A stretch of 64,000 bases of DNA from Desulforadius tongensis (GTDB lineage: Bacteria; Bacillota; Desulfotomaculia; Desulfotomaculales; Desulfohalotomaculaceae): NCBI RefSeq assembly GCF_016907915.1, contig NZ_JAFBCW010000004.1, forward strand, positions 1-64,000. Reading direction: 5' to 3'. This document shows, one piece after another, positions 1 to 64,000 of this stretch. Within the stretch, counting starts at the first letter, position 1; each line of letters opens with the position of its first letter. The notes beneath the pieces are model-generated. The model searched no databases and was not told where the DNA came from. It worked only from the letters and a program-made list of their open reading frames with translations. The position numbers and the translations under genes were made by a program.

Positions 1-92
1 ATGAACTTCGTTCCACAACATGAACCGCCGTATACCGAACGGTACGTACGGTGGTGTGAGAGGACGGGAGTTAATCACTCCCTCCTACTCGA
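1..92 (+). mobile_element. 3' end of a group II intron (domains V and VI)
   Basis: The left edge carries what looks like the catalytic 3' end of a bacterial group II intron. Positions 22-57 fold as domain V: arms 24-31 and 48-55 pair, with a GTAC-type internal bulge and a small GAAC loop. Positions 62-85 fold as domain VI (GGGAGT 66-71 with ACTCCC 77-82, GGA with TCC outside). Any reverse transcriptase ORF would lie left of the window. The intron end falls within a few bases of the tRNA-Trp 3' end on the other strand. Recognised from domain V and VI layout; the exact splice site is not fixed. Confidence 0.75.
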
Positions 93-95
93 TTT

Positions 96-171
96 TGGCA
101 GGGGAGACAGGACTTGAACCCGCAACACCCGGTTTTGGAGACCGGAGCTCTACCAATTGAGCTACTCCCCT
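96..171 (-). tRNA. tRNA-Trp (anticodon CCA)
   Basis: A 76-nt cloverleaf on the minus strand. The acceptor arms are 165-171 and 100-106, with discriminator G at 99 and a genome-encoded CCA at 96-98. The anticodon stem CCGGT/ACCGG holds loop CTCCAAA, giving anticodon CCA for tryptophan. The T-arm has the standard GGTTCAAGTCC form. It decodes UGG. Confidence 0.97.
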
Positions 172-204
172 TTGTAAATCTGAAAACTTTCACCGGCACA
201 TGCT

Positions 205-233
205 ATTATAAGATAAATTTTTTTATTCGTCAA
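205..233 (-). promoter_or_regulatory. sigma-A promoter of tRNA-Trp
   Basis: On the minus strand TTGACG (228-233) and TATAAT (205-210) are separated by exactly 17 bases. They sit about 35 bases upstream of the tRNA 5' end at 171, as expected for a strong housekeeping promoter. Confidence 0.85.
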
Positions 234-324
234 GGGATTTTGCTCTTGAACAAGGAATTTGCTGCCAGCGTAAGAATATAATAAATGATAATATATATAT
301 ATATATACTACCGGAGGTGTCTTA

Positions 325-1263
325 ATGGCCTTAAAAATAGGCGTGTTATATGGAGGTAAATCCACTGAAAGGGAGGTTTCATTAAAAAGCGGTGAAGCTG
401 TTTTTCAAGGTTTAAAAGCAAAAGGTTACCGGGTAGTGAAAATTGACGTTGCCGAACAGGACTTTATTGATCAAATTAAAAATGAAAATATTAACCTCGC
501 TTTTTTAGCGCTGCACGGGAAATATGGTGAGGATGGAACAATTCAAGGTCTGCTGGAAATACTGGGAATTCCTTATACCGGTTCAGGAGTGCTGGCCAGT
601 GCTGTGGCCATGAACAAGGTAACCACTAAGAAATTGCTGCAGGTAGATAATATTCCAACACCGGATTTTTGTACTTATACCAGGGAAGACATTAGCAAAC
701 TTGGTATGGAACAGGTAAGTAATGAAATTATTGACCGGCTGTCACTGCCGGTGGTGATAAAAGCACCTACCCAGGGTTCCACCATAGGTATATCTTTTGT
801 AAAGACCAAAGATGAACTGCCAAAGGCATTGGAAGAATCATTTAAATTTGACCGCCTGGTAATGGCTGAAAAATTCATCACCGGGACGGAAGTAACAGTT
901 ACTGTGTTAGGTAACGAAAATCCCAGGGTATTACCCCAGATAGAAATTGTATCCGCCACCGGTGTTTACGATTACCATGCCAAATATACGGTAGGGATGA
1001 GTGAACATATAATCCCGCCCCGGCTGCCGGATAAATATCTGGAAATAACTGCAGATTTAGCCCTGCGTACTCACCAAACCTTAGGGTGCCGGGGACTAAG
1101 CCGGGTAGATTTGATAGTTACAAAAAATGGTAATGTTTATGTGTTGGAAGCCAACACGCTGCCGGGAATGACAGAAACCAGCCTGGTTCCTGATGCCGCC
1201 CGGGCAGCGGGCATAGAATTCCCTGATTTGGTAAGCACGCTGGTTGAGCTGGCGCTGGAGTAG
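325..1263 (+). CDS. ddl: D-alanine--D-alanine ligase
   Basis: 312 aa, the normal Ddl length. It makes the D-Ala-D-Ala dipeptide for peptidoglycan from two D-Ala and ATP in the cytoplasm. Family hallmarks are visible: GGKSTEREVSLKSG near the N-terminus (11-23), HGKYGEDG (64-71), the loop QGSTIGI around 150, YDYHAKY in the omega-loop region (the tyrosine typical of D-Ala rather than D-Lac ligases), and the C-terminal Mg/substrate segment EANTLPGMTE. ATG 325 follows GGAGGTG with good spacing. It stands alone, without murF or other wall genes beside it. Sure of function. Confidence 0.96.
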   Translation: MALKIGVLYGGKSTEREVSLKSGEAVFQGLKAKGYRVVKIDVAEQDFIDQIKNENINLAFLALHGKYGEDGTIQGLLEILGIPYTGSGVLASAVAMNKVTTKKLLQVDNIPTPDFCTYTREDISKLGMEQVSNEIIDRLSLPVVIKAPTQGSTIGISFVKTKDELPKALEESFKFDRLVMAEKFITGTEVTVTVLGNENPRVLPQIEIVSATGVYDYHAKYTVGMSEHIIPPRLPDKYLEITADLALRTHQTLGCRGLSRVDLIVTKNGNVYVLEANTLPGMTETSLVPDAARAAGIEFPDLVSTLVELALE

Positions 1264-1287
1264 AGGACGCAGACACTGCGTCCTTTT
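1264..1287 (+). terminator. Rho-independent terminator of ddl
   Basis: Directly after the ddl stop, AGGACGCAG (1264-1272) pairs perfectly with CTGCGTCCT (1276-1284) around a 3-base loop, followed by a short T run. Confidence 0.85.
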
Positions 1288-1480
1288 CAATATTTTAGCA
1301 AACGGAGGGAAGAATGGCGGGGGAAGCAGGGTGCTGCACAGGATGTGCGGCATTACTGGGAATGAAACATTTTAATAAAAGAAAATAGTCTAATTCTTAA
1401 AATTGTGAAATAATGTGCAGGAAAAACAGTAGTAAATAGAGAAAAAAATACTAATTGACATAAACATTGGAGGTGTGAGC

Positions 1481-1675
1481 ATGGCAGAACGCTGCCTGAT
1501 GTGTGGTAAACTGCTTGAAAAAGAAGAAGAACAGAAAAATGATCACTGGTGGGATGACGAGGACGATTTTATCCCCAAACCGAAAAAGAAAACAGCTTCA
1601 TTTTGTCAAATGTGTGAAGCCAAATTAAGAAAAGAATCTGATGATGCCCACAAAGGCCCCAGAAAACAAATGTAA
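1481..1675 (+). CDS. Small four-cysteine zinc-ribbon-like protein
   Basis: 64 aa. Two CxxC pairs, CLMCG near residue 5 and CQMC near residue 47, bracket an acidic stretch and a PKPKKK segment, a layout typical of small zinc ribbons. The ATG at 1481 is chosen because GGAGGTG (1469-1475) sits 5 bases before it; an in-frame GTG at 1475 overlaps that site. No known family recognised. It is monocistronic between ddl and the UPF0182 gene. Function unknown. Confidence 0.75.
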   Translation: MAERCLMCGKLLEKEEEQKNDHWWDDEDDFIPKPKKKTASFCQMCEAKLRKESDDAHKGPRKQM

Positions 1676-1783
1676 AATGTTTAACCTCAAGTCTCAATAA
1701 TTAATAATTATTGTTAATTGTTGTTTTTTTGGGGAAATATATACTATATATACTTATGAGAGACTTTTGGAGGTGTATTTTTT

Positions 1784-4543
1784 TTGCGATCGAAAGCTAA
1801 ATGGTATTTAATTGCCGTACTTTTATTATTCTTTAGTATGTCATATTGGTTGGCAAATTTGTATACCGACTGGTTGTGGTTTAGTTCCCTTCAATACCAA
1901 TCAGTTTTTGCAACCATTTTATTTAGTGAAATGGGCCTGCGGGCGGCATCCGGGATAATATTTTTTATATTTTTACTGGCTAACCTGTTATTTACCAGGC
2001 CTTTTCTATTACAAAAGCTGGAAGATTTTCGATTAAAACGTGTCCGGTCATTTGATGAAAATGTAGTGGTGATACAGCAGCCGGCGGCAGAAAAGTGGTT
2101 GGAAAAGATCAACAAGCGCATGGTGGGGTTGCTGTTTTTACTGGCCAGTGCTGTGCTGGCTTTTGTAACCGGTAGTACATTCAGCGGTGACTGGATTACA
2201 CTGCAGAAATTTTTAAACGCTACCTCCTTTGGCACTACGGATCCCATTTTTGGTAAGGATATAGGTTTTTATGTATTCAGCTTACCTTTTTACCGGTTTG
2301 TACTGTCCTTTTTAACCTGGATCACAGTGGTAGCTGCACTGGCAGTGGGCTCAGTGTATTTCCTTGCCGAAACACTGAACAGTAACGGCCGCTTGCAGTT
2401 ATTAAAGAGCAGCCGGGCCCGTTTGCATCTATCAACCCTGGCAGCATTATTCTTTTTATTTAAAGGTATTGATTTTTACTTACAGCAGTTTTTACTGCTG
2501 TTTTCCGAAAGAGGCGCCGTGTATGGTGCCGGGTATACCGACGTACATGTAAATTTACTGGCTTTAAAGGTACTGGCAGTATTATCAATATTAACGGCTG
2601 TCGTTATATTAATAAATGTTTTTCTGCGCCGCTTCAACCTGGTTTTGTACAGCGTGATTGGTATTATTGCCGCTGCGGTAATTTTAAATGGAATAATTCC
2701 TTACGTTGTGGAACGCTTTATAGTTGAACCCAACCAGTTTAACCGTGAAAAACCTTATATTGCTCACAACATTGAATATACCCGTAAGGCATACAGTTTG
2801 GATAAAATTGAAACGGCCAAGTTTCCAGCCGGAAAAGTATTAACCGCCGATGATATACAACAGAACAGGGAAACAATTGATAACATCCGGTTGTGGGATT
2901 GGAAGCCTTTACAACAGACCTATGCACAGCTGCAGGAAATGCGCCTGTATTACGAGTTCTCTGACATAGACATTGATCGTTATTACATTAATGGTGAGTA
3001 CCGGCAGGTAATGCTGGCCCCCAGGGAGTTAAATCAAAGGCAGCTTCCCTCCCAGGCGCGAACATGGGTTAACCAGCGTTTGATATATACCCACGGTTAT
3101 GGAGTGGCCATGAGCCCGGTTAACGAAGTTTCCAAAGAGGGCCTGCCCAAGTTTTTTATTAAAGACATACCGCCCAAAGGGATCAAAGATATTAAAATAA
3201 CAAGACCGGAAATTTACTTTGGTGAAAAAACAAACGAGTATGTAATTGTAAATACTAAAACTAAAGAATTTGATTATCCAAAGGGCGAAAAGAATGTTTA
3301 TACCACCTATGAAGGGGAAAGCGGTATCAAAATAAATTCATTATTGCGCAAGCTGTTATTTGCTTATGTACTATCCGATTCAAAAATACTGTTTACCGGG
3401 GACATAACCCCTGACAGCCAAATTTTATTGTACCGCAACATTAGAGAACGTGTACCTAAAGTGGCACCATTTTTATCCTTTGACAGCGACCCCTATATAG
3501 TAATAAGCGGGGGGAAGCTGTATTGGATGTGGGATGCTTACACCACGACCAATATGTACCCGTACTCTGAACCCTTTCAGGGAGATTTAAATTATTTAAG
3601 AAATTCAGTTAAAGTAGTAATTGATGCTTATACAGGGGATATTGATTTTTATATTGCAGATAAAGAAGACCCGTTGATTAAATGCTATAAAAATATCTTT
3701 CCCAGCATGTTTAAAGATTTAGATGAAATGCCCGGGGATTTAAGGGCCCATATTCGCTATCCCATCGATTTATTTAATGTGCAGGCCCAAATGTATACCA
3801 ATTATCACATGCTTAACGCTCAAGTATTCTATAACAAAGAAGATAGGTGGGCGCTGCCCACAGAGATATTTGAAGGTAACGAGCAGAAATTGTCTCCTTA
3901 CTATACGATTATTCAAATGCCCGGCTCCGAAAAGCCGGAGTTTGTCCAAATCCTACCGTTCACCCCAACCAATAAAAAGAACATGATTGCCTGGTTGGCG
4001 GGACGTTCCGATGGGGAAAATTACGGTAAGTTACTGCTTTATGAGTTTCCGAAGCAGAAACTGGTATATGGTCCAATGCAAATAGAGGCCAGAATAGATC
4101 AGGATACAACCATTTCCCAGCAGCTGTCACTGTGGGATCAGCGGGGATCATCTGTAATAAGGGGCAACCTGCTGGTAATTCCCGTTAATGATTCACTGCT
4201 CTATGTAGAACCATTATATTTGAAGGCCGAGCAAAGCAGCATGCCGGAACTGCGCCGGGTAATTGTTGCCCATGGGGACAAAATAGTTATGGAGCCCACG
4301 TTGGAGCAGTCATTACAGCGCATTTTCGGTCAAGAAACGAAAGCACCGCAGCCGCCCACTTCAGAACCGGGGGCAGAGCAGGATGAACTCCAGGCAGCAA
4401 CAATGGATAAACTGATAAAGATGGCTGTGCAAGTTTACAACAAGGCACAGGAGCAACTTAAAAACGGCGATTGGGCCGGGTATGGTGAAAGTCAGAAACG
4501 CCTGAAAGAAATATTAGATCAGCTGGACAGGCAAAAACGTTAA
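1784..4543 (+). CDS. UPF0182 family large membrane protein
   Basis: 919 aa, matching UPF0182 (COG1615) proteins of Clostridia, cyanobacteria and actinobacteria in length and layout. The first ~310 residues hold about seven hydrophobic segments (for example at 8-25, 50-67, 112-130, 160-185). A long, mostly soluble part follows that contains the family-type run YPYSEPFQGDLNYLRNSVKV, presumably outside the cell. The C-terminal ~80 residues are Gln/Glu-rich, with a KAQEQLKNGDWAGYGESQKR-type helix. The TTG start at 1784 lies 8 bases after GGAGGTG. The function of the family is not established. Confidence 0.88.
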   Translation: MRSKAKWYLIAVLLLFFSMSYWLANLYTDWLWFSSLQYQSVFATILFSEMGLRAASGIIFFIFLLANLLFTRPFLLQKLEDFRLKRVRSFDENVVVIQQPAAEKWLEKINKRMVGLLFLLASAVLAFVTGSTFSGDWITLQKFLNATSFGTTDPIFGKDIGFYVFSLPFYRFVLSFLTWITVVAALAVGSVYFLAETLNSNGRLQLLKSSRARLHLSTLAALFFLFKGIDFYLQQFLLLFSERGAVYGAGYTDVHVNLLALKVLAVLSILTAVVILINVFLRRFNLVLYSVIGIIAAAVILNGIIPYVVERFIVEPNQFNREKPYIAHNIEYTRKAYSLDKIETAKFPAGKVLTADDIQQNRETIDNIRLWDWKPLQQTYAQLQEMRLYYEFSDIDIDRYYINGEYRQVMLAPRELNQRQLPSQARTWVNQRLIYTHGYGVAMSPVNEVSKEGLPKFFIKDIPPKGIKDIKITRPEIYFGEKTNEYVIVNTKTKEFDYPKGEKNVYTTYEGESGIKINSLLRKLLFAYVLSDSKILFTGDITPDSQILLYRNIRERVPKVAPFLSFDSDPYIVISGGKLYWMWDAYTTTNMYPYSEPFQGDLNYLRNSVKVVIDAYTGDIDFYIADKEDPLIKCYKNIFPSMFKDLDEMPGDLRAHIRYPIDLFNVQAQMYTNYHMLNAQVFYNKEDRWALPTEIFEGNEQKLSPYYTIIQMPGSEKPEFVQILPFTPTNKKNMIAWLAGRSDGENYGKLLLYEFPKQKLVYGPMQIEARIDQDTTISQQLSLWDQRGSSVIRGNLLVIPVNDSLLYVEPLYLKAEQSSMPELRRVIVAHGDKIVMEPTLEQSLQRIFGQETKAPQPPTSEPGAEQDELQAATMDKLIKMAVQVYNKAQEQLKNGDWAGYGESQKRLKEILDQLDRQKR

Positions 4544-4578
4544 AAGATAATAAAAAAAGATAAAATAAAAAAATTGCT

Positions 4579-4610
4579 AAATTACCGGGTTTATTCCGGT
4601 AATTTTTTTT
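4579..4610 (+). terminator. Rho-independent terminator after the UPF0182 gene
   Basis: AAATTACCGG (4579-4588) pairs with CCGGTAATTT (4596-4605) and runs into eight Ts. Confidence 0.85.
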
Positions 4611-4683
4611 ACTGATTACTACTGAAATAAATAGTTGTTTTTGGTATAATTAGAAAAAATTACGAATGTGAGGTTTCCAAAAA

Positions 4684-4947
4684 ATGTTACACAACTATAC
4701 TGAAACAGCTGTTTTGCAGCTGTTAAATGAAGTATTAAAAAATTATGATGGCAGTTTATGCACTTGTGAACGATGCCGACAGGATATAATAGCCCTTGCA
4801 CTAAACAACCTGCCCCCCCGGTACATTGTTACCGATACCGGTGAAATAATCACCCAGGTTTCTTTTAATCATTTTGGCGGCAGAGCCCAAGTAATAGCAC
4901 AAATAGTAAAGGCGGTAGAAACAGTAGCCAAAAATCCCAGACACTAA
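4684..4947 (+). CDS. comFB: ComFB family protein (late competence)
   Basis: 87 aa, the usual ComFB size. Family features are CTCERCRQDIIALALN followed by PPRYIVTDTGE. The CxCxxC cluster resembles the zinc-binding site known in Bacillus ComFB, and the helical N-terminus NYTETAVLQLLNEVL fits. ComFB is encoded in the comF competence operon in Bacillus. In clostridia and cyanobacteria stand-alone copies are common and some family members have been linked to cyclic-dinucleotide signalling. Here it is monocistronic, without comFA or comFC. ATG 4684 follows GAGG at a normal distance. Confidence 0.85.
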   Translation: MLHNYTETAVLQLLNEVLKNYDGSLCTCERCRQDIIALALNNLPPRYIVTDTGEIITQVSFNHFGGRAQVIAQIVKAVETVAKNPRH

Positions 4948-4970
4948 AGACCAGCAGGGCTGGTCTTTAG
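4944..4970 (+). terminator. Hairpin overlapping the comFB stop codon
   Basis: CTAAAGACCAGC (4944-4955) pairs perfectly with GCTGGTCTTTAG (4959-4970); the stop codon is inside the left arm. There is no clean T tract afterwards, so termination is probable rather than certain. Confidence 0.6.
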
Positions 4971-5116
4971 TGCTGTTGAAAAAAATATAACCGGCCTGGA
5001 ACGAGCAGCAGCGGTTTCCTGCTAATATACCAATATATGCCAATTTATCGGAAGGAATTTAAAAGGCGGTCCACGTATTAAATTATATGGAAAATAATGG
5101 TAAGGAGTGGACTGCT

Positions 5117-5572
5117 TTGCACAAGCCTGTTACTTTACCGGCAATACTGATTTTAGTAATATACACCGTTGTTTTATCACTGCCTGTCACCGGTGCCGGC
5201 GGTGAAGTAACTTCCCCGGCAGAAATAACCAAGGTAGTTAAAGGGGCGGTGGAATGTACAGAATGGATGAGGGCCAACACAGAGCAGGAAGTGAACAGTA
5301 TTTTAAGCCGGTATTACACCGGTAAAGCATTAGAAGAAAATACTAAGAGCGTATGGGAATTCGTAAAATTACCCACAGACTGGCACTCGATAACTACCGC
5401 TGAAGATTGTGAAATAATATACCAAGACAAAAATATGGCGGTGGTAAAAGCCCGTTTAACAGATACAGATGAACTGGATAAAGATACACAGAAAGGAACG
5501 GCATTATTTTTTTTAACCGCTACCGAAGACGGTTGGAGAATATACGCTCAGAACTACCAATGGCACTGGTAA
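5117..5572 (+). CDS. Predicted secreted or membrane-anchored protein, unknown function
   Basis: 151 aa from the TTG at 5117, chosen because AAGGAG (5102-5106) precedes it at about 10 bases; an in-frame ATG at 5087 lacks a good ribosome site. The N-terminus has a hydrophobic stretch (about residues 5-22) ending VTGAG, which looks like a signal peptide or anchor. The remainder, with an EVNSILSRYYTG segment and an aromatic C-terminus ending YQWHW, resembles small nuclear-transport-factor-2-like secreted domains in general shape only. No family assigned. Confidence 0.75.
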   Translation: MHKPVTLPAILILVIYTVVLSLPVTGAGGEVTSPAEITKVVKGAVECTEWMRANTEQEVNSILSRYYTGKALEENTKSVWEFVKLPTDWHSITTAEDCEIIYQDKNMAVVKARLTDTDELDKDTQKGTALFFLTATEDGWRIYAQNYQWHW

Positions 5573-5644
5573 CCTTTGGTATAATTTAGATTATAATTGG
5601 AGATGCTTTAATTTAGTAGATTGCACGGCAAAGGGGGGCACAAA

Positions 5645-6811
5645 ATGAAAATTGCCATGTTTTCTGATAGTTATCGTCCTTATACCAGTGGAGTAGTTCG
5701 TTCTTTAGAAATATTTAATGCCGAGTTAAAATCAATGGGCCATGATACCTATATATTTGCACCCAATTACCCGAACTGCGAAGAAGAGCCGGGGGTATAT
5801 CGCTTTTTTTCCATCCCGGCACCCACAAATAAAGATTTCACCCTCGCTTTCCCCTTTTCACCAGGATTATTATCTAAATTGAAAAAAATAGGCCTGGACA
5901 TTATTCATGTCCATTCACCCTTCTTGTTAGGACGCTTAGGGGCAAAATATGCGCGAAAACTGGGAATACCACTGGTGTTTACCTATCACACGCTCTATGA
6001 TAAATATGTTCATTACGTACCCTTTGGTCAGAATATAACTAGAGAATTAACTCAAAAATTTACTATGGATTTCTGTAACCAGTGCGACCAAGTGATCGTA
6101 CCCACAAATGTAGTAGCTAAGCGTTTAATAAAAAATGGATTAAAAGTGCCGGTAGAGGCCGTTCCCACCGGTATAATCACTGCAGAGTTCAAACATGCAG
6201 ACAAAACATGGTTGAGAGCCAATTTTAATATACCGGCAGATAAAAAAATACTGCTTTTTGTAGGCAGATTAGGACAAGAGAAAAATATAGAGTTTTTATT
6301 GGATAGCTATATTAAAATTTTTACCGAACACCCGGATACCATCCTTGTGCTGGTGGGCAGCGGCCCGGAGGAAGAGCGTTTAAAACAAAAGGTTGTACAG
6401 AACAACTTGCAGGAACATGTGATTTTTACCGGTAGGCTGCCAAAAGCAGAAGTGCAAAAATGTTATGCAGGATCTGACATATTTGTGTTTGCTTCGGTCA
6501 CCGAAACCCAAGGACTAGTGATTGCAGAGGCTAAAGCAGCAGGGCTGCCGGTGGTGGCTGTGGATGCTTATGGGGTTTCCGAAATGGTTGTAGACGGAGA
6601 AGATGGGTACTTATGTTCCTTGGATATGAATATGTTTGTTAATTTGGTTCATAAATTATTAAACAATGATAATCTGCGCCGGAAGATGGGAAGTAAGGCG
6701 ATGATAAATGCCGAAAAACTGTCTTCCCGCAATTGTGCCAATAAACTGGTGGGTGTTTATGAAAAGTTAATTGCCGGTTATCAGCGTCAAGACGGGAGAT
6801 TGCATGGATAG
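5645..6811 (+). CDS. GT4 family glycosyltransferase
   Basis: 388 aa GT-B fold enzyme transferring a sugar from a nucleotide-sugar donor, of the type that glycosylates diacylglycerol or mannosylates lipids. N-terminal domain: MKIAMFSDSYRPYTSGVVRS (acceptor side). C-terminal domain: FVGRLGQEKNIEFLL and the E-x7-E motif in TETQGLVIAEAKAAG, which contacts the donor. ATG 5645 has AAGGGGGG seven bases upstream; an in-frame TTG at 5621 lies before that site. It resembles 1,2-diacylglycerol 3-glucosyltransferases of Firmicutes, but donor and acceptor cannot be fixed from sequence. Confidence 0.88.
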   Translation: MKIAMFSDSYRPYTSGVVRSLEIFNAELKSMGHDTYIFAPNYPNCEEEPGVYRFFSIPAPTNKDFTLAFPFSPGLLSKLKKIGLDIIHVHSPFLLGRLGAKYARKLGIPLVFTYHTLYDKYVHYVPFGQNITRELTQKFTMDFCNQCDQVIVPTNVVAKRLIKNGLKVPVEAVPTGIITAEFKHADKTWLRANFNIPADKKILLFVGRLGQEKNIEFLLDSYIKIFTEHPDTILVLVGSGPEEERLKQKVVQNNLQEHVIFTGRLPKAEVQKCYAGSDIFVFASVTETQGLVIAEAKAAGLPVVAVDAYGVSEMVVDGEDGYLCSLDMNMFVNLVHKLLNNDNLRRKMGSKAMINAEKLSSRNCANKLVGVYEKLIAGYQRQDGRLHG

Positions 6812-6850
6812 TATTAAAGCCAGCTGTTGTAAGGCTGGCTTTAATACTAT
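6808..6850. terminator. Bidirectional terminator holding both stop codons
   Basis: A perfect 17-bp inverted repeat (6808-6824 with 6834-6850) lies between two convergent genes. The TAG of the glycosyltransferase (6809-6811) and the TAG of the LysM protein (6847-6849 on the minus strand) lie inside opposite arms. A- and T-rich arm ends supply T tracts in both directions. Confidence 0.85.
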
Positions 6851-7569
6851 CCCATTGGTTTGCAATACCGGCAGTAATATTTTTTGAATAACTTTGCATG
6901 GTGTTCTTCGTCTTCAGCGGCCCGGAGCAGCCAGGCTGAGATATATTTGTCATTTATATATGCGGCCATATCTCTATACAGTTTAGCTGTATCTTCTTCC
7001 TCTTGAGTCACATCCATTAAAAGATTACAAACATTGTATAACTCGTAATTTACATATGCTGCGCACCAGGGCTTGCCCCGGCTGTTTTCATATACAGGTT
7101 CACAACCCAACAGTTTAATAAATTTCATAATGTCGTGCATATGTCTCATTTCAATGATGGATATTGCTTCCAGTAGTTCTGCCACTTCTTCGTAGGGAGT
7201 GTCTTCTAACATTGTGTAGTAATATAAGTATTTGTGAATGGCTGTCAATTCACTGCTGCAATCGGCCAGTATATCCAGCATCATTTTGGCATATTCTGTA
7301 TTGGGTTTCTCTACATTTACTTCTGGATATGGAACGGGCAGGCATACTTCAGACCATTTTTCACTATTTGGTATACACGCACAATGATTACTATCATTAT
7401 AACCGTCGTGGTCATTGTCCACCGAGCCGGGAATATTGATAACCATACCGGGTATAATGACGCTGGGGTCTTCAATCTGCGGATTGGCAGCTACCAGGGC
7501 ATCCAAACTGATACCATAACGCCTGGAAATTTTATATAAAGTATCCCCGGGCTGGACTGTGTATTTCAT
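6847..7569 (-). CDS. LysM domain fused to a ferritin-like di-iron domain
   Basis: 240 aa. Residues 2-47 are one LysM repeat (YTVQPGDTLYKISRRYGIS through PGMVINIPG), which binds peptidoglycan or spore cortex. After a short Asp/Asn/Cys-rich linker (NDHDGYNDSNHCACIP), residues from about 90 form a four-helix ferritin-like domain. Carboxylate/His positions fit a di-iron site: SELTAIHKY, EMRHMHD, QEEEDTAKLY and EDEEHHAKLF. No signal peptide is visible, which suits a spore-coat or mother-cell protein. ATG 7569 follows GGGAGGG. Similar LysM-rubrerythrin-like proteins are known in spore-forming clostridia; the precise role is not. Confidence 0.85.
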   Translation of the reverse strand: MKYTVQPGDTLYKISRRYGISLDALVAANPQIEDPSVIIPGMVINIPGSVDNDHDGYNDSNHCACIPNSEKWSEVCLPVPYPEVNVEKPNTEYAKMMLDILADCSSELTAIHKYLYYYTMLEDTPYEEVAELLEAISIIEMRHMHDIMKFIKLLGCEPVYENSRGKPWCAAYVNYELYNVCNLLMDVTQEEEDTAKLYRDMAAYINDKYISAWLLRAAEDEEHHAKLFKKYYCRYCKPMG

Positions 7570-7716
7570 TATTTTCCCTCCCAAATTAATTTGTTTTAAT
7601 TTATGTGGGGAAAGCAACCATTGTGAATATAATAGAGCTGTGAATATGAAGGATTTATAAAGAAAATGTTGAAGTATTATTTTGTTATCAAATTGATTTG
7701 GAAGGGAGTTAGAGTA

Positions 7717-8013
7717 ATGAATATAGAAAAAATCAAAAGTAATCTTTGCTGGGATTTTAAATTTGAGGATGAGTTTAAAACCGAAAAGACTGGCTATACC
7801 TTTATTGTTGATGTATGCAGCGGTACACCAGCTCTGGCCCTGTATCGTTTTACTCCTTATGGATGTAAATGCGAACCATTGGAAGAGCAGCCTCCGGTGG
7901 ACATGATTAAAAGGGCCCTGGTTGAGCAGGGAAACGGTGAGCTGAAGGACGGTTTTTACTACCTGGATAATGATCTGCGTGCATGGGTAGAGAATAACAT
8001 ACTTAAAGTTTAA
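7717..8013 (+). CDS. Small conserved-looking protein, unknown function
   Basis: 98 aa from ATG 7717, preceded by GAAGGGAG. It is soluble and acidic, with CxC in the segment YGCKCEPLEEQPPVDM and no membrane segment. It is read divergently from the LysM-ferritin gene. The sequence WDFKFEDEFKTEKTGYTFIVDV suggests a small alpha/beta fold. No family recognised. Confidence 0.7.
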   Translation: MNIEKIKSNLCWDFKFEDEFKTEKTGYTFIVDVCSGTPALALYRFTPYGCKCEPLEEQPPVDMIKRALVEQGNGELKDGFYYLDNDLRAWVENNILKV

Positions 8014-8215
8014 ATGAATGTGTGCTGTCTCTATTTAATAGTTCCCCCAAGTTTGTTTACAGGGGGATTGTTAATTTCGCGTTAAATAAGTTAAATTGTC
8101 GTTAAAAATGTGGTTTTATAAAGGTTTTTTTCTATTTATTAAAGAATAATATAACTGGGTACAGTAATGTATCAAATTATGTTGAGGATTAAGGATTAAG
8201 GAGCAATAGAATAAC

Positions 8216-8980
8216 ATGATTAAACGTACTCTTGTTATTTTTTTGCTGCTGGCACTGTTGGCAGCCGGTTGTGGCAGTAAAGCCGAAACGATAAGAATTG
8301 TGGGTTCCACATCAATGCAGCCTGTTTCGGAAGTGCTGGCGCAGCACTTTAAACAACGGCATCCCGGTGTGCAGATTTTTGTCCAGGGCGGGGACTCGGA
8401 AATAGGGATGCGGAGTATAAAAAATAACATTGCTGAAATAGGGTCCTTATCCCGGCCGCTAACTGCTGACGAAAAAAAATTAGTGAATGCCTATGAAATA
8501 ATTGAGGACAGTATTTCTATAATTGTTAATAATGAAAATAAAGTAGACTGCATCAGCTTGCAGCAATTAAAAGATATTTTTACGGGAAAAATAACAAACT
8601 GGAAACAAATAGGGGGGGCTGATTATTCGATATCGGTAATTTCTAGAGAGGAAGGTTCCGGTACATACAATATGTTAAAAGATATTGTTATTGGAAGCAG
8701 CAATGAAATTGTTGATACAGCTTCAATAATGACTTCAACCGGAGCAGTCCGTACCACTGTGTCCAGGGATAAATATGCCATTGGATATGTGTCTTCTGCT
8801 TACGTTAATAAAGATGTTAAACTGCTGAAGATAGTAAATGAAAAAAATGAACCGGTAAAATTAAGCAGGCCACTAATATATATAACAGGTAAAGAAGCAG
8901 ATAATATAACTAAGCAATTTTTGCAATTTGCATTAAGTGACGAGGCGCAAAAAATCATTACCAAAATATTAAGGGATTAA
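8216..8980 (+). CDS. pstS: Phosphate-binding lipoprotein, PstS family
   Basis: 254 aa. Residues 1-19 form a lipoprotein signal with lipobox LAAGC, so the protein is anchored outside the membrane. The mature part matches the PstS fold: IVGSTSMQPVSEVLAQHF at the start, EIGSLSRPLTADE, DIFTGKITNWKQIGG, and the SREEGSGTY phosphate loop. No pstCAB genes follow; a Na/Pi cotransporter gene lies next (33 bases downstream), so this protein may serve a remote Pst system or act as a phosphate scavenger. AAGGAG lies about 12 bases before ATG 8216. Confidence 0.88.
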   Translation: MIKRTLVIFLLLALLAAGCGSKAETIRIVGSTSMQPVSEVLAQHFKQRHPGVQIFVQGGDSEIGMRSIKNNIAEIGSLSRPLTADEKKLVNAYEIIEDSISIIVNNENKVDCISLQQLKDIFTGKITNWKQIGGADYSISVISREEGSGTYNMLKDIVIGSSNEIVDTASIMTSTGAVRTTVSRDKYAIGYVSSAYVNKDVKLLKIVNEKNEPVKLSRPLIYITGKEADNITKQFLQFALSDEAQKIITKILRD

Positions 8981-9013
8981 TGTATTAACTAAATTTTTCC
9001 CGGAGGTATGAAA

Positions 9014-10759
9014 ATGGATTTTTCAATGCAGGATATTCTATTTAAAGCCTTTGGCGGTTTAGCTATATTTTTGTTTGGAATAAAATTTATGTCTGAAGGC
9101 TTGCAAAATGTTGCTGGCCAGCGTTTAAGAGTTTTTTTGGAGAAAGGAACCAAAACGCCGGTTAGAGGTGTACTCACCGGTACACTGGTTACAGCACTGA
9201 TTCAGAGCAGTAGTGGAACAACAGTACTTACAGTGGGGTTAGTTAACGCCGGCTTATTAACTCTCAGACAAGCCATTGGAATTATTATGGGTGCTAATAT
9301 TGGTACAACACTGACGGCATATTTAATTGGTTTTAACTTAAAGCATTATGCGCTGCCCATTGTTGCTGTAGGTGGTTTGTTGCTTTTCTTCTTTAAAAAT
9401 AAAAGCGTAATCAATTTCGGACAAGTGGTTTTTGGTTTCGGGCTGTTGTTTTACGGCATGGACGTAATGGGTAGTGGGTTAAAACCATTAAAAGAGATGC
9501 CGTTTTTTACAGATTTGATGCTTAACGTGGAAGATACACCTTTATTGGGTGTGGCCATAGGAACTGTTTTTACTATGCTGGTACAGAGCAGCAGTGCCAC
9601 CATTGGTATACTGCAGGAACTGGCCAGTCAGGGGTCTGTAACATATATGCAGGCAGTACCCATATTATTTGGCGATAATATTGGTACCACCATTACAGCA
9701 CTGCTTGCCGCCATTGGTACATCGGTGGCAGCAAAACGTACTGCCATGACCCACATGTTATTTAATATCAGCGGTACGGCGATTTTTTTACCCTTAACTT
9801 TAATAGGTGTTTTTCCGGAAGTGGTAAAATTTGTTACTAACTACATCTTTATTTTGCTGCCCGGCTTTGAGGGGACGTGGGAGACTTTAAATATAAGAAT
9901 GCAAATTGCCCAAACCCACGGTGTATTTAATATTACAAATACAATGATCCAACTGCCCTTTGTAAGTGTTTTGGCTTATGTTGTAACCAAGCTGGTACCT
10001 GGGGAAATGGTGCAGTTTGATGTAAAACCGAGATTTTTAGAGCCCAGGTTGTTATCCCAACCGGCAGTAGCTTTAAAACAAGCCCATATGGAGCTTGTAC
10101 GCATGGGTAAGCATGCCAGTGATTTCTTTAATGATTCGGTAAAATTCTTCTTCAATACTAAGGATAAAGAGTTAAACCCGTTGTATTTAGAGCAGCGGGA
10201 ACAATTGATAAATACCCTTGAAGAAGAAATTACAAACTATGTTACAAGCCTTACTTCAGGAGTAAAATTAACCCAGGAACAGTCTAATTATGCATCTACC
10301 CTGCTGCATGCAGTAAATGACTTAGAACGCATTGGGGACCATGCCGATAATATTGTAGAACTGTCTATTTATGCTGTGGAAAATAAAGTTTCTTTTTCCG
10401 AGGAAGCATTGGAAAGTATTAAGGCTATGGCACAGTTAACCAGTGAAACCCTGCGCTTGAGCCTTGAAGCATTGGAAAACAATGATCATGACCTGGCGCG
10501 CAAGGTAATTCAAAATGAAGTAATTATTGACAACCTGGAGCGCGAATTTAGGCAGGGTCACATTGCCCGGTTAAATGAAAGGAAGTGTACCGGAATTGCC
10601 GGGGCGGTATTCATTGATATGCTGAGCAACCTGGAACGAATAGGGGACCACTCTGTAAATATAGCTGAGTATGTGTTGGGAGACATGGGGGCGGTTGAGC
10701 GAACCAAAGTTAAGTATTCCAGCAGCAAAATAGCTTATGGCTCTGCTCGTAAGGACTGA
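9014..10759 (+). CDS. Na+/phosphate cotransporter with C-terminal PhoU-like domain
   Basis: 581 aa. Two inverted Na/Pi-cotransporter repeats are visible by their QSSS signatures, QSSSGTTVLTVGLVNAG near 60 and QSSSATIGILQELA near 190, with NIGTTLTA- and NIGTTITA-type follow-ups. About eight membrane segments occupy the first 345 residues. Residues ~350-560 form two PhoU-like three-helix repeats (DLERIGDHADNIVE and NLERIGDHSVNIAE). It imports phosphate with sodium, and the PhoU part probably tunes activity. ATG 9014 is preferred to ATG 9008, which touches the GGAGGT site. Confidence 0.9.
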   Translation: MDFSMQDILFKAFGGLAIFLFGIKFMSEGLQNVAGQRLRVFLEKGTKTPVRGVLTGTLVTALIQSSSGTTVLTVGLVNAGLLTLRQAIGIIMGANIGTTLTAYLIGFNLKHYALPIVAVGGLLLFFFKNKSVINFGQVVFGFGLLFYGMDVMGSGLKPLKEMPFFTDLMLNVEDTPLLGVAIGTVFTMLVQSSSATIGILQELASQGSVTYMQAVPILFGDNIGTTITALLAAIGTSVAAKRTAMTHMLFNISGTAIFLPLTLIGVFPEVVKFVTNYIFILLPGFEGTWETLNIRMQIAQTHGVFNITNTMIQLPFVSVLAYVVTKLVPGEMVQFDVKPRFLEPRLLSQPAVALKQAHMELVRMGKHASDFFNDSVKFFFNTKDKELNPLYLEQREQLINTLEEEITNYVTSLTSGVKLTQEQSNYASTLLHAVNDLERIGDHADNIVELSIYAVENKVSFSEEALESIKAMAQLTSETLRLSLEALENNDHDLARKVIQNEVIIDNLEREFRQGHIARLNERKCTGIAGAVFIDMLSNLERIGDHSVNIAEYVLGDMGAVERTKVKYSSSKIAYGSARKD

Positions 10760-10773
10760 CCAAGTAATGGAAA

Positions 10774-10803
10774 TTAACCACCCGGTGGGTGGTTAAATTT
10801 TTT
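10774..10803 (+). terminator. Terminator after the Na/Pi cotransporter
   Basis: TTAACCACCC (10774-10783) pairs with GGGTGGTTAA (10787-10796) over a 3-base loop, followed by ATTTTTT. Confidence 0.9.
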
Positions 10804-10878
10804 ATCCATTGAATAGTCAATTATTATCCTGATATAATTATGTACTAATATTAATAATTTTTAAAAGGTGATGACGCT

Positions 10879-11079
10879 ATGGGTGAAGTATTAGAATTTA
10901 AACCGAGAAAAAAAAGAAAACTTAAAACGTTAAAATATGAAGATCCGGCTAAAAGGGAATTGTATAACAAAAGAAAACAGCAAAAAAATTTTCCGTACCA
11001 GTCAACCAGAACTGTAAAAAATATCACCTATTTTATCATATTATGCATCATTGTGTATTTTATAAACAAAATTATTTAA
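10879..11079 (+). CDS. Small basic protein with a C-terminal membrane anchor
   Basis: 66 aa. The first 45 residues are strongly basic (PRKKRKLKTLKY, RELYNKRKQQK); the last ~20 are one hydrophobic helix (ITYFIILCIIVYFI). This is a tail-anchored layout with the charged part inside by the positive-inside rule. AAGGTGAT precedes ATG 10879. It lies just upstream of tatA. No family recognised. Confidence 0.65.
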   Translation: MGEVLEFKPRKKRKLKTLKYEDPAKRELYNKRKQQKNFPYQSTRTVKNITYFIILCIIVYFINKII

Positions 11080-11152
11080 GTAAGATATATTTTTAATTGC
11101 AGCAGGATTATACCAAGTAAATGAAGAACTTCAGAGAGAGGGGGATGTGCCG

Positions 11153-11383
11153 ATGTTAAATTTTAGTTTTTGGGATATAATATTAATTTTAATTGTCAGC
11201 TTGATAGTTTTTGGTCCTAATAAGTTACCCGATGTGGCCAGATCAATGGGTAAAGGTATGGCTGAATTTAGAAGGATTACCAGCCAGGCCACCGAAGCAT
11301 ATAAAGAAGAAACAAGTCAATTAAAAAAGGAATTTGAAGTAACCGCTAAAGACGAAAAAAGAGAGGAGAATAAAAAATCTTAA
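11153..11383 (+). CDS. tatA: Twin-arginine translocase subunit TatA/E
   Basis: 76 aa. A short N-terminal membrane helix (FWDIILILIVSLIVFGPNKLP) contains the family FGPxKLP hinge, followed by an amphipathic helix (VARSMGKGMAEFRRI) and a charged tail. TatA oligomers form the path for folded Tat substrates. No tatC is in the window; the Tat-signal molybdoenzyme at 29283-31853 would be a client. ATG 11153 fits the AGAGGGGG site better than GTG 11147. Confidence 0.92.
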   Translation: MLNFSFWDIILILIVSLIVFGPNKLPDVARSMGKGMAEFRRITSQATEAYKEETSQLKKEFEVTAKDEKREENKKS

Positions 11384-11406
11384 GGGTTCGGTCAATCGAA
11401 CCCTTT
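11382..11406 (+). terminator. Terminator after tatA
   Basis: AAGGGTTCG (11382-11390) pairs with CGAACCCTT (11397-11405); the tatA stop codon overlaps the left arm. The T tract is short. Confidence 0.7.
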
Positions 11407-11432
11407 ACTATTTAATCAATGCCTGTTAGCAG

Positions 11433-11684
11433 CTACAACTGCGTGGCGGTTTTATTTTTACGGCGTATTTTTTTCTTCTTTTTTTTCTTTTCATTATTAG
11501 TTTGTTCAGCAGCCACAGGCCCAAAGGAAATATCTATAAAAGTATAAAACAATCCCCAACTAACCAAGAATAGTAAGATGTGATGATAAAACGGGGAACC
11601 GGGCTGGTTAACGGAAAAAAAAGTGAACCAAACCGCACCAATTCCGGCCACTACAACGGATATTTTGTTAAGTAAGTCAGACAC
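11433..11684 (-). CDS. Small two-helix membrane protein, unknown function
   Basis: 83 aa from a GTG at 11684, chosen because GGGAGGT lies about 8 bases upstream on the minus strand. Two membrane helices (ISVVVAGIGAVWFTFFSV and HILLFLVSWGLFYTFIDISF) are followed by an extremely basic tail with a run of seven lysines, then KIRRKNK. It is convergent with tatA. No family recognised. Confidence 0.65.
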   Translation of the reverse strand: MSDLLNKISVVVAGIGAVWFTFFSVNQPGSPFYHHILLFLVSWGLFYTFIDISFGPVAAEQTNNEKKKKKKKIRRKNKTATQL

Positions 11685-11920
11685 CGCTACTACCTCCCAT
11701 GACAATACATGACTTACTTCAACAAAAAACAAAATATTCCTCTAAACTGTAATATTTTATTTCCTGTCTTTTCTTAAAAGCAGCCCTACTCCTGCATCCG
11801 GCCTTGCTGAAAAAGACACCAGCCTGTATTCCTGGTTTAACATTCTGCAATGGCATGTTCCACATTATGGAGAAAATGCTCCCCGGGGTTGCTGTGGCCT
11901 GAGAAGTAACCGGAATAATA

Positions 11921-11948
11921 AAAAAAGCCAGTCTTTTTAGGGACCGGC
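11921..11948 (-). terminator. Terminator of the four-cysteine gene
   Basis: On the minus strand GCCGGTC (11942-11948) pairs with GACTGGC (11927-11933), including one G-U pair, followed by TTTTTT (11921-11926). Confidence 0.7.
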
Positions 11949-11955
11949 CGGTAAA

Positions 11956-12150
11956 TTATACCGTTTGCTTAGCTAATTTGCAGCTGCTTACAGCATGCCC
12001 TCGTAATTGATAAACCTTTTTAGGCAAGTCAGCAGTGCAAAAATGTACCACTATATCCGTATTTGGGATGCGCCAGCTGGATCTGTACTGGCAGTACTGG
12101 CAATCCTGGGTTTTGGAACGAAAAGACATTTTAGCGTACTTGGCAGCCAT
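11956..12150 (-). CDS. Small cysteine-rich protein, unknown function
   Basis: 64 aa, basic, with CQYCQY near residue 18 followed by HFC near 38 and SSCK near 57: four cysteines and a histidine that could bind zinc or a cluster. A strong GGGGGG site lies 8 bases before ATG 12150 and a terminator follows the stop, so it is a complete small transcription unit. No family recognised. Confidence 0.65.
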   Translation of the reverse strand: MAAKYAKMSFRSKTQDCQYCQYRSSWRIPNTDIVVHFCTADLPKKVYQLRGHAVSSCKLAKQTV

Positions 12151-12384
12151 TAATCATCCCCCCGCAATTGGCTATTTATATATTAGACGATATAAAAGGG
12201 GTAAAAGTGCCAAATTGCGTCAAAATATTTTTAATAGCGGCTATTTTTTATTCAATGCATTTTTCTTTTTTATTATTTTGCAATTATATGTACCAGCAGG
12301 GGATTTCACTGGCAGCAGCGAATTATTATTTATGCCATAGATGGCACCATTTTTAAAATAGATTATATACTAGGGGTGGTCAAT

Positions 12385-12717
12385 GTGAGGCATTTTACAG
12401 CCGATGAATTAAAAAACGTTTTTAACAAGTTGAGAAACAGAGACAGCGTGACTGAAGAAGAGCTGGAAATACTGAAAATGTACATACCATTACATTTAAG
12501 CCAAGAAAGGGCCGAAGAAATGGCTAAATTAGTTGAAGCTATAAGGGAAGGGAAGCGCGCGCCCCTGACTAAGGATGAACGGATAGAAATGCACAAGAAA
12601 AATATGAAACAAAGCCTTGATAACTTAGTGGCATCCCTTCCCGGTATGGATGATAAAGAGTTCGAAGAAGCCCTCAGAATGTGCGAAACCCTGCGCAGGC
12701 AGATGGCTGCAGATTAG
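12385..12717 (+). CDS. Small helical protein, unknown function
   Basis: 110 aa from GTG 12385, which AGGGGTGG precedes by about 5 bases; GTG 12376 lies inside that site. Predicted all-helical and charged, with no cysteines except one and no membrane segment. Segments such as LSQERAEEMAKLVEAIREG suggest a helical bundle. It converges on the YgbA-type gene, with the two stops 4 bases apart. No family recognised. Confidence 0.65.
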   Translation: MRHFTADELKNVFNKLRNRDSVTEEELEILKMYIPLHLSQERAEEMAKLVEAIREGKRAPLTKDERIEMHKKNMKQSLDNLVASLPGMDDKEFEEALRMCETLRRQMAAD

Positions 12718-12721
12718 TACT

Positions 12722-13039
12722 TTAAGTAAAATAATGTAAAAGATAATCAATTCTACCCCTTTTCATGTAATAGATGCCGGAAAATTTCATTACTTCCTGT
12801 ATTTTTTTCCGGTACTTGGGGGCGTAACAGTGTGTATCACACTTTTTACAGGCAGGTTTAGGGTTTTTAGGGCAGTTTAAACGCCTTTTAACTGCATATT
12901 TTGCAAGTGCACAGCAATCCGAACATAATTTTAACTCCGTATTTTCCACCCGAACAGTATCCTGGTTGCGATGATGATAATGGCAGTAGGTTTTTATAAA
13001 ATTTAATAACAGCGCAACGTCTTTAGCTTGTTTATCCAT
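12722..13039 (-). CDS. YgbA-type 'nitrous oxide-stimulated promoter' family protein
   Basis: 105 aa. It carries the family pattern of paired cysteines: KLCSDCCALAKYA, RRLNCPKNPKPACKKCDTHCYAP, then YRKKIQEVMKFSG. The six or more cysteines and conserved Tyr/Arg/His match Pfam YgbA_NO. In E. coli ygbA is an NsrR-controlled, NO-induced gene that helps recovery from nitrosative stress; the biochemical role is unknown. ATG 13039 is preceded by GGGAGATGAT, which can pair with an upstream anti-SD-like sequence (see 13042-13101). Confidence 0.82.
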   Translation of the reverse strand: MDKQAKDVALLLNFIKTYCHYHHRNQDTVRVENTELKLCSDCCALAKYAVKRRLNCPKNPKPACKKCDTHCYAPKYRKKIQEVMKFSGIYYMKRGRIDYLLHYFT

Positions 13040-13041
13040 TT

Positions 13042-13101
13042 AAAAATCATCTCCCGGCAGATTAACTTTATCATTACTATGTTACCAGGAGGTGATTTTT
13101 T
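13042..13101 (-). promoter_or_regulatory. Leader hairpin that covers the YgbA ribosome site
   Basis: On the minus strand, AAAAAATCACCTCCTGG (13085-13101) is complementary to the later segment around 13042-13056, which contains the GGGAGATGAT ribosome site for the gene starting at 13039. The pair could act as a terminator for the upstream TauE gene, as a translational switch, or both. Confidence 0.55.
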
Positions 13102-13105
13102 AAAC

Positions 13106-13121
13106 AGTGACATAGATCATA
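13106..13121. promoter_or_regulatory. Possible Crp/Fnr-type operator upstream of the YgbA gene
   Basis: AGTGA-CATAGA-TCATA is an imperfect match to the TGTGA-N6-TCACA pattern bound by Crp/Fnr-family regulators, a family that includes NO-sensing HcpR. It lies between the TauE stop and the leader hairpin. Weak, single-site evidence. Confidence 0.25.
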
Positions 13122-13127
13122 ATTTTT

Positions 13128-13907
13128 TTACCAGCCGGTAAATTTATATAAGCCGAGCAGTTTGCCGGACATTAATAGCACTGCCACTATTAAAACTATC
13201 CTGATCCACTTATCACCTTTGGCCACTGCAAAATTGCTGCCGATATAGGCCCCGGCGGCATTGCCAATGGCCAGCGTTAAGCCCAGTACCCAGTTAACCT
13301 TACCGTTGATAATAAACACCAGCAGGGAGGACAGCATGTAAATTCCGATAACAAAAACTTTTAAACTGTTTATTTTCACCAGTGACATGCCGGTAATTAA
13401 TGTTAAAGCAGCAATAATTATAAACCCTACCCCGGCTTGAATGAAACCACCATAAAAACCCACAAAAAAGAAAACCAATACTGCCATAGATAACCGTAAT
13501 GTACTGAATTTTTCTTCTTCACCTGTTGGGGTCTTAAAAAATTTTTTCTCCGGTCTGGTAATAATCAAAACCAATACTATCAACATTACTAGGGCCAGTA
13601 TTTTATTAAACAGGTGTTCCGGGAGGGAAATGGCAAATTTGGCTCCGACAATGGAACCTAAAACGGCTGGAATTCCCAGCGTAATGCTTAATTTGGGGTT
13701 AAAAAACCCCTTGTGCCGAAAGTTAATGATGGCGACAATGTTTTGTACCATTAGGGCAACACGATTGGTGCCGTTGGCTGCAGCAGCGGGTAGCCCTAAA
13801 AATATGAGCATGGGCATGGTTAATAAAGAACCGCCGCCACCAACGGTGTTTAGAAAGCCGGCCGCCACCCCGGTTACCAAAATTAATATTATATGTGGTA
13901 TTGTCAA
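13128..13907 (-). CDS. TauE/SafE family sulfite/organosulfonate exporter-like protein
   Basis: 259 aa with about eight membrane helices. The family signature is GGGGSLLTMPMLIFLGLP with NGTNRVALMVQN near the N-terminus, and the second half repeats it as GGFIQAGVGFIIIAAL. Members move small sulfur anions or organic acids across the membrane; the substrate here is unknown. The TTG at 13907 is preferred because AAAGGAG sits 8 bases before it; the ATG at 13925 overlaps that site. Confidence 0.85.
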   Translation of the reverse strand: MTIPHIILILVTGVAAGFLNTVGGGGSLLTMPMLIFLGLPAAAANGTNRVALMVQNIVAIINFRHKGFFNPKLSITLGIPAVLGSIVGAKFAISLPEHLFNKILALVMLIVLVLIITRPEKKFFKTPTGEEEKFSTLRLSMAVLVFFFVGFYGGFIQAGVGFIIIAALTLITGMSLVKINSLKVFVIGIYMLSSLLVFIINGKVNWVLGLTLAIGNAAGAYIGSNFAVAKGDKWIRIVLIVAVLLMSGKLLGLYKFTGW

Positions 13908-14007
13908 TTTTACTGCTCCTTTCATAAAATACGCCCTTGAATATTTTCATTATATTATAATTAAAATAAGTTAAATTTTAAATAAAAAATAAATGCCGGC
14001 AGCAATA

Positions 14008-14036
14008 TTTACAAAACCGGTTCGATATAATAATAT
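14008..14036 (+). promoter_or_regulatory. Probable sigma-A promoter of thiC
   Basis: TTTACA (14008-14013) and TAATAT (14031-14036) are 17 bases apart, about 45 bases before the TPP riboswitch. Confidence 0.6.
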
Positions 14037-14078
14037 ATAAAACAGCAGCAGTATGGAAAAGTTAATAAATTTAAAATA

Positions 14079-14171
14079 GCTCTAGGGGAGCCTATTGATG
14101 GCTGAGAGGAGATTGGTCTCCGACCCTCATAACCTGATCTGGGTAATACCAGCGTAGGGAAGAGTTAGAGC
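14079..14171 (+). ncRNA. TPP riboswitch (THI element)
   Basis: All conserved blocks are present in order: AGGGGAGCC, TGGCTGAGAGG, GACCCT, AACCTGATCTGGGTAATACC, AGCGTAGGGAAG. GCTCTA (14079-14084) pairs with TAGAGC (14166-14171) to close the structure. It binds thiamine pyrophosphate and here precedes an intrinsic terminator before thiC, giving transcriptional control. Confidence 0.97.
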
Positions 14172-14185
14172 ATGGGCAGACTGTG

Positions 14186-14222
14186 CCGTAACTCACTATG
14201 TTGGGTTACGGTTTTTATTTTT
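14186..14222 (+). terminator. Riboswitch-controlled terminator before thiC
   Basis: CCGTAACTCA (14186-14195) pairs with TGGGTTACGG (14202-14211), one wobble, followed by TTTTTATTTTTATT. It is the expression platform that stops transcription when TPP is bound. Confidence 0.9.
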
Positions 14223-14245
14223 ATTCAAAGAAAGGTGGAGATAAC

Positions 14246-15547
14246 ATGACACAATTGGAGTACGCGCTAAAGGGAATTATAACAGAAGAGATGAAACTGG
14301 CGGCAGAAAGAGAAAAAATTAATCCCGAAGATTTAAGAAAAGGAATTGCCAGGGGAGAAATTGTACTGCCCTGCAATATTAATCATAAAAATTGTCACCC
14401 CATTGCCGTAGGTAAAGGATTATCAACCAAAGTTAATGCCAATATCGGTACATCAGATGCCTATCCTGAACTGGATAAGGAAATTAAAAAGCTGGAAACG
14501 GCCATCAAAGCCGGAGCCCATTCGGTAATGGACTTGAGTACCGGTGGAGACATTGATGAAACAAGAAGGCAGATAATTAATCACAGCACAGTAATGGTGG
14601 GTACCGTTCCTATTTACCAGGCCCTAGTTGATGCGTCAAAACGAGGTAAAAAAATGGTGGAACTAACTGCCGATGAAATGTTTGAAGCAGTGGAAAAGCA
14701 TTGTGCCGATGGGGTGGATTTTATTACTGTGCACTGTGGAGTAACTAAGGAAGTGATAGAAGAATTAAAGGTCAACGGCCGGGTGATGGACATTGTATCC
14801 CGGGGGGGCTCCTTTATTACTGCCTGGATTTTACATAACCAGAAGGAAAATCCTCTATATGAACAGTTTGACAGGTTGCTGGAGATAGCTAAAAAGTATG
14901 ATGTTACCTTAAGCCTGGGTGACGGCCTGCGGCCGGGCTGCATTGAAGATGCCACCGATGCCCCTCAAATAAGAGAACTAACCATTCTGGGCAGTCTGGT
15001 AAAAAGGGCCAGGGCAGCCGGGGTACAGGTTATGGTGGAAGGCCCGGGCCATGTCCCCCTGGACCAGATAGAAGCCAATATGAAGATAGAAAAGACCCTT
15101 TGTCATAACGCGCCCTTTTATGTTTTGGGCCCGATAGTTACTGACGTGGCTCCCGGGTACGATCATATCACCGCTGCCATTGGAGGTACCTTAGCTGCCT
15201 CTGCGGGGGCAGATTTCCTGTGCTATGTTACCCCGGCAGAACACCTGGGACTTCCCACTGTAGAAGACGTAAAGGAAGGCGTAATCGCCTCCCGCATTGC
15301 TGCCCATGCGGCCGATATTGTTAAAGGTGTAAAGGGAGCCAAAGAATGGGATTTAGCCATGTCCAGAGCTAGAAAGGAATTGGACTGGGAAAAGCAGATA
15401 GAACTGGCCATAGATCCGGAAAAAGCAAAAAATATGCGCCGGAATAAGAATGATGAAAACCAGGAATGCTGCACCATGTGCGGAAGTTTCTGCGCTTATA
15501 AAATAGTTAGTGAATATTTAGGTAGAACAATTAAAGGTAGTTGTTAG
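14246..15547 (+). CDS. thiC: Phosphomethylpyrimidine synthase
   Basis: 433 aa, the short ThiC form. It is a radical-SAM enzyme converting aminoimidazole ribotide to HMP phosphate for thiamine. Signature segments: HKNCHPIAVGKGLSTKVNAN, SVMDLSTGGDID, DFITVHCGVTKE, MVEGPGHVPLDQIEANM and APFYVLGPIVTDVAPGYDHI. The C-terminal cluster motif reads CTMCGSFC, i.e. C-x2-C-x3-C. ATG 14246 is preceded by AAGGTGGAG. It is controlled by the upstream TPP riboswitch; no other thi gene is adjacent. Confidence 0.97.
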   Translation: MTQLEYALKGIITEEMKLAAEREKINPEDLRKGIARGEIVLPCNINHKNCHPIAVGKGLSTKVNANIGTSDAYPELDKEIKKLETAIKAGAHSVMDLSTGGDIDETRRQIINHSTVMVGTVPIYQALVDASKRGKKMVELTADEMFEAVEKHCADGVDFITVHCGVTKEVIEELKVNGRVMDIVSRGGSFITAWILHNQKENPLYEQFDRLLEIAKKYDVTLSLGDGLRPGCIEDATDAPQIRELTILGSLVKRARAAGVQVMVEGPGHVPLDQIEANMKIEKTLCHNAPFYVLGPIVTDVAPGYDHITAAIGGTLAASAGADFLCYVTPAEHLGLPTVEDVKEGVIASRIAAHAADIVKGVKGAKEWDLAMSRARKELDWEKQIELAIDPEKAKNMRRNKNDENQECCTMCGSFCAYKIVSEYLGRTIKGSC

Positions 15548-15704
15548 TATAAAAGCATGGAAAATAAAAGAGGTTGGTGGTATTAAAATATTTGCTGCCG
15601 CAATTAAAGGAATTAAAATTTTTATGTAGTATATAACATGTGTGCATTTTACTATGCGGCTTAAAAAGGGTGATTTTAGAACCGCAGTATTTTTCAGGTA
15701 GGCC

Positions 15705-15965
15705 TCATGATGTAAATGGCACCGGCAGGGAATGAAAATTTCGGCAGCTATTTGAAGGAGCGAACGTCTTTTAGTGAGCAGCTGCCTAACTTAGCAAAGA
15801 CGGCGGGTGGAGACAGGGTAACGCATACGAGTGCGCTGCCGGCATTTGAACCAAGGCGGGCGAAATATGCCTGGGACCCTGCTGCAGCCAGACGGCTGAG
15901 TGCCAGTTTGGCCTGCGGTACGAAACCGGTGAGCGGTGTGCAAATACTGCCGGGCTCGGCAAGAT
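15705..15965 (+). ncRNA. Candidate large structured RNA (possibly raiA-motif-like)
   Basis: About 240 nt with no convincing ORF but many nested complementary segments. A closing stem CCGGCAG (15722-15728) / CTGCCGG (15947-15953) encloses GGCAGCT (15743-15749) / AGCTGCC (15780-15786), CAGGGT (15814-15819) / ACCCTG (15876-15881), CGCAT (15822-15826) / GTGCG (15831-15835), AGGC (15854-15857) / GCCT (15869-15872), CAGCC (15885-15889) / GGCTG (15894-15898) and CGGT (15916-15919) / ACCG (15925-15928). TGCCG (15948-15952) can instead pair with CGGCA (15957-15961). Clostridial raiA-motif RNA is the leading candidate by size and style, but I cannot confirm the family. Confidence 0.6.
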
Positions 15966-15993
15966 AAATTTTTCAGGGTAGGAGTAAGCAGAA

Positions 15994-16308
15994 ATGTCTA
16001 TACCAAAAAGAATAAAGGAATTAAGAGCAAGGGCAGGCATCAGTCAGGAAACTTTAGCCCAAAAGCTAGGTGTGAGCGTTGCATCGGTAGCTTCCTACGA
16101 AATAGGGAGGGTAAATCCCAGTATTGAAGTTTTAAAAAAAATTGCTGATATATTCGGTGTTAGCGTTGACTACATATTGGGAAGAAGCAATGATGAGCCC
16201 ATTGTGCCGATAGAAATTAGTTTTATGATTAAATCACTGCCGGAAAAAAAGAAAGAAAAAGTAATCAGATATTTGCAATTTATCGTTGAAGAAGAAATGA
16301 ACTATTAA
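15994..16308 (+). CDS. XRE family helix-turn-helix regulator
   Basis: 104 aa. Residues 3-60 are a Cro/CI-type HTH: RIKELRARAGISQETLAQKLGVSVASVASYE, then NPSIEVLKKIADIFGVSVDYILG, as in SinR-like proteins. The C-terminal ~35 residues (FMIKSLPEKKKEKVIRYLQFIVEEE) form a helix likely to dimerise. ATG 15994 follows GTAGGAG. It lies ~30 bases downstream of the structured RNA region, so it may share that transcript. Its targets are unknown. Confidence 0.88.
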   Translation: MSIPKRIKELRARAGISQETLAQKLGVSVASVASYEIGRVNPSIEVLKKIADIFGVSVDYILGRSNDEPIVPIEISFMIKSLPEKKKEKVIRYLQFIVEEEMNY

Positions 16309-16313
16309 CTCCT

Positions 16314-16357
16314 TAAAACCAAGGGCCCACCATATTGCTGGTGAGCTCTTTGGTTTT
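16314..16357. terminator. Bidirectional terminator between the XRE and NapH-like genes
   Basis: AAAACCAAGGGCCCACCA (16315-16332) pairs imperfectly with TGGTGAGCTCTTTGGTTTT (16339-16357), giving T runs on both strands between convergent genes. Confidence 0.8.
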
Positions 16358-17504
16358 ACTCGTTATATTTATCCACTAAATCTCTTATGTCTTGAGTTTT
16401 AAACCCGTATATTTGGCCCGCTTCTTTCAAGGGAAGGTTAAAATGTTTCTCTTTGATGTTATATTTATCAATGAAAATTTTGGCCGGTATTCCGGTTATG
16501 CCAATTATATCATTAAGAGTATCTTTACCGCTAATTAAACTTGAATTGAAACTGCCCTTGCTTTCTGTCAGGACAGCAAGACTGGGTTTTTGCCAATTAA
16601 AATCCCCTGTAAAAGTAGTGATACCAATAACCAGCACAAAAATTGCCACTACTGTTTCCAATACTCGGCGTTCAGAAATTTTAAAGGATTTTTTTCCAGA
16701 TATGTAAAGCGTATCTTTTACTGGACACACGTTAACACATTCGTTACAGTTTATACATTCTACAGATGTTACATTGTTATTGGATTGTACATCGATGTTA
16801 ACTGGGCAAACATTATTGCATTTCTTACAGTTGATACAGGTAGATTCGTTGCGCTTAATGCTGGTTAATCCAAAGGGAGAAAGCAATGCCAGGAATGCAG
16901 CCATGGGGCATATGTATTTACAGAATACCCGGTTATAAAAAAAGGAACCAACCAGTGTGATAACAAGCAAGCCCAGGCCGATGGAAAATTCATCCCATAA
17001 ATCTTTTGAAAATAAGTGATGATAAGCAATCCAGGGGTCATAAGATCTCCAAACCATTTCTCCTGATTGATATGTAAATATTATCACTGCTGCCAACAGC
17101 AGATACTTTACATAACGTAATATTTTGTCAACTGTATTAGGTATGGTATACCTGCGCCGGGAAAACTTCACACGCAGCTTATAAGAGAGTTCCTGCAGAA
17201 ATCCTAATGGACAAATCATACCGCAAAAAGCTCGTTTAAAAATTAAAGCCACAAGCAGCACAGCAAAAAGAAGGATAAAATTACTCCACGCTATTCTTTT
17301 AAGCATCGTACCTTCGGTAAAAAGAATATAAGCAGATTCAATTGCGCCAAAGGGACAAAGGGAGTCAATGCTGACAGGTATGAATTTTTGACCGAAAACA
17401 TGCATCAGTCCAATAACTGTTGTAAGGATAAAGATAAAGGTTAGAACTGAAAGACGAAGAATTCTATTTTTCTTTTGATTAGTCCTATTACTTAACGTTA
17501 ACAG
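16356..17504 (-). CDS. NapH/YccM-like membrane 4Fe-4S protein
   Basis: A polytopic membrane ferredoxin with several hydrophobic helices, the NapH-type pairs FCGMICPLGFLQEL and FCKYICPMAAFLAL, then two 4Fe-4S motifs, CINCKKCNNVCP and CINCNECVNVCP. It likely passes electrons between quinol and a soluble partner. The first ATG in frame (17405) would remove part of the family N-terminus. The frame stays open to 17510 and encodes a basic stretch plus a membrane helix (ILRLSVLTFIFILTTVIGLM). The AAAGGAG site (17514-17520) is ideally spaced only for a CTG at 17504, taken here as the start (382 aa). The C-terminal ~80 residues are a small extra domain. Confidence 0.8.
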   Translation of the reverse strand: MLTLSNRTNQKKNRILRLSVLTFIFILTTVIGLMHVFGQKFIPVSIDSLCPFGAIESAYILFTEGTMLKRIAWSNFILLFAVLLVALIFKRAFCGMICPLGFLQELSYKLRVKFSRRRYTIPNTVDKILRYVKYLLLAAVIIFTYQSGEMVWRSYDPWIAYHHLFSKDLWDEFSIGLGLLVITLVGSFFYNRVFCKYICPMAAFLALLSPFGLTSIKRNESTCINCKKCNNVCPVNIDVQSNNNVTSVECINCNECVNVCPVKDTLYISGKKSFKISERRVLETVVAIFVLVIGITTFTGDFNWQKPSLAVLTESKGSFNSSLISGKDTLNDIIGITGIPAKIFIDKYNIKEKHFNLPLKEAGQIYGFKTQDIRDLVDKYNE

Positions 17505-17700
17505 AAAAAATCACTCCTTTATTAAATAGATTTCTTTTTATGGTACAGCGGTTTTGTTACGAAAATGTCACAGAAGTTGCAAAAAAATAACAAATTTTTA
17601 CCAGTGAAGCAGCTGTAACTTTGCTTATATCGACAAAATGATGATAAAAGGAACGGGTTAAAACAGGTCATTTGCCTTAAATTAGAAAGGGGGAATAATT

Positions 17701-18297
17701 ATGGAAGGCAGTAAATTTCAAGAACTCGTGCTGCAGCAATTGCAAGCGCTTACTGAAGGGCAAAAGGTGCTTACTGAACGTTTAGAGGTCGTAGAAAAAG
17801 GACAGCAAAGACTTGAAAACGGCATGGGCGGCCTTGAAAACCGCATGGACAGCCTTGGAAACCGTATGGGTGACATTGAAAACCGCATGGATGACCTTGG
17901 AAACCGCATGGACGGTCTTGAAAACCGCATGGATGACCTTGGAAACCGCATGGACGGTCTTGAAAACCGCATGGATGACCTTGGAAACCGTATGGGTGAC
18001 ATTGAAAACCGCATGGACGGCCTTGGAAACCGTATGAGCGATCTTGAAAATCACATGGGCGACCTTAAAAACCGTATAGGTAGCCTTGAAAATCGCATGG
18101 AAACGGTTGAAAAAGGTCTGTTAAAAGTGGAAAACTATGTTGAAAACGAGGTTATCGATAAAGTTCGCGCCTTGTTTGATTCTCGCGAAGTACATGAAGA
18201 TAAACTCCGCCGGATAGCTAACAAGCTGGAGAGCATTGAAATTGATACTGGTTATCTAGTTACAAAAGTTGCTAAATTAGAAAAAGCAGCAAAATAA
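17701..18297 (+). CDS. Coiled-coil protein of near-perfect heptad repeats
   Basis: 198 aa. Residues ~38-137 are about 14 copies of a seven-residue unit of form LENRMDG / LGNRMDD, with Leu and Met at the a/d positions of a coiled coil. Flanks are helical (QQLQALTEGQKVLTERLEVVEKG before; VRALFDSREVHEDKLRRIANKLESIE after). No membrane segment. A strong AAAGGGGG site precedes ATG 17701. Similar DUF-type tail-fibre-like or LXG-like repeat proteins occur in clostridia, but no function can be assigned. It is monocistronic. Confidence 0.8.
   Translation: MEGSKFQELVLQQLQALTEGQKVLTERLEVVEKGQQRLENGMGGLENRMDSLGNRMGDIENRMDDLGNRMDGLENRMDDLGNRMDGLENRMDDLGNRMGDIENRMDGLGNRMSDLENHMGDLKNRIGSLENRMETVEKGLLKVENYVENEVIDKVRALFDSREVHEDKLRRIANKLESIEIDTGYLVTKVAKLEKAAK
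17812..18110 (+). repeat. In-frame 21/42-bp tandem repeat
   Basis: Within the coiled-coil gene, a 21-bp unit (CTTGAAAACCGCATGGACGGT and variants alternating GAAAAC with GGAAAC) repeats about 14 times, in places as a 42-bp higher-order unit that is identical between copies. This explains the long open frames seen on the other strand. Confidence 0.92.
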
Positions 18298-18397
18298 TTT
18301 TATTAGATTGCCGTAGAACCTGTTTTATGTTTTTATACGGGCTGCTTGTTAGAACAATTGACTGAATAGTCAAATGCTTGATTTTATAAAAACTAAT

Positions 18398-18426
18398 GTG
18401 ACATTTTTAAGAATATATGCTATAAT
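18398..18426 (+). promoter_or_regulatory. Sigma-A promoter of the iorAB-paaK operon
   Basis: GTGACA (18398-18403) and TATAAT (18421-18426) are separated by 17 bases. Confidence 0.8.
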
Positions 18427-18432
18427 GTACAT

Positions 18433-18600
18433 CAATTAGTTAAGAATAAGTTGAGAAAAGTGAGAAGTTTCAAAAACTGCATAGTGAATGGAGAAAAGAT
18501 GAGTTTAGATGAGTTAAGCTGAGCCTAGTACAAGTGAGACTAATCTAATTATTCAGCAGGTAAAACTTAACCAGGCGTGGCAGCTTGGTTTTTTTGTTTT
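18433..18600 (+). promoter_or_regulatory. Leader with intrinsic terminator upstream of iorA (attenuator)
   Basis: Between the promoter and iorA lies a ~170-nt leader ending in a terminator: ACCAGGC (18570-18576) with GCTTGGT (18583-18589), then seven Ts. An upstream segment AAGCTG (18516-18521) is complementary to CAGCTT (18581-18586), with GCC (18523-18525) also able to pair GGC (18574-18576), so an antiterminator is possible. GCTGA/TCAGC and TTAGAT/ATCTAA also pair in an interleaved, pseudoknot-like order. A tiny ORF, MSLDELS (18499-18522), follows GGAG. No T-box consensus and no known riboswitch recognised. Confidence 0.6.
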
Positions 18601-18688
18601 CTATCGTAAAACATGAGTAGAAAGCAGACCCATGCCACCAATATCACCTTTTCATAATAATTCTATTAATATTGTCGGAGGAAAAGCT

Positions 18689-20479
18689 ATGAAAAAATTG
18701 TTGATGGGTAACGAAGCTATAGCTTACGGTGCCGTAGAGGCGGGGGTACGGGTTGCCACCGCTTACCCCGGGACACCATCGTCTGAAGTCTTTGCTGCTC
18801 TGGCCGCTATGGCCAAAGAAAACGGAATTTATGCCGAATGGTCAATTAACGAAAAAGCGGCTTTAGAAGTGGCCGCGGGCGCGGCATATGCCGGGGCCAG
18901 GGCTATGGTAACCATGAAACAGGTGGGTTTGAATGTGGCCGCAGACCCGCTGATGACTCTGGCCTATATCGGAGTAAAGGGTGGTTTGGTTCTGGTGGTG
19001 GCCGATGACCCCGGCCCACACAGTTCCCAAAATGAACAAGATACCAGGAAATTTGCCCAGTTGGCCAAACTGCCGGTGCTGGACCCGGCAGCACCGCAGG
19101 AAGCAAAGGACATGACGGTGGCAGCCTTTGACATTTCAGAAGAGCTGGGATTGCCGGTGATTCTGCGCCCTACTACCCGCACCTGTCATGTCTGCCAGGA
19201 TGTGGAACTGGGTGAACAAAAAAATACCCCAGAACCGCCTGGTTTTGCAAAGGATTCGAGATGGGTGATTTTTCCCAGCCTGGCATTTAAGCGCCACCGC
19301 TGGCTGAATAAACAGCAGGAAGCAGCCCGGAATATACTTGAATCTCTGCCATTTAACTCATCTGAATATGCAGAAGGTGATGTTGGGGTAGTAGCCTGCG
19401 GAGTTGCTTACAATTATGTAAAGGAAGCCCTGGGAATTTTGGGTGTCGAGGTTTCTGTCTTAAAAATAGGTACACCATATCCACTGCCCGAGAAACTGGC
19501 GTTGAAATTCTTGCAGAGACACCGGCAGGTGCTGGTGGTGGAGGAGCAGGAACCGGTGGTAGAGGATCAATTGATTAATTTAACCTGGAGCAATGGTCTG
19601 CCTCTGAAACTATCAGGCAAGAGAGGGGGGTATATTCCACGGGAAGGAGAATTGGATGTAGATAAGGTGCTCTCTGCCCTGGCCAAGTTTATTGGTACAG
19701 AGCTACCACGAAAGCAGGAGAATGAAGTATTACCCCCGATGCCGCTGCGCACACCTGTGCTTTGTGCCGGCTGCCCCCACCGTGCCTCCTTCTATGCTTT
19801 TAAGCAGGCAGCTGGTAATGACGCCATTTTTACCGGAGACATTGGCTGCTACACGCTTGGTAATATGCCGCCCCTAAATGCAATGGATACCTGCCTGTGC
19901 ATGGGAGCCAGCATAACCATAGCCAGCGGGTTGTACCGGGTAGAACCAGAGCGAAAGATAGCAGCATTCTTAGGTGATTCAACCTTTTTCCATACAGGTA
20001 TAGCTGGTTTAGTCAATGCCGTACATAACAAAGCAAACATTACAGTTGTAATACTGGATAACCGGAGCACTGCCATGACCGGTCATCAGCCGCACCCGGG
20101 TTTGGAGTGGACCGCCACCGGGGAACCCACCAATGGTTTAGATATTACTAAAATAGTTAAAGCCTGCGGAGTTGAAATGGTACGGGTGGTGGATCCATAC
20201 GATCTTGAAACAGCAAAACAGGCGGCAGGGGAAGCTTTGGATTTCAACGGGCCAGCTGTGGTAATTATGCGCCGGGAATGCGCAGCACTAACCAGAAAAC
20301 GTCAGGCACTTAGGCAGGTAGATTTGGAAACCTGCGTTGGGTGCGGTATGTGTATTGACGAATTGGGCTGCCCGGCCATAATTAAGCAGGATGGTCTGCC
20401 TGTAATTACCAATACTTGCACCGGTTGTGGTGTATGCTCTCAGATTTGTCCCACCGGGGCTATTCGGGAGGTGCGTTAA
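18689..20479 (+). CDS. iorA: Indolepyruvate ferredoxin oxidoreductase, alpha subunit
   Basis: 596 aa. With IorB it oxidatively decarboxylates aryl-pyruvates (from Trp, Phe, Tyr transamination) to aryl-acetyl-CoA, reducing ferredoxin. Pyrimidine-binding part: GNEAIAYGAVEAGVRVATAY and the Pro-rich AYPGTPSSEV. TPP/Mg part: GDIGCYTLG, then GDSTFFHTGIAGLVNAVHN. C-terminus: two 4Fe-4S motifs, CVGCGMCIDELGCP and CTGCGVCSQICP. ATG 18689 follows GGAGG. It is first gene of an operon with iorB (1-base gap) and paaK. Confidence 0.95.
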   Translation: MKKLLMGNEAIAYGAVEAGVRVATAYPGTPSSEVFAALAAMAKENGIYAEWSINEKAALEVAAGAAYAGARAMVTMKQVGLNVAADPLMTLAYIGVKGGLVLVVADDPGPHSSQNEQDTRKFAQLAKLPVLDPAAPQEAKDMTVAAFDISEELGLPVILRPTTRTCHVCQDVELGEQKNTPEPPGFAKDSRWVIFPSLAFKRHRWLNKQQEAARNILESLPFNSSEYAEGDVGVVACGVAYNYVKEALGILGVEVSVLKIGTPYPLPEKLALKFLQRHRQVLVVEEQEPVVEDQLINLTWSNGLPLKLSGKRGGYIPREGELDVDKVLSALAKFIGTELPRKQENEVLPPMPLRTPVLCAGCPHRASFYAFKQAAGNDAIFTGDIGCYTLGNMPPLNAMDTCLCMGASITIASGLYRVEPERKIAAFLGDSTFFHTGIAGLVNAVHNKANITVVILDNRSTAMTGHQPHPGLEWTATGEPTNGLDITKIVKACGVEMVRVVDPYDLETAKQAAGEALDFNGPAVVIMRRECAALTRKRQALRQVDLETCVGCGMCIDELGCPAIIKQDGLPVITNTCTGCGVCSQICPTGAIREVR

Positions 20480-20480
20480 C

Positions 20481-21068
20481 ATGAACTTAAATATAGTTAT
20501 TACCGGTGTTGGTGGGCAGGGTAACGTGCTGGCATCGCGCATTCTGGCTCAAGCAGCAGTAGAAGCCGGGTATAAGGTACGCACTTCCGAAGCCATCGGC
20601 ATGGCTCAAAGGGAAGGCATGGTGATGAGCCATGTACGCATGGGAGAATGTCTTTACGGTGCTGTTATTCCCGATGGAAAGGCAGATGTTTTATTGGGAT
20701 TTGAACTGGCGGAAACCATTCGCGGGCTGCCGAAGCTAAATAAAAAAGGTGTGGTTATTGCCAACAAGTCATGTGTCATTCCAGTTTCCGCGGCTTTAGG
20801 TATATCCAGCTACCAGCGGGATAAGTTAACTCGCTACCTGCAAGATCATGTAAATAATTTACACCTATTTGATGCCACTGCTCTGGCAGCACAGGCAGGC
20901 ACAGTCAAAGCCACCAACATTGTGCTGTTAGGCGCATTGGCGGCACTAAATTTATTACCGTATACATGTGCTGATTTGCTTAATGTGGTGCTGGAATCAG
21001 TGCCGTCTAAATTTAAAGATGTTAATAAACGGGCTTTTGAATTAGGTTATCGAGCCATGGAGGTGTAA
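20481..21068 (+). CDS. iorB: Indolepyruvate ferredoxin oxidoreductase, beta subunit
   Basis: 195 aa gamma-type oxidoreductase domain. The N-terminal ITGVGGQGNVLASRILAQAA is the family nucleotide-contact motif, followed by EAIGMAQREGMVMSHVRMGE. It completes the IorAB enzyme. ATG 20481 lies one base after the iorA stop, with GGGAGGTG inside the iorA end, implying translational coupling. Confidence 0.94.
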   Translation: MNLNIVITGVGGQGNVLASRILAQAAVEAGYKVRTSEAIGMAQREGMVMSHVRMGECLYGAVIPDGKADVLLGFELAETIRGLPKLNKKGVVIANKSCVIPVSAALGISSYQRDKLTRYLQDHVNNLHLFDATALAAQAGTVKATNIVLLGALAALNLLPYTCADLLNVVLESVPSKFKDVNKRAFELGYRAMEV

Positions 21069-21071
21069 TAC

Positions 21072-22361
21072 ATGGCAGTAACAATTAAAAATGTCAGGGA
21101 AAGTTTTGATTTTACTGAAATAACTTTACATCAGGAAAAAAGCTTAAGATCAATGATTAAAAGGGTTTATGAAAATTCACCCTATTACCGCCGCAAATTG
21201 GATGAACATGGTATTAAACCAGGGGACATCCGCACTATAAAAGATTTGGCCAGCATTCCCTTTACCACCAAATCTGAACTGCGGGAAGCTTACCCGCTGG
21301 GAATGATGGCTGTTTCTGAGGAACAGGTGGTTAGAATTCACTCTTCTTCCGGCACCACCGGTAAACCGGTAATCATACCCTATACACGCAGAGATGTGGA
21401 AATTTGGGCAGAGATGATGGCCAGGTGTATGTCCGTGGTGGGAGTTACAAACAGAGACAGGGTACAGATAACTCCCGGTTATGGCCTGTGGACGGCAGGT
21501 ATCGGTTTCCAGGCCGGAGTGGAAAGAATTGGCTCCATGGCCGTACCTACAGGTCCTGGTAATACCGAAAAACAGCTGGAAATGATGGTAGATTTGCAAT
21601 CCACCGTGCTGATAGGTACATCATCCTATGGTCTGCTGCTGTCAGAAGAAATCTGCCGCTGCGGTATTAAAGAAAAACTGGTGCTGCGATTGGGGATTTT
21701 TGGTTCGGAACGCTGGGGAGATAAAATGCGAGCCAGAATAGAGAAAAACTTGGGCATCAAAACTTATGATATTTATGGACTAACTGAAATATACGGTCCG
21801 GGAATTGCCATTGATTGTCCGGAACATAACGGTTTGCATTACTGGAGCGATCACTTGCTTTTTGAAATAATCGATCCCATTACTGGTGAACAGCTGCCGC
21901 CGGGTGAACAGGGTGAATTAGTTATCACTACTTTAACCAAAGAAGGTATGCCGCTGCTGCGCTATCGCACCCATGATATTACCAGGATAAAAACCGAACG
22001 GTGTTCTTGTAATTTACCATATCCTCTAATAGATAGAATTCTAGGACGCAGTGATGATATGGTTAAGGTCAAGGGGGTAAACGTTTACCCCGGTCAGATA
22101 GATCACGTATTAAAGGAAACTCCTGGTGCCGGCGGCGAGTATCAACTGGTGCTTACCAGGGAGCAGGGAAAAGATAAAATAACTGTGCGCATTGAAATAG
22201 AGGAAGGGCATAATCTCCAGGAAGTAACTGCCACCTGCCAGCGTATAATTAAAAGTAAAATAGGTATCTTGGCTGAGATTGAGGCAGTGCCTTACGGAGA
22301 ACTGCCTCGCAGTGAAAAGAAAAGTAAACGTATATTCGATAAACGCGAACAAGGCCTATAA
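21072..22361 (+). CDS. paaK: Phenylacetate-CoA ligase family protein
   Basis: 429 aa AMP-forming acyl-CoA synthetase of the PaaK group. The P-loop SSSGTTGKPV, the YGLTEIYGPG core motif and the C-terminal DDMVKVKGVNVYP hinge are visible. It joins phenylacetate or indoleacetate to CoA. Next to iorAB (3-base gap) it probably handles the same aryl-acetyl-CoA pool, possibly in reverse to recover energy during aromatic amino acid fermentation (inference). ATG 21072 follows GGAGGTG. Confidence 0.92.
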   Translation: MAVTIKNVRESFDFTEITLHQEKSLRSMIKRVYENSPYYRRKLDEHGIKPGDIRTIKDLASIPFTTKSELREAYPLGMMAVSEEQVVRIHSSSGTTGKPVIIPYTRRDVEIWAEMMARCMSVVGVTNRDRVQITPGYGLWTAGIGFQAGVERIGSMAVPTGPGNTEKQLEMMVDLQSTVLIGTSSYGLLLSEEICRCGIKEKLVLRLGIFGSERWGDKMRARIEKNLGIKTYDIYGLTEIYGPGIAIDCPEHNGLHYWSDHLLFEIIDPITGEQLPPGEQGELVITTLTKEGMPLLRYRTHDITRIKTERCSCNLPYPLIDRILGRSDDMVKVKGVNVYPGQIDHVLKETPGAGGEYQLVLTREQGKDKITVRIEIEEGHNLQEVTATCQRIIKSKIGILAEIEAVPYGELPRSEKKSKRIFDKREQGL

Positions 22362-22490
22362 AACCAATAACATCACTATATTGCAGGCCTAAACGGATTG
22401 GTATTCAGCCGCCTGTCCGGCATATTCGCCTTCCATGGCTCAAACGCGGCCAACTTCCGCGGCCGATCTGTCGGCACAGCAAAATAAAAG

Positions 22491-22523
22491 ACACCCCAAA
22501 AGAGTTTTAATCTTTTGGGGTGT
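22491..22523. terminator. Bidirectional terminator between paaK and the recombinase
   Basis: ACACCCCAAAAGA (22491-22503) pairs perfectly with TCTTTTGGGGTGT (22511-22523). The 130 bases between paaK and this hairpin hold nothing recognisable. Confidence 0.85.
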
Positions 22524-22525
22524 TT

Positions 22526-23524
22526 CTATCTGCCAATAGGAATTTTGCTGATCACAGAGGCCATGTGTTTTCTGTTTACATGGGTGTATATTCTGGTGGT
22601 GGCAATGTTATCATGACCTAACAGATCCTGCAATTCTTCCAGCTTCGCTCCGCTGTCCCGGAGAATTGTAGCAAAGGAATGGCGAAGCTTGTGTGGAGTA
22701 ATACGGTTTGACAATCCGGCTAATTTAACATACTTTTGTACCAGATTTTCCAGCGCCCGGGTTGTAAATCGTTTATTTAGGCGTGAGATAAATAATATAT
22801 CTTTATCTTTAGGATGTACCCGTTCGTGGGGGCGTACTTCCAAATATCTTTTAATTCCCTTGTAACAAGGCCCAGACAAGGGTATTTCCCTTTCTTTATT
22901 TCCCTTGCCGATAACCCTTAAAAAATTTCCATCAGCAGATTCTATTAGGCCGCTTATTTTTACTCCAGCCAATTCTGATACCCTTAAACCGGTATGTAAA
23001 AACATTAACAGTATGGCATAATCTCTTATCTTATATGGCGAATCACTTTCGAGTACGGTTCTAAGAAGTCTATTTGCACTGTCTACATCTAGGTATACCA
23101 GTTCCCGCCTGGGCGGCTCCCGGCGGGAGATGGTAACGGGGTTTTGGGGTAAAAGATTAAGGATTTTTACTATATAATTGTAAAATGACTTCAAGGATGC
23201 CAGTTTTCGTGCATCGGCATGGTAAGAATCCCCTTTACTCTGGCGGGGTCTGGTGCTGATAAAATCTGTAAAGTAAGATTCAATAATTTGGGGTGTAACT
23301 GACAATAAATGTTCATCATTAATAACATTAGGCTGGATAGCTGTTATCGCTTTGTGTATGTCTAAGTCATTAGTAGAGGGAAGCTTTTCGACACCTTTTT
23401 CTAAGGCCAACCAGCGGCAAAACAAGGAAAGGTCTATGGCATATTCTTTAATTGTAGCTTTGCTCCGGTGCTCTGTTTTATATTTATAATCTAAAAATCG
23501 TTGTATTAAAGAAGGCAGTTCCAT
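22526..23524 (-). CDS. Tyrosine recombinase / integrase (XerC/D-like)
   Basis: 332 aa. An N-terminal SAM-like core-binding domain (about 1-140, with RSKATIKEYAIDLSLF) precedes a catalytic domain showing HTGLRVSELAGV (first Arg), HKLRHSFAT (HxLR), LGHDNIATT and the TTRIYTH tyrosine. It cuts and joins DNA at short inverted sites. It is longer than typical XerC/XerD and is not beside topA/codY-type neighbours, so it may belong to a mobile region rather than dimer resolution. It borders the AT-rich molybdoenzyme cluster. Confidence 0.88.
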   Translation of the reverse strand: MELPSLIQRFLDYKYKTEHRSKATIKEYAIDLSLFCRWLALEKGVEKLPSTNDLDIHKAITAIQPNVINDEHLLSVTPQIIESYFTDFISTRPRQSKGDSYHADARKLASLKSFYNYIVKILNLLPQNPVTISRREPPRRELVYLDVDSANRLLRTVLESDSPYKIRDYAILLMFLHTGLRVSELAGVKISGLIESADGNFLRVIGKGNKEREIPLSGPCYKGIKRYLEVRPHERVHPKDKDILFISRLNKRFTTRALENLVQKYVKLAGLSNRITPHKLRHSFATILRDSGAKLEELQDLLGHDNIATTRIYTHVNRKHMASVISKIPIGR

Positions 23525-23546
23525 ATCAAATACCTCCGGTATATTT

Positions 23547-24662
23547 TTATTTGCCGCATAATGTACAAATTGTTTTTTTGCCAGGTATTTGCCAAAATTC
23601 CTGCTGGCAGTTTAAACAATTATTTTTACTTGCAGAAATAAGTACTAAAGGTTCTGTTTGGATAAAGTCCTTTATGGAAAGGTTTTCAGACCATTTTATA
23701 CCCTGAAAAAAACACACATCCTGACAAATATTACATTCAGTGCACAAATGCGGTATAAAAACTAAACTTTTTTTATTCTCACTTTTTATGACTTGTAAAG
23801 CACTGGTGGGGCATAATTTGGTACAGACTTCACAAAAATTACATTCTGTAATTTGTAGTTTTTTATATGGTAACGACTTTGATAAATCAACTGCTTTTAA
23901 GTCTAAGGTATTTTTAAATATATCATATAAATATTTCCTTTTCACTTTAACCATTTTTTCGTTTTTGGGCCTGTCGGGCCTGGGTTTATTATTGTCTGTG
24001 TTTGTCGAACTGAAGAACTGCCGGGGGATCTTTTGGGCACTAGAGAAAATAGATTTAAGAAACATCCTTCGATTGTAATTTTGAATTTCTTCACTATTAG
24101 AATGATCTTTGATTTTATCTAGGTATGGCTGTAAATCAACAATGTTTTCTACCAGGTGCACAGCATTGGTAAATAGATTAAAAGCATTTAATTCTGCCAT
24201 CAAATTAGAAACTTTAAATTTCAAGCAATTGTTACATAATGCTGGATTTAAAAATATTACAACTTCTTTTGAATTAAAAAGTAAATTAATGACTAATTCC
24301 GGATACAGCTGAGACAAACAGTTTATACTTACTAGTTTATCTTTTTCTTTATCCTTTAGCTTCAATTTTTTTTGAAAAGGATGGCAGGTAATTATTAATG
24401 TTTTTTCTGTGGAACATTGATTAATTAAATGGTCTTCGTTTAGTTTAAAAACATGATTAGGACATGCTGATACACAAAAGCCGCAGTAAATACATTCTTC
24501 CAGCTGCAAAACCCCATTTTCAAAAGAAAGCCCCTGGGTCGGACAAACTTCAACACATTTCTGACAAGAGGATTTAGGAGTAATTTCCCTGCTGCAAAGG
24601 GTATTGTTAACTTTTAATGGTGATAGATTGGCAAATAACGTCATAATTTTTTGAATTTTCAT
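23547..24662 (-). CDS. Polyferredoxin with four Fe-S motifs and an internal RR motif
   Basis: 371 aa. 4Fe-4S motifs: CQKCVEVCP and CIYCGFCVSACP in the N-terminal part, CNFCEVCTKLCP and CTECNICQDVC in the C-terminal part. A C-terminal CxxC...CxxC pair (CLNCQQ ... CTLCGK) looks like a zinc ribbon or rubredoxin-like knuckle. Around residue 200 is NRRMFLKSIF, which resembles a Tat signal core but sits in mid-protein. It is read divergently from the molybdoenzyme at 24939, so it is a likely electron-transfer partner (inference). No named family recognised. Confidence 0.78.
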   Translation of the reverse strand: MKIQKIMTLFANLSPLKVNNTLCSREITPKSSCQKCVEVCPTQGLSFENGVLQLEECIYCGFCVSACPNHVFKLNEDHLINQCSTEKTLIITCHPFQKKLKLKDKEKDKLVSINCLSQLYPELVINLLFNSKEVVIFLNPALCNNCLKFKVSNLMAELNAFNLFTNAVHLVENIVDLQPYLDKIKDHSNSEEIQNYNRRMFLKSIFSSAQKIPRQFFSSTNTDNNKPRPDRPKNEKMVKVKRKYLYDIFKNTLDLKAVDLSKSLPYKKLQITECNFCEVCTKLCPTSALQVIKSENKKSLVFIPHLCTECNICQDVCFFQGIKWSENLSIKDFIQTEPLVLISASKNNCLNCQQEFWQIPGKKTICTLCGK

Positions 24663-24938
24663 TTCTCCATCTCCATACTAAAGTTTATAAATTATTGAAT
24701 TAAGTACGTTTAATATAATAACAAATTTCAAAAATATAACCTAGACTTATTTTTTTCTAATAATTGTCAGTTTAACTGCTGCTTAATTAATATTGATAAA
24801 AATAAAAATTAATGCTATCTTAATCTCCATAGCACTCATCATACTTGAGCCAGAAAAAATTATCAGTATTTTCATAACACCAGCTTTCAATTTCTTTAAT
24901 GCAGGAAATGTTAATTAAAGTTTATTAATACTAGGGGG

Positions 24939-27014
24939 GTGATTGGCATTTTTTTGAATAAGGATGAACACATATTCCAAAATATCTGCACTTATAACTG
25001 TTATTGTGCCTGCGGTATTAAAACTTTGGCAAAAGATAACAAAATTGTGGGTATAGAAGGTGATGTAAATCACCCCTTTTCAAAGGGCAAGCTGTGTGCT
25101 AAAGGTTATGCTTTTTTAAAACAAGTATATCACCCTGAGCGAATACTTTACCCAATGCGCAAAAATAGGAGAACATCTAGATGGGAGCGGATTAGCTGGG
25201 AACAGGCCATAGACTTGATAGCAGTTAAAATTTTAGAAATAAAGGATAAATATAATACAATGCTGCCTGTATTTTTCGACAATCAGTCCGGAAATCTGGG
25301 TGTTTTACAAAAATCACTGGGATTATTTTTTGATTTACTGGGTCCTTGTTCAAAGTTGGGAACTGAATTATGTGCTTCAGCAGGTAAGGGAGCACATTAT
25401 TATACTTTCGGCGCTTCTTGCAATTCATCCCCGGAAGATATGGCTAATTCACGCCTTATAATTATTTGGGGTGGCAATCCGGCATGGACATGCTGCCACC
25501 AAATGCGGATTATCGATGAAGCCAGGCAAAAGGGGGCCAGGGTAATAGTAATTGACCCTGTTCAAACAGCGACTGCAGTGAATTGTGATTTGTATGTCCG
25601 AATAAAACCTGGTACCGACGGCGCTTTGGCGTTAGGAATGGCTAAACACATTGTGGAAAAAAAGCTTTATGATATAAATTTTGTAAACTCCTATACCAAG
25701 GGGTGGGAAGAATTTAAAAATTATCTTCAAAATAATATATCTTTAAATTGGGCCTCAAAAATTACCGGGGTAGAAGTTAGAAATATAATGAATTTAGCCG
25801 AGAACTATGCCGCTATAAAACCTGCTTCAATTTGGCAGGGATTGGGAGCACAAAGATGTATCAACGGAGGTCAAAATTATAGAATTATTAATACCCTTGC
25901 CGCTATAACTGGCAATATAGGAAACAGTGGAGCCGGAGTATATTATATAGATTTACAAAACTCTTTTAGGTTAGATGATATTTTATACAGTGAATACGCT
26001 GGTTTTCAAAAAAAGCAGCACAGGTTCATCAGTGCCCATAGTTTTTTAGATCGGCATAGTCCGCCAATTAAAATGGCTTTTATAACTGCAAGTAATCCTT
26101 TAGCCCGGTATCCATCTACTGATAGGCTTAGTAAATTTTTTAAAGAATTGGATCTGGTGATAACGGTAGATTTATTTTTAACCAATACAGCAAATTATTC
26201 AGATATATTTTTACCAGCGGCTACTTTTTTTGAAAAACCGGACATTGTAAGCAGTTACTGGCATCAATATATTGGTTATAACCAGCGCGCTATTCATCCT
26301 TTAGGTGAATGCAAGTCTGAATTAGAAATTGCTATGCTGATTACTAAACGCTTAAGAAAGCTGTCATCTACAGCTCCGAGTTTTCCAACTGATTTAACTG
26401 ATGAGCAATTCCTAGAAAAGCACTTCAACCCGTTAATAAAAGAGTTAAAAAATGTACACAACTTTACTCAATTCAAACAGGGAGGTTATTATACTTTTAA
26501 AAACAAAAAAAATATAGCATGGTCAGATAAAAAATTTTTAACTCCAAGCAATAAATTTGAAATAGTTTCAGAACGGGCGGAGCAAGTGGGATTACCCCTT
26601 ATTCCCTGTTATATGCCGGCGGGAAAGCCGGAAAATATCTATCCATATAGGCTGCTATCAGTTCATTCCAATTTTTTTACAAATTCCCAGTTTGCCAATA
26701 TCGATATCCTACAAAAATTAGGAGGCAAATCAAGGGTTTTAATTAGTAAAAATCTGGCCAGAAAACACTTAATAAACCAGGGAGATAGAATTAGAGTTTA
26801 TAACAGGCAGGGCGAACTTATTTTAAATGTTGAAATCACAGAAACTATACCCGATGACCTGCTGGTATGCTTTCTGGCCGAACAAACAGATGGTTTTACG
26901 ATAAATAAAATTACTACTCCTTTATTAAATGATATGGGAGATAACACCAACGAATTTCTAGGGATAGCTTATAATGATACCTTTGTTAACATTACTAAGA
27001 TTCGAGGGGTTTAG
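24939..27014 (+). CDS. Tat-less DMSO-reductase-family molybdopterin oxidoreductase
   Basis: About 690 aa. N-terminal 4Fe-4S motif CTYNCYCACG (Cys 17, 21, 25) with the fourth Cys at 53 (KLCAKG). The segments RWERISWEQAIDLIA, LIIIWGGNPAWTCCHQM, RVIVIDPVQTATA and IRVYNRQGELILNVEI match the bis-MGD family domain order. Cys 145 in LCASAG is a candidate Mo ligand. No Tat signal is seen, so it should be cytoplasmic. Operon with an Fe-S subunit (3-base gap) and a PucR-type regulator. Substrate unknown. The start is uncertain: GTG 24939 overlaps AGGGGGG; TTG 24954 is 14 bases away, and an ATT at 24948 would be best spaced. Confidence 0.85.
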   Translation: MIGIFLNKDEHIFQNICTYNCYCACGIKTLAKDNKIVGIEGDVNHPFSKGKLCAKGYAFLKQVYHPERILYPMRKNRRTSRWERISWEQAIDLIAVKILEIKDKYNTMLPVFFDNQSGNLGVLQKSLGLFFDLLGPCSKLGTELCASAGKGAHYYTFGASCNSSPEDMANSRLIIIWGGNPAWTCCHQMRIIDEARQKGARVIVIDPVQTATAVNCDLYVRIKPGTDGALALGMAKHIVEKKLYDINFVNSYTKGWEEFKNYLQNNISLNWASKITGVEVRNIMNLAENYAAIKPASIWQGLGAQRCINGGQNYRIINTLAAITGNIGNSGAGVYYIDLQNSFRLDDILYSEYAGFQKKQHRFISAHSFLDRHSPPIKMAFITASNPLARYPSTDRLSKFFKELDLVITVDLFLTNTANYSDIFLPAATFFEKPDIVSSYWHQYIGYNQRAIHPLGECKSELEIAMLITKRLRKLSSTAPSFPTDLTDEQFLEKHFNPLIKELKNVHNFTQFKQGGYYTFKNKKNIAWSDKKFLTPSNKFEIVSERAEQVGLPLIPCYMPAGKPENIYPYRLLSVHSNFFTNSQFANIDILQKLGGKSRVLISKNLARKHLINQGDRIRVYNRQGELILNVEITETIPDDLLVCFLAEQTDGFTINKITTPLLNDMGDNTNEFLGIAYNDTFVNITKIRGV

Positions 27015-27017
27015 AAA

Positions 27018-27587
27018 ATGGGTTATGGATTTTCATTTGATATAAAAAAATGTATAAGCTGTCATTCCTGTGAAGTAGCGTGTGCCCAAAAAAACGATTT
27101 TTTTTACGGATACCGCAAGGTTTACAGAAATGAAACTAGGTTTAAGGATAAAAAATTTCCCTTTTTCCTTTCCCTGGCCTGTAATCATTGTGAAAATCCG
27201 GAATGTTTTAGAGTATGCCCGGAAAGGTTATACGTAAAGAGGAGAGATGGTATAGTTATTCATAATATTGGTAGATGTAAAGGGTGTACGGAGTGCGTCA
27301 AAGCGTGCCCATATGATGCACCAAAATATAATTCCGTTATTGGAAAGGTTAGCAAATGTAATTTTTGTGTAGATCTTTTGGAGCAGGATATGGAACCTAG
27401 ATGTGTTAATGCTTGTGTCACGGGTGCTTTGAAAGTAATCAAAAAACCTTTCATAGATAATAATCATCTGCGCTTGGTTTTTGGGCTGGAAGCAATTGTA
27501 ACCCGGCCTTCATTGGAGTTAATTATGCCTGAGGAAGATTTAAGCATAACAGAAAAGGGGATTGGGACAGAACAGCATGAATTTTAA
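27018..27587 (+). CDS. DmsB/PhsB-like ferredoxin subunit with four 4Fe-4S clusters
   Basis: 189 aa. Cysteine groups CISCHSCEVACAQKN, CNHCENPECFRVCP, CKGCTECVKACPYDAP and CNFCVDLLEQ...CVNACVTGAL are the four-cluster layout of the electron-transfer subunits of the DMSO-reductase family. It should pass electrons to or from the preceding catalytic subunit. No membrane-anchor gene follows, consistent with a soluble complex. ATG 27018 is 3 bases after the previous stop. Confidence 0.92.
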   Translation: MGYGFSFDIKKCISCHSCEVACAQKNDFFYGYRKVYRNETRFKDKKFPFFLSLACNHCENPECFRVCPERLYVKRRDGIVIHNIGRCKGCTECVKACPYDAPKYNSVIGKVSKCNFCVDLLEQDMEPRCVNACVTGALKVIKKPFIDNNHLRLVFGLEAIVTRPSLELIMPEEDLSITEKGIGTEQHEF

Positions 27588-28734
27588 AGATAAACTTTTA
27601 GAAGGTGTGCTTGATGGTAAGGGGTTACCATATATTGCATTGAAATTAACAGAAAAATTGGGTAAGCCCGTTGCTATTTCTGATGAAGTTGGAAGAATTT
27701 TAGTTATTCAAAGTGCAAAGGAAATGGATATATCAATTAATAATTGCTTGGCAGTTCCCAAAGGTACTGTGAATAAATATTTTTATAATAAGCAGAATAA
27801 CATATTTTATTATCAAATAGGAAAAGAAATTGCAACGGCATATATAATAATTTTAAATTTTGAAAAAGAGGCAACGGAAGAACTGATTAACTATCTTGAA
27901 GATGCTAGTTTGGCTATAAGATTTTATTTTGATAAATTAAAAGCTGTAGAAGAAGTGGAAAAAAAATATAAGAACGAATTTATTCAAGATTTGTTATTTA
28001 ATAATATTAGATCTTTTGAAGAGATAACCGAAAAGGGGAAGATGTGGGGGTGGGATTTAACAAAATCTTATTATGTAGTAATTATAGAACCGGATAAAAA
28101 TAGTAAAGATACTTATATAAAGATGGTTAATTCATATATAGATAATTATATTTATAAAAATGAAGTTATAACTTGCATAAGAAATGGCATGATTATTTTA
28201 ATTTATCCCGGCGAAGTAGAGGGAAATAAATTAATTCCTGACGACATTTATCAATTACAAAAAAATATAAATGAGAAATTCGGGTTAACTTTTTCCATTG
28301 GTGTTGGGCAACCTTATTCTTTAATTAATGAGATTCATAAAAGTTATCAGGAAGCTAAAACTGCTGTGGCAATATCACGAATATTGGGAGAACAAAATTT
28401 TGTAACCCATTTTCTAGAGTTGGGCATTTTTAGGTTGTTATATAAACTTGATATGTATATATTAAAAGACTTTTACTTTGATACTTTAGGGAAAATAATT
28501 GAATATGATAAAAATAATAATGGTGCTCTTTTGATAACTTTAGAAACTTTATTTGACAGTAACATAGATTGGAAAAAAACTGCTGATAAATTATTTATTC
28601 ATGTTAATACACTTCGCTATAGAATAAAAAAAATTGAAGAGTTACTTAAAATAGATCTCAATAAATTGGAAAATCAGAGTAATTTGTTTATGGCTTTAAA
28701 AATTAGGGCTTTACTGAAAGCCTCTAATTTTTAA
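27577..28734 (+). CDS. PucR/CdaR-type transcriptional regulator
   Basis: 385 aa. The C-terminal ~60 residues are a PucR-type HTH (WKKTADKLFIHVNTLRYRIKKIEELL). The middle has a GGDEF-like CdaR domain (FGLTFSIGVGQPYSLINEIHKSYQEAKTAV) and the N-terminus (~1-130) looks like a sensor domain. Such proteins activate catabolic operons in response to a metabolite. It overlaps the Fe-S subunit gene by 11 bases, so it is co-transcribed and probably autoregulates the molybdoenzyme operon (inference). Very AT-rich coding sequence. ATG 27577 preferred over TTG 27562. Confidence 0.87.
   Translation: MNFKDKLLEGVLDGKGLPYIALKLTEKLGKPVAISDEVGRILVIQSAKEMDISINNCLAVPKGTVNKYFYNKQNNIFYYQIGKEIATAYIIILNFEKEATEELINYLEDASLAIRFYFDKLKAVEEVEKKYKNEFIQDLLFNNIRSFEEITEKGKMWGWDLTKSYYVVIIEPDKNSKDTYIKMVNSYIDNYIYKNEVITCIRNGMIILIYPGEVEGNKLIPDDIYQLQKNINEKFGLTFSIGVGQPYSLINEIHKSYQEAKTAVAISRILGEQNFVTHFLELGIFRLLYKLDMYILKDFYFDTLGKIIEYDKNNNGALLITLETLFDSNIDWKKTADKLFIHVNTLRYRIKKIEELLKIDLNKLENQSNLFMALKIRALLKASNF
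28699..28733 (+). terminator. Terminator overlapping the 3' end of the PucR-type gene
   Basis: AAATTAGGGCTTT and AAAGCCTCTAATTTTT pair with a single bulged A. The right arm includes the last codons. Confidence 0.65.
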
Positions 28735-28836
28735 AGCTATTCAGGGAAAACCACCATGCTGCTTTGCGGAATCACCAGGATAAAAAGCATTGTTTTAAGC
28801 ATCCTAACATAAAATAATCCCGATATAATTGATTTC

Positions 28837-28929
28837 AACCACTTGTAGCATCTCCTTTTAAACCCCCTATACACTTTTTGCTTGCATGCAGGAAGTGTAC
28901 AGGGGGTTAGGGGATGTTGACAAGTGGTT
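28837..28929. repeat. Long imperfect hairpin (about 40-nt arms)
   Basis: AACCACTTGT (28837-28846) to ACACTT (28876) pairs with 28893-28929 (AAGTGT ... ACAAGTGGTT). Roughly 35 of 40 positions pair if G-U is allowed, and T runs follow the right arm. It could be a terminator or a miniature inverted-repeat element. The rest of 28735-29282 (548 bases) shows no gene; it presumably holds the promoter of the next operon. Confidence 0.7.
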
Positions 28930-29282
28930 TTTACTTTCTTGTTCTAAAAACTGGCCTGCATGAATTGGCTGCTAAACCTTGCATTTTTATTTTTTATTTT
29001 GCTATAAACAAGCATTTAATAATTATTAAATTTATTAGTTATAAACCACAAAATATGCACCTGTTTTTTTGGCAATAGATACAAAGGTTTATTTTCGTTT
29101 CCAATAGAATTTCACTCCAGCGGGAAATGTTCAAATTGCCCCAATAGTATTAAGTTTTTACAGGGCTGTTTGTACTTTTCCGAACAAAAAAGGGGGGATG
29201 AATATAAGTATTAAAAAACAGCTGGATAACAATTATCAGACCTAAATTTTTTAACAATATCTTATTATGAAGGAGGTATAGT

Positions 29283-31853
29283 ATGGCTGGTCTGATTGAC
29301 AAGATACTCAACTACAAAATAAAAAGGAGAACTTTCCTGAAAACCAGTGCGGTTGCTGCTGCGGGACTTTCTTTGGCTGGCTGCAGTAACGGTTTAATTG
29401 AAGTACCCGGTGAGTTAGCCAAACAGTTGGCGGAAAAAGAAGGGGAGTGGATTACTGCCGCCTGCTGGCATAACTGCGGCGGCCGATGTTTAAATAAAGC
29501 TCTGGTGGTAGACGGTATAGTGGTAAGACAAAAAACTGACGATACTCACCCGGACAGTTTTGAGTTTCCTCAACAGAGAGGTTGTCCCAAGGGGCGTTCC
29601 CAGCGCAAGCAGGTTTTTGCTGTTGACCGTATTAAGTATCCTATGAAGCGAAAAAATTGGCGGCCCGGAGGGGGAAAAAAAGAACTGCGGGGCCGTGACG
29701 AGTGGGTTCGTATTTCTTGGGACGAAGCACTGGATATTGTAGCCGGGGAGATTAAGAGAATTAAGGAAAAATACGGTAACAGATCTATCCTCCTTGGTGG
29801 GGGCAAAGAAATTGCCCGTACGTTGGGGTTGTACGGCGGTTATGTTACTCACTGGGGTACCACATCCTGGGGAACATGGTATAATGCGGGCACGTTTGGC
29901 ATGGCAGAAGGCTATTATACCCAAAGTATTAATGATCGTTTTGATTTGAATAATTCTCAACTTATTGTTTTATGGGGGGCTAATCCTGCTTGGAGTTCTT
30001 GTGGTACACCCACTTATAATTACCTGCAGGCCAAGAAAGCTGGCGCCAAGTTCATTGTCGTGGATCCAGTTTACACGGATACAGCGGAAATATTAGGAGA
30101 TGAATGGATTCCCATTCGCCCGGCCACTGACCATGCTATGCTTCTCGGTATGGCCTACACGCTGATAACCGAAGATGATCCGGCGACAAACCCTTTAATT
30201 GATTGGGACTTTCTCAACCGCTGCACGGTGGGATTTGATGCTGAACACATGCCTGCAGGTGCAAACCCGCAGGAAAACTTTAAAGATTATGTTTTAGGAA
30301 CCTATGATGGTGTACCCAAAACTCCTGAATGGGCTTCAGAAATCTGCGGGGTAAATCCTAATACCATTCGTAGACTGGCCAGAGAGATTGCAACTACTAA
30401 AAGGACAGCACTAATTACGGGGTGGGCTCCTGCTCGGGTTCACAATGCAGACTCCTGGCCCCAGATGTTTATGACCTTTGGTGCCATGACCGGCCATATG
30501 GGTGAGCCCGGCAGGATGACCGGAGTTGGTGTCCATATAAATACAACTAACGGTGGTCCGCGCCTTATAAATGCCGGCAGCAGCGGTGTTCCAGGCATTA
30601 ATAATCCGATTTCCGACAGCATTAACGACAGCGAACTTTGGAATGCAGTACTGACTGGTAAGTACACGGCAGGATATAAAGATATTCGGGATATCAATAT
30701 CCAGCTTATTTATCACGGTGGTGGTGCTGCCCTACAAACAGTAGATGGTATGACCAAAGGAATAGAAGCTACCCGCAAGGTTGAGTTTGTGGTTTCCCAT
30801 TCTCAATTTTTAACTACTAATTCCAAGTATGCTGATGTAATACTGCCCGTAACAACGGCATGGGAGCGGGAAGGTGGGCTGCTCGTAGGTAACAGAGAAA
30901 TTCTGATTTACTACAGCAGGGTAACTGAACCCCTTTACGAAGCGAAACACGATCAATGGATAGCCATGGAAATCGGCAAGCGCCTTGGGCTTAAACCAGA
31001 GGCAATTTATCCCATCTCTGAAAAACAACAACTATTTAACCAGCTTGCTGGTGCAAAGGTTATTAAAGAAGACGGCTCCGGTTATGAAAACCTAGTGACA
31101 ATTACCGATGCAGATATTCTTGAATGGGGTGTTGAAGGGAATCCTCAACAGGGTAGGATTTCTCTTAAGGAGTTTAAAGAAAAGGGTATATATCAGGTTC
31201 GCAGAAAGCCGGGAGATAACCTTGGTTATATTGCTTTTAAAGAGTTTCGAAAAAATCCGGATAAAAACCCGCTTAAAACTGCCAGCGGGAAACTGGAAAT
31301 TCACTGTCAGGCTTATGCCGATTTAGTTAATAGCAAAGGATGGACAAAGATTAATCCCATTCCCACATACAACCCGGCCGCGGAGGGTTACGAAGATACC
31401 TTTGCTGATTGGCAAAACAAAGTTAAAGGTGATTTTCCGCTGCAGGTTATTAATCCGCACTACATTGGCCGGGCCCACAGTGTTTTTGCCAACATTCCCT
31501 GGCTGCGGGAGGCCTTTCCGAGTCCGGTTTACCTCAGCGCTCAGGATGCGGCTGAACGGGGAATCAAAAATGGTGACACTGTTTTAGTCAAGAGTCGCCA
31601 TGGTAAAACCTTGCGTCCTGCTTATGTTACCGAGCGGGTAAGACCGGGTGTGGTTGTAATTCCCCATGGTGCCTGGGTGGAGATGGACGAAGAAAACGGA
31701 ATTGACAAAGCCGGTGCCGATAACATTTTAACCGCCGGCATTCCTACAGGACAGGGTACTTCAGGTTGGAACTCATGTAATGTTCAGGTAGAAAAATGGA
31801 CCGGTAAACCTTTAGAGCCTGACTATAAGTGGCCGCAAAGGGTTGTATTATAG
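29283..31853 (+). CDS. Tat-exported DMSO reductase-like catalytic subunit (DmsA-type)
   Basis: 856 aa bis-MGD molybdoenzyme. The N-terminus carries a Tat signal, KIKRRTFLKTSA (Arg 15, 16), followed by a lipobox-like LAGC (Cys 34), so it acts outside the membrane. Fe-S motif: Cys 61, 65, 69 and 101 (CWHNCGGRC ... RGCPKG). The region GGYVTHWGTTSWGTW aligns with the E. coli DmsA loop whose serine binds Mo, suggesting Ser 195 as ligand. First gene of a dmsABC-torD-mob-moe cluster. The substrate may be DMSO, TMAO, or another S/N-oxide or oxyanion. GGAGGTATAGT precedes ATG 29283. Confidence 0.92.
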   Translation: MAGLIDKILNYKIKRRTFLKTSAVAAAGLSLAGCSNGLIEVPGELAKQLAEKEGEWITAACWHNCGGRCLNKALVVDGIVVRQKTDDTHPDSFEFPQQRGCPKGRSQRKQVFAVDRIKYPMKRKNWRPGGGKKELRGRDEWVRISWDEALDIVAGEIKRIKEKYGNRSILLGGGKEIARTLGLYGGYVTHWGTTSWGTWYNAGTFGMAEGYYTQSINDRFDLNNSQLIVLWGANPAWSSCGTPTYNYLQAKKAGAKFIVVDPVYTDTAEILGDEWIPIRPATDHAMLLGMAYTLITEDDPATNPLIDWDFLNRCTVGFDAEHMPAGANPQENFKDYVLGTYDGVPKTPEWASEICGVNPNTIRRLAREIATTKRTALITGWAPARVHNADSWPQMFMTFGAMTGHMGEPGRMTGVGVHINTTNGGPRLINAGSSGVPGINNPISDSINDSELWNAVLTGKYTAGYKDIRDINIQLIYHGGGAALQTVDGMTKGIEATRKVEFVVSHSQFLTTNSKYADVILPVTTAWEREGGLLVGNREILIYYSRVTEPLYEAKHDQWIAMEIGKRLGLKPEAIYPISEKQQLFNQLAGAKVIKEDGSGYENLVTITDADILEWGVEGNPQQGRISLKEFKEKGIYQVRRKPGDNLGYIAFKEFRKNPDKNPLKTASGKLEIHCQAYADLVNSKGWTKINPIPTYNPAAEGYEDTFADWQNKVKGDFPLQVINPHYIGRAHSVFANIPWLREAFPSPVYLSAQDAAERGIKNGDTVLVKSRHGKTLRPAYVTERVRPGVVVIPHGAWVEMDEENGIDKAGADNILTAGIPTGQGTSGWNSCNVQVEKWTGKPLEPDYKWPQRVVL

Positions 31854-31869
31854 AAAGGAGTAAAAAACC

Positions 31870-32424
31870 ATGGGACAAAAGGGTTTTTATTTTGACATGA
31901 CAATTTGTATAGGTTGTAAAACCTGCCAGGTTGCTTGTAAAGACAAAAACGAATTACCAGTTGAGGTACTTTTCCGAAAGGTTAGGACTTTTGAAGGCGG
32001 AAAATACCCCAAACCTTGGGTTTATCACCTTTCTATGAGCTGCAATCACTGTGCGGAACCAAAGTGTGTAAAAAACTGTCCGACGGGTGCTCTTTATAAA
32101 CGCAAGGATGGTATTGTAGCCCATAATAGGGAAAGATGTATAGGCTGTCAATACTGTGTTTGGTCCTGTCCTTACGGTGCTCCTAATTATCTGGAAGAAG
32201 AAGGGAAGTCCGGCAAGTGCGATATGTGTGCAGATCTTATTGATAAAGGGAAAAATCCTGCCTGTGTGGATGCCTGCATGATGAGGGCTCTACACTTCGG
32301 CGACCTTGAAGAACTTAAGGCTAAATACGGCGGCACCAGTAATATCAAGGTGCTTCCTGATTCCGGTATCACCAAACCTTCAATTTTAATTAATCCTAAG
32401 CCGATAGCGAAAAAGGGGGTTTAG
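31870..32424 (+). CDS. DmsB-like four-cluster ferredoxin subunit
   Basis: 184 aa. CIGCKTCQVACKDKN, CNHCAEPKCVKNCPTGAL, CIGCQYCVWSCPYGAP and CDMCADLIDKGKNPACVDACMMRAL give four Fe-S clusters. It links the membrane anchor to the DmsA-type subunit and has no signal of its own, so it is probably carried out with DmsA. AAAGGAG precedes ATG 31870, 16 bases after dmsA. Confidence 0.94.
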   Translation: MGQKGFYFDMTICIGCKTCQVACKDKNELPVEVLFRKVRTFEGGKYPKPWVYHLSMSCNHCAEPKCVKNCPTGALYKRKDGIVAHNRERCIGCQYCVWSCPYGAPNYLEEEGKSGKCDMCADLIDKGKNPACVDACMMRALHFGDLEELKAKYGGTSNIKVLPDSGITKPSILINPKPIAKKGV

Positions 32425-32432
32425 TTCAAGTA

Positions 32433-33257
32433 ATGGGAGAATGGCCGTTAATTATTTTTACTTTAGCCATGCAAGCCGCAGCCGGGGTCTGCCTCTGGAC
32501 TGTGTACTTTGAAACTAAGAAAAACGGGGCGGACTTCAGATTAAGCACTCCAGTAGCTTTAGGATTAAGTGCTGTGGCAATGATTGTATCATTGTTTCAC
32601 TTGGGAACACCTGTTAAAGCAATTAACTCTTTATCAAATCTTAGTAATTCTTGGCTTAGCAGAGAAATCTTATTCAGCGGAACTTTTTTAACCTTGTTAG
32701 CAGTTTCTGTTTTTTTGCAGCGGGCAAACTTAAAAAACGAAAGGTTAAAAAAGTTTTGTACTTACCTAAACGGCATTGCTGGCTGCTTGGTGGTGTTCAG
32801 TATGGCAATGGTTTATATGAACAGCATCAAACCTGCTTGGGAAAGCTGGAACACCCTCGTGGATTTTTACGCTACCGCTTTGGTTTTGGGCGGAGTAATA
32901 CTTGTTATGTCATCAAGGAAAGAAATGGGTGACAAATTATTGGGAATGAATCTTATTTTAGTGGTGGTGGTACTGCTTCAAATAGCGCTGCTGCCGAATT
33001 TTCTGGTAGGATTGGGGGCCGGAAATGCTGCTGCACAAGCCAGTGTAAAACTTATTCATGATGATTATGGGGCGATTATGTTTCTCCGGTGGCTGCTGGT
33101 ATTGGGAGGAATGATTTTAATGCTGTTGTCACAGGTAAGAAAGAAACAGGATATGGGCTGCCTTTACATGGCGGCAGCAGCATTGGTTGCAGGACAAGTA
33201 ATGGGACGCTATCTGTTTTATGCGGTTGGTGTGGCAACAGGTATAGGCTTGGTCTAA
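32433..33257 (+). CDS. DmsC-like membrane anchor subunit
   Basis: 274 aa with eight predicted membrane helices; the opening WPLIIFTLAMQAAAGVCLW and FHLGTPVKAINSLSNLSNSWL (with a His-Leu-Gly pair) are typical of DmsC. It takes electrons from menaquinol and anchors the DmsAB dimer. ATG 32433 lies 8 bases after the dmsB stop; the GGGGG site is inside the dmsB end. Confidence 0.92.
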   Translation: MGEWPLIIFTLAMQAAAGVCLWTVYFETKKNGADFRLSTPVALGLSAVAMIVSLFHLGTPVKAINSLSNLSNSWLSREILFSGTFLTLLAVSVFLQRANLKNERLKKFCTYLNGIAGCLVVFSMAMVYMNSIKPAWESWNTLVDFYATALVLGGVILVMSSRKEMGDKLLGMNLILVVVVLLQIALLPNFLVGLGAGNAAAQASVKLIHDDYGAIMFLRWLLVLGGMILMLLSQVRKKQDMGCLYMAAAALVAGQVMGRYLFYAVGVATGIGLV

Positions 33258-33267
33258 AAAAGAACAA

Positions 33268-33292
33268 CTCCCCAGTTTGTTTAACTGGGGAG
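33268..33292 (+). terminator. Intra-operon hairpin after dmsC
   Basis: CTCCCCAGTT (33268-33277) pairs with AACTGGGGAG (33283-33292). Without a real T tract it may trim or stabilise mRNA, or reduce read-through into torD. Confidence 0.6.
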
Positions 33293-33377
33293 CTGTTTAT
33301 GATGCGGAGAAATTGGCAAAGATAACCGTTCGAAATTTTTGTAAAAAGTATGTTAAAGATAGGGAGGACTTGTAATA

Positions 33378-34082
33378 ATGTCAACGGCTGAAGATCTGAT
33401 TAAATGCGAAGAAGTTGAAGAATTACTAGAGGAAAGAGTATTTGTTTATAACGTATTGAAGCAAACATTTATCGAGGAACCATCCAAACATTTTTTAAAG
33501 ATACTGTTGGAAAATGAAGTGCTTCAGTCGTTTCCGCTTATTGATGAAAGCAGTACCCTTCTTGAAGGAGTAACAGAAGCGACCAGGCAGCTTAAAAAAA
33601 TAGATATTTTAGATACCAGAGAGTTTGATAAACTGCATTGGGATTATACCAAAATGTTTATAGGACCGTATAAAATACCAGCTCCACCGTGGGAGTCTGC
33701 TTACTTAACTGAGGAGCGGCTTTTGTTTCAAGATAGGACCCTTGAGGTTAGAAGGATCTATTTGAGGTATAATTTCATTCCCAAATATTACTTGCACGAA
33801 GCTGATGATCACATTGGTTTAGAGCTGGATTTTATGTACCAGTTGAGTAAAATGGTTGCTGATAAATTTAAAACCCGAGAGATCCCAAAAATAATAACGC
33901 TTTTAAATGACCAAAAATATTTTTTAGAAGAACATTTGTTAAAGTGGGTACCGATGTTAACTGCGGACATTATCAAAAATGCGGATACAGAGTTTTACAG
34001 CGGCATGGCAAAGATTTTAAACTCTTATCTTAAGCTGGATCACCAGGTGGTTGTGGAACTTTTGGATAAAGTTAACAATTGA
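33378..34082 (+). CDS. TorD/DmsD-family molybdoenzyme chaperone
   Basis: 234 aa, all-helical. The family pattern includes LHWDYTKMFIGPYKIPAPPWESAYL (two segments around residue 95-115), the PPWES run and DHIGLELDFMYQLSKM. Such chaperones bind the Tat signal of their molybdoenzyme and hold it for cofactor insertion. Located just after dmsABC-like genes, its client is surely the Tat-signal subunit. GGGAGG precedes ATG 33378. Confidence 0.9.
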   Translation: MSTAEDLIKCEEVEELLEERVFVYNVLKQTFIEEPSKHFLKILLENEVLQSFPLIDESSTLLEGVTEATRQLKKIDILDTREFDKLHWDYTKMFIGPYKIPAPPWESAYLTEERLLFQDRTLEVRRIYLRYNFIPKYYLHEADDHIGLELDFMYQLSKMVADKFKTREIPKIITLLNDQKYFLEEHLLKWVPMLTADIIKNADTEFYSGMAKILNSYLKLDHQVVVELLDKVNN

Positions 34083-34116
34083 AAATTTCTTCTCATTCTT
34101 TTAGAAGAAGATTTTT
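34083..34116 (+). terminator. Probable terminator after the torD-like gene
   Basis: AAATTTCTTCT (34083-34093) pairs with AGAAGAAGATTTTT (34103-34116) with small mismatches, ending in Ts. Confidence 0.55.
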
Positions 34117-34167
34117 GCAGTTAAAAGTTAAATTAGACAAAAAGCGGCATAAGTTTGGGAGGATTGT

Positions 34168-34809
34168 ATGCCAAAGGGCAAATCTTTATTAATTAACAGC
34201 CAAAACAAAGACATCGGAATAATCATATTGGCTGGTGGTAAAAGCCGGCGCATGGGTAGAGATAAAGCGTTTTTGAAGTTAGGTAAACAAACATTAATAG
34301 AAATCATTGTCAACAAAGCAAAAGCATTTTGTTTTAGCGAAATAATATTGGTTACCAATGAGATTAAAAAATATTCGTTATTGTTAAATGTGAAGATTGT
34401 TAAAGATTTTTATCCTGATTTAGGCCCGTTGGCAGGAATCCATGCTGGCTTAATTCATTCAAAATGCAGGATTAATTTTGTAGTTTCCTGTGATATGCCC
34501 TTTATTTCATTGAAAATAGTCAATGAACTTTTAGAAAAACAAAGTCATTATAAAGTAGTTGTTCCTAAAGAAAATGATAAGTATCAACCTTTGGCAGCAC
34601 TTTATACTAAAGATTGTGCTCCATATATTAAATATTTACTAGAAAAAAAAGAAAGTAAAGTTATTAAACTCTATGACCTGGTTAAAACCTGCTATTTAGA
34701 TGTAAATTATGTTAACAACAATTTTTTAAATATAAATACGCCAAAGGATTTTGAACAAGCAAAGAAGCTTATGGAAGGAAGAATGGCATATGAAGAAAGT
34801 AAAAGTTAA
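34168..34809 (+). CDS. mobA: Molybdenum cofactor guanylyltransferase
   Basis: 213 aa. It transfers GMP from GTP to Mo-molybdopterin to make MGD, the cofactor of the DMSO-reductase family. The nucleotide-binding LAGGKSRRMGRDKAFLKLG and the LGPLAGIHAGL and FVVSCDMPFIS (Mg site) segments are diagnostic. GGGAGG precedes ATG 34168. It overlaps the next gene by 20 bases. It supplies cofactor to the two molybdoenzymes nearby. Confidence 0.94.
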   Translation: MPKGKSLLINSQNKDIGIIILAGGKSRRMGRDKAFLKLGKQTLIEIIVNKAKAFCFSEIILVTNEIKKYSLLLNVKIVKDFYPDLGPLAGIHAGLIHSKCRINFVVSCDMPFISLKIVNELLEKQSHYKVVVPKENDKYQPLAALYTKDCAPYIKYLLEKKESKVIKLYDLVKTCYLDVNYVNNNFLNINTPKDFEQAKKLMEGRMAYEESKS

Positions 34810-35812
34810 TGATGCTGTGGGAATGGTTTTAGGTCATGATATTACAAAAATTATTCCTGAAAAATTTAAAGGCAGAGCTTTTAAAAAAGGCCACATTATA
34901 ACTAAGGAAGATATTCCAGAGCTGCTAAAAATAGGTAAAGAACATATCTATATCATGCACCTGAAACAGGGTGAAATTCACGAAAATGAAGCTGCTTTAA
35001 GATTGGCCAAAGCCGGTGGAAAAAAAGGAATTACTTTTACAGAACCTAAAGAAGGCAGGGTGAACTTAAAAGCTCAATATTCTGGTGTTTTAAAAGTAAA
35101 CAAGGATTTATTAAAAAAAATAAATACCATAGAAAATATCATGTTTGCTTCTTTACACAATAATAAACCTGTAAACAGCGGCGAAATGGTGGCTGGAACC
35201 CGTATTATCCCTTTAGTTATTGATGAGAAACCCATTAAGTATATAGAAGAATTATGCCAGAAAGAGGTACTAATAGAAGTAAGACCTTATCAAAAATATA
35301 AGGTGGGTATAGTAATAACGGGTAATGAGGTTTACTATGGAAGAGTTAAAGATGCTTTCGGGGCTGTTCTAAGAAAGAAATTAAAGCCCTACGGCTGTGA
35401 AATAATTGGTCAAAAAATAGTACCGGATTCTAGAGAAATAATCCAAAAAACAATTGAAGAATTAATTAAGCAGGGAGCTCAGATTATTCTGACTACAGGA
35501 GGAATGTCCGTAGATCCAGATGATGTTACGCCTTCGGCTATTAGAAAATTAGGAACAGATATTGTATCCTATGGTGCTCCTGTACTACCGGGAGCCATGT
35601 TTCTTTTCGGTTATTTAGGGGAAACTGTTATAATGGGACTGCCAGGCTGTGTAATGTATGCAAAAACAACAGTTTTTGATTTGATTTTACCCCGGGTTTT
35701 AATTGGAGAAAGAATTACTAAAGAGCATATAGCGAATTTAGGCCATGGAGGGCTTTGTTTAAGTTGTAAACACTGTTATTACCCCAACTGCGGCTTTGGG
35801 AAAGGAGTATAA
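34790..35812 (+). CDS. Molybdopterin-binding (MoCF domain) protein with Cys-rich tail
   Basis: 340 aa from ATG 34790 (GGAAGG upstream; overlaps mobA). The central-to-C-terminal half is a MoCF/MogA-like domain (VGIVITGNEVYYG, IILTTGGMSVDPDDVT, PGAMFLFGYL, MGLPGCVMYAKTT). The N-terminal ~150 residues differ from MoeA. The tail GLCLSCKHCYYPNCGFGKG adds four cysteines that could bind a metal. It is a paralogue placed between mobA and moeA; probably a Mo-insertion or cofactor-handling protein, exact role unclear. Confidence 0.82.
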   Translation: MKKVKVNDAVGMVLGHDITKIIPEKFKGRAFKKGHIITKEDIPELLKIGKEHIYIMHLKQGEIHENEAALRLAKAGGKKGITFTEPKEGRVNLKAQYSGVLKVNKDLLKKINTIENIMFASLHNNKPVNSGEMVAGTRIIPLVIDEKPIKYIEELCQKEVLIEVRPYQKYKVGIVITGNEVYYGRVKDAFGAVLRKKLKPYGCEIIGQKIVPDSREIIQKTIEELIKQGAQIILTTGGMSVDPDDVTPSAIRKLGTDIVSYGAPVLPGAMFLFGYLGETVIMGLPGCVMYAKTTVFDLILPRVLIGERITKEHIANLGHGGLCLSCKHCYYPNCGFGKGV

Positions 35813-35814
35813 CT

Positions 35815-37065
35815 ATGCTGCCAAAAGCAATTGAACTGGAAAAGGCCCGAGAAAAATTACTGAAAACAGCAACATGTAAACTTACAGAAAATGTTTATGT
35901 GGAAAAATCTTTGGGAAAGGTTTTGGCTGAAAAAATATATGCTCCGATTAATGTTCCCGCATTTCGTAAATCGGCCTTAGACGGGTTTGCTTTGCGGGCT
36001 GCTGATACAAGGGGGGCGACAACTCAATCTCCTGTCAAAATTAAAATTATAGATGAAATTCCGGCGGGGGATACCAGAAAAGTATCTAAATTGGCCTGCG
36101 GGCATGGAGTAAAAATATTGACTGGTGCTCCTCTTCCACCAGAGGCTGACGTTGTCATCAAAAAAGAAGATGTAAATTTTAAAGATGGGGAAATTCTAAT
36201 TACCGATGAATTAATTGAGAATAATAATGTAATTCCCGTTGGTGAAGATATGCATAAAGGAGAATTAATTTTCCCGGAAGGAGAGCTGATTACCCCTTAT
36301 CATATTGGAGTAATGGCTGCATTAGGTTTAACTGATATTAAAGTTTATAAAACTCCTAAGGTAGCTGTATTTAGTACCGGCAGCGAATTAAAATTTCCAG
36401 GTGAAACACTAAAATTTGGTCAAATATATAATAGTAATTTATACACCGTTACGTCACTGATTAAAACCTTAGGTGCGCAGGTTTGTACTAAAGGAAATGT
36501 AGCTGATGATATAAAAACAATTGAATCTGCAGTTTTACAATCTATAGACAAATGTGACATTATTTTGACAACGGGTGGGGTATCTGTTGGTGATTATGAT
36601 TTTATACACAAAACTTTAGAAAAAATTGGGGCGGAAATTCTTTTTTCCCGCGTTGCTATTAAACCTGGTTCGCCGGTTATTGCTGCCGTTAAGAATAATA
36701 AATTTTTGATCGGCCTGTCGGGAAATCCAGCGGCAGCATTTATAAGTTTTGAATTGCTGGTTAAACCCCTAATTCATAAATTAAGTGGTTATAAAGATAT
36801 AAACACTAAATACTTGGAAGTAGAACTGCAGGAAGGATATTTTAAGAAGAGCCCTCAAAGAAGATTTTTAAGGGTTCATGTGGCTTTTGAAAATGGAAAA
36901 TGGATAGCCAGGCAGACAGGAAAGCAAAAGTCCAGTATTTTAAGATCTATGATTGGGTGCAACGCTTTAGTGGATATACCGGCTGGATCAGGGCCCATTG
37001 CACCCGGTTCACTGGTCAAAGCGGTATTGATAGGGGGAGGGGATCTTACCTGTTACCAGCCATAA
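35815..37065 (+). CDS. moeA: Molybdopterin molybdenumtransferase
   Basis: 416 aa. It inserts molybdenum into adenylated molybdopterin. MoeA domains are in order: PAFRKSALDGFALRAADT, ILTGAPLPPEADVVI, VFSTGSELKFPGE, ILTTGGVSVGDYDFIHKTL, and the C-terminal barrel (FLRVHV ... SSILRSMIGCNALVDIPAG). It starts 2 bases after the preceding stop and ends the operon. Confidence 0.95.
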   Translation: MLPKAIELEKAREKLLKTATCKLTENVYVEKSLGKVLAEKIYAPINVPAFRKSALDGFALRAADTRGATTQSPVKIKIIDEIPAGDTRKVSKLACGHGVKILTGAPLPPEADVVIKKEDVNFKDGEILITDELIENNNVIPVGEDMHKGELIFPEGELITPYHIGVMAALGLTDIKVYKTPKVAVFSTGSELKFPGETLKFGQIYNSNLYTVTSLIKTLGAQVCTKGNVADDIKTIESAVLQSIDKCDIILTTGGVSVGDYDFIHKTLEKIGAEILFSRVAIKPGSPVIAAVKNNKFLIGLSGNPAAAFISFELLVKPLIHKLSGYKDINTKYLEVELQEGYFKKSPQRRFLRVHVAFENGKWIARQTGKQKSSILRSMIGCNALVDIPAGSGPIAPGSLVKAVLIGGGDLTCYQP

Positions 37066-37256
37066 TTTCTGCTGTAGGTATTGGTGCGTGGCTTTGAAAT
37101 AGATAAGCCGGGTAAATTTCTCGGGCGTTTTTGAGAAGCTGGAGCGGACAGGGAAGGGAAGATCTAAAATCGAGGTGTATCGGGAAGGTAATAAAAAACT
37201 ATAATGTTAATGTTATGCAGTGAAAAAAGAGTTATATGCACCTCAAAATACGCCTA

Positions 37257-37296
37257 AACACAACTTCGCAAAACATATATTTTGCGAAGTTGTGTT
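37257..37296. terminator. Perfect 17-bp hairpin in a gene-free stretch
   Basis: AACACAACTTCGCAAAA (37257-37273) pairs with TTTTGCGAAGTTGTGTT (37280-37296). It is the only clear structure in 37066-37831 (766 bases after moeA), which shows no convincing ORF on either strand. A weaker hairpin, ATCCGGT / ACCGGAT, lies around 37535-37575. Confidence 0.6.
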
Positions 37297-37831
37297 ATCT
37301 GCACCCCACCAAGGGTTACCAAGGGTTTAAGTACTGTCCAAAGCTAATAAACCTATACTTAATTATATGAATTTATACCTTTCAATTCTTTATATCTTTA
37401 TACTAGTGATATGTTCAACTGCAGCTTCACAGGTTGTTTTTAAGTCAAGTTAGTCAATGCTAGTATTTTTATAATACCTAAGTTGGTTTTGAATTTTAGT
37501 GTTGATCATATCATGCAGTTAATTATATAAGGGATATAATCCGGTGGGGGTTTTGGTAAATACCAGTTTACCGGATTGGTTTTATCATTAGTTTTATCCG
37601 TTAATTAATGAAGGCCTTCAACAGCTGGGTTATCACCAAATTTTTATCCGGGTATTTTAAGCAGGCTGCTGCTATTTTGCCGGCAGCAGCCCCGGTTTAT
37701 CCACGTTAGTTTACATAATACTTATTAGCGGAACCAATAAATGCCCAATTTAGATCAAAGTTCTTCTGCATATAGTTTTGTACAGTAAATTTTAACCTTT
37801 GGTAAACTTAGTGCTTTATGTAAGCCCCTTA

Positions 37832-38428
37832 TTATTTCCTTCGAACCTTGGGGTTTAAACAAAGCTCTTTTTTTATTATTTCTTTTAAATTTTTTTCGGC
37901 AAACTGAAATAATTTGGTACATTTAGTATTATGTTTAATAAAGGACTTTTTAAGCTTTTTAACAGCATTATTTTTTAACCAGTAATCCAGTTCAATTAAA
38001 TTTAATGTTTTTCCCACCGCATCTAGATCTGAAGAAAACCCGTTTCGGGCTGCGTTTGTACAATATAAATACTGCTTTTGGTGCCACTGCTCAATATCAA
38101 AGAAACAATCTTTTAAAATACAATCTATTGTAAAATGATGGGAAAAACTCATAATCAGCGAAAACAGCGGGTCGTCGGTTCCCTTTTCATCTAAAAAAAA
38201 GTAGTAACCCTGCTCAAAAATTAAGTAGTAATGACATAATTCGTGGGCCCTGATGTATTCTTCCAGCCTGGGGTCCACATCACTTCTGATATAAACATGG
38301 GTCTTTGGAACCATGGCACCGGATAAATGCCCTAAAAATGCATCATTGAGTAAAGACTTTTTCTCAAAAACTATTGTGCTGCTGTCAATATTTAATCTTT
38401 TGCATAGTAAGTTCCAGTTGCCGGGCAT
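37832..38428 (-). CDS. ImmA/IrrE-type metallopeptidase-like protein
   Basis: 198 aa. Residues ~60-68 contain AHELCHYYL, an HExxH zinc-protease motif of the ImmA/IrrE (DUF955) kind, after the typical strand VYIRSDVDPRLEEYI. ImmA cleaves phage-type repressors and IrrE-like proteins release stress responses. No HTH domain and no neighbouring repressor gene, so the target is unknown. The C-terminal half is helical and basic. ATG 38428 has GGGGG six bases upstream; TTG 38434 is too close to that site. Confidence 0.78.
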   Translation of the reverse strand: MPGNWNLLCKRLNIDSSTIVFEKKSLLNDAFLGHLSGAMVPKTHVYIRSDVDPRLEEYIRAHELCHYYLIFEQGYYFFLDEKGTDDPLFSLIMSFSHHFTIDCILKDCFFDIEQWHQKQYLYCTNAARNGFSSDLDAVGKTLNLIELDYWLKNNAVKKLKKSFIKHNTKCTKLFQFAEKNLKEIIKKELCLNPKVRRK

Positions 38429-38619
38429 AAACAACCCCCATTAGTTTAGAAAATCCGCACCTTGAAATTTTTAGCTTTTGTTATGAATTATATATTAATT
38501 ATACCATTTATTAAAGAAATGTTCCGGTATTTGACATTGGTATTTTACTTCTTAAAACTGTAACCTTTTTGTTACTATTTACAACCGGGTTTACGATATA
38601 ATGAACAATGTAAATAAAA

Positions 38620-38644
38620 GAAACCGGGATTTATACCCGGTTTC
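38620..38644 (-). terminator. Terminator of the sleB-like gene
   Basis: GAAACCGGG (38620-38628) pairs with CCCGGTTTC (38636-38644); on the minus strand a TTTTATTT run follows. Confidence 0.8.
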
Positions 38645-38655
38645 TGGCTAGGCAA

Positions 38656-39423
38656 TTAATATGTGAATGTAAAAGCCCCAATTTTCGCTGCGAAGGGTCT
38701 CGACTGCAGCCACGGGTTTTTAACGTCGGACTCAAAAAAGTATAATGCACCGTTGGTGGGGTCCCACCCGTTAACGGCATCTTCTGCTGCTTTGCGGGCA
38801 GAACTTGTGGCTGGGTTGTTAATATAACCGTTCATTACCGGGGTAAACTGGTAATAACCGTAGCTTTTGTCATAGATAACACCGGTAATGGTACGGGGGA
38901 AATTTTCATGTTTTACCCTGTTTAATACCACAGAACCGACAGCAACTTGAGTTTTGTAAGACTCGCCTTGGGCCTCGGCACTGATCAGCCTGGCCAGCAG
39001 GTCCATTTCCCCGGCAGAGGGCCGATTAACGGAACCGCGGTTGGCAGCGGTGCTGCCGGGAATGCGTAATTTTTGCCCGGGGTAGATAACTTCACTGCTC
39101 AAGTTGTTAACGCGCATAATCGTTTTATAGCTTACGCCATATTTTTGGCCGATAAGATATAAAGTTTCACCTTTTTTTACAGTGTGCACGCTTCCACCGG
39201 TACCGTCCGGTATGGTTAATTTTTGTCCCACATATATTGTTGTTCCTTTAATGCCGTTTGCCTGCTGTAACTGTGAAACGGCAACACCATACCTCTTACC
39301 GATTAGGTATAGTGAATCTCCGGGTTGCACAGTGTAAGTTGCTGCTGCAGCGTGTTTTGCAGGTAATGCTAAAAATACAGCCATCATCATCCCAACCAAA
39401 AAAACGTTTATGTGCCTATGCAC
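38656..39423 (-). CDS. Secreted cell wall hydrolase, two LysM plus SleB domain
   Basis: 255 aa. A signal peptide (hydrophobic stretch 8-22, ending AKHAAA) precedes LysM 1 (TYTVQPGDSLYLIGKRYGV) and LysM 2 (VHTVKKGETLYLIGQKYGV). The C-terminal ~125 residues are an SleB-type hydrolase domain (LLARLISAEAQGESYKTQVA, VVLNRVKHENFPRT, YGYYQFTPVMNG). SleB-type enzymes digest cortex peptidoglycan during germination. Without the sleB-ypeB pair it could also act in vegetative wall turnover. GGGAGGG precedes ATG 39423. Confidence 0.92.
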   Translation of the reverse strand: MHRHINVFLVGMMMAVFLALPAKHAAAATYTVQPGDSLYLIGKRYGVAVSQLQQANGIKGTTIYVGQKLTIPDGTGGSVHTVKKGETLYLIGQKYGVSYKTIMRVNNLSSEVIYPGQKLRIPGSTAANRGSVNRPSAGEMDLLARLISAEAQGESYKTQVAVGSVVLNRVKHENFPRTITGVIYDKSYGYYQFTPVMNGYINNPATSSARKAAEDAVNGWDPTNGALYFFESDVKNPWLQSRPFAAKIGAFTFTY

Positions 39424-39530
39424 CCAATCCCTCCCTTTTTATGTTAACTTGTTACTCCAAGTAATTAATTAGACAAATAGCTGTTACTCCCTTTATGTAA
39501 ATACTGGTCAGCGTTCCAGGTATTGCGGAC

Positions 39531-39577
39531 TGGATATAAAGAGGCCTGCACTTGTTGTGCAGGCCTCTTTATATCCA
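39531..39577. terminator. 21-bp perfect hairpin at the end of znuB
   Basis: TGGATATAAAGAGGCCTGCAC (39531-39551) is the perfect complement of 39557-39577 across a five-base loop. It overlaps the last codons and stop of znuB and also stands upstream of the sleB-type gene. The T-rich arm ends allow termination in either direction. Confidence 0.85.
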
Positions 39578-40417
39578 ATCTGTTGCTTTGCCGGTATTCT
39601 TTTTGTTATGCAACTGCTTTGAACTAATGTTTTTAGTTACTATTACACAAAGCAATATAGCTACTGCCAGTAGTATTATGGTTCCTCCCGGCGGTAAGTT
39701 TAAGTAAAAGGATAAGTATAACCCCGCCGTAACGGATATCAATCCAAAAGTAACGGAATACATTAAAGCAGTTTTAAAGCTTTTGGCCAGCTGCAGTGCA
39801 GTGGCCACAGGAATTATCATTAATGATGAAACCATTAATATTCCCACTATGCGCATGGCCAAAGCAATGGTTAGTGCTGTCAGGGCAGTGAAAACAATGT
39901 TGATTGTTTTCACTGGAATGCCGGCTATTTCTGCTGTTTCTTCATCAAAGGTAATTAAATAAAGTTCTTTGAACAGCAAAGTTGTTAATATTAATACTGC
40001 TAAACCGGCGGTCAATATAATTATTACATCGGTATTATTGTTCACTACGATGCTGCCAAAAAGATAAGTCAGTAAGTTGGCGTTTAAATCTTTACCTATG
40101 CCCAGCAGTATTGCCGCCAGTGCCACACCGGACGACAGCATAATAGCAATGGATAATTCCGAATAGCCCTTGTAGCGCCGTCTTAAGTTTTCTATCAATA
40201 CCCCCCCGCCCACCGCAAACAGTGATGCGCTGAGAACCGGGTTGCTGCCGGAAAGTAAGCCGGCAGCAACCCCGGCCAATGATATGTGTGAAAGTGCATC
40301 GGCAATCAAAGACATCCGCCTCAGAACAATAAATAACCCGATCAGAGGGCAGATTATGGCCACCACAAGCCCAATGATAAATGCTTTTTGCATAAAACCA
40401 TACTGAAATATTTCCAT
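39569..40417 (-). CDS. znuB: Metal ABC transporter permease, ZnuB family
   Basis: 282 aa with about eight membrane helices; the opening FMQKAFIIGLVVAIICPLIGLFIVLRR and LIADALSHISLAGVAAG are the ABC-3 permease signature. It is the membrane channel for Zn(2+) (or Mn/Fe) import. Start chosen at ATG 40417, six bases after GGGGGAG; the in-frame TTG at 40423 touches the site. Third gene of a Fur-type regulator / znuC / znuB set. Confidence 0.9.
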   Translation of the reverse strand: MEIFQYGFMQKAFIIGLVVAIICPLIGLFIVLRRMSLIADALSHISLAGVAAGLLSGSNPVLSASLFAVGGGVLIENLRRRYKGYSELSIAIMLSSGVALAAILLGIGKDLNANLLTYLFGSIVVNNNTDVIIILTAGLAVLILTTLLFKELYLITFDEETAEIAGIPVKTINIVFTALTALTIALAMRIVGILMVSSLMIIPVATALQLAKSFKTALMYSVTFGLISVTAGLYLSFYLNLPPGGTIILLAVAILLCVIVTKNISSKQLHNKKNTGKATDWI

Positions 40418-40432
40418 TACCAACTCCCCCGT

Positions 40433-41173
40433 TTACTGGTAAGCCCACACACTCTTATTGCAGTCTATGTTTTTTATGGAGCTGTTTTCTCCGGTATAGC
40501 ACGAGCAGTGACAGATTTTTTTGTCCAGGCATATTTGATGGTTAATAATGGTTGATATCAGCTCCAGTTCATGGGATACAATTAATAAAGTAAGCCCCCG
40601 TTTAGTGTTTAGTTCCTTTAGCAGCTGAACTAATTGTATTTGAGCTTGAGCATCCATGCCTACGGTAGGTTCGTCAAGAATCAGCAGGTCCGGGTTGGAA
40701 ACAACGGCCCGGGCTACAAATACCCGCTGCTGCTGCCCACCGGAAAGTTCAGATAACCTGCGTTTTCGTAACGGGTATAATCCTACATTTTTCAATGCTT
40801 CTTCAGCCAGAGCATAATCTTTTTCATTAAATGACTTAAACAGGCCGCGGCAGGCAGTCCTACCTGCAATTACTGCTTCCAATACAGTGGTGGGAAAATC
40901 GCGATTAAATGAAGCTGCATTTTGGGGTACATAACCAACCCGGTATTTTTCAGTAAATTTAGCTGCGGGTACTCCAAACAATCTAACATCTCCCTTTAAG
41001 GGTTTCAATTTACCTAGAATTAACTTTAAGAGGGTGCTTTTTCCCGCCCCGTTGGGACCGGTGATGCCCACAGCATCACCGGCATTAATAGTAAGGCTGA
41101 CGTTGTCCAGTATGGCATGACAAGAATATTTAAAGGTAACATTTTGCAGTTCAACAATGGGACTCCCCTTCAT
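40433..41173 (-). CDS. znuC: Metal ABC transporter ATP-binding protein, ZnuC family
   Basis: 246 aa ABC ATPase: Walker A GPNGAGKST, signature LSGGQQQR, Walker B LLILDEPTVGMD, switch His in LLIVSHELELI. It drives ZnuB. The C-terminus CLDKKICHCSCYTGE has a cluster of cysteines unusual beyond the core fold and possibly metal-sensing (inference). Start at ATG 41173 after GGAGGGG. No substrate-binding protein gene is in the window. Confidence 0.9.
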   Translation of the reverse strand: MKGSPIVELQNVTFKYSCHAILDNVSLTINAGDAVGITGPNGAGKSTLLKLILGKLKPLKGDVRLFGVPAAKFTEKYRVGYVPQNAASFNRDFPTTVLEAVIAGRTACRGLFKSFNEKDYALAEEALKNVGLYPLRKRRLSELSGGQQQRVFVARAVVSNPDLLILDEPTVGMDAQAQIQLVQLLKELNTKRGLTLLIVSHELELISTIINHQICLDKKICHCSCYTGENSSIKNIDCNKSVWAYQ

Positions 41174-41225
41174 TAAACCCCTCCATATTATGAATTTATC
41201 TGATAAAAAAGGTTTGTTATAGTAT

Positions 41226-41639
41226 TTACGAACAATTGCTGCAGTAACCAAATATTTCAAAGCTGTGATTGGTTACTTTAAATTTTTTACTATCAATCTT
41301 ATCTTCTAAAAATTCCATTGGGCAGAAGTTTAGCTCCTGCAGGCGGCCGCAGTTAATGCAGATCATGTGATGATTATGGGAACTGCTGTTCAGCCTGAAC
41401 CTGTTTTTCCCGTCCCCCAGATTAATTTCAGAAATAATGTTTAACTGCTGCAGTAAGTGTAAGTTTCGGTATATGGTATCAAGGCTCACGTTCGGCTGGT
41501 TGGATGTAACTTGATTATGCAGTTCTTCGGCGGTTTTCATTTTATTTGCTGATAACGCCTTCAGCAGCTCCCTTCTCTGGGGTGTTATTTTATAACCGGA
41601 ACTTTTTAATCTATTAAGATAATCTTCGTACATGGTCAA
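41226..41639 (-). CDS. Fur family metal regulator (Zur-like)
   Basis: About 137 aa. An N-terminal winged helix (SGYKITPQRRELLKALSA; DTIYRNLHLLQQLNI) precedes a dimer/metal domain with CINCGRLQEL and CSNC at the C-terminus, the structural zinc site, and the HNHHM His-rich metal site. It probably represses znuCB downstream in response to zinc. The start is uncertain: TTG 41639 is nine bases after AGGAG; ATG 41648 abuts it and ATG 41633 is far. Confidence 0.88.
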   Translation of the reverse strand: MTMYEDYLNRLKSSGYKITPQRRELLKALSANKMKTAEELHNQVTSNQPNVSLDTIYRNLHLLQQLNIISEINLGDGKNRFRLNSSSHNHHMICINCGRLQELNFCPMEFLEDKIDSKKFKVTNHSFEIFGYCSNCS

Positions 41640-41654
41640 AACAATCATCTCCTA

Positions 41655-41670
41655 AATAATAATTATTATT
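41655..41670. promoter_or_regulatory. Candidate Fur/Zur operator
   Basis: A perfect 16-bp palindrome, AATAATAATTATTATT, just upstream of the Fur-type gene, as expected for autoregulation by a Fur-family protein. AT-rich context lowers specificity. Confidence 0.5.
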
Positions 41671-41722
41671 ATTTATATCTATATATAACTTAAACACAGA
41701 TGTTAATATATGTCAATAGCAA

Positions 41723-41755
41723 AAAATGCCCCACTTCTACAAAGTGGAGCATTTT
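41723..41755 (-). terminator. Terminator of the phospholipase-C-like gene
   Basis: On the minus strand AAAATGCTCCACTT (41742-41755) pairs with AAGTGGGGCATTTT (41723-41736), one wobble, followed by TT. Confidence 0.75.
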
Positions 41756-41816
41756 ACCCTGAAAATATTACAGTTTTAAGCCGGCGGCCTTTGTGACGTT
41801 TGCCGGAATTCCTTTT

Positions 41817-42503
41817 TTAAACTTTAGTAATGGTATTCATAAAGTACAGCATAAATCCCGCTGTACTGCGTTGAGCCCGGGTAAGTAAAATAGAAGTTGC
41901 CCGGTGGTAATTTGCTTCCGGTGTTTCCTTACAAACTTGAGGGAAAAATGCCCAGGACAGTTTAGCATTAATATTGATCCATTCGTCAACTGAATTTGCT
42001 GCATTATATAAGCCATTATGGTTAACGGCATACTGCATATAATGGCGTTGAACCCACCGTTCATAATCACTGTGCCCGGATAAGGCAGCACCGCGAGCAT
42101 GATGGGGAACGCACATGTCCTGCACCAAGTGGACCGCTGCCCCCAGGTAAAACATGCATTTATCAAGCAAACCCTTCTGCCAATATTTAATGGTTTTTTT
42201 AAAGTAATAGTTGCACTCGCTTTTGGCGTTGGGCCATGGCCAGATACCCTTACCGGTGTAGGGGTTTAGATAATGGGAAAAATTTTTCCAACCTTTATCG
42301 GCCCACAAAACCCCCCGGTTGATGTCCTGGAGATAATTGCGCAAATATTTAGATATTTTATGGTAGCCGTCATTATAAAGAATTTTAACTGCTTGATTGT
42401 TGAGAAAAATATGGGTGTCACCTGGCGTATCATCAATCAACTGCTGCACGGGGGCAGCAGCCTGTAGAAAGATTTTCGCTGCCTGCCAAGCAAAATTGTT
42501 CAA
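41817..42503 (-). CDS. Zinc-dependent phospholipase C-like protein
   Basis: 228 aa, helical. It keeps the zinc-ligand pattern of bacterial phospholipase C / alpha-toxin: His 31 (GDTHIFL), Asp 69 (WADK), His 77 (FSHYLNP), His 124 and Asp 128 (VHLVQD), His 134 (VPHH), His 143 and Glu 147 (HSDYE). No signal peptide is evident and the family's mature N-terminal Trp, ten residues before the first His, is absent. It may act inside the cell or in spores. TTG 42503 follows AAAGGGG. Confidence 0.82.
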   Translation of the reverse strand: MNNFAWQAAKIFLQAAAPVQQLIDDTPGDTHIFLNNQAVKILYNDGYHKISKYLRNYLQDINRGVLWADKGWKNFSHYLNPYTGKGIWPWPNAKSECNYYFKKTIKYWQKGLLDKCMFYLGAAVHLVQDMCVPHHARGAALSGHSDYERWVQRHYMQYAVNHNGLYNAANSVDEWININAKLSWAFFPQVCKETPEANYHRATSILLTRAQRSTAGFMLYFMNTITKV

Positions 42504-42581
42504 CTGGGCAACCCCTTTCTCATCCCTTTATCCCTAATTAATAATGTTAAGTTTACCCAGCTGATCCGGATTTTTATACAA

Positions 42582-44117
42582 CTACTTTTCTATAGCCTGT
42601 AATATTTCTGCATTTAAACCTTTGTACTTGGCCAACCAGCGGCGTCTTTCGGTACGCAATTTTTCCACCAGCTCTCGATATTCTTCTTTTGTATAATACT
42701 GAACCGGGTTAAGCTTATCCATGTCTACTTCAGGTACTTCCCTTGGAACCATATAACCCCAATCCGGGTCATGGACCCAGCTGATGTTTCCTTTAGCCAG
42801 GTGTTTCATAATATTGGTGGAATCCTGAATAGTAATTTTTATTCCCGGCTGGCCCGGTTTACTGCCCACACTGCCGGTATTCATTACATAACATTCCATA
42901 TCAGGATTTGCCCGCAGTATTTCCAGCAGACGATTACCTTCATCTGCCTCTTTACCTATTATAAATGGATTGGTGCCTACACAGCGCTTGCTTTGTCCTG
43001 CTTTGTCAGGATCACCGGCAGAGGTTTCTATTGATTCTCCCAGCATAAAATATGCAGCTGCCTGCTCCGGAGTAAGTTTAGCCACCGCTGGCACGATATC
43101 ATTTCGCCGGGTAATAAAAATTATGCGATGGGCTTTTTCTAAATCGATTTTATCGTCCGTACCTTCCACTTCACTGCGCAGCACTACACCACGGCCATTG
43201 GAAGTAAGTTCCGAGTTATTAAAATCAACGATACCGTCATCCCCCACCATAATGTTTTCAAACACTGCCCGGGATGAAGTGGCGGCCTTGTAGAGTACCC
43301 GCTGGGACTGATCTAAGCCGTCGGTTTTAATGTAAAAACCGTTTTCCGTTCCGTAGCAGTACCCGTTTTTATTCATCATAATTACGTCATCCTGCCGGAT
43401 GGCCACTCCTTCTTGGCCGGTTAAGCCGTGATCGTGCATGGTTAATGTTGTTTTACCGGTACCTGACAGGCCAAACATAATAAATCCCACTTCTTTTAAA
43501 TGACCGGCCCCGTCTTTTACCCTGAGCACCTTGCTTCCGGCATGAAAACCGAGGCCGCCCTGTTTTTTAAATTTATACATGGCCTTGCGCAAAAAAGACT
43601 TTTTACACTCTCCAAAATAATCTGTACCTAATATATAGGTTACCCCTGCTTCCGGGTGGCAAAATATAATTCTCTGGGGCCACTCCGGAACATAAATACT
43701 GACTAACTCCGGCTCATCATTTTTATTTCGCGGTTCAAACAGCATGTTGGTCCACTGCAGGGGAATTCGGGCATAATCTTTGGTAATATACAGCCGGCAG
43801 TGCAGGTTAAAATTGTTATGTCTCCCCATCTGCCTGTCGATTTTAATTATCTCCTTTTCCTCAAGGTACCGGTGAACTGCATTGGCAATAGAATTGGCTT
43901 TTTCCAAAGATATTCCCTTTTGGTCAACACCCAGTTCCACTTCCCCGGCGTTAACAATATAAGTATGTTTGGCACTGCGATTGCGCACTTCAGTTACATA
44001 ACTGGCACTGCCGTATTGGGTGGTCTTTTCTTCATGGACGGCCATTTTCCGCAGTTCTTCTAACGTTGGATTATCATACACTCTCCGGGCTTTTACTTTA
44101 CGACGGAAGTTATCCAT
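42582..44117 (-). CDS. pckA: Phosphoenolpyruvate carboxykinase (ATP)
   Basis: 511 aa. It interconverts oxaloacetate and PEP with ATP. The kinase-1a P-loop MFGLSGTGKTT, then RQDDVIMMNKNGYCYGTENGFY, the RRNDIVPAV and TSAGDP runs, and FGECKKSFLRKAMY are ATP-PEPCK features. ATG 44117 sits about 11 bases after AAAGGAG. It lies downstream of mdh with its own upstream inverted repeat, so it may be separately controlled. It is the gluconeogenic or replenishing exit of the C4 operon. Confidence 0.96.
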   Translation of the reverse strand: MDNFRRKVKARRVYDNPTLEELRKMAVHEEKTTQYGSASYVTEVRNRSAKHTYIVNAGEVELGVDQKGISLEKANSIANAVHRYLEEKEIIKIDRQMGRHNNFNLHCRLYITKDYARIPLQWTNMLFEPRNKNDEPELVSIYVPEWPQRIIFCHPEAGVTYILGTDYFGECKKSFLRKAMYKFKKQGGLGFHAGSKVLRVKDGAGHLKEVGFIMFGLSGTGKTTLTMHDHGLTGQEGVAIRQDDVIMMNKNGYCYGTENGFYIKTDGLDQSQRVLYKAATSSRAVFENIMVGDDGIVDFNNSELTSNGRGVVLRSEVEGTDDKIDLEKAHRIIFITRRNDIVPAVAKLTPEQAAAYFMLGESIETSAGDPDKAGQSKRCVGTNPFIIGKEADEGNRLLEILRANPDMECYVMNTGSVGSKPGQPGIKITIQDSTNIMKHLAKGNISWVHDPDWGYMVPREVPEVDMDKLNPVQYYTKEEYRELVEKLRTERRRWLAKYKGLNAEILQAIEK

Positions 44118-44150
44118 AAAAATATATCTCCTTTCATTCAAGCCATCTTG

Positions 44151-44168
44151 ATATACTGTATTCAGTAT
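44151..44168. promoter_or_regulatory. Inverted repeat upstream of pckA
   Basis: TATACTG-TATT-CAGTATA, a 7-4-7 palindrome 33 bases before pckA, in a position for a repressor or activator. Regulator not identified. Confidence 0.45.
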
Positions 44169-44279
44169 ACATAAAAATGTTTAGAAATCTTTACCTTGTC
44201 CGATATTAACTGGCAGTTTTTTGTATGTAACTTTAAAGAAAATTATTAGTAAAAATTTGACTGGGATTGCTAATTGGTT

Positions 44280-44312
44280 AATTGGCATGGCTTTAATAAG
44301 GCCATGCCAATT
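44280..44312 (-). terminator. Hairpin after mdh
   Basis: AATTGGCATGGC (44280-44291) pairs with GCCATGCCAATT (44301-44312) directly downstream of mdh. There is no good T tract, so it may only attenuate or protect the mRNA. Confidence 0.55.
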
Positions 44313-44317
44313 ATATT

Positions 44318-45250
44318 TTAAAGGTCTACTTTGGATAGTACATTGCGTACAGATTGGAAGGATTTTTGTAAGGATGCTTTTTCAGCGGCGGTTAAATCCA
44401 CTTCAATGATTTTTTCTACCCCATTTCCGCCAATGACGGCCGGGACACCGGCAAAAATATCCCGCTCTTCATATTCACCCTGTAAATAAGCAGAAACAGG
44501 TAAAATTCGCTTCTTATCTTTTAAAATTGCTTCAGCCATTTGAACAACGGAAGCGGCAGGTGCATAATAGGCACTGCCTGACTTGAGATAACCTACAATT
44601 TCGGCACCGCCCTTGCGGGTACGCTCTACAATGGCATCAATTCGCTCTTTGGAAATTAGTTTTTCAATGGGGATGCCTCCTGCATAAGTATAGCGAACCA
44701 GCGGCACCATGTCATCGCCATGTCCACCCAGTACAAAGGCGCTGACATCCTCAAAGGAAATACCCAATTCCATGGCCACAAAGGTACGGTAACGGGCGGA
44801 ATCCAGTACACCGGCCATACCCATAACACGGTTTGATTCAAAACCAGTGGTTTTATAAATTATGTAAGTAATAACGTCAACAGGGTTGGAGACACAGATT
44901 ACATACGCGTTAGGAGAGTACTTGGCGATATTTTCTGCCACATTAACTGCAATTTGGGCATTGGTATTTAACAATTCGTCCCGGCTCATGCCCGGCTTGC
45001 GGGCAATACCGGCGGTTACTATCACAATATCCGAATCCTTGGTATCTGTGTAGTCATTGGTGCCGGTAATATGACAGTCATATCCCTCAACGGGGGCTGC
45101 CTGCATTAAATCCAGCGCTTTCCCCTGGGGAATTCCTTCTACCACATCAAGTAATACTATGTCCCCCAGCTCTTTGGATGCTGCCCAGTGGGCACAGGTG
45201 GCTCCTACGTTACCTGCTCCGATAATGGTGATTTTATTTCTCCTTTTCAT
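44318..45250 (-). CDS. mdh: Malate dehydrogenase (LDH-like type)
   Basis: 310 aa. It oxidises malate to oxaloacetate with [17 protein letters not shown] is the Rossmann motif, LLDVVEG places an Asp for [14 protein letters not shown] gives the substrate-loop Arg specific for malate, and [12 protein letters not shown] holds the catalytic His. GGGAGG precedes ATG 45250. It starts 23 bases after malic enzyme in the same operon. Confidence 0.96.
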
Positions 45251-45272
45251 CTTGACCTCCCAAAATTAACTG

Positions 45273-46556
45273 TTATTGTAACATTCTATATTGTACCATT
45301 TCTTCTGCTAATAACTTACCATAATTTGTGTTTTTTTGAAATAATTCATGGGTACGCCGGGCTATTTCTTCCGGGTCCACCTTTACCCTGGCCACTTTGG
45401 TCTTCATAGCTGCCGCTGCCACTGCTGCCGCCACCGCCGGGCAAAGCCACGGATCCATGGTTTTGGGAATAATGTAACCGGTGGATAATTCCTTATCTGA
45501 TACTTGACCTGCTATGGCCCGGGCAGCAGCCACCTTCATTTCCATATTTACTTCACTGGCCCTGACATCCAATGCCCCGCGGAATATTCCGGGAAAGCCC
45601 AAATTGTTATTTATTTGATTGGGGTAATCGGATCTGCCGGTACCGACTATTTTAGCCCCGGAAGATACCGCCAGCCGGGGATTAATTTCCGGTTCCGGAT
45701 TAGCCAGGGCAAAGATGATTGGGTCCCTGGCCATTGATTTTACCATCACACCGTCCATTAAATTTCCCCGGGATAACCCGATAAAAACATCTGCATCCAC
45801 CAGGGCATCAGCCAATTTGCCGCCATGCCCGGTGGGGTTTGTTTGACGGGCCACTGCAGCTTTATAGCGGTTTATTCCCTCTACCCGGCCGGGGTAGATA
45901 ATACCCCTGCTGTCACAAACGATAATGTTGTTCACCCCTGCTGACAGCAGCAAACGGGCGGTGGCCAGTGCTGATGCCCCGGCACCGTTTATCACTACCT
46001 TTATTGCATCCAGGGCTTTATCCACTAACTTCAAGGCATTAATTAGCGCAGCCATTACTACCACTGCCGTACCATGCTGATCATCGTGAAAAACCGGTAT
46101 ATTTAATTCCTCATTCAGCCGCTCTTCAATCATAAAACATTCCGGAGCAGCGATATCTTCCAAATTGATACCACCAAAAGTAGGTTCCAGCAGTTTAACC
46201 GTTTTCACAATCTCATCCGGGTCGCTGCTGTTAATTAATATGGGAAAAGCATCAATACCAGCCAAGGTTTTAAACAACTGGGCCTTTCCCTCCATAACCG
46301 GCAGCGCTGCGGAAGGGCCGATGTTTCCCAGGCCCAAAACAGCGGTGCCGTTTGTTACCACTGCCACCATATTGCCTCGACTGGTATACCGGTAAACCAT
46401 ATCCGGGTTCTTATATATTCTCATGCTCGGTTCAGCAGCACCGGGAGAATAAGCCAGTGTAAGGTGATAATCGTTAGTTAACGGCACCTTGCTGTTAATT
46501 TCAATCTTTCCTTTATTTATACTGTGATAATGCAGTGCGTCCTCCAGCTTATACAT
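45273..46556 (-). CDS. NAD-dependent malic enzyme
   Basis: 427 aa, the short bacterial form. It decarboxylates malate to pyruvate (or runs the reverse). Family segments: AYSPGAAEPSM, TNGTAVLGLGNIGPSAALPV, FGGINLEDIAAPECF, VFHDDQHGTAVVV (metal Asp), INGAGASALATA (NAD site), ALANPEPEI. GGAGGTAG precedes ATG 46556. It couples the C4 chain to pyruvate. Confidence 0.95.
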   Translation of the reverse strand: MYKLEDALHYHSINKGKIEINSKVPLTNDYHLTLAYSPGAAEPSMRIYKNPDMVYRYTSRGNMVAVVTNGTAVLGLGNIGPSAALPVMEGKAQLFKTLAGIDAFPILINSSDPDEIVKTVKLLEPTFGGINLEDIAAPECFMIEERLNEELNIPVFHDDQHGTAVVVMAALINALKLVDKALDAIKVVINGAGASALATARLLLSAGVNNIIVCDSRGIIYPGRVEGINRYKAAVARQTNPTGHGGKLADALVDADVFIGLSRGNLMDGVMVKSMARDPIIFALANPEPEINPRLAVSSGAKIVGTGRSDYPNQINNNLGFPGIFRGALDVRASEVNMEMKVAAARAIAGQVSDKELSTGYIIPKTMDPWLCPAVAAAVAAAAMKTKVARVKVDPEEIARRTHELFQKNTNYGKLLAEEMVQYRMLQ

Positions 46557-46630
46557 ATACTACCTCCGGAATCATATTTTTATTTCTACAAATATAATTA
46601 CCGGATGATAGTATTTCTAATAAATAACTT

Positions 46631-47359
46631 TTATCGCCTCAAACCGATACGGGCCATCTTTCTGCGCACAAAGGCCAACTGCATCTGCAGCGGCAGTTCC
46701 ATGGGACAGTTGTCGTCACAGGCCATCAATCCAATGCAGCCGAAAGCCCCTTCATTGTTTCCCACCACTTCAAAGTATTTTTTATCCGGTCGTTCATCCC
46801 TCGGGTCTACCATAAAGCGAGCTATTCTGTTTAACCCGGCGGCTCCTAAAAAATCATCCCTAATGTTGGCAGTGGCACAACCGGCGATGCAGCAGCCGCA
46901 TTCAATACAGCGTTCTGCTTCATATATCTTCAGCGCCGTTTCATTATCCATGCGTTCTTCCCGGGCCTGGGGATTAAAATTCTTTTCGGTGTGAATCCAG
47001 GCCTCGGTTTTTAATGATAAATGCCTAAACCATGTTCCGGTATCCACCGATAGATCACCCAGCAGTTTAAAAACAGGCAGGGGCATTAAGGTAATGACAT
47101 TGGGCAGATTTTTGGTCAGCGTTTTACAGGCCAGTGTGGGACGACCGTTAATAAGCATGCCGCAGGAACCGCAAATGGCTGCCCGGCAGACAAAATCAAA
47201 TTTTAAAGAGGGGTCCTGGGTTTCTCTAATTTTGTTCAGCGCTACAAAAACGGTCATTCCCTCGGTTTCTTCCAGACTAAAGGACTGCATGTAAGGTGCC
47301 ACTTCAGGTGTATGGGGATCATATCTAAATATACTAAAGGTTAGTGTCCTGCTGCCCAA
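46631..47359 (-). CDS. sdhB: Succinate dehydrogenase / fumarate reductase Fe-S subunit
   Basis: 242 aa. It carries electrons between flavoprotein and cytochrome b through a 2Fe-2S (CRAAICGSCGMLINGRPTLAC region), a 4Fe-4S (CIECGCCIAGC) and a 3Fe-4S cluster (ACDDNCP). TTG 47359 is two bases past the flavoprotein stop and seven after GGAGGG; the longer ATG frame would overlap the flavoprotein gene by 50 bases. Confidence 0.93.
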   Translation of the reverse strand: MGSRTLTFSIFRYDPHTPEVAPYMQSFSLEETEGMTVFVALNKIRETQDPSLKFDFVCRAAICGSCGMLINGRPTLACKTLTKNLPNVITLMPLPVFKLLGDLSVDTGTWFRHLSLKTEAWIHTEKNFNPQAREERMDNETALKIYEAERCIECGCCIAGCATANIRDDFLGAAGLNRIARFMVDPRDERPDKKYFEVVGNNEGAFGCIGLMACDDNCPMELPLQMQLAFVRRKMARIGLRR

Positions 47360-47360
47360 T

Positions 47361-49184
47361 TTAGGTCCCTCCTTTGCCGGACGAAGAAGATTCCCCGTAA
47401 CCGCGGTCACCGGGCGGTATCTCGGTAATTTTCACCGGCTCATATTTTAATTCCGGTAAATCCTTACCTTCATGCCAGTAAGCCAGTGTCCTTTTCAGCC
47501 AATTTTTATCATCACGCTGGGGATAATCCTCCCGGAAATGACTGCCCCGGCTTTCTGTGCGGTTCAATCCCCCGTAGGCAATACACAACGCCAGCTTGAT
47601 CATTCCGGGCAGCCTCAGGGCAGAACTTAGTTCCGGGCTGGCCCCCTTCCCGCTGGAACGCAGGCCGATATTTAATGAACGGTGATACAATTCCTGTAGG
47701 GTCTCTACAGCAGTCTGCAAACCCTTTGCATGGCGGAAAATTCCCACGTGCTCCATCAGTACCTGCTCTAACCGGTTCCTTAATTCATACACATTTTCCT
47801 TCTGCTGCTTACCCGGTTTTCCAGATATCAAATCCTTTATTCTTTGACTAATTACACGGTAATGGTGCTGGACGGTTTGGTGTGAGTATTCCAAAGATGC
47901 GCCTTTGGCATACTCGGCTGCCTTTTTACCTACAATCATACCGGATACAATAGTTTCTGCCAGTGAGTTGCCCCCTAAGCGGTTAAAACCATGCAAATCC
48001 CAGCAGGCTGCTTCTCCACAGGCAAACAAGCCCTTTAATCCATAAGCGGCACCATCAATATTGGTACGCACACCACCCATGCTGTAATGCTGGGTGGGAC
48101 GAACCGGGATTAGATCCTTAACCGGGTCAATACCGGCAAAATTTCGACATATGTTAGCAATTTCACGCAAATTGGTATTGATATGTTTTTCGCCCAAGTG
48201 TCTTATGTCTAACCACAGGTGCTGACCGTAGGGGCTTTCCACACCATAGCCTTTGCAGATATGCAGCATCATACGGCGGGCCACAACATCCCTGGAAGCT
48301 AACTCTTTTTTCTTCGGTTCATAGTCCGGCATAAACCGGTGCTTGTTTTTATCCAACAAATAACCGCCGTCACCCCTGGCCCCTTCGGTAATCAATATCC
48401 ATACCGGAACCAGGCCGGTGGGGTGAAACTGAACCGCTTCCATGTTGCCCAGGGGTACAACACCCGTTTCCAGGGCTAGAAACATCCCGCTTCCTTCATT
48501 AATTACTGCATTGGTTGATGCCCCGTACAGCCTACCGTACCCGCCGGTGGCAATTACAGTGGCTTTGGCTATATACGTATGTAACTGGCCCGTTCTAAGA
48601 CACCTGGCCACCACGCCTAAGCATTTTTCCCCGTTGTGAATCAGGCGCACCGCTTCCATGCGGTCGTGAACTTTAATACCCAGCTTTATAACTATACTGT
48701 CCATGGTATATTGTAATGTGTGACCGGTGCCGTCGGCGGTGTAACAAGTGCGCCACTTGGCGGTACCGCCAAAATCCCGGGCGGCAATTAAACCCTGGTA
48801 TTCTTTTAAGTCTTCTATTTCTCTGCCGTCGGGCAGAGTTTTCTTTCCGGCCACAACCCTGCTCCAGGGAACTCCCCAATAGGCCATTTGCCGCACCGCA
48901 ACAGGGGCTGTTTCACAGAACAACCGGGCCACATCCTGGTCACAGCCCCAATCCGAACCTTTAACGGTATCTTTAAAGTGCACATCCGGGCTGTCTCCCC
49001 GGCCCATGGCGCAGTTGCCCAGTGCCGCCTGCATCCCTCCCTGGGCTGCAGTGCTGTGGGAGCGGCGGGGAGGAACGAGGCTTAATATTATAACATCTAG
49101 GCCGTGCATGGCTGCTTCGATGGCCACCCGCTCTCCCGCCAGGCCTCCTCCTATTACTATAACGTCAGTGATATGAGAGTTCAT
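47361..49184 (-). CDS. sdhA: Succinate dehydrogenase / fumarate reductase flavoprotein subunit
   Basis: 607 aa. FAD-binding VIVIGGGLAGERVAIEAA; the HSTAAQGGMQAAL loop with the FAD-linking His; active-site segments FHPTG, TEGARGDGGYL, ASRDVVARRM and HYSMGGVRTN; the C-terminal RGSHFREDYPQRDD. It interconverts fumarate and succinate. ATG 49184 follows AGGAGG; a 62-residue upstream open frame is ignored. It overlaps the cytochrome b gene by four bases (ATGA). Confidence 0.95.
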   Translation of the reverse strand: MNSHITDVIVIGGGLAGERVAIEAAMHGLDVIILSLVPPRRSHSTAAQGGMQAALGNCAMGRGDSPDVHFKDTVKGSDWGCDQDVARLFCETAPVAVRQMAYWGVPWSRVVAGKKTLPDGREIEDLKEYQGLIAARDFGGTAKWRTCYTADGTGHTLQYTMDSIVIKLGIKVHDRMEAVRLIHNGEKCLGVVARCLRTGQLHTYIAKATVIATGGYGRLYGASTNAVINEGSGMFLALETGVVPLGNMEAVQFHPTGLVPVWILITEGARGDGGYLLDKNKHRFMPDYEPKKKELASRDVVARRMMLHICKGYGVESPYGQHLWLDIRHLGEKHINTNLREIANICRNFAGIDPVKDLIPVRPTQHYSMGGVRTNIDGAAYGLKGLFACGEAACWDLHGFNRLGGNSLAETIVSGMIVGKKAAEYAKGASLEYSHQTVQHHYRVISQRIKDLISGKPGKQQKENVYELRNRLEQVLMEHVGIFRHAKGLQTAVETLQELYHRSLNIGLRSSGKGASPELSSALRLPGMIKLALCIAYGGLNRTESRGSHFREDYPQRDDKNWLKRTLAYWHEGKDLPELKYEPVKITEIPPGDRGYGESSSSGKGGT

Positions 49185-49819
49185 GATATACCTCCTAATT
49201 GAACAAAGGCCAAGAGAGTAAGAAAACCAAGAATAATAATTAAAGCGCTGGCAGTACCGACCAGTATTCCAACCGGTTTTCGCGGGAACCAACCCCATTT
49301 GACAAACTGCCTGTATAAGCCGACGCCGGCGTGAACTCCCGCTGATAATAATAAAAGAATGTAAAACCATATATACCCCGATTGAACACGGGCCGCACTG
49401 CTGCCGGCTTCAATGGGCCAGCCGGTAATAACTATCCACATGTGAATAGAACCCAGTATTAAAATGACCATACCGGAAACAACCTGTACTAACCAGGTCC
49501 AGGTATTAAAATGCCTTAACATCCTGGCGTGCTGCCAAATTATCCTTTGTTCTTCAAAGCCGGTGGGAATTCGCCTTCCGGCCGCTAAAAAGTGAGTAAA
49601 GAATACAATAACTGTTAGAGGTATACCAATGTAAGGCAGGTAATTTTCATCCAGTGCCCGGGAAAGATTATTAAATACCTCCTTACCCAGCACTATACTG
49701 CTTTCAAAAATCAAATGGCTAAATAGAAATCCCACCAAATACAAACCCGTTAACAATTCAACCAGGTCGTAAAATAACGCTGCTTTAGCACTTTTGGTAA
49801 CGGTACGTTGTAGCTGCAT
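49181..49819 (-). CDS. sdhC: Diheme cytochrome b subunit of succinate dehydrogenase / fumarate reductase
   Basis: 212 aa with five membrane helices, the single-anchor B-type layout known from Wolinella FrdC and Bacillus SdhC. Histidines near 35 (FLFSHL), 76 (FFTHFL), 126 (GSIHMW) and 163 (GVHAGV) are spaced as ligands for two hemes b. It exchanges electrons with menaquinone. ATG 49819 follows AAGGGGG; an ATG at 49849 directly after the fumarase stop lacks its own site. Confidence 0.9.
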   Translation of the reverse strand: MQLQRTVTKSAKAALFYDLVELLTGLYLVGFLFSHLIFESSIVLGKEVFNNLSRALDENYLPYIGIPLTVIVFFTHFLAAGRRIPTGFEEQRIIWQHARMLRHFNTWTWLVQVVSGMVILILGSIHMWIVITGWPIEAGSSAARVQSGYIWFYILLLLSAGVHAGVGLYRQFVKWGWFPRKPVGILVGTASALIIILGFLTLLAFVQLGGIS

Positions 49820-49849
49820 TTTATACCCCCTTGCTAATGGGTTCGGCAT

Positions 49850-50404
49850 CTATTCCACGGCGTAAATTTTTGTTCCCTCTTGATACAAGTCCCCACCAAA
49901 GGCATCATTAACAACAATGGCCGGAAAATCTTCCACTTCCAGCTCATAAATTGCCTCCGGTCCCAGTTCCGGATAAGCTATCACTTTAGCCGACTTAATT
50001 TTTTTGCTGATTAAAGCTGCAGCCCCGCCAATGGCAGCAAAGTATACCGCTTTATGTTTTTTTATCGCTTCAATGACCTCGGGAGAACGCTTTCCCTTTC
50101 CGATCATTCCCTTTAATCCCTGTTCCAACAGTTGAGGGGTATAGGCATCCATTCGACCGGCGGTGGTGGGCCCTGCCGCTCCAATTACCTGTCCCGGCTT
50201 GGCCGGAGTTGGACCGACGTAGTATATTATCTGCCCGGTAAAATCCACCGGCAGCGGTTTACCGTTGGCCAGCAGTTCAACCAGGCGCTTGTGGGCGGCG
50301 TCGCGGCCGGTAAATATTCTGCCATTAATTAAGACCTGCTGCCCTATGCGCAGCTTTTGAACAACGTCATCGGTTAACGGAGTGGTAATGACAACTTTAT
50401 CCAA
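49850..50404 (-). CDS. Fumarate hydratase class I, beta subunit
   Basis: 184 aa, the C-terminal half of the class I (Fe-S) fumarase. Segments: GRIFTGRDAAHKRL, GPTPAKPGQVIGAAGPTTAGRMD, MIGKGKRS, YFAAIGGAAAL and ELEVEDFPAIVVND. It combines with the alpha subunit to hydrate fumarate to malate. TTG 50404 follows GGGAGGT by about six bases. Confidence 0.95.
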   Translation of the reverse strand: MDKVVITTPLTDDVVQKLRIGQQVLINGRIFTGRDAAHKRLVELLANGKPLPVDFTGQIIYYVGPTPAKPGQVIGAAGPTTAGRMDAYTPQLLEQGLKGMIGKGKRSPEVIEAIKKHKAVYFAAIGGAAALISKKIKSAKVIAYPELGPEAIYELEVEDFPAIVVNDAFGGDLYQEGTKIYAVE

Positions 50405-50454
50405 TTTTCAACCTCCCATTTTAATTAACATAACATACATTTATGTTAACTGTG

Positions 50455-51297
50455 TTACAGTATAATTGACTTGTGCCGTGCCGCATGACAGTTTATATTT
50501 ACAGCAACCGGTAAGCTGGCAATGTGGGCGGCAAAGGTTTTAATATGAACTGCCAGGGCGGTAACCCTTCCCCCTAATCCCTGGGGACCTATGCCTAACT
50601 TATTTATTTCATTTAACAGCTGCAGCTCCAGTTCTGCCAAATCCTGCTGCGGGTTTTTAGTACCCACTTCTCTCAGCAGGGCTTCTTTAGCCATTAGGGC
50701 AGCTTTTTCCATGGTACCGCCGATGCCCACCCCTATCACCAGCGGTGGGCACGGGTTGGGGCCCGCTGCCTTAACGGTGTCTATAACAAACTTTTTAACT
50801 CCTTCCACCCCGTCTGCCGGCTTCAACATTTTCAATGCACTCATATTTTCGCTGCCGCCACCTTTGGGTGCCACAGTGATTTTTAAATTTTCCCCCGGTA
50901 CCACCCGGGTGTGAATTACACAGGGAGTATTATCCCCGGTATTTACGCGTTTCAGCGGATGACCGACAATGGATTTGCGCAGGTATCCCTGCCGGTATCC
51001 CTTTCGTACACCCTCATTGATCGCTTCGTTAATATCACCACCTTCTAAATGTACATCCTGACCCAGTTCTAAAAAAACCACCGTAAATCCGGTATCCTGG
51101 CACATGGGTATATTTTCTTCCCGGGAAATTCTGGCATTTTCCATCAGCAGTTTTAAAATTTCCCTGCCGCCGGAAGATACTTCCTGTTCTAATGACTTTG
51201 CAAGGGCTTCCAGTACGTCATCTCCCAATTGGCAGCACGCTTCGGCACATAACTTGGCAACACTATCAACTATTATGTTGTAACTAATACTTCTAAT
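50455..51297 (-). CDS. Fumarate hydratase class I, alpha subunit (apparent ATT start)
   Basis: 280 aa if started at ATT 51297, the usual alpha length. It holds the 4Fe-4S aconitase-like half: CQDTGFTVVFLELGQDV, then GGSENMSALKML, PCPPLVIGVGIGGTMEKA and PVAVNINCHAARHK. The first in-frame ATG/GTG/TTG (TTG 51228) would drop the conserved N-terminus ISYNIIVDSVAKLCAEACCQ. GGGGAGG lies eight bases before ATT 51297 and no other start codon is in frame between. First gene of the C4 operon, downstream of a sigma-54 promoter. Confidence 0.88.
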   Translation of the reverse strand: MRSISYNIIVDSVAKLCAEACCQLGDDVLEALAKSLEQEVSSGGREILKLLMENARISREENIPMCQDTGFTVVFLELGQDVHLEGGDINEAINEGVRKGYRQGYLRKSIVGHPLKRVNTGDNTPCVIHTRVVPGENLKITVAPKGGGSENMSALKMLKPADGVEGVKKFVIDTVKAAGPNPCPPLVIGVGIGGTMEKAALMAKEALLREVGTKNPQQDLAELELQLLNEINKLGIGPQGLGGRVTALAVHIKTFAAHIASLPVAVNINCHAARHKSIIL

Positions 51298-51355
51298 TTT
51301 GGTCGCCTCCCCTGTTCAGTATTCAATAATCAACTGCCGGTGCTAACAAATCCAA

Positions 51356-51370
51356 TGCAATTCCTATGCC
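51356..51370 (-). promoter_or_regulatory. Sigma-54 (-24/-12) promoter of the C4 operon
   Basis: On the minus strand GGCATAGGAATTGCA places GG at -24 and GC at -12 exactly ten bases apart, close to consensus TGGCAC-N5-TTGCA. Transcription would start near 51345, about 48 bases before the fumarase alpha start. Confidence 0.72.
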
Positions 51371-51433
51371 CGGTATTGATCTGCCGCCAACCCCGTGCAG
51401 GGCCAAAACAACGGTTTACAGCATCATTTTATC

Positions 51434-51535
51434 ATACTTAAAATTATAAATTACCTGTATTTCTAAATTGTAGAAGCTTAATTAAATTATTGTTATTTAA
51501 CAAGCGCGGATCTGCCTTATAATACTTAAAATTAT
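51434..51535. promoter_or_regulatory. Candidate upstream activator sites for the sigma-54 promoter
   Basis: The 14-bp direct repeat ATACTTAAAATTAT occurs at 51434-51447 and 51522-51535, and an inverted repeat TTCTA-N5-TAGAA lies at 51461-51475. They are about 65-170 bases upstream of the -24/-12 element, where enhancer-binding proteins usually bind. AT-rich, so tentative. Confidence 0.4.
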
Positions 51536-51559
51536 TCCAAATTTTATAAGAAATCAGTG

Positions 51560-52906
51560 CTATAAATTATACTTTTTAATTTTATTGTACAAAGTGGCCA
51601 GGGAAATATTTAAAACGGCAGCAGCTTTTTTCTTCCCCTTCATAGAGGTGCCGTATTTCTCCAAAGCCCTTTTAATTAAAATTTCCTCCATTTTACTTAT
51701 TTCCATAATCTCCATGGATTCGGCGGCAGATGAAAAGCCGTTTAAATGCGGTTTTACAGCATCTGCCGTTATATAACTGCCGTTAAAGCCAATTGAAACC
51801 CGTTCTAAAACATTTTCCAGTTCCCGTACATTACCCGGCCAGTGATAACCGGACAGGGCTTCTACAGCATCGGCGGACAGCCCCTTTATTTGAGTTCCCA
51901 TTTTGCGGTTTAGTTTTTCAATGATACTGCCGGCAATCATTTCAATATCATCTTTACGCTCTCTTAAAGGGGGAATATTAATTTCTATTACATTTAACCG
52001 GTAAAATAAATCTTCACGAAACCGGCCGGTTCTAACCAACTGGCGTAAATCTCTGTTGGTGGCAGCTATAACCCGCATGTCCACATTTATGGTTTCTATT
52101 CCGCCAACCCGCTCGAACTCCATTTCCTGTAAAACCCGTAATAATTTAGCCTGCAGTACCAAACTAATGTCACCGATTTCATCCAAAAAAATGGTTCCGC
52201 CATTGGCCAATTCAAATCGTCCTATTTTGTCATTTATCGCCCCGGTGAAAGCACCTTTTTGATGTCCAAAAAATTCACTTTCTAACAAATTTTCCGGTAC
52301 TGCCGCACAGTTTACTTTAATAAAGGGGCCGTTTTTTCTCGCACTGGCATTATGAATGGCATGGGCAAATAATTCTTTTCCCGTACCGCTTTCTCCCAAC
52401 AGCAGCACCGTTGAATTGCTGGCAGCAGCATTCCGGGCCACAGTTAATACCTTATTTAATTCCTCACTGCAGCCGATAATATCGCTGAAGCTGTACTTAC
52501 TTCTGGTTACCTGGCCGAATTTATGGGAAAGATTTTTAATTATGTTGTTGCTCCTGCGCAGTTCTTCAAGCAGGTTTATAATATCGGTGATGTGCTGAAA
52601 TACCACAACGGCACCCAGCATTTTTCCATCCACAGTTATAGGGGATGCGTTTGATATTACTTCCACCATCGTTCCGCCGACTATACAGCGGTGGCCGCTG
52701 ACGCGCTTCCTTTTGCGCAGGGCCAGCGCCAGTGCACCGTCGGGAGAAACGTTAAAGATGTTTTTATGCAGCCGCTGTTCGGCCGGTATGCCGGTAACTT
52801 TGGTAAATGCTTTGTTAACGTATAAAATATTCCCCCGGTTATCCGCCACTTCAACGGCTACGGGTACAGCTTCCAAAATACCCGCTAATATATCTATGGG
52901 AAGCAA
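51560..52906 (-). CDS. Sigma-54-dependent activator with PAS sensor
   Basis: 448 aa. An N-terminal PAS domain (about 5-110; [17 protein letters not shown]) precedes a central AAA+ domain with Walker A GESGTGKE, the sigma-54-contacting GAFTGA loop, Walker [11 protein letters not shown] and the R-finger [12 protein letters not shown]. The C-terminus has a Fis-type HTH ([25 protein letters not shown]). It opens sigma-54 promoters on a small-molecule or redox cue. It lies directly upstream of the C4 operon, so it probably controls it. TTG 52906 follows AGGGGTGG. Confidence 0.92.
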
Positions 52907-53026
52907 AATTACACCACCCCTTAAAATTTTCTCTTTATTTCCACGCAAACAGCTAATACCCTTCTAAATATTAAAAATAATCGTAATATAATTATAATTC
53001 ACTTAAAAATTAGACCGTTCGATACA

Positions 53027-53040
53027 CGAACAGATGTTTT
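53027..53040. promoter_or_regulatory. SOS (LexA/DinR) box
   Basis: CGAACAGATGTTTT matches the Gram-positive consensus CGAACRNRYGTTYC except at the last base. A partial second copy (GTTCG-N5-CGAAC, 53017-53031) overlaps it. It sits just upstream of an extended -10 element TGCTATAAT (53057-53065) before lexA, implying autorepression. Confidence 0.8.
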
Positions 53041-53098
53041 AAGTTGAATGTTTTTATGCTATAATAAGTTTTAAAATCTAAAGAAAGGAAGGTTTCTT

Positions 53099-53722
53099 TT
53101 GAATAAGAGCTTGAATGAACGGGAGCAATCTATATTGAATGTAATAAAAGAAAATATACGCGAAAAGGGTTACCCCCCTTCGGTGCGGGAAATAGGGCAG
53201 TCGGTGGGATTAAGTTCCAGCTCTACGGTACACGGGTACCTAAAAAAGCTCGAACAAAAGGGATATATCCGCCGGGATCCAACTAAACCCAGGGCAATTG
53301 AAATACTGGAAGAACAGAAGTATAACCGGACAGCCGGTGATGATGATTTAGTGGATGTTCCGCTGCTGGGGCAGGTTGCAGCGGGTAACCCTTTATTAGC
53401 GGTGGAAAACTGTGAAGATATACTTTCCCTGCCCCGCAGTTTTACCGGTTACGGAGAATTGTTTATGCTGAAAATACGCGGCGACAGTATGATAGAAGCG
53501 GGTATTTTGGAAGGGGATCTTGTGCTGGTACGCCGCCAGCCCAATGCCACAGACGGGGAAATAGTGGTGGCACTTTTAGATGGCGAAGCTACGGTAAAAA
53601 GATTCTTTAAAGAGAAAAATCACATTCGCCTACAACCGGAAAATCCCAATATGGCCCCTATTTTGGTTCGGGATGTACAAATTTTGGGTAAGGTTGTGGG
53701 GCTGCTCAGAAGCATAAAATAA
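53099..53722 (+). CDS. lexA: SOS repressor LexA
   Basis: 207 aa. An N-terminal winged helix ([39 protein letters not shown]) is followed by a peptidase domain: cleavage site AAGN (QVAAGNPLL), catalytic Ser in [10 protein letters not shown] and Lys in GEATVKRFF. It represses DNA-repair genes and cleaves itself with RecA. TTG 53099 follows GGAAGG. Confidence 0.97.
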
Positions 53723-53729
53723 TTAAACA

Positions 53730-53742
53730 AAAAAGACACCCT
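53730..53742 (+). terminator. Left half of a split lexA terminator
   Basis: AAAAAGACACCCT is the exact complement of AGGGTGTCTTTTT at 57492-57504. Together they would form a bidirectional terminator between lexA and the convergent MerR gene, now separated by the IS3-bounded insertion. Confidence 0.75.
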
Positions 53743-53792
53743 ATTGTGAAGTGAACCCTGTCAAGCAGACAGTGGAAATAATAAAACTACAC

Positions 53793-53835
53793 TAAGCGGC
53801 CAAAGCCCGATACTCCATTGGGCTTTGGCCGCTTA
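53793..53835. terminator. Strong hairpin inside the IS3 left end
   Basis: TAAGCGGCCAAAGCCC (53793-53808) pairs perfectly with GGGCTTTGGCCGCTTA (53820-53835), followed by TTTTTT on the plus strand. Confidence 0.7.
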
Positions 53836-53905
53836 ATCTTTTTTGTATAGTATTCCCCAAAATCCTTCCATCGGATCATTATCAATACGTTTACCAACTC
53901 GGAGA
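53833..53905 (-). pseudogene. IS3 OrfB transposase remnant
   Basis: The minus strand reads RVGKRIDNDPMEGFWGIL before a stop at 53833. This matches the region around the third catalytic acidic residue (E) of IS3 OrfB (typically DNGPMEGFWGILK). Only ~24 codons remain: the N-terminal side is cut at the IS256 fragment and the C-terminal side ends early. Confidence 0.7.
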
Positions 53906-53918
53906 ATGTAAAAAGTTT

Positions 53919-54146
53919 GTGCAAATGGTAATAATTACAAATAAAGGAGATGACCATTTATGCAAAACTTGCAGGACAAAACTGACCAAGGATTGCCGTA
54001 CCGTAAACGACGTACACGAGATGCTAAAGAACCTTTTTAGGGATACCCTCCAGGGTATACTTGAGGCTGAATTAGAAGAACACCTCGGCTATAAGAAACA
54101 CAGCATGCAAGATAATAATAGCGGTAACAGTCGTAACGAACTATCC
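53919..54146 (+). pseudogene. IS256 (mutator) family transposase N-terminal remnant
   Basis: The reading frame contains EMLKNLFRDTLQGILEAELEEHLGYKKHSMQ and NNSGNSRNELS, the N-terminus of IS256-type transposases (LLKDALQLLLEGELDEHLGY...NSRNG). The ATG at 53960 is in another frame, so a frameshift separates the start, and homology ends near 54146 after about 60 residues; the DDE core is missing. Confidence 0.78.
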
Positions 54147-54319
54147 AATCCTGTCCCCAAAAGTAGTATTTGGGGCACCCTTTTTTTTGCAATTAATTTT
54201 AGATCCCTAAAAGAATATGATAATCTGCAAAATCTACTATTTATGAACCGATATAATTTGCAAATCATCCTCTTTTACAGCCAATCAAAGCTAATTTATT
54301 TTGCAAAACCTCTGCTGGT

Positions 54320-54571
54320 TTAATTTGCAAATTCACACTTTAGGTAAGAGCAGCGTTGAATACAATCAAGCGTTCCCTGCGGTTCTCCTTGTATCACCAC
54401 TTCATACGATGGTTTTGATACCTCTAATGCTATGCTTTGTCCTGAGTCAATCATGTTTATCATTTCTTTGTAATTAACTGCGGCACAACCTGCTAATTGT
54501 GATGTAATTATGACAGTTGACATGATTGGCACTATAATCTTCTTCTTGAACTTCATAAACTTACTGGCCAT
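54320..54571 (-). pseudogene. Truncated duplicate of the lipoprotein gene at 55402-57129
   Basis: 83 aa. The first ~70 residues are almost identical to the start of the large lipoprotein: same signal peptide and lipobox (LAGC versus LTGC), MINMIDSGQSIALEVSKP and SYEVVIQGEPQG. After GTLDC the sequences diverge abruptly and the frame ends CSYLKCEFAN. It could still yield a short lipoprotein, but looks like a broken copy. GGAAG precedes ATG 54571. Confidence 0.75.
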
Positions 54572-54630
54572 TATCAACTACTTCCTTTAATCTACATTAA
54601 CTTTCACATCTATTAATTTCTTTGCATGAT
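54363..54630. repeat. Duplicated block, copy 1
   Basis: About 268 bases nearly identical to 56924-57188 (one 3-base indel and a handful of substitutions). It spans the end of the secreted-protein gene, the intergenic gap and the start of the lipoprotein gene. Confidence 0.9.
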
Positions 54631-55330
54631 TAACATATCCCTGCTCATATACGTATATAAACGCTTTAGTACGTGTACTATATCTATATGATGAATCATA
54701 CTGAAGTGATAATACACCCACCTGTGGCATGTCGTTAATTGGTCTTGGCTGGTCTTTTAAGACTGGTTTAGTTATACCATCAGATACTCCACCAGCTGAT
54801 TGTGTACCGGATGGGTAGGTGAAAGCTAAACTGTTTGAACCATTACCTTTTAAGAACCATTCTTTAAAATCTTCACCGCCAGCTACTGATTTATTTCCTA
54901 TATATGTGATTGGAAATTTTGGGTATTTTTTTATTTCATTTTCAGTGCCTTTACTTTGGTCTATTATCTGTTTAAGTAATCTAAATTGATAATGCTCCCT
55001 AGAGTTACTTAGTGTCTCTCCATTTGCCCTTGTGTTAGTGTAATAATCTTTAAGCGAATTTGTACCCCCATAATTAAATACGGTAGGTTTGCTGAACACT
55101 AAGTCTACTGTATTTGATACCTGGTTGAAATTTTTGTCCACTATAGCAATCCTAAACCCGGATTGACTTCCTACCCATGTATACGCCCTGTTAGTGCTGC
55201 CTCCTCCTGTACCCGAACCTGCGTTACCATTATCTTGTACGACTTCTGCAAAAGCCTGTATAGGTAAGCTCACTATAATCATTAATGCAACTAGTAAACT
55301 GGATATTATTCGTTTGAGCTTATACCTCAT
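54587..55330 (-). CDS. Secreted protein of unknown function (partner of the lipoprotein)
   Basis: 247 aa. A Sec signal peptide (residues 1-28, ending IQAFAE) is followed by a Gly/Ser-rich linker (GNAGSGTGGGSTN) and a beta-rich body with NYGGTNSLKDYYTNTRANGE and RLLKQIIDQSKG. No catalytic motif is seen. AAGGAG precedes ATG 55330. Its 3' end is part of the duplicated block and a second relic of that 3' end lies at 57145-57210. No family recognised. Confidence 0.75.
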   Translation of the reverse strand: MRYKLKRIISSLLVALMIIVSLPIQAFAEVVQDNGNAGSGTGGGSTNRAYTWVGSQSGFRIAIVDKNFNQVSNTVDLVFSKPTVFNYGGTNSLKDYYTNTRANGETLSNSREHYQFRLLKQIIDQSKGTENEIKKYPKFPITYIGNKSVAGGEDFKEWFLKGNGSNSLAFTYPSGTQSAGGVSDGITKPVLKDQPRPINDMPQVGVLSLQYDSSYRYSTRTKAFIYVYEQGYVNHAKKLIDVKVNVD

Positions 55331-55360
55331 TTTATCAACTCCTTTATTGTATATCTATAA

Positions 55361-55394
55361 ATATAAAACTACACTTGTTTGTGTAGTTTTATAT
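55361..55394. terminator. Terminator-like hairpin between lipoprotein and secreted protein genes
   Basis: ATATAAAACTACAC (55361-55374) is the perfect complement of GTGTAGTTTTATAT (55381-55394); T-rich on both strands. Confidence 0.7.
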
Positions 55395-55401
55395 GATTGT
55401 G

Positions 55402-57129
55402 TTACTTATTTGGTTCTGGGAAGTCTGTAGATAAATTGAAGTTCGGGTCTGATTCAGTCCCTTCATTTTCACCTTTAAACTCGCTTTCTTCAAATGCATC
55501 TACTCTACCATTTCTGTCCTTATCTATTGATGGTGGTAAATAACTACCTGCAGGCTGCTGTACTACAGGCTGCTGTGTTGGTTGTTGTGCTGGCTGTTCC
55601 ACCTCAGGCTTTGGCTGGCTTGGTTTTTGTGTGGTTACCGGGACTTGGGGTCTGTCTGGACATCTTGCTATTTCTTCTGCTGTTGTTCCTAAATCTCTAT
55701 ATAGACCTTCCTCTACCTGCTTTATGTCTTCCTCAGAATAACCCAGTGATTTTAAGTTTTCTCTATTATCTTTTATTAGTACTTTCGCTTCCCACAGCGT
55801 TATTCCACTCTTAAGTTTCTTATTCGGGTCTGCCGGTACTATTGAAGTTGGTATCTCCTCCCAACCATCTCCATATTTTCTCCCATCTTCTGTTTCCCCT
55901 AAAACCTCATCTGTATTTATCTGGCCTGTGGTATCATCGGTCTGGTCTGTTGTGTTTTGGTCTATGTTCATCTTACCAAACTCTACATCACTTAAATACC
56001 CATATAACTTATTCTTAGCCAGATGTGTATTCATAATTAATTGAATTGCTTCCGCCCTGTTAAGTGGTTCATCCCATCGTGATTCCTCACCGGGTATTAA
56101 GTTCAATTTCTTAGCCGCTACCATAGCCTTATAAAGTTCTTCCTGCATCTTCATATCAGGGTTACGTAACATTGTGGCCAATGTATATGCCTGCCATCTG
56201 TCTTTCGCTATAATCTCTTTCGTCTTTTTATCTTTATATTTAAAACCTAAGTATAATGCTATATCCCCACCGTTTCTAGTATCTTTAAACGCTTTCTCGG
56301 TTCCTTTTACTTTAGCTAACTCATCAGGAAAATGTTTGTTTACCATCATGTAAATTGCTTCTACCCTTGATATACTGCCTTTATATGATGTTGCATCTAA
56401 ACTCTTATTGGCTACACTCAAGAAACCATATTCATCTACCTCTTGCGCATACTTACTATATTCTGTTGGCCCACCGATAGCGTTCTCAAATTCTTTGTCT
56501 ATTTCAATCTCCCTTACGCCTTCTTCACTTTTAAATACTAAAGCATAAAATTCATCTCTGCTTAATGACTGTGTAGGGTTAAATGCAGATGGGTTAACTG
56601 CATTTTCTAATAGGTTGTAATAAGCATTAATCGCACCAGTTATTCCATATACGGTATTTCCATCGATATCAGTGTATATCTGCTCTGCTAAATCTACTAA
56701 TTTAGACTTTACTTCAGTATTTTTCCAGTATTTTGTAACGAATACTTTGTTTCTCAATGCGTCCTCTAGGGTTGTATTACCATTCCTATCCCCTTCTTCA
56801 TCTACAAATAAACAGCCATTCTTGCCATTAACTCCGTTTTCTGTTACTATGTTAATGTTGAATAGCTCATCGAATCCTTGTCTGAATCCTTTATTATATG
56901 TCTTTAATTGGTCTAGTTGAACCCAATCAAGCATTCCCTGCGGTTCTCCTTGTATCACCACTTCATACGATGGTTTTGATACCTCTAATGCTATGCTTTG
57001 TCCTGAGTCAATCATGTTTATCATTTCTTTGGAATTAACTGCGGCACAACCTGTTAATTGCGATGTGATTATGACAGTTGACATGATTGGCACTATAATC
57101 TTCTTGAACTTTATAAACTTACTGGCCAT
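55402..57129 (-). CDS. Lipoprotein with SLH-like domains and EF-hand
   Basis: 575 aa. The N-terminal signal has lipobox LTGC. The middle resembles S-layer homology repeats (SAFNPTQSLSRDEFYALVFK; ATSYKGSISRVEAIYMMVNKHF; WDEPLNRAEAIQLIMNTHL), which bind cell-wall polymers. Near residues 500-535 is a Pro/Gln-rich linker (TTQKPSQPKP ... QQPTQQPVVQQ), then DKDRNGRVDAFEE, a calcium-binding EF-hand loop. Probably a surface or envelope-associated protein. ATG 57129 has GGAGG eight bases upstream. It sits inside the IS3 shell and upstream of its partner gene. Confidence 0.82.
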   Translation of the reverse strand: MASKFIKFKKIIVPIMSTVIITSQLTGCAAVNSKEMINMIDSGQSIALEVSKPSYEVVIQGEPQGMLDWVQLDQLKTYNKGFRQGFDELFNINIVTENGVNGKNGCLFVDEEGDRNGNTTLEDALRNKVFVTKYWKNTEVKSKLVDLAEQIYTDIDGNTVYGITGAINAYYNLLENAVNPSAFNPTQSLSRDEFYALVFKSEEGVREIEIDKEFENAIGGPTEYSKYAQEVDEYGFLSVANKSLDATSYKGSISRVEAIYMMVNKHFPDELAKVKGTEKAFKDTRNGGDIALYLGFKYKDKKTKEIIAKDRWQAYTLATMLRNPDMKMQEELYKAMVAAKKLNLIPGEESRWDEPLNRAEAIQLIMNTHLAKNKLYGYLSDVEFGKMNIDQNTTDQTDDTTGQINTDEVLGETEDGRKYGDGWEEIPTSIVPADPNKKLKSGITLWEAKVLIKDNRENLKSLGYSEEDIKQVEEGLYRDLGTTAEEIARCPDRPQVPVTTQKPSQPKPEVEQPAQQPTQQPVVQQPAGSYLPPSIDKDRNGRVDAFEESEFKGENEGTESDPNFNLSTDFPEPNK

Positions 57130-57188
57130 TATCAACTACCTCCTTTAATCTACATTAACTTTTGAATCTATTAATTTCTTTACATGAT
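56924..57188. repeat. Duplicated block, copy 2
   Basis: Counterpart of 54363-54630. It contains the start of the intact lipoprotein gene and, upstream of it, the last codons of a lost copy of the secreted-protein gene. Confidence 0.9.
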
Positions 57189-57210
57189 GAAAATAACCTT
57201 GTTTATGTAT
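57145..57210 (-). pseudogene. 3' relic of a second secreted-protein gene
   Basis: The minus strand reads QGYFHHVKKLIDSKVNVD-stop, matching the C-terminus of the intact secreted protein (QGYVNHAKKLIDVKVNVD). Only about 20 codons survive. It shows that the gene order secreted-protein / lipoprotein was once present twice in tandem. Confidence 0.8.
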
Positions 57211-57304
57211 TGTAAAATCTCAAATTAAATAATCTGCAAATTTTAAGACTTATCAAATCTATGTTAAAAGATTTTTAGATAACTTGAAGTTTATCCAGAT
57301 GGGC

Positions 57305-57415
57305 TTACGCCAACTGTTCTCTGGTATTTGCCTGCCGGGTAGGTTCCGCCTCGTTTTTATTCCAGACCTTTTTCTTTTTAAACTTTACATCATATGTTTT
57401 TCTGATTTTACCCAT
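57305..57415 (-). pseudogene. IS3 OrfA transposase remnant
   Basis: 36 codons, MGKIRKTYDVKFKKKKVW..., match the start of IS3 OrfA (MGKIRKTYDAEFKKKAV...). GGAGGGG precedes ATG 57415 at the right distance, so its translation signals are intact, but the frame leaves homology after ~17 residues and stops at 57305. Confidence 0.78.
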
Positions 57416-57491
57416 AGAAAAATCCCCTCCATAGTAAACAGACTAATGAGCTTTCTTTTTCTGTCTACTATAAGGGGATCATATCATTATA

Positions 57492-57504
57492 AGGGTGTCT
57501 TTTT
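57492..57504 (-). terminator. Right half of the split terminator (MerR gene side)
   Basis: AGGGTGTCTTTTT, exact complement of 53730-53742; see that entry. Confidence 0.75.
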
Positions 57505-57512
57505 ATGCTGCA

Positions 57513-57926
57513 TTACTTTGCCCTGCAGTCCTCTTCATCTCTGCAAAGACCGCAGGTGCTGCAGTAATCAGCTTTATCCTGTAAGACATAGCAGTAAGTG
57601 CCCTGCTCTTTCCAGCAGGGTTTATTTTTGTTTACTTCCGCCTCCTGCTCACGTTTTCCACCGGGGCAATTTTTTATTTTCCAACAGGGGTACAAGCTGA
57701 TCATCTGCTGTACACCGGCAATATTTAATCCCTTTTCATTAATTAAGTGGTGAATAAACTGCAGCCTTTTAATATCGTTGTTTGTGTACAGTCTTTGCTT
57801 GTTTCTGCGAGCGGGATAAATTAACTCGTTTTTTTCCCAGATTCGCAGCGTCTCTGGATGCACTTTTAAAAGTTCGGCCACTACGCCGATATTGTATAGC
57901 GGTAGGTCATCATTAACCAATGCCAT
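57513..57926 (-). CDS. MerR family regulator with Cys-rich C-terminus
   Basis: 137 aa. Residues ~10-75 are a MerR-type winged helix (YNIGVVAELLKVHPETLRIWEKNELIYPARRNKQRLYTNNDIKRLQ) close to the GlnR/HspR branch. The C-terminal 60 residues have eight cysteines (YPCWKIKNCPGG, KPCWKE, YCYVL, YCSTCGLCRDEEDC), suggesting a metal or Fe-S sensor. GAGGTGG precedes ATG 57926. Targets unknown. Confidence 0.86.
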   Translation of the reverse strand: MALVNDDLPLYNIGVVAELLKVHPETLRIWEKNELIYPARRNKQRLYTNNDIKRLQFIHHLINEKGLNIAGVQQMISLYPCWKIKNCPGGKREQEAEVNKNKPCWKEQGTYCYVLQDKADYCSTCGLCRDEEDCRAK

Positions 57927-58098
57927 GTTTACTTTACCACCTCTTACTTTTTAGTTAATTACTGTATCATTATATAATTGCAAACCACATTTGTAAATAA
58001 TTTAGTCGAATTTTCTGTTGTAAAAATGTAGGAACCCTATAAAACTCGGTTTTATTAATTATCAACAGGAATATTTATTTTTAATAACGGGTTCCCGG

Positions 58099-59346
58099 TT
58101 ATTTCGCTGTTCTCAACACCGCCTCAGCTGCGGACAATACGCCCAGCTTAATATATTCCTTGGAAAGCCCACCCTGCATGTACACAGCATAGGGCGGTCT
58201 CAGGGGACCATCGGCGGATAATTCAATGGAAGCGCCCTGAACAAAGGTGCCGGCCGCCATAACCACCGCATCGTCATAACCGGGCATGCCGTCCGGTTCG
58301 GGACGCACGTGTGAATCCACCGGGGATGCGGATTGTAAACCGCGGCAGAATTCCACCAGCTTGTCCGCATCACCCAGTGCCACCGCTTGAATGATATCGG
58401 TGCGGTATTCATCATACAGGGGAGAAATTTCAAACCCCAGGCGTTCAAATAACCTGGCAGTAAATACTGCTCCCTTTAATGCCTCAGCCACAACGTGGGG
58501 AGCTAAAAAGATACCCTGCATTAACAATCTTTGGTGATCTAATGTGGGTCCCACTTCATCGCCAATACCGGGGGCTGTCCAACGGTTGGCAGCCATTTGA
58601 ACCAAATCAGCCCGTCCCACCACATAGCCGCCGGTGGGAGCCACTCCACCACCGGGATTTTTAATTAGTGAGCCGGCAACCAGGTCCACTCCCACATCGC
58701 ATGGTTCTTTAGGTTCTACCAATTCCCCGTAGCAATTGTCTACAAATATTACTGTATTTGGCTGCCTTTGCCTGATAAACTGTACCAATTTTTCTATACC
58801 GGCAATGCTCAGCGACGGCCGCCAGGCATATCCCCGGGATCTCTGTATCATCACCATTTTTGTGTTGGAATTAAGAGCTTCTTCGATACCTTTCCAGTTC
58901 AGTTCCCCGTTGGGTAATAAATCAACCTGCCGGTATTTTATTCCATAGCTTTTTAACGAGCCGGCAGCGTTACCCCTTATGCCTATGGCCTCTTCCAACG
59001 TGTCATAGGGTGCTCCTTGAACCGCCAGCAGTTCATCCCCGGGACTAAGCACTCCAAATAAGCACAGGGCAATGGCATGGGTACCGGAAACAATTTGCCC
59101 TCTTACCAGGGCCCTCTCACCGCCAAATACACGGGCATAGATTTTTTCCAAAATTTCACGCCCGGCATCCCCGTAGCCGTATCCGGTGCCGCCTTTCAAA
59201 TGAAAATCACTGACTCTGGCTTCTCGAAAGGCATTTAATACTTTGGTATGATTTTTTAAAGAGTTCTCATCTATTTGATGATAAATATCACGAACTTCAA
59301 TTTCTACTTCTTTAGCTAATCTGTCCAATTTATTTTTGATATCCAT
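58099..59346 (-). CDS. Methionine gamma-lyase / aluminium resistance family PLP protein
   Basis: 415 aa. A fold-type I PLP enzyme of the YnbB group found downstream of hfq-miaA in many Firmicutes. Visible are GGTGYGYGDAGRE, VSGTHAIALCLFGVLSPGD, VFVDNCYGELVEP (PLP Asp) and AGSLIKNPGGGVAPTGGY, where the Lys should bind PLP. It probably cleaves a sulfur amino acid, but the true substrate is not established. ATG 59346 follows GGGAGG. Confidence 0.9.
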   Translation of the reverse strand: MDIKNKLDRLAKEVEIEVRDIYHQIDENSLKNHTKVLNAFREARVSDFHLKGGTGYGYGDAGREILEKIYARVFGGERALVRGQIVSGTHAIALCLFGVLSPGDELLAVQGAPYDTLEEAIGIRGNAAGSLKSYGIKYRQVDLLPNGELNWKGIEEALNSNTKMVMIQRSRGYAWRPSLSIAGIEKLVQFIRQRQPNTVIFVDNCYGELVEPKEPCDVGVDLVAGSLIKNPGGGVAPTGGYVVGRADLVQMAANRWTAPGIGDEVGPTLDHQRLLMQGIFLAPHVVAEALKGAVFTARLFERLGFEISPLYDEYRTDIIQAVALGDADKLVEFCRGLQSASPVDSHVRPEPDGMPGYDDAVVMAAGTFVQGASIELSADGPLRPPYAVYMQGGLSKEYIKLGVLSAAEAVLRTAK

Positions 59347-59370
59347 GATGTCCTCCCGCATTTATTATTA

Positions 59371-60354
59371 TCAATCTTCCGTTAATTCGTCATAAGCATT
59401 TATCACATCTTCAACTGTGATAGTCATTAAATCTTCCCTGCTTATTTTGGGCAAATTCATGTTTAACAAGCGCACTGCCTGCAATCTCATGGCCCTTTCA
59501 ATAAGGTTTCTCACCATCCTGGCATTGCCGCTGTTCATGTGCTGGCTGGCCCTGTTTTTTATTAATGTACGCAGCTGAGCCTTTGCATCAGCGGTTAACT
59601 TATACTGCCTTTCATCCAGCATAACCTTTGCTATTTCCATCAGTTCCTGAATTGTGTAGTCCGGGAACGTAATATGGATGGGAAACCTGGAGCGCAAACC
59701 CGGGTTGGTTTCTATGAAACACTCCATTTCGTGCTTATACCCGGCTAAAATTATTATCAAATTATCCTTGTAGTCTTCCATGGCCTTAACCATACAGTCA
59801 ATTGCTTCTTTGCCAAAGTCTTTATCTCCACCCCTGGCCAGGGAGTATGCCTCATCGATAAACAAAATTCCCCCCAGCGCCTTCTTTATCTGGTCCCTGG
59901 TTCTTTTAGCGGTATGCCCAATGTACTCACCAACTAAATCAGCCCGCTCCACCTCAATTATGTGGCCTTTATTTAACACGCCCATCTCCTTAAACAGTTG
60001 TCCCAACAGGCGGGCCATAGTTGTTTTCCCGGTACCGGGATTACCTTTAAACACCATATGTAAAACCATTGGTTCATAAGCCAGTTTTTCCCGGTGGCGA
60101 AGCTTTTGTATTTCTATAAAAGCATGTAATTCATTAATTAACTTTTTGACACTTTTCAATCCCACCAGTTTATTTATTTCTGCCATAATTTCTTGCACAC
60201 CTTTTTCAGGTGTTTGTTCATTAAATACTGATGGGGAATCGTTATTCTTTTTTACGGAATATATGGGTTTCCGGCGAAAATGACTGGGCTTTTTCGGGGA
60301 TTCATTTTTTTCAGCCCTTTCATGGTTATGCCACATTCTAATTTTCACCAACAC
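59371..60354 (-). CDS. spoVK: SpoVK-type AAA+ ATPase
   Basis: 327 aa. A basic N-terminal segment precedes a CbxX/CfxQ-type AAA+ domain: Walker A GNPGTGKTT, Walker B GGILFIDEAYSLARGG, sensor ILAGYKHEMECFIETNPGLRSRF and the C-terminal lid with NARMVRNLIERAM. SpoVK is needed for late spore maturation in Bacillus, and its place between hfq/miaA and the ynbB-type gene matches Firmicutes order. GTG 60354 follows GAGG. Confidence 0.9.
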   Translation of the reverse strand: MLVKIRMWHNHERAEKNESPKKPSHFRRKPIYSVKKNNDSPSVFNEQTPEKGVQEIMAEINKLVGLKSVKKLINELHAFIEIQKLRHREKLAYEPMVLHMVFKGNPGTGKTTMARLLGQLFKEMGVLNKGHIIEVERADLVGEYIGHTAKRTRDQIKKALGGILFIDEAYSLARGGDKDFGKEAIDCMVKAMEDYKDNLIIILAGYKHEMECFIETNPGLRSRFPIHITFPDYTIQELMEIAKVMLDERQYKLTADAKAQLRTLIKNRASQHMNSGNARMVRNLIERAMRLQAVRLLNMNLPKISREDLMTITVEDVINAYDELTED

Positions 60355-60421
60355 CTGTCACCTCGCGGACTTTAAATCTCTTTTAATGTATACGCCCGCG
60401 CCGGTGATTAGTGAACCAAAA

Positions 60422-60466
60422 AAGAAGACCTCTTCACCGCCGGGTGGAGAGGTTAACCATCTTCTT
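60422..60466 (-). terminator. Hairpin between hfq and the spoVK-type gene
   Basis: AAGAAGA-CCTCTTCACC (60422-60438) pairs with GGTGGAGAGG (60443-60452) and TCTTCTT (60460-60466), one wobble; T runs on both sides. Confidence 0.65.
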
Positions 60467-60507
60467 AAAACCGGGTTTTCTTACTGTAAACGTAAAATTA
60501 CCACCAA

Positions 60508-60771
60508 CTATATTGTTTTGGCCTCACTGGTTATATTCTTAGCATCAGTCATTGGTGTATTAACCGGTTTCAATGGACTGATAGTGGAAATGGCATGCTT
60601 GTATACCATCATTTGCTTACCTTCACTTTCCATGATTACTGTAAAGTTGTCAAACCCCCGCACCAATCCCTTGAGCTGGAAACCGTTGATGAGAAACATG
60701 GTAATGGGGATACTTTCCTTTCTAACTTGATTTAAAAATGCATCTTGCAAATTAATCTGCGGTTTCGTCAT
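60508..60771 (-). CDS. hfq: RNA chaperone Hfq
   Basis: 87 aa. The Sm1 motif ([35 protein letters not shown]) and the Sm2 motif YKHAISTI are both present. It forms a hexamer that helps small RNAs pair with mRNAs. GGAGGG precedes ATG 60771. It follows miaA by 37 bases as in many bacteria. Confidence 0.97.
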
Positions 60772-60808
60772 CGGAGTCCCTCCGTTTTTCTTTATTTTTT
60801 CCATTATT

Positions 60809-61759
60809 TCACTTCGACATTACTAAAAAGTTTTCCTGCCAGGCATTAATAATTTTACTTACAACTTTTGATATACTATCATAATTATGCATGTCAATCC
60901 AATATATGCGTGGATCTCTTTTAAACCAAGTAAACTGCCGTTTTGCAAACCTGCGGGTATCCCTTTTTATTAACTCAGCGGCCCGGTCCAGGGATATTTC
61001 TCCGGCCAGGTATGAAGCAATTTCTTTATATCCCAAACCCTGCATAGATGTGTGAGAACGTTTAACCCCCTGCTGTATTAAAGACTTAACTTCTTCCACT
61101 AAACCCATTTCTAACATTTTTTCCACCCGCTGTTCTATCCGCCTGTACAGCAGTTCACGGGGCATGGTAAGGCCAAATATTTTTATCTGGTACTTGGAAT
61201 TGCTTTGATAGCCGGCTTTCTGCATACCGGAAAAGGGTTTACCGGTAAGTTTGTATACCTCCAGGGCCCGGATAACCCGGCGCACATTATTGGGGTGAAT
61301 GTTTTCCGCTGCTGCCGGATCCACCGCCGCCAGCTGGCGGTGCAGCCACAAATTCCCTTTTTCCCGGGCTGCATTTTGCAGTTCCTGGCGGAGTTTTTGA
61401 TCCTCCTTCGGGCTGTCAAAGTGGTATTCATCCAGCACTGCCCGAACATACAGACCTGTTCCCCCTACCAGTAGAGGTAGTTTCCCCCTATTATGTATTC
61501 CGGCAATTATTCTTTCCGCTTCTCTTTGGTATAGAGCCACATTATATTCTTCCCAGGGCATAACCACATCAATCATATGGTGAGGGACACCCCGCCGTTC
61601 CTCAATGGTGGGTTTGGCGGTACCGATATCCATACCCTTATATACCAGCATGGAATCAGCTGATACAACCTCACCGTTTAGTCTCAAGGCCAATTGTACC
61701 CCTACTTCGGTTTTACCGATGGCAGTGGGGCCCACTATGGCCAGCAGCGGCTTTTTCAA
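60809..61759 (-). CDS. miaA: tRNA dimethylallyltransferase
   Basis: 316 aa. It adds dimethylallyl to A37 of tRNAs that read U-starting codons. P-loop [51 protein letters not shown] and [15 protein letters not shown] are diagnostic. TTG 61759 follows GGGAGGG and overlaps the upstream stop (TTGA). Confidence 0.96.
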
Positions 61760-62553
61760 TTGTTATCCCTCCCCACTACAATAACCCCATAGGCAATGGG
61801 TGATTTTTTTCCGCCAACCACTTGCTCGCACCCCAGCCTCTCAAATTCTTCACTATTATATCTTTCTTTTATTACCACTCTTTTTCTGGCCACCCGGCAC
61901 GCTTCTTCAACAGAGTCCACCGCCAGGGGATCATGATTGGCCAGTTTTCTCAGCGGCACCATGCCCGCAGACTTGTAAACGGGGTTGCGGAACATGGGAT
62001 CGAAATAAACAACATCAAAACTGTTGTCCGGTAAATTCTTAAGGTACTTTTTGTGGTCGGTGTTGATTATATTGATTCCTTTAACCGCCTTGACCAGTGT
62101 TGGGCTGGGGTTTTGGAAACGTTCAATACCGTCTTTTACCACATAGGCCATTAAGGGATTGATTTCCAACCCTGTAACCCGCCCACTGCCACCGGTGACA
62201 TAGTTTGCCACCACAGCATCAGAACCTAATCCCAGCGTACAGTCTAACACACTGTCCCCGTAATTCAGGTTCATAGCACTAATCATTTGATCAGTATGCC
62301 CGTTTTTTAACTGCTTAATACGTAATTTTGCCATTCCTGGATGAAAAAAGAATTCCTCGCCCTTTATATAAACGGACAGCCTGTTTTTAGACACCACCAG
62401 TATACCGCTGCCGGAATATTGGGATTCTAAATCAGGTAACGACATGCCGTTCCTGGGAACATAATTTATATTTAGTTCTGCCGCAATTTTTTTTGCCCTG
62501 ATGATCATTTCTTTTGATGCATTCAAAGAAGTGGTTACCATTTGATTTGTCAT
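61756..62553 (-). CDS. Class I SAM-dependent methyltransferase, RsmJ-like
   Basis: 265 aa. The Rossmann part has DSVLDCTLGLGSDAVVANYV (SAM loop), VTGLEINPLMAYVV and the DVVYFDPMF catalytic segment, as in the RsmJ/DUF548 rRNA methyltransferases. The N-terminal part (RAKKIAAELNINYVPRNG) also fits that group. Target RNA or other substrate not proven. ATG 62553 overlaps the mutL stop (ATGA) and is preceded by AGAGGT, so the gene is coupled to mutL. Confidence 0.85.
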   Translation of the reverse strand: MTNQMVTTSLNASKEMIIRAKKIAAELNINYVPRNGMSLPDLESQYSGSGILVVSKNRLSVYIKGEEFFFHPGMAKLRIKQLKNGHTDQMISAMNLNYGDSVLDCTLGLGSDAVVANYVTGGSGRVTGLEINPLMAYVVKDGIERFQNPSPTLVKAVKGINIINTDHKKYLKNLPDNSFDVVYFDPMFRNPVYKSAGMVPLRKLANHDPLAVDSVEEACRVARKRVVIKERYNSEEFERLGCEQVVGGKKSPIAYGVIVVGRDNN

Positions 62554-64000
62554 CTTTGAAACCTCTTTGCCAGTTCTTCGAAAGTTAAATTTATTATTGT
62601 CGGCCTCCCATGGGGGCAGGTATATGGATTTTCCGCTTCCCTCATCTGCTGCAGTAAAGTTTCCATTTCTTGATGGGATAATTTTTGCCCGGATTTGATA
62701 GCACTGCGGCATGCTAATTTTGCTGCCAGCAGGTGATAGAAGTCACTGCTTCTGGTTTCCAGCAGGTCATAAAAAAACTTCGCCTCTTCTCCCTGGGGAA
62801 AGCCCATTGGTACACCCCGCAGCATATAATTGCGGCCGCCAAAATGCTCTATTATAAAACCCAGCTGCCGAAATGTAAGAATATTTTCCGTCAGCACCTG
62901 GGCTTCATGGTAATTCAATTCTAATACCACTGGAACCAGCAGCATTTGACTATTATGCCCGCTGTTATTTCCTTTTGTATAACGCTCATAAAGAACCCGT
63001 TCATGGGCGGCATGCTGATCTATAATATACAGCCCTTTGGGGCCCTGGGCCAGTATATATGTGGGAAGCAGCTGCCCCAGGGGCAGCAGTTCCGGAAAAC
63101 TTTGCTGCTGGTAGCTTTCCCCTGCTTCTTTAAACATTTGCTTAGAAGCATGTTCAACCTGTAAACTTTCTTGATCATCTTTTAAAACAGGTTGTTGAAC
63201 CGGTTTTGGGGATGACTTTTCCCGCTGCCGGTGAGGGCTGGATGCTTCTCCTGTCCATTTATTAGCAGGTGGGCTTGTTTTTAACTGCAGGCCCAGCTGT
63301 AATTCAGTTTGTTCAGCACTTCCAGCGTCAGATGAATGATGATGCTTGCTTTTTAACGGTTGTTCAATAACAGGTACTATCTTTGGTGTACGAAGAGCCC
63401 TTTGGACAGCAGAAACTATCAGTTTGTAAAGTTCCCGTTCCTTATCAATACGCACTTCCATTTTGGCAGGGTGTACATTGACATCAACCATACCGGGAAC
63501 CAGTTCTATTTTCAATACGGCCAGCGGGTGTCTTTTGGAAGACAATAAGGTGTGGTACCCTTCCTGCAGAGCATCGGACACCACCCGGCTTTTAACGTAT
63601 CTGCCGTTTATAAGTATTGTTTGATACGACCTGGTGGCCCGGTTTAGTTCCGGCTTGCTCACGTAACCGCTGATGTGTATACCGATACCTTGACCTTCAA
63701 TGGGTATCATTTTTTTGGCCACTTGGATTCCGTTAACCGCTGCAATGGTGTCTATTAACTTATCATTACCCGGCGTTTCAAGCAAAATACGGTTTTGTGA
63801 AGTAAACTTAAAACTTACATCCGGTCTGGATAATGCCAGCCTGGCCACTAAATCACTAATCAATCCCGCTTCCGCAGAGGGTCTTTTTAAATGTTTTTTT
63901 CTGGCCGGTGTGTTGTAAAACAGATCCTGTACCGTTATCTTAGTACCAGGGGGACAGCCGGCAGGAGCCTGGTCAGTTATATTCCCGCCTTCTACCTGTA
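62550..64000 (-). CDS. mutL: DNA mismatch repair protein MutL (5' end beyond the window)
   Basis: Partial: about 480 C-terminal residues, reading frame open to the window end. Upstream of the first in-window ATG the frame continues with QDLFYNTPARKKHLKR, the conserved end of the GHKL ATPase domain, so the true start is outside. Then come the transducer domain (ILINGRYVKSRVV; MVDVNVHPAKMEVR), a Gln/Ser/Pro-rich linker and a C-terminal endonuclease domain with DQHAAHERVLYERY, ACRSAIKSG and CPHGRPT. These endonuclease motifs mark a nicking-type MutL, as in bacteria lacking MutH. Confidence 0.96.
   Translation of the reverse strand, partial: QVEGGNITDQAPAGCPPGTKITVQDLFYNTPARKKHLKRPSAEAGLISDLVARLALSRPDVSFKFTSQNRILLETPGNDKLIDTIAAVNGIQVAKKMIPIEGQGIGIHISGYVSKPELNRATRSYQTILINGRYVKSRVVSDALQEGYHTLLSSKRHPLAVLKIELVPGMVDVNVHPAKMEVRIDKERELYKLIVSAVQRALRTPKIVPVIEQPLKSKHHHSSDAGSAEQTELQLGLQLKTSPPANKWTGEASSPHRQREKSSPKPVQQPVLKDDQESLQVEHASKQMFKEAGESYQQQSFPELLPLGQLLPTYILAQGPKGLYIIDQHAAHERVLYERYTKGNNSGHNSQMLLVPVVLELNYHEAQVLTENILTFRQLGFIIEHFGGRNYMLRGVPMGFPQGEEAKFFYDLLETRSSDFYHLLAAKLACRSAIKSGQKLSHQEMETLLQQMREAENPYTCPHGRPTIINLTFEELAKRFQR

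Follow-up and report, generated by a model that had tools for sequence, protein, structure and literature searches.

A dispersed intergenic element with a conserved fold and predicted CsrA-binding hairpins in Desulforadius tongensis and relatives, and a probably decayed copy of it upstream of an XRE-type regulator gene

The window, by which we mean the whole 64,000-nucleotide stretch of the Desulforadius tongensis genome analyzed here, carries on its + strand a thiC gene followed by a gene for an XRE-type regulator, and between them lies one copy of the element described below. The features of this copy and its surroundings are as follows, where the strands of P1 to P3, the rod helices of the fold shared with its relatives, were placed from the consensus fold and pair counts.

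14198..15547, + strand: thiC, the upstream neighbor, named from sequence
15674..15698, + strand: right-end remnant of another copy (TTTTAGAACCGCAGTATTTTTCAGG), abutting the element's left end; the string recurs in the genome
15702..15981, + strand: the whole element copy, its left limit approximate; matched at about 40 further places in the genome, with ends common to other copies
15722..15728, + strand: 5' strand of the stem proposed in the first-pass annotation, with 15947-15953; strong in the window copy alone, not conserved
15743..15749, + strand: 5' arm of a local hairpin, with 15780-15786; favored over P1 and P2 in the window copy
15743..15757, + strand: 5' strand of P1, pairing with 15937-15951
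15778..15791, + strand: 5' strand of P2, pairing with 15905-15916
15794..15818, + strand: 5' strand of P3, pairing with 15877-15901
15819..15838, + strand: hairpin P4, whose loop here is AUACGA, with GGA lost
15839..15873, + strand: hairpin P5, whose loop here is AAGGCG, with GGA lost
15877..15901, + strand: 3' strand of P3
15905..15916, + strand: 3' strand of P2
15937..15951, + strand: 3' strand of P1
15963..15981, + strand: right end motif GATAAATTTTTCAGGGTAG, with the consensus GATAACATTTTTCAGGGTAG
15980..15984, + strand: AGGAG, which probably serves the XRE gene as its ribosome-binding site and overlaps the end of the element
15994..16308, + strand: XRE-type regulator, the downstream neighbor, named from sequence

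Elsewhere in the window, a TPP riboswitch scoring above the Rfam threshold lies directly 5' of thiC (14074-14177), a group II intron fragment (23-93, +) stands beside a tRNA (99-171, -) at the window start, and a 198-aa ORF at 17701-18297 consists of repeats of a NRMDDLGNRMDGLE-type unit and is coiled-coil-like.

The first-pass annotation of this DNA had proposed a large structured RNA at 15705-15965, close to the element limits of approximately 15702-15981 found here. Folding calculations bear out the structured stretch, as the + strand (-98.8 kcal/mol) beats its shuffled versions (z -2.44; 3 of 200 shuffles as good), while the - strand folds no better than shuffles (z -0.41).

The stretch is far from unique. 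A search of the window genome with it yielded 51 matches spread over about 40 places, among which the nearest paralogue (C20:24047-24311) is nearly full length and 79% identical, and the others mostly share its beginning, its end, or both without the middle. The right-end consensus occurs 46 times in the genome at three or fewer mismatches, compared with no occurrence of a reversed control. The copies are mosaics whose right ends often abut the left end of the next copy, and the remnant string next to the window copy recurs elsewhere in the genome with 89-100% identity. Several of the copies here (L041, L053, L062, L063, L071, and L077) lie just 3' of what looks like an intrinsic terminator belonging to the preceding gene.

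Distant relatives with 66-70% identity are present in other families of the order, and the named carriers are Desulfofundulus thermosubterraneus, D. australicus, one Desulfovirgula MAG, and two Clostridiales MAGs; two Pontibacter matches listed alongside these relatives lack the element. Further copies were found with a covariance model of the element core (R1), which matched 25 of the 113 genomes of the order. With 28 candidates scored in each genome, some carriers have from at least 10 to at least 28 copies each, with at least 10 in the window genome and at least 18 in another genome of the same family (G004), and no R1 copy was found in two congeners (G001 and G002). Across the phylum, R1 matches at E 1e-4 or better were obtained in 87 of 398 sampled genomes, and the core is common to lineages whose ends differ greatly.

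Alignment of the relatives reveals a conserved fold, a long rod (P1-P3) topped by two hairpins (P4 and P5). The first alignment comprised 16 full-length copies, the window copy among them; its consensus contains 59 pairs, and pair-keeping changes on both sides occur at 32. In this set 95.2% of cells are paired, compared with at most 40.5% in slid versions of the alignment, and the covariation score is 0.414, compared with at most 0.081 in slid versions and 0.197 in shuffles. With 80 aligned copies, double-sided changes were found in 39 of 43 pairs, 97.0% of cells are paired (at most 39.0% when slid), and the covariation score is 0.528 (at most 0.073 when slid), although the 80-copy alignment was fitted to R1, which makes the 16-sequence set the cleaner test. 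Covariation among homologues, which the first-pass annotation had named as a check on its proposal, is therefore very strong. Most consensus helices also recur when each of the other 15 sequences is folded alone (for example, P2 with probabilities of 0.70-0.99). In three copies (L100, L108, and L111), the apical hairpins are split by inserted stretches, some of which have inverted repeats of their own.

This fold is not the one that had been drawn for the window. The 7-bp stem proposed to close the structure is real as complementarity (CCGGCAG at 15722-15728 with CTGCCGG at 15947-15953) and has a pairing probability of about 0.98 when the window copy is folded alone, but it is not the conserved closing stem of the family. 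The covarying closing stem is 15743-15754 with 15941-15951, within P1 (15743-15757 with 15937-15951), and the proposed stem is impossible in the nearest full-length paralogue, because CACCATCAGAGG stands there instead of the window's CACCGGCAGGG. Likewise, the suggestion that TGCCG chooses between the closing stem and a local hairpin in a switch-like manner does not describe the family, since the local hairpin requires GGCAGC/GCTGCC, which is absent in Desulfofundulus and other relatives. The association with the XRE regulator is also incidental, given that many unrelated genes adjoin element copies and that no element precedes an XRE orthologue of the same family. We conclude that a real structured RNA family is involved, but that it is a dispersed multi-copy element and not a riboswitch-like RNA of the XRE gene.

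Placement and substitution pattern both bear on whether the fold acts as RNA. Among copies flanked by two co-directional genes in the window genome, 26 are oriented in sense and 2 in antisense (p 3e-6), where genes are simple ORF calls and the copies are not fully independent, and the 80 aligned copies include 40 in sense and 11 in antisense. This bias could stem from the choice of insertion sites instead of RNA function. At paired positions, GU outnumbers the AC mismatch in two sets out of the three (GU 63 vs. AC 20, and GU 38 vs. AC 8, the cells not being independent), an excess that would be expected if this strand acts as RNA; the asymmetry is absent from the small phylum set (GU 4 vs. AC 7). 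Of the 28 copies whose right end is recognizable, 15 have a start codon accompanied by a ribosome-binding-like sequence no more than 75 bases 3', and a ribosome-binding site at the end of the element, as in the window, also occurs at several other copies. It is plausible that the element is transcribed in sense with the neighboring genes and that its fold acts at the RNA level.

The apical hairpins suggest what such an RNA might do. GGA is present in the P4 loop in 84 of the 86 distinct copies, in the P5 loop in 84, and in both in 83, and these loops are fixed while the surrounding stems vary freely. Besides the window copy, only L203 (in P4) and L145 (in P5) lose one GGA loop, each through a change to CGA. 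Paired GGA motifs in hairpin loops are the signature of CsrA binding (PMC4383904; PMC4333381), and the paired GGA hairpins of intact copies, as predicted from their sequences, are probably landing sites of CsrA. The window genome has two csrA genes. Across the order, csrA was found in 23 of 25 element-bearing genomes compared with 39 of 88 others (p 2e-5, a statistic that ignores shared ancestry); the two carriers in which it was not found are G064 and G084, the latter 70% complete. In the mechanism that we propose, the two GGA hairpins of an element would bind a CsrA dimer, and the bound CsrA might either regulate the host message or be drawn off other messages.

A known motif resembles this arrangement. 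TwoAYGGAY was predicted in 2014 to bind CsrA, as a Clostridial candidate (PMC4333381), and its Rfam family (RF01731, gathering threshold 43 bits) belongs to the same clan as CsrB (CL00106). The window copy has no match to RF01731, the best score in the window genome is 23.8 bits, and Desulfofundulus copies reach 30.1 bits, both below the threshold. In L015, a Desulfofundulus-family copy, the middle aligns to positions 49-109 of the TwoAYGGAY model, and one relative (L113, G033:C56:92265-92422) passes the threshold (43.8 vs. 43) and matches R1 as well (39.6 bits, E 7e-7). On this comparison of sequences the element core is related to TwoAYGGAY, though most copies score below the Rfam threshold. 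Both have two adjacent hairpins with AYGGAY-type loops, a feature of the family that the window copy lacks in both hairpins. Both also have tandem G-A pairs, reported in one stem of TwoAYGGAY (PMC4333381) and seen here as GAG facing GAG in P4 of many copies, and both are reported from Clostridiales. By contrast, the element has a long outer rod under strong conservation, whereas the outer stem of TwoAYGGAY was described as poorly conserved (PMC4333381), and the character of a mobile high-copy repeat is absent from the published descriptions of TwoAYGGAY that we found. Paired GGA in hairpin loops is likewise shared with the CsrB/RsmB and RsmY-type RNAs, which are encoded as discrete sRNA genes and contain many GGA sites, whereas the element occurs as many dispersed copies with two sites each, in sense beside other genes. 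As of the 2014 motif paper, CsrA-sequestering RNAs had been described only in Gammaproteobacteria (PMC4333381).

Movement is clearest in G053, a genome whose genus label (g12) is that of both named Desulfofundulus genomes. Here a subfamily of about 260 bp has sharp, inverted ends (left CTGAAGTATCCCCA, right TGGGGATAACTCAG) and is flanked by 9-bp direct duplications, which a script found to be perfect in eight core-bearing copies (for example, GTAACGGAA, AGAAAGTTG, ATAAAAGTC, and CACAATGGG); a ninth, at L166 (GTCTTGAAG), was read by eye. Two deleted copies of 139 bp in the same genome (L218 and L219), too short to contain the core, have the same ends and perfect duplications of 9 and 10 bp, and the core therefore seems dispensable for movement. 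Given the terminal inverted repeats and target-site duplications, MITE-type transposition is established for this subfamily at least. No transposase was recognized by eye among the ORFs at four unexplained end-motif places in G053.

The ends of other copies, including that in the window, differ from those of the G053 subfamily. In the window's own subfamily the shared ends are clear, and no inverted ends or duplication was recognized; mobility in the window genome is instead suggested by dispersal, nested ends, and absence in congeners, and the congener contig that was checked for an empty target site stops 36 bases upstream of the XRE orthologue. In the other subfamily, the left ends are often preceded by TAG (e.g., L016, L049, L060, L073, L159, and L160) and the right end, CAGGGTAG, also finishes in TAG, which suggests a target preference or a short duplication.

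Like MITEs, the element is short, non-coding, and present in many copies, with inverted ends and target duplications in one Desulfofundulus subfamily. It differs from them in having a covarying fold common to lineages with different ends, and no autonomous partner was found for it. BOX elements of Streptococcus pneumoniae are modular intergenic repeats with an exchangeable middle; the present element is alike in this modularity by description only, with no known relation.

These observations raise the alternative that the element is a repeat at the DNA level only, whose fold is kept because a transposase recognizes single-stranded hairpins, and that it has no role as RNA or in CsrA binding. 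Such an explanation accounts for copies that move with inverted ends and 9-bp duplications, for near-identical copies inside one genome, and for the transposition of coreless copies, but it does not readily explain why the core, apparently unneeded for movement, is the most conserved part, or why lineages with quite different ends have one core. The constancy of the GGA loops amid changing stems, the sense bias, and the GU excess argue against it further, and we consider it rather unlikely. Taken together, we favor, as fairly probable, the hypothesis that the element is a dispersed mobile RNA element with a conserved fold, predicted to bind CsrA through its two GGA hairpins, and that the window copy is a decayed member.

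The window copy is the only one of the 86 with neither GGA loop. When it is folded alone, three of the family helices are hardly formed (P2 0.00, P4 0.15, and P5 0.01), and the stem of the first-pass annotation and local hairpins form instead of the family fold. Its R1 score is 106 bits, compared with 134 bits for the nearest paralogue. Since both GGA loops are lost and the family fold is no longer favored, this copy has probably decayed, as judged from sequence and calculated folding. Today it may mainly provide the XRE gene with a 5' leader and with part of its ribosome-binding site.

A more active role is conceivable, in which the window copy is still functional as an XRE leader with a newly evolved fold, possibly a switch. 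Its fold is indeed stable against shuffles, the alternative stem is strongly predicted, and the copy lies immediately ahead of the XRE start and has AGGAG at its end. However, none of the relatives examined showed that fold, an orthologous element is missing ahead of the XRE orthologue in the same family, and no terminator-like site was found on the + strand between the element and the XRE gene, so that we regard this role as improbable. The idea of a raiA-motif RNA outside its usual context, which comes from the first-pass annotation, can practically be set aside, as RF03072 matched neither the window nor any other part of the genome at the thresholds used. In the Rfam search of the region, no family reached its threshold or an E value of 1 or better. 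An 83-aa ORF does exist at 15716-15967, but in the 79%-identical paralogue each of the three frames is interrupted by stops and the sequence variation tracks base pairing, making a protein-coding stretch extremely improbable, in agreement with the first-pass view that the region holds no credible ORF.

In the open literature, we found nothing relevant on Desulfotomaculum repeats with CsrA, or on CsrA with MITEs. TwoAYGGAY anticipated RNAs of this kind. What is new to us, being absent from the open papers that we found, is the scale of the family, together with its conserved rod, its mobility, and its placement in sense. The family is large, its fold is well defined, and its movement is demonstrable in one lineage. 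Because intact copies bear a hairpin pair resembling a CsrA site, a mobile element may scatter CsrA sites around genomes. More tentatively, it is possible that paired CsrA-binding hairpins have been carried by a transposable element into dozens of intergenic sites in each genome throughout much of the phylum, where they would constitute a distributed CsrA buffer and rewire the targets of CsrA. If intact copies do bind CsrA, this would be a mobile element that disperses the sites of a global RNA-binding regulator.
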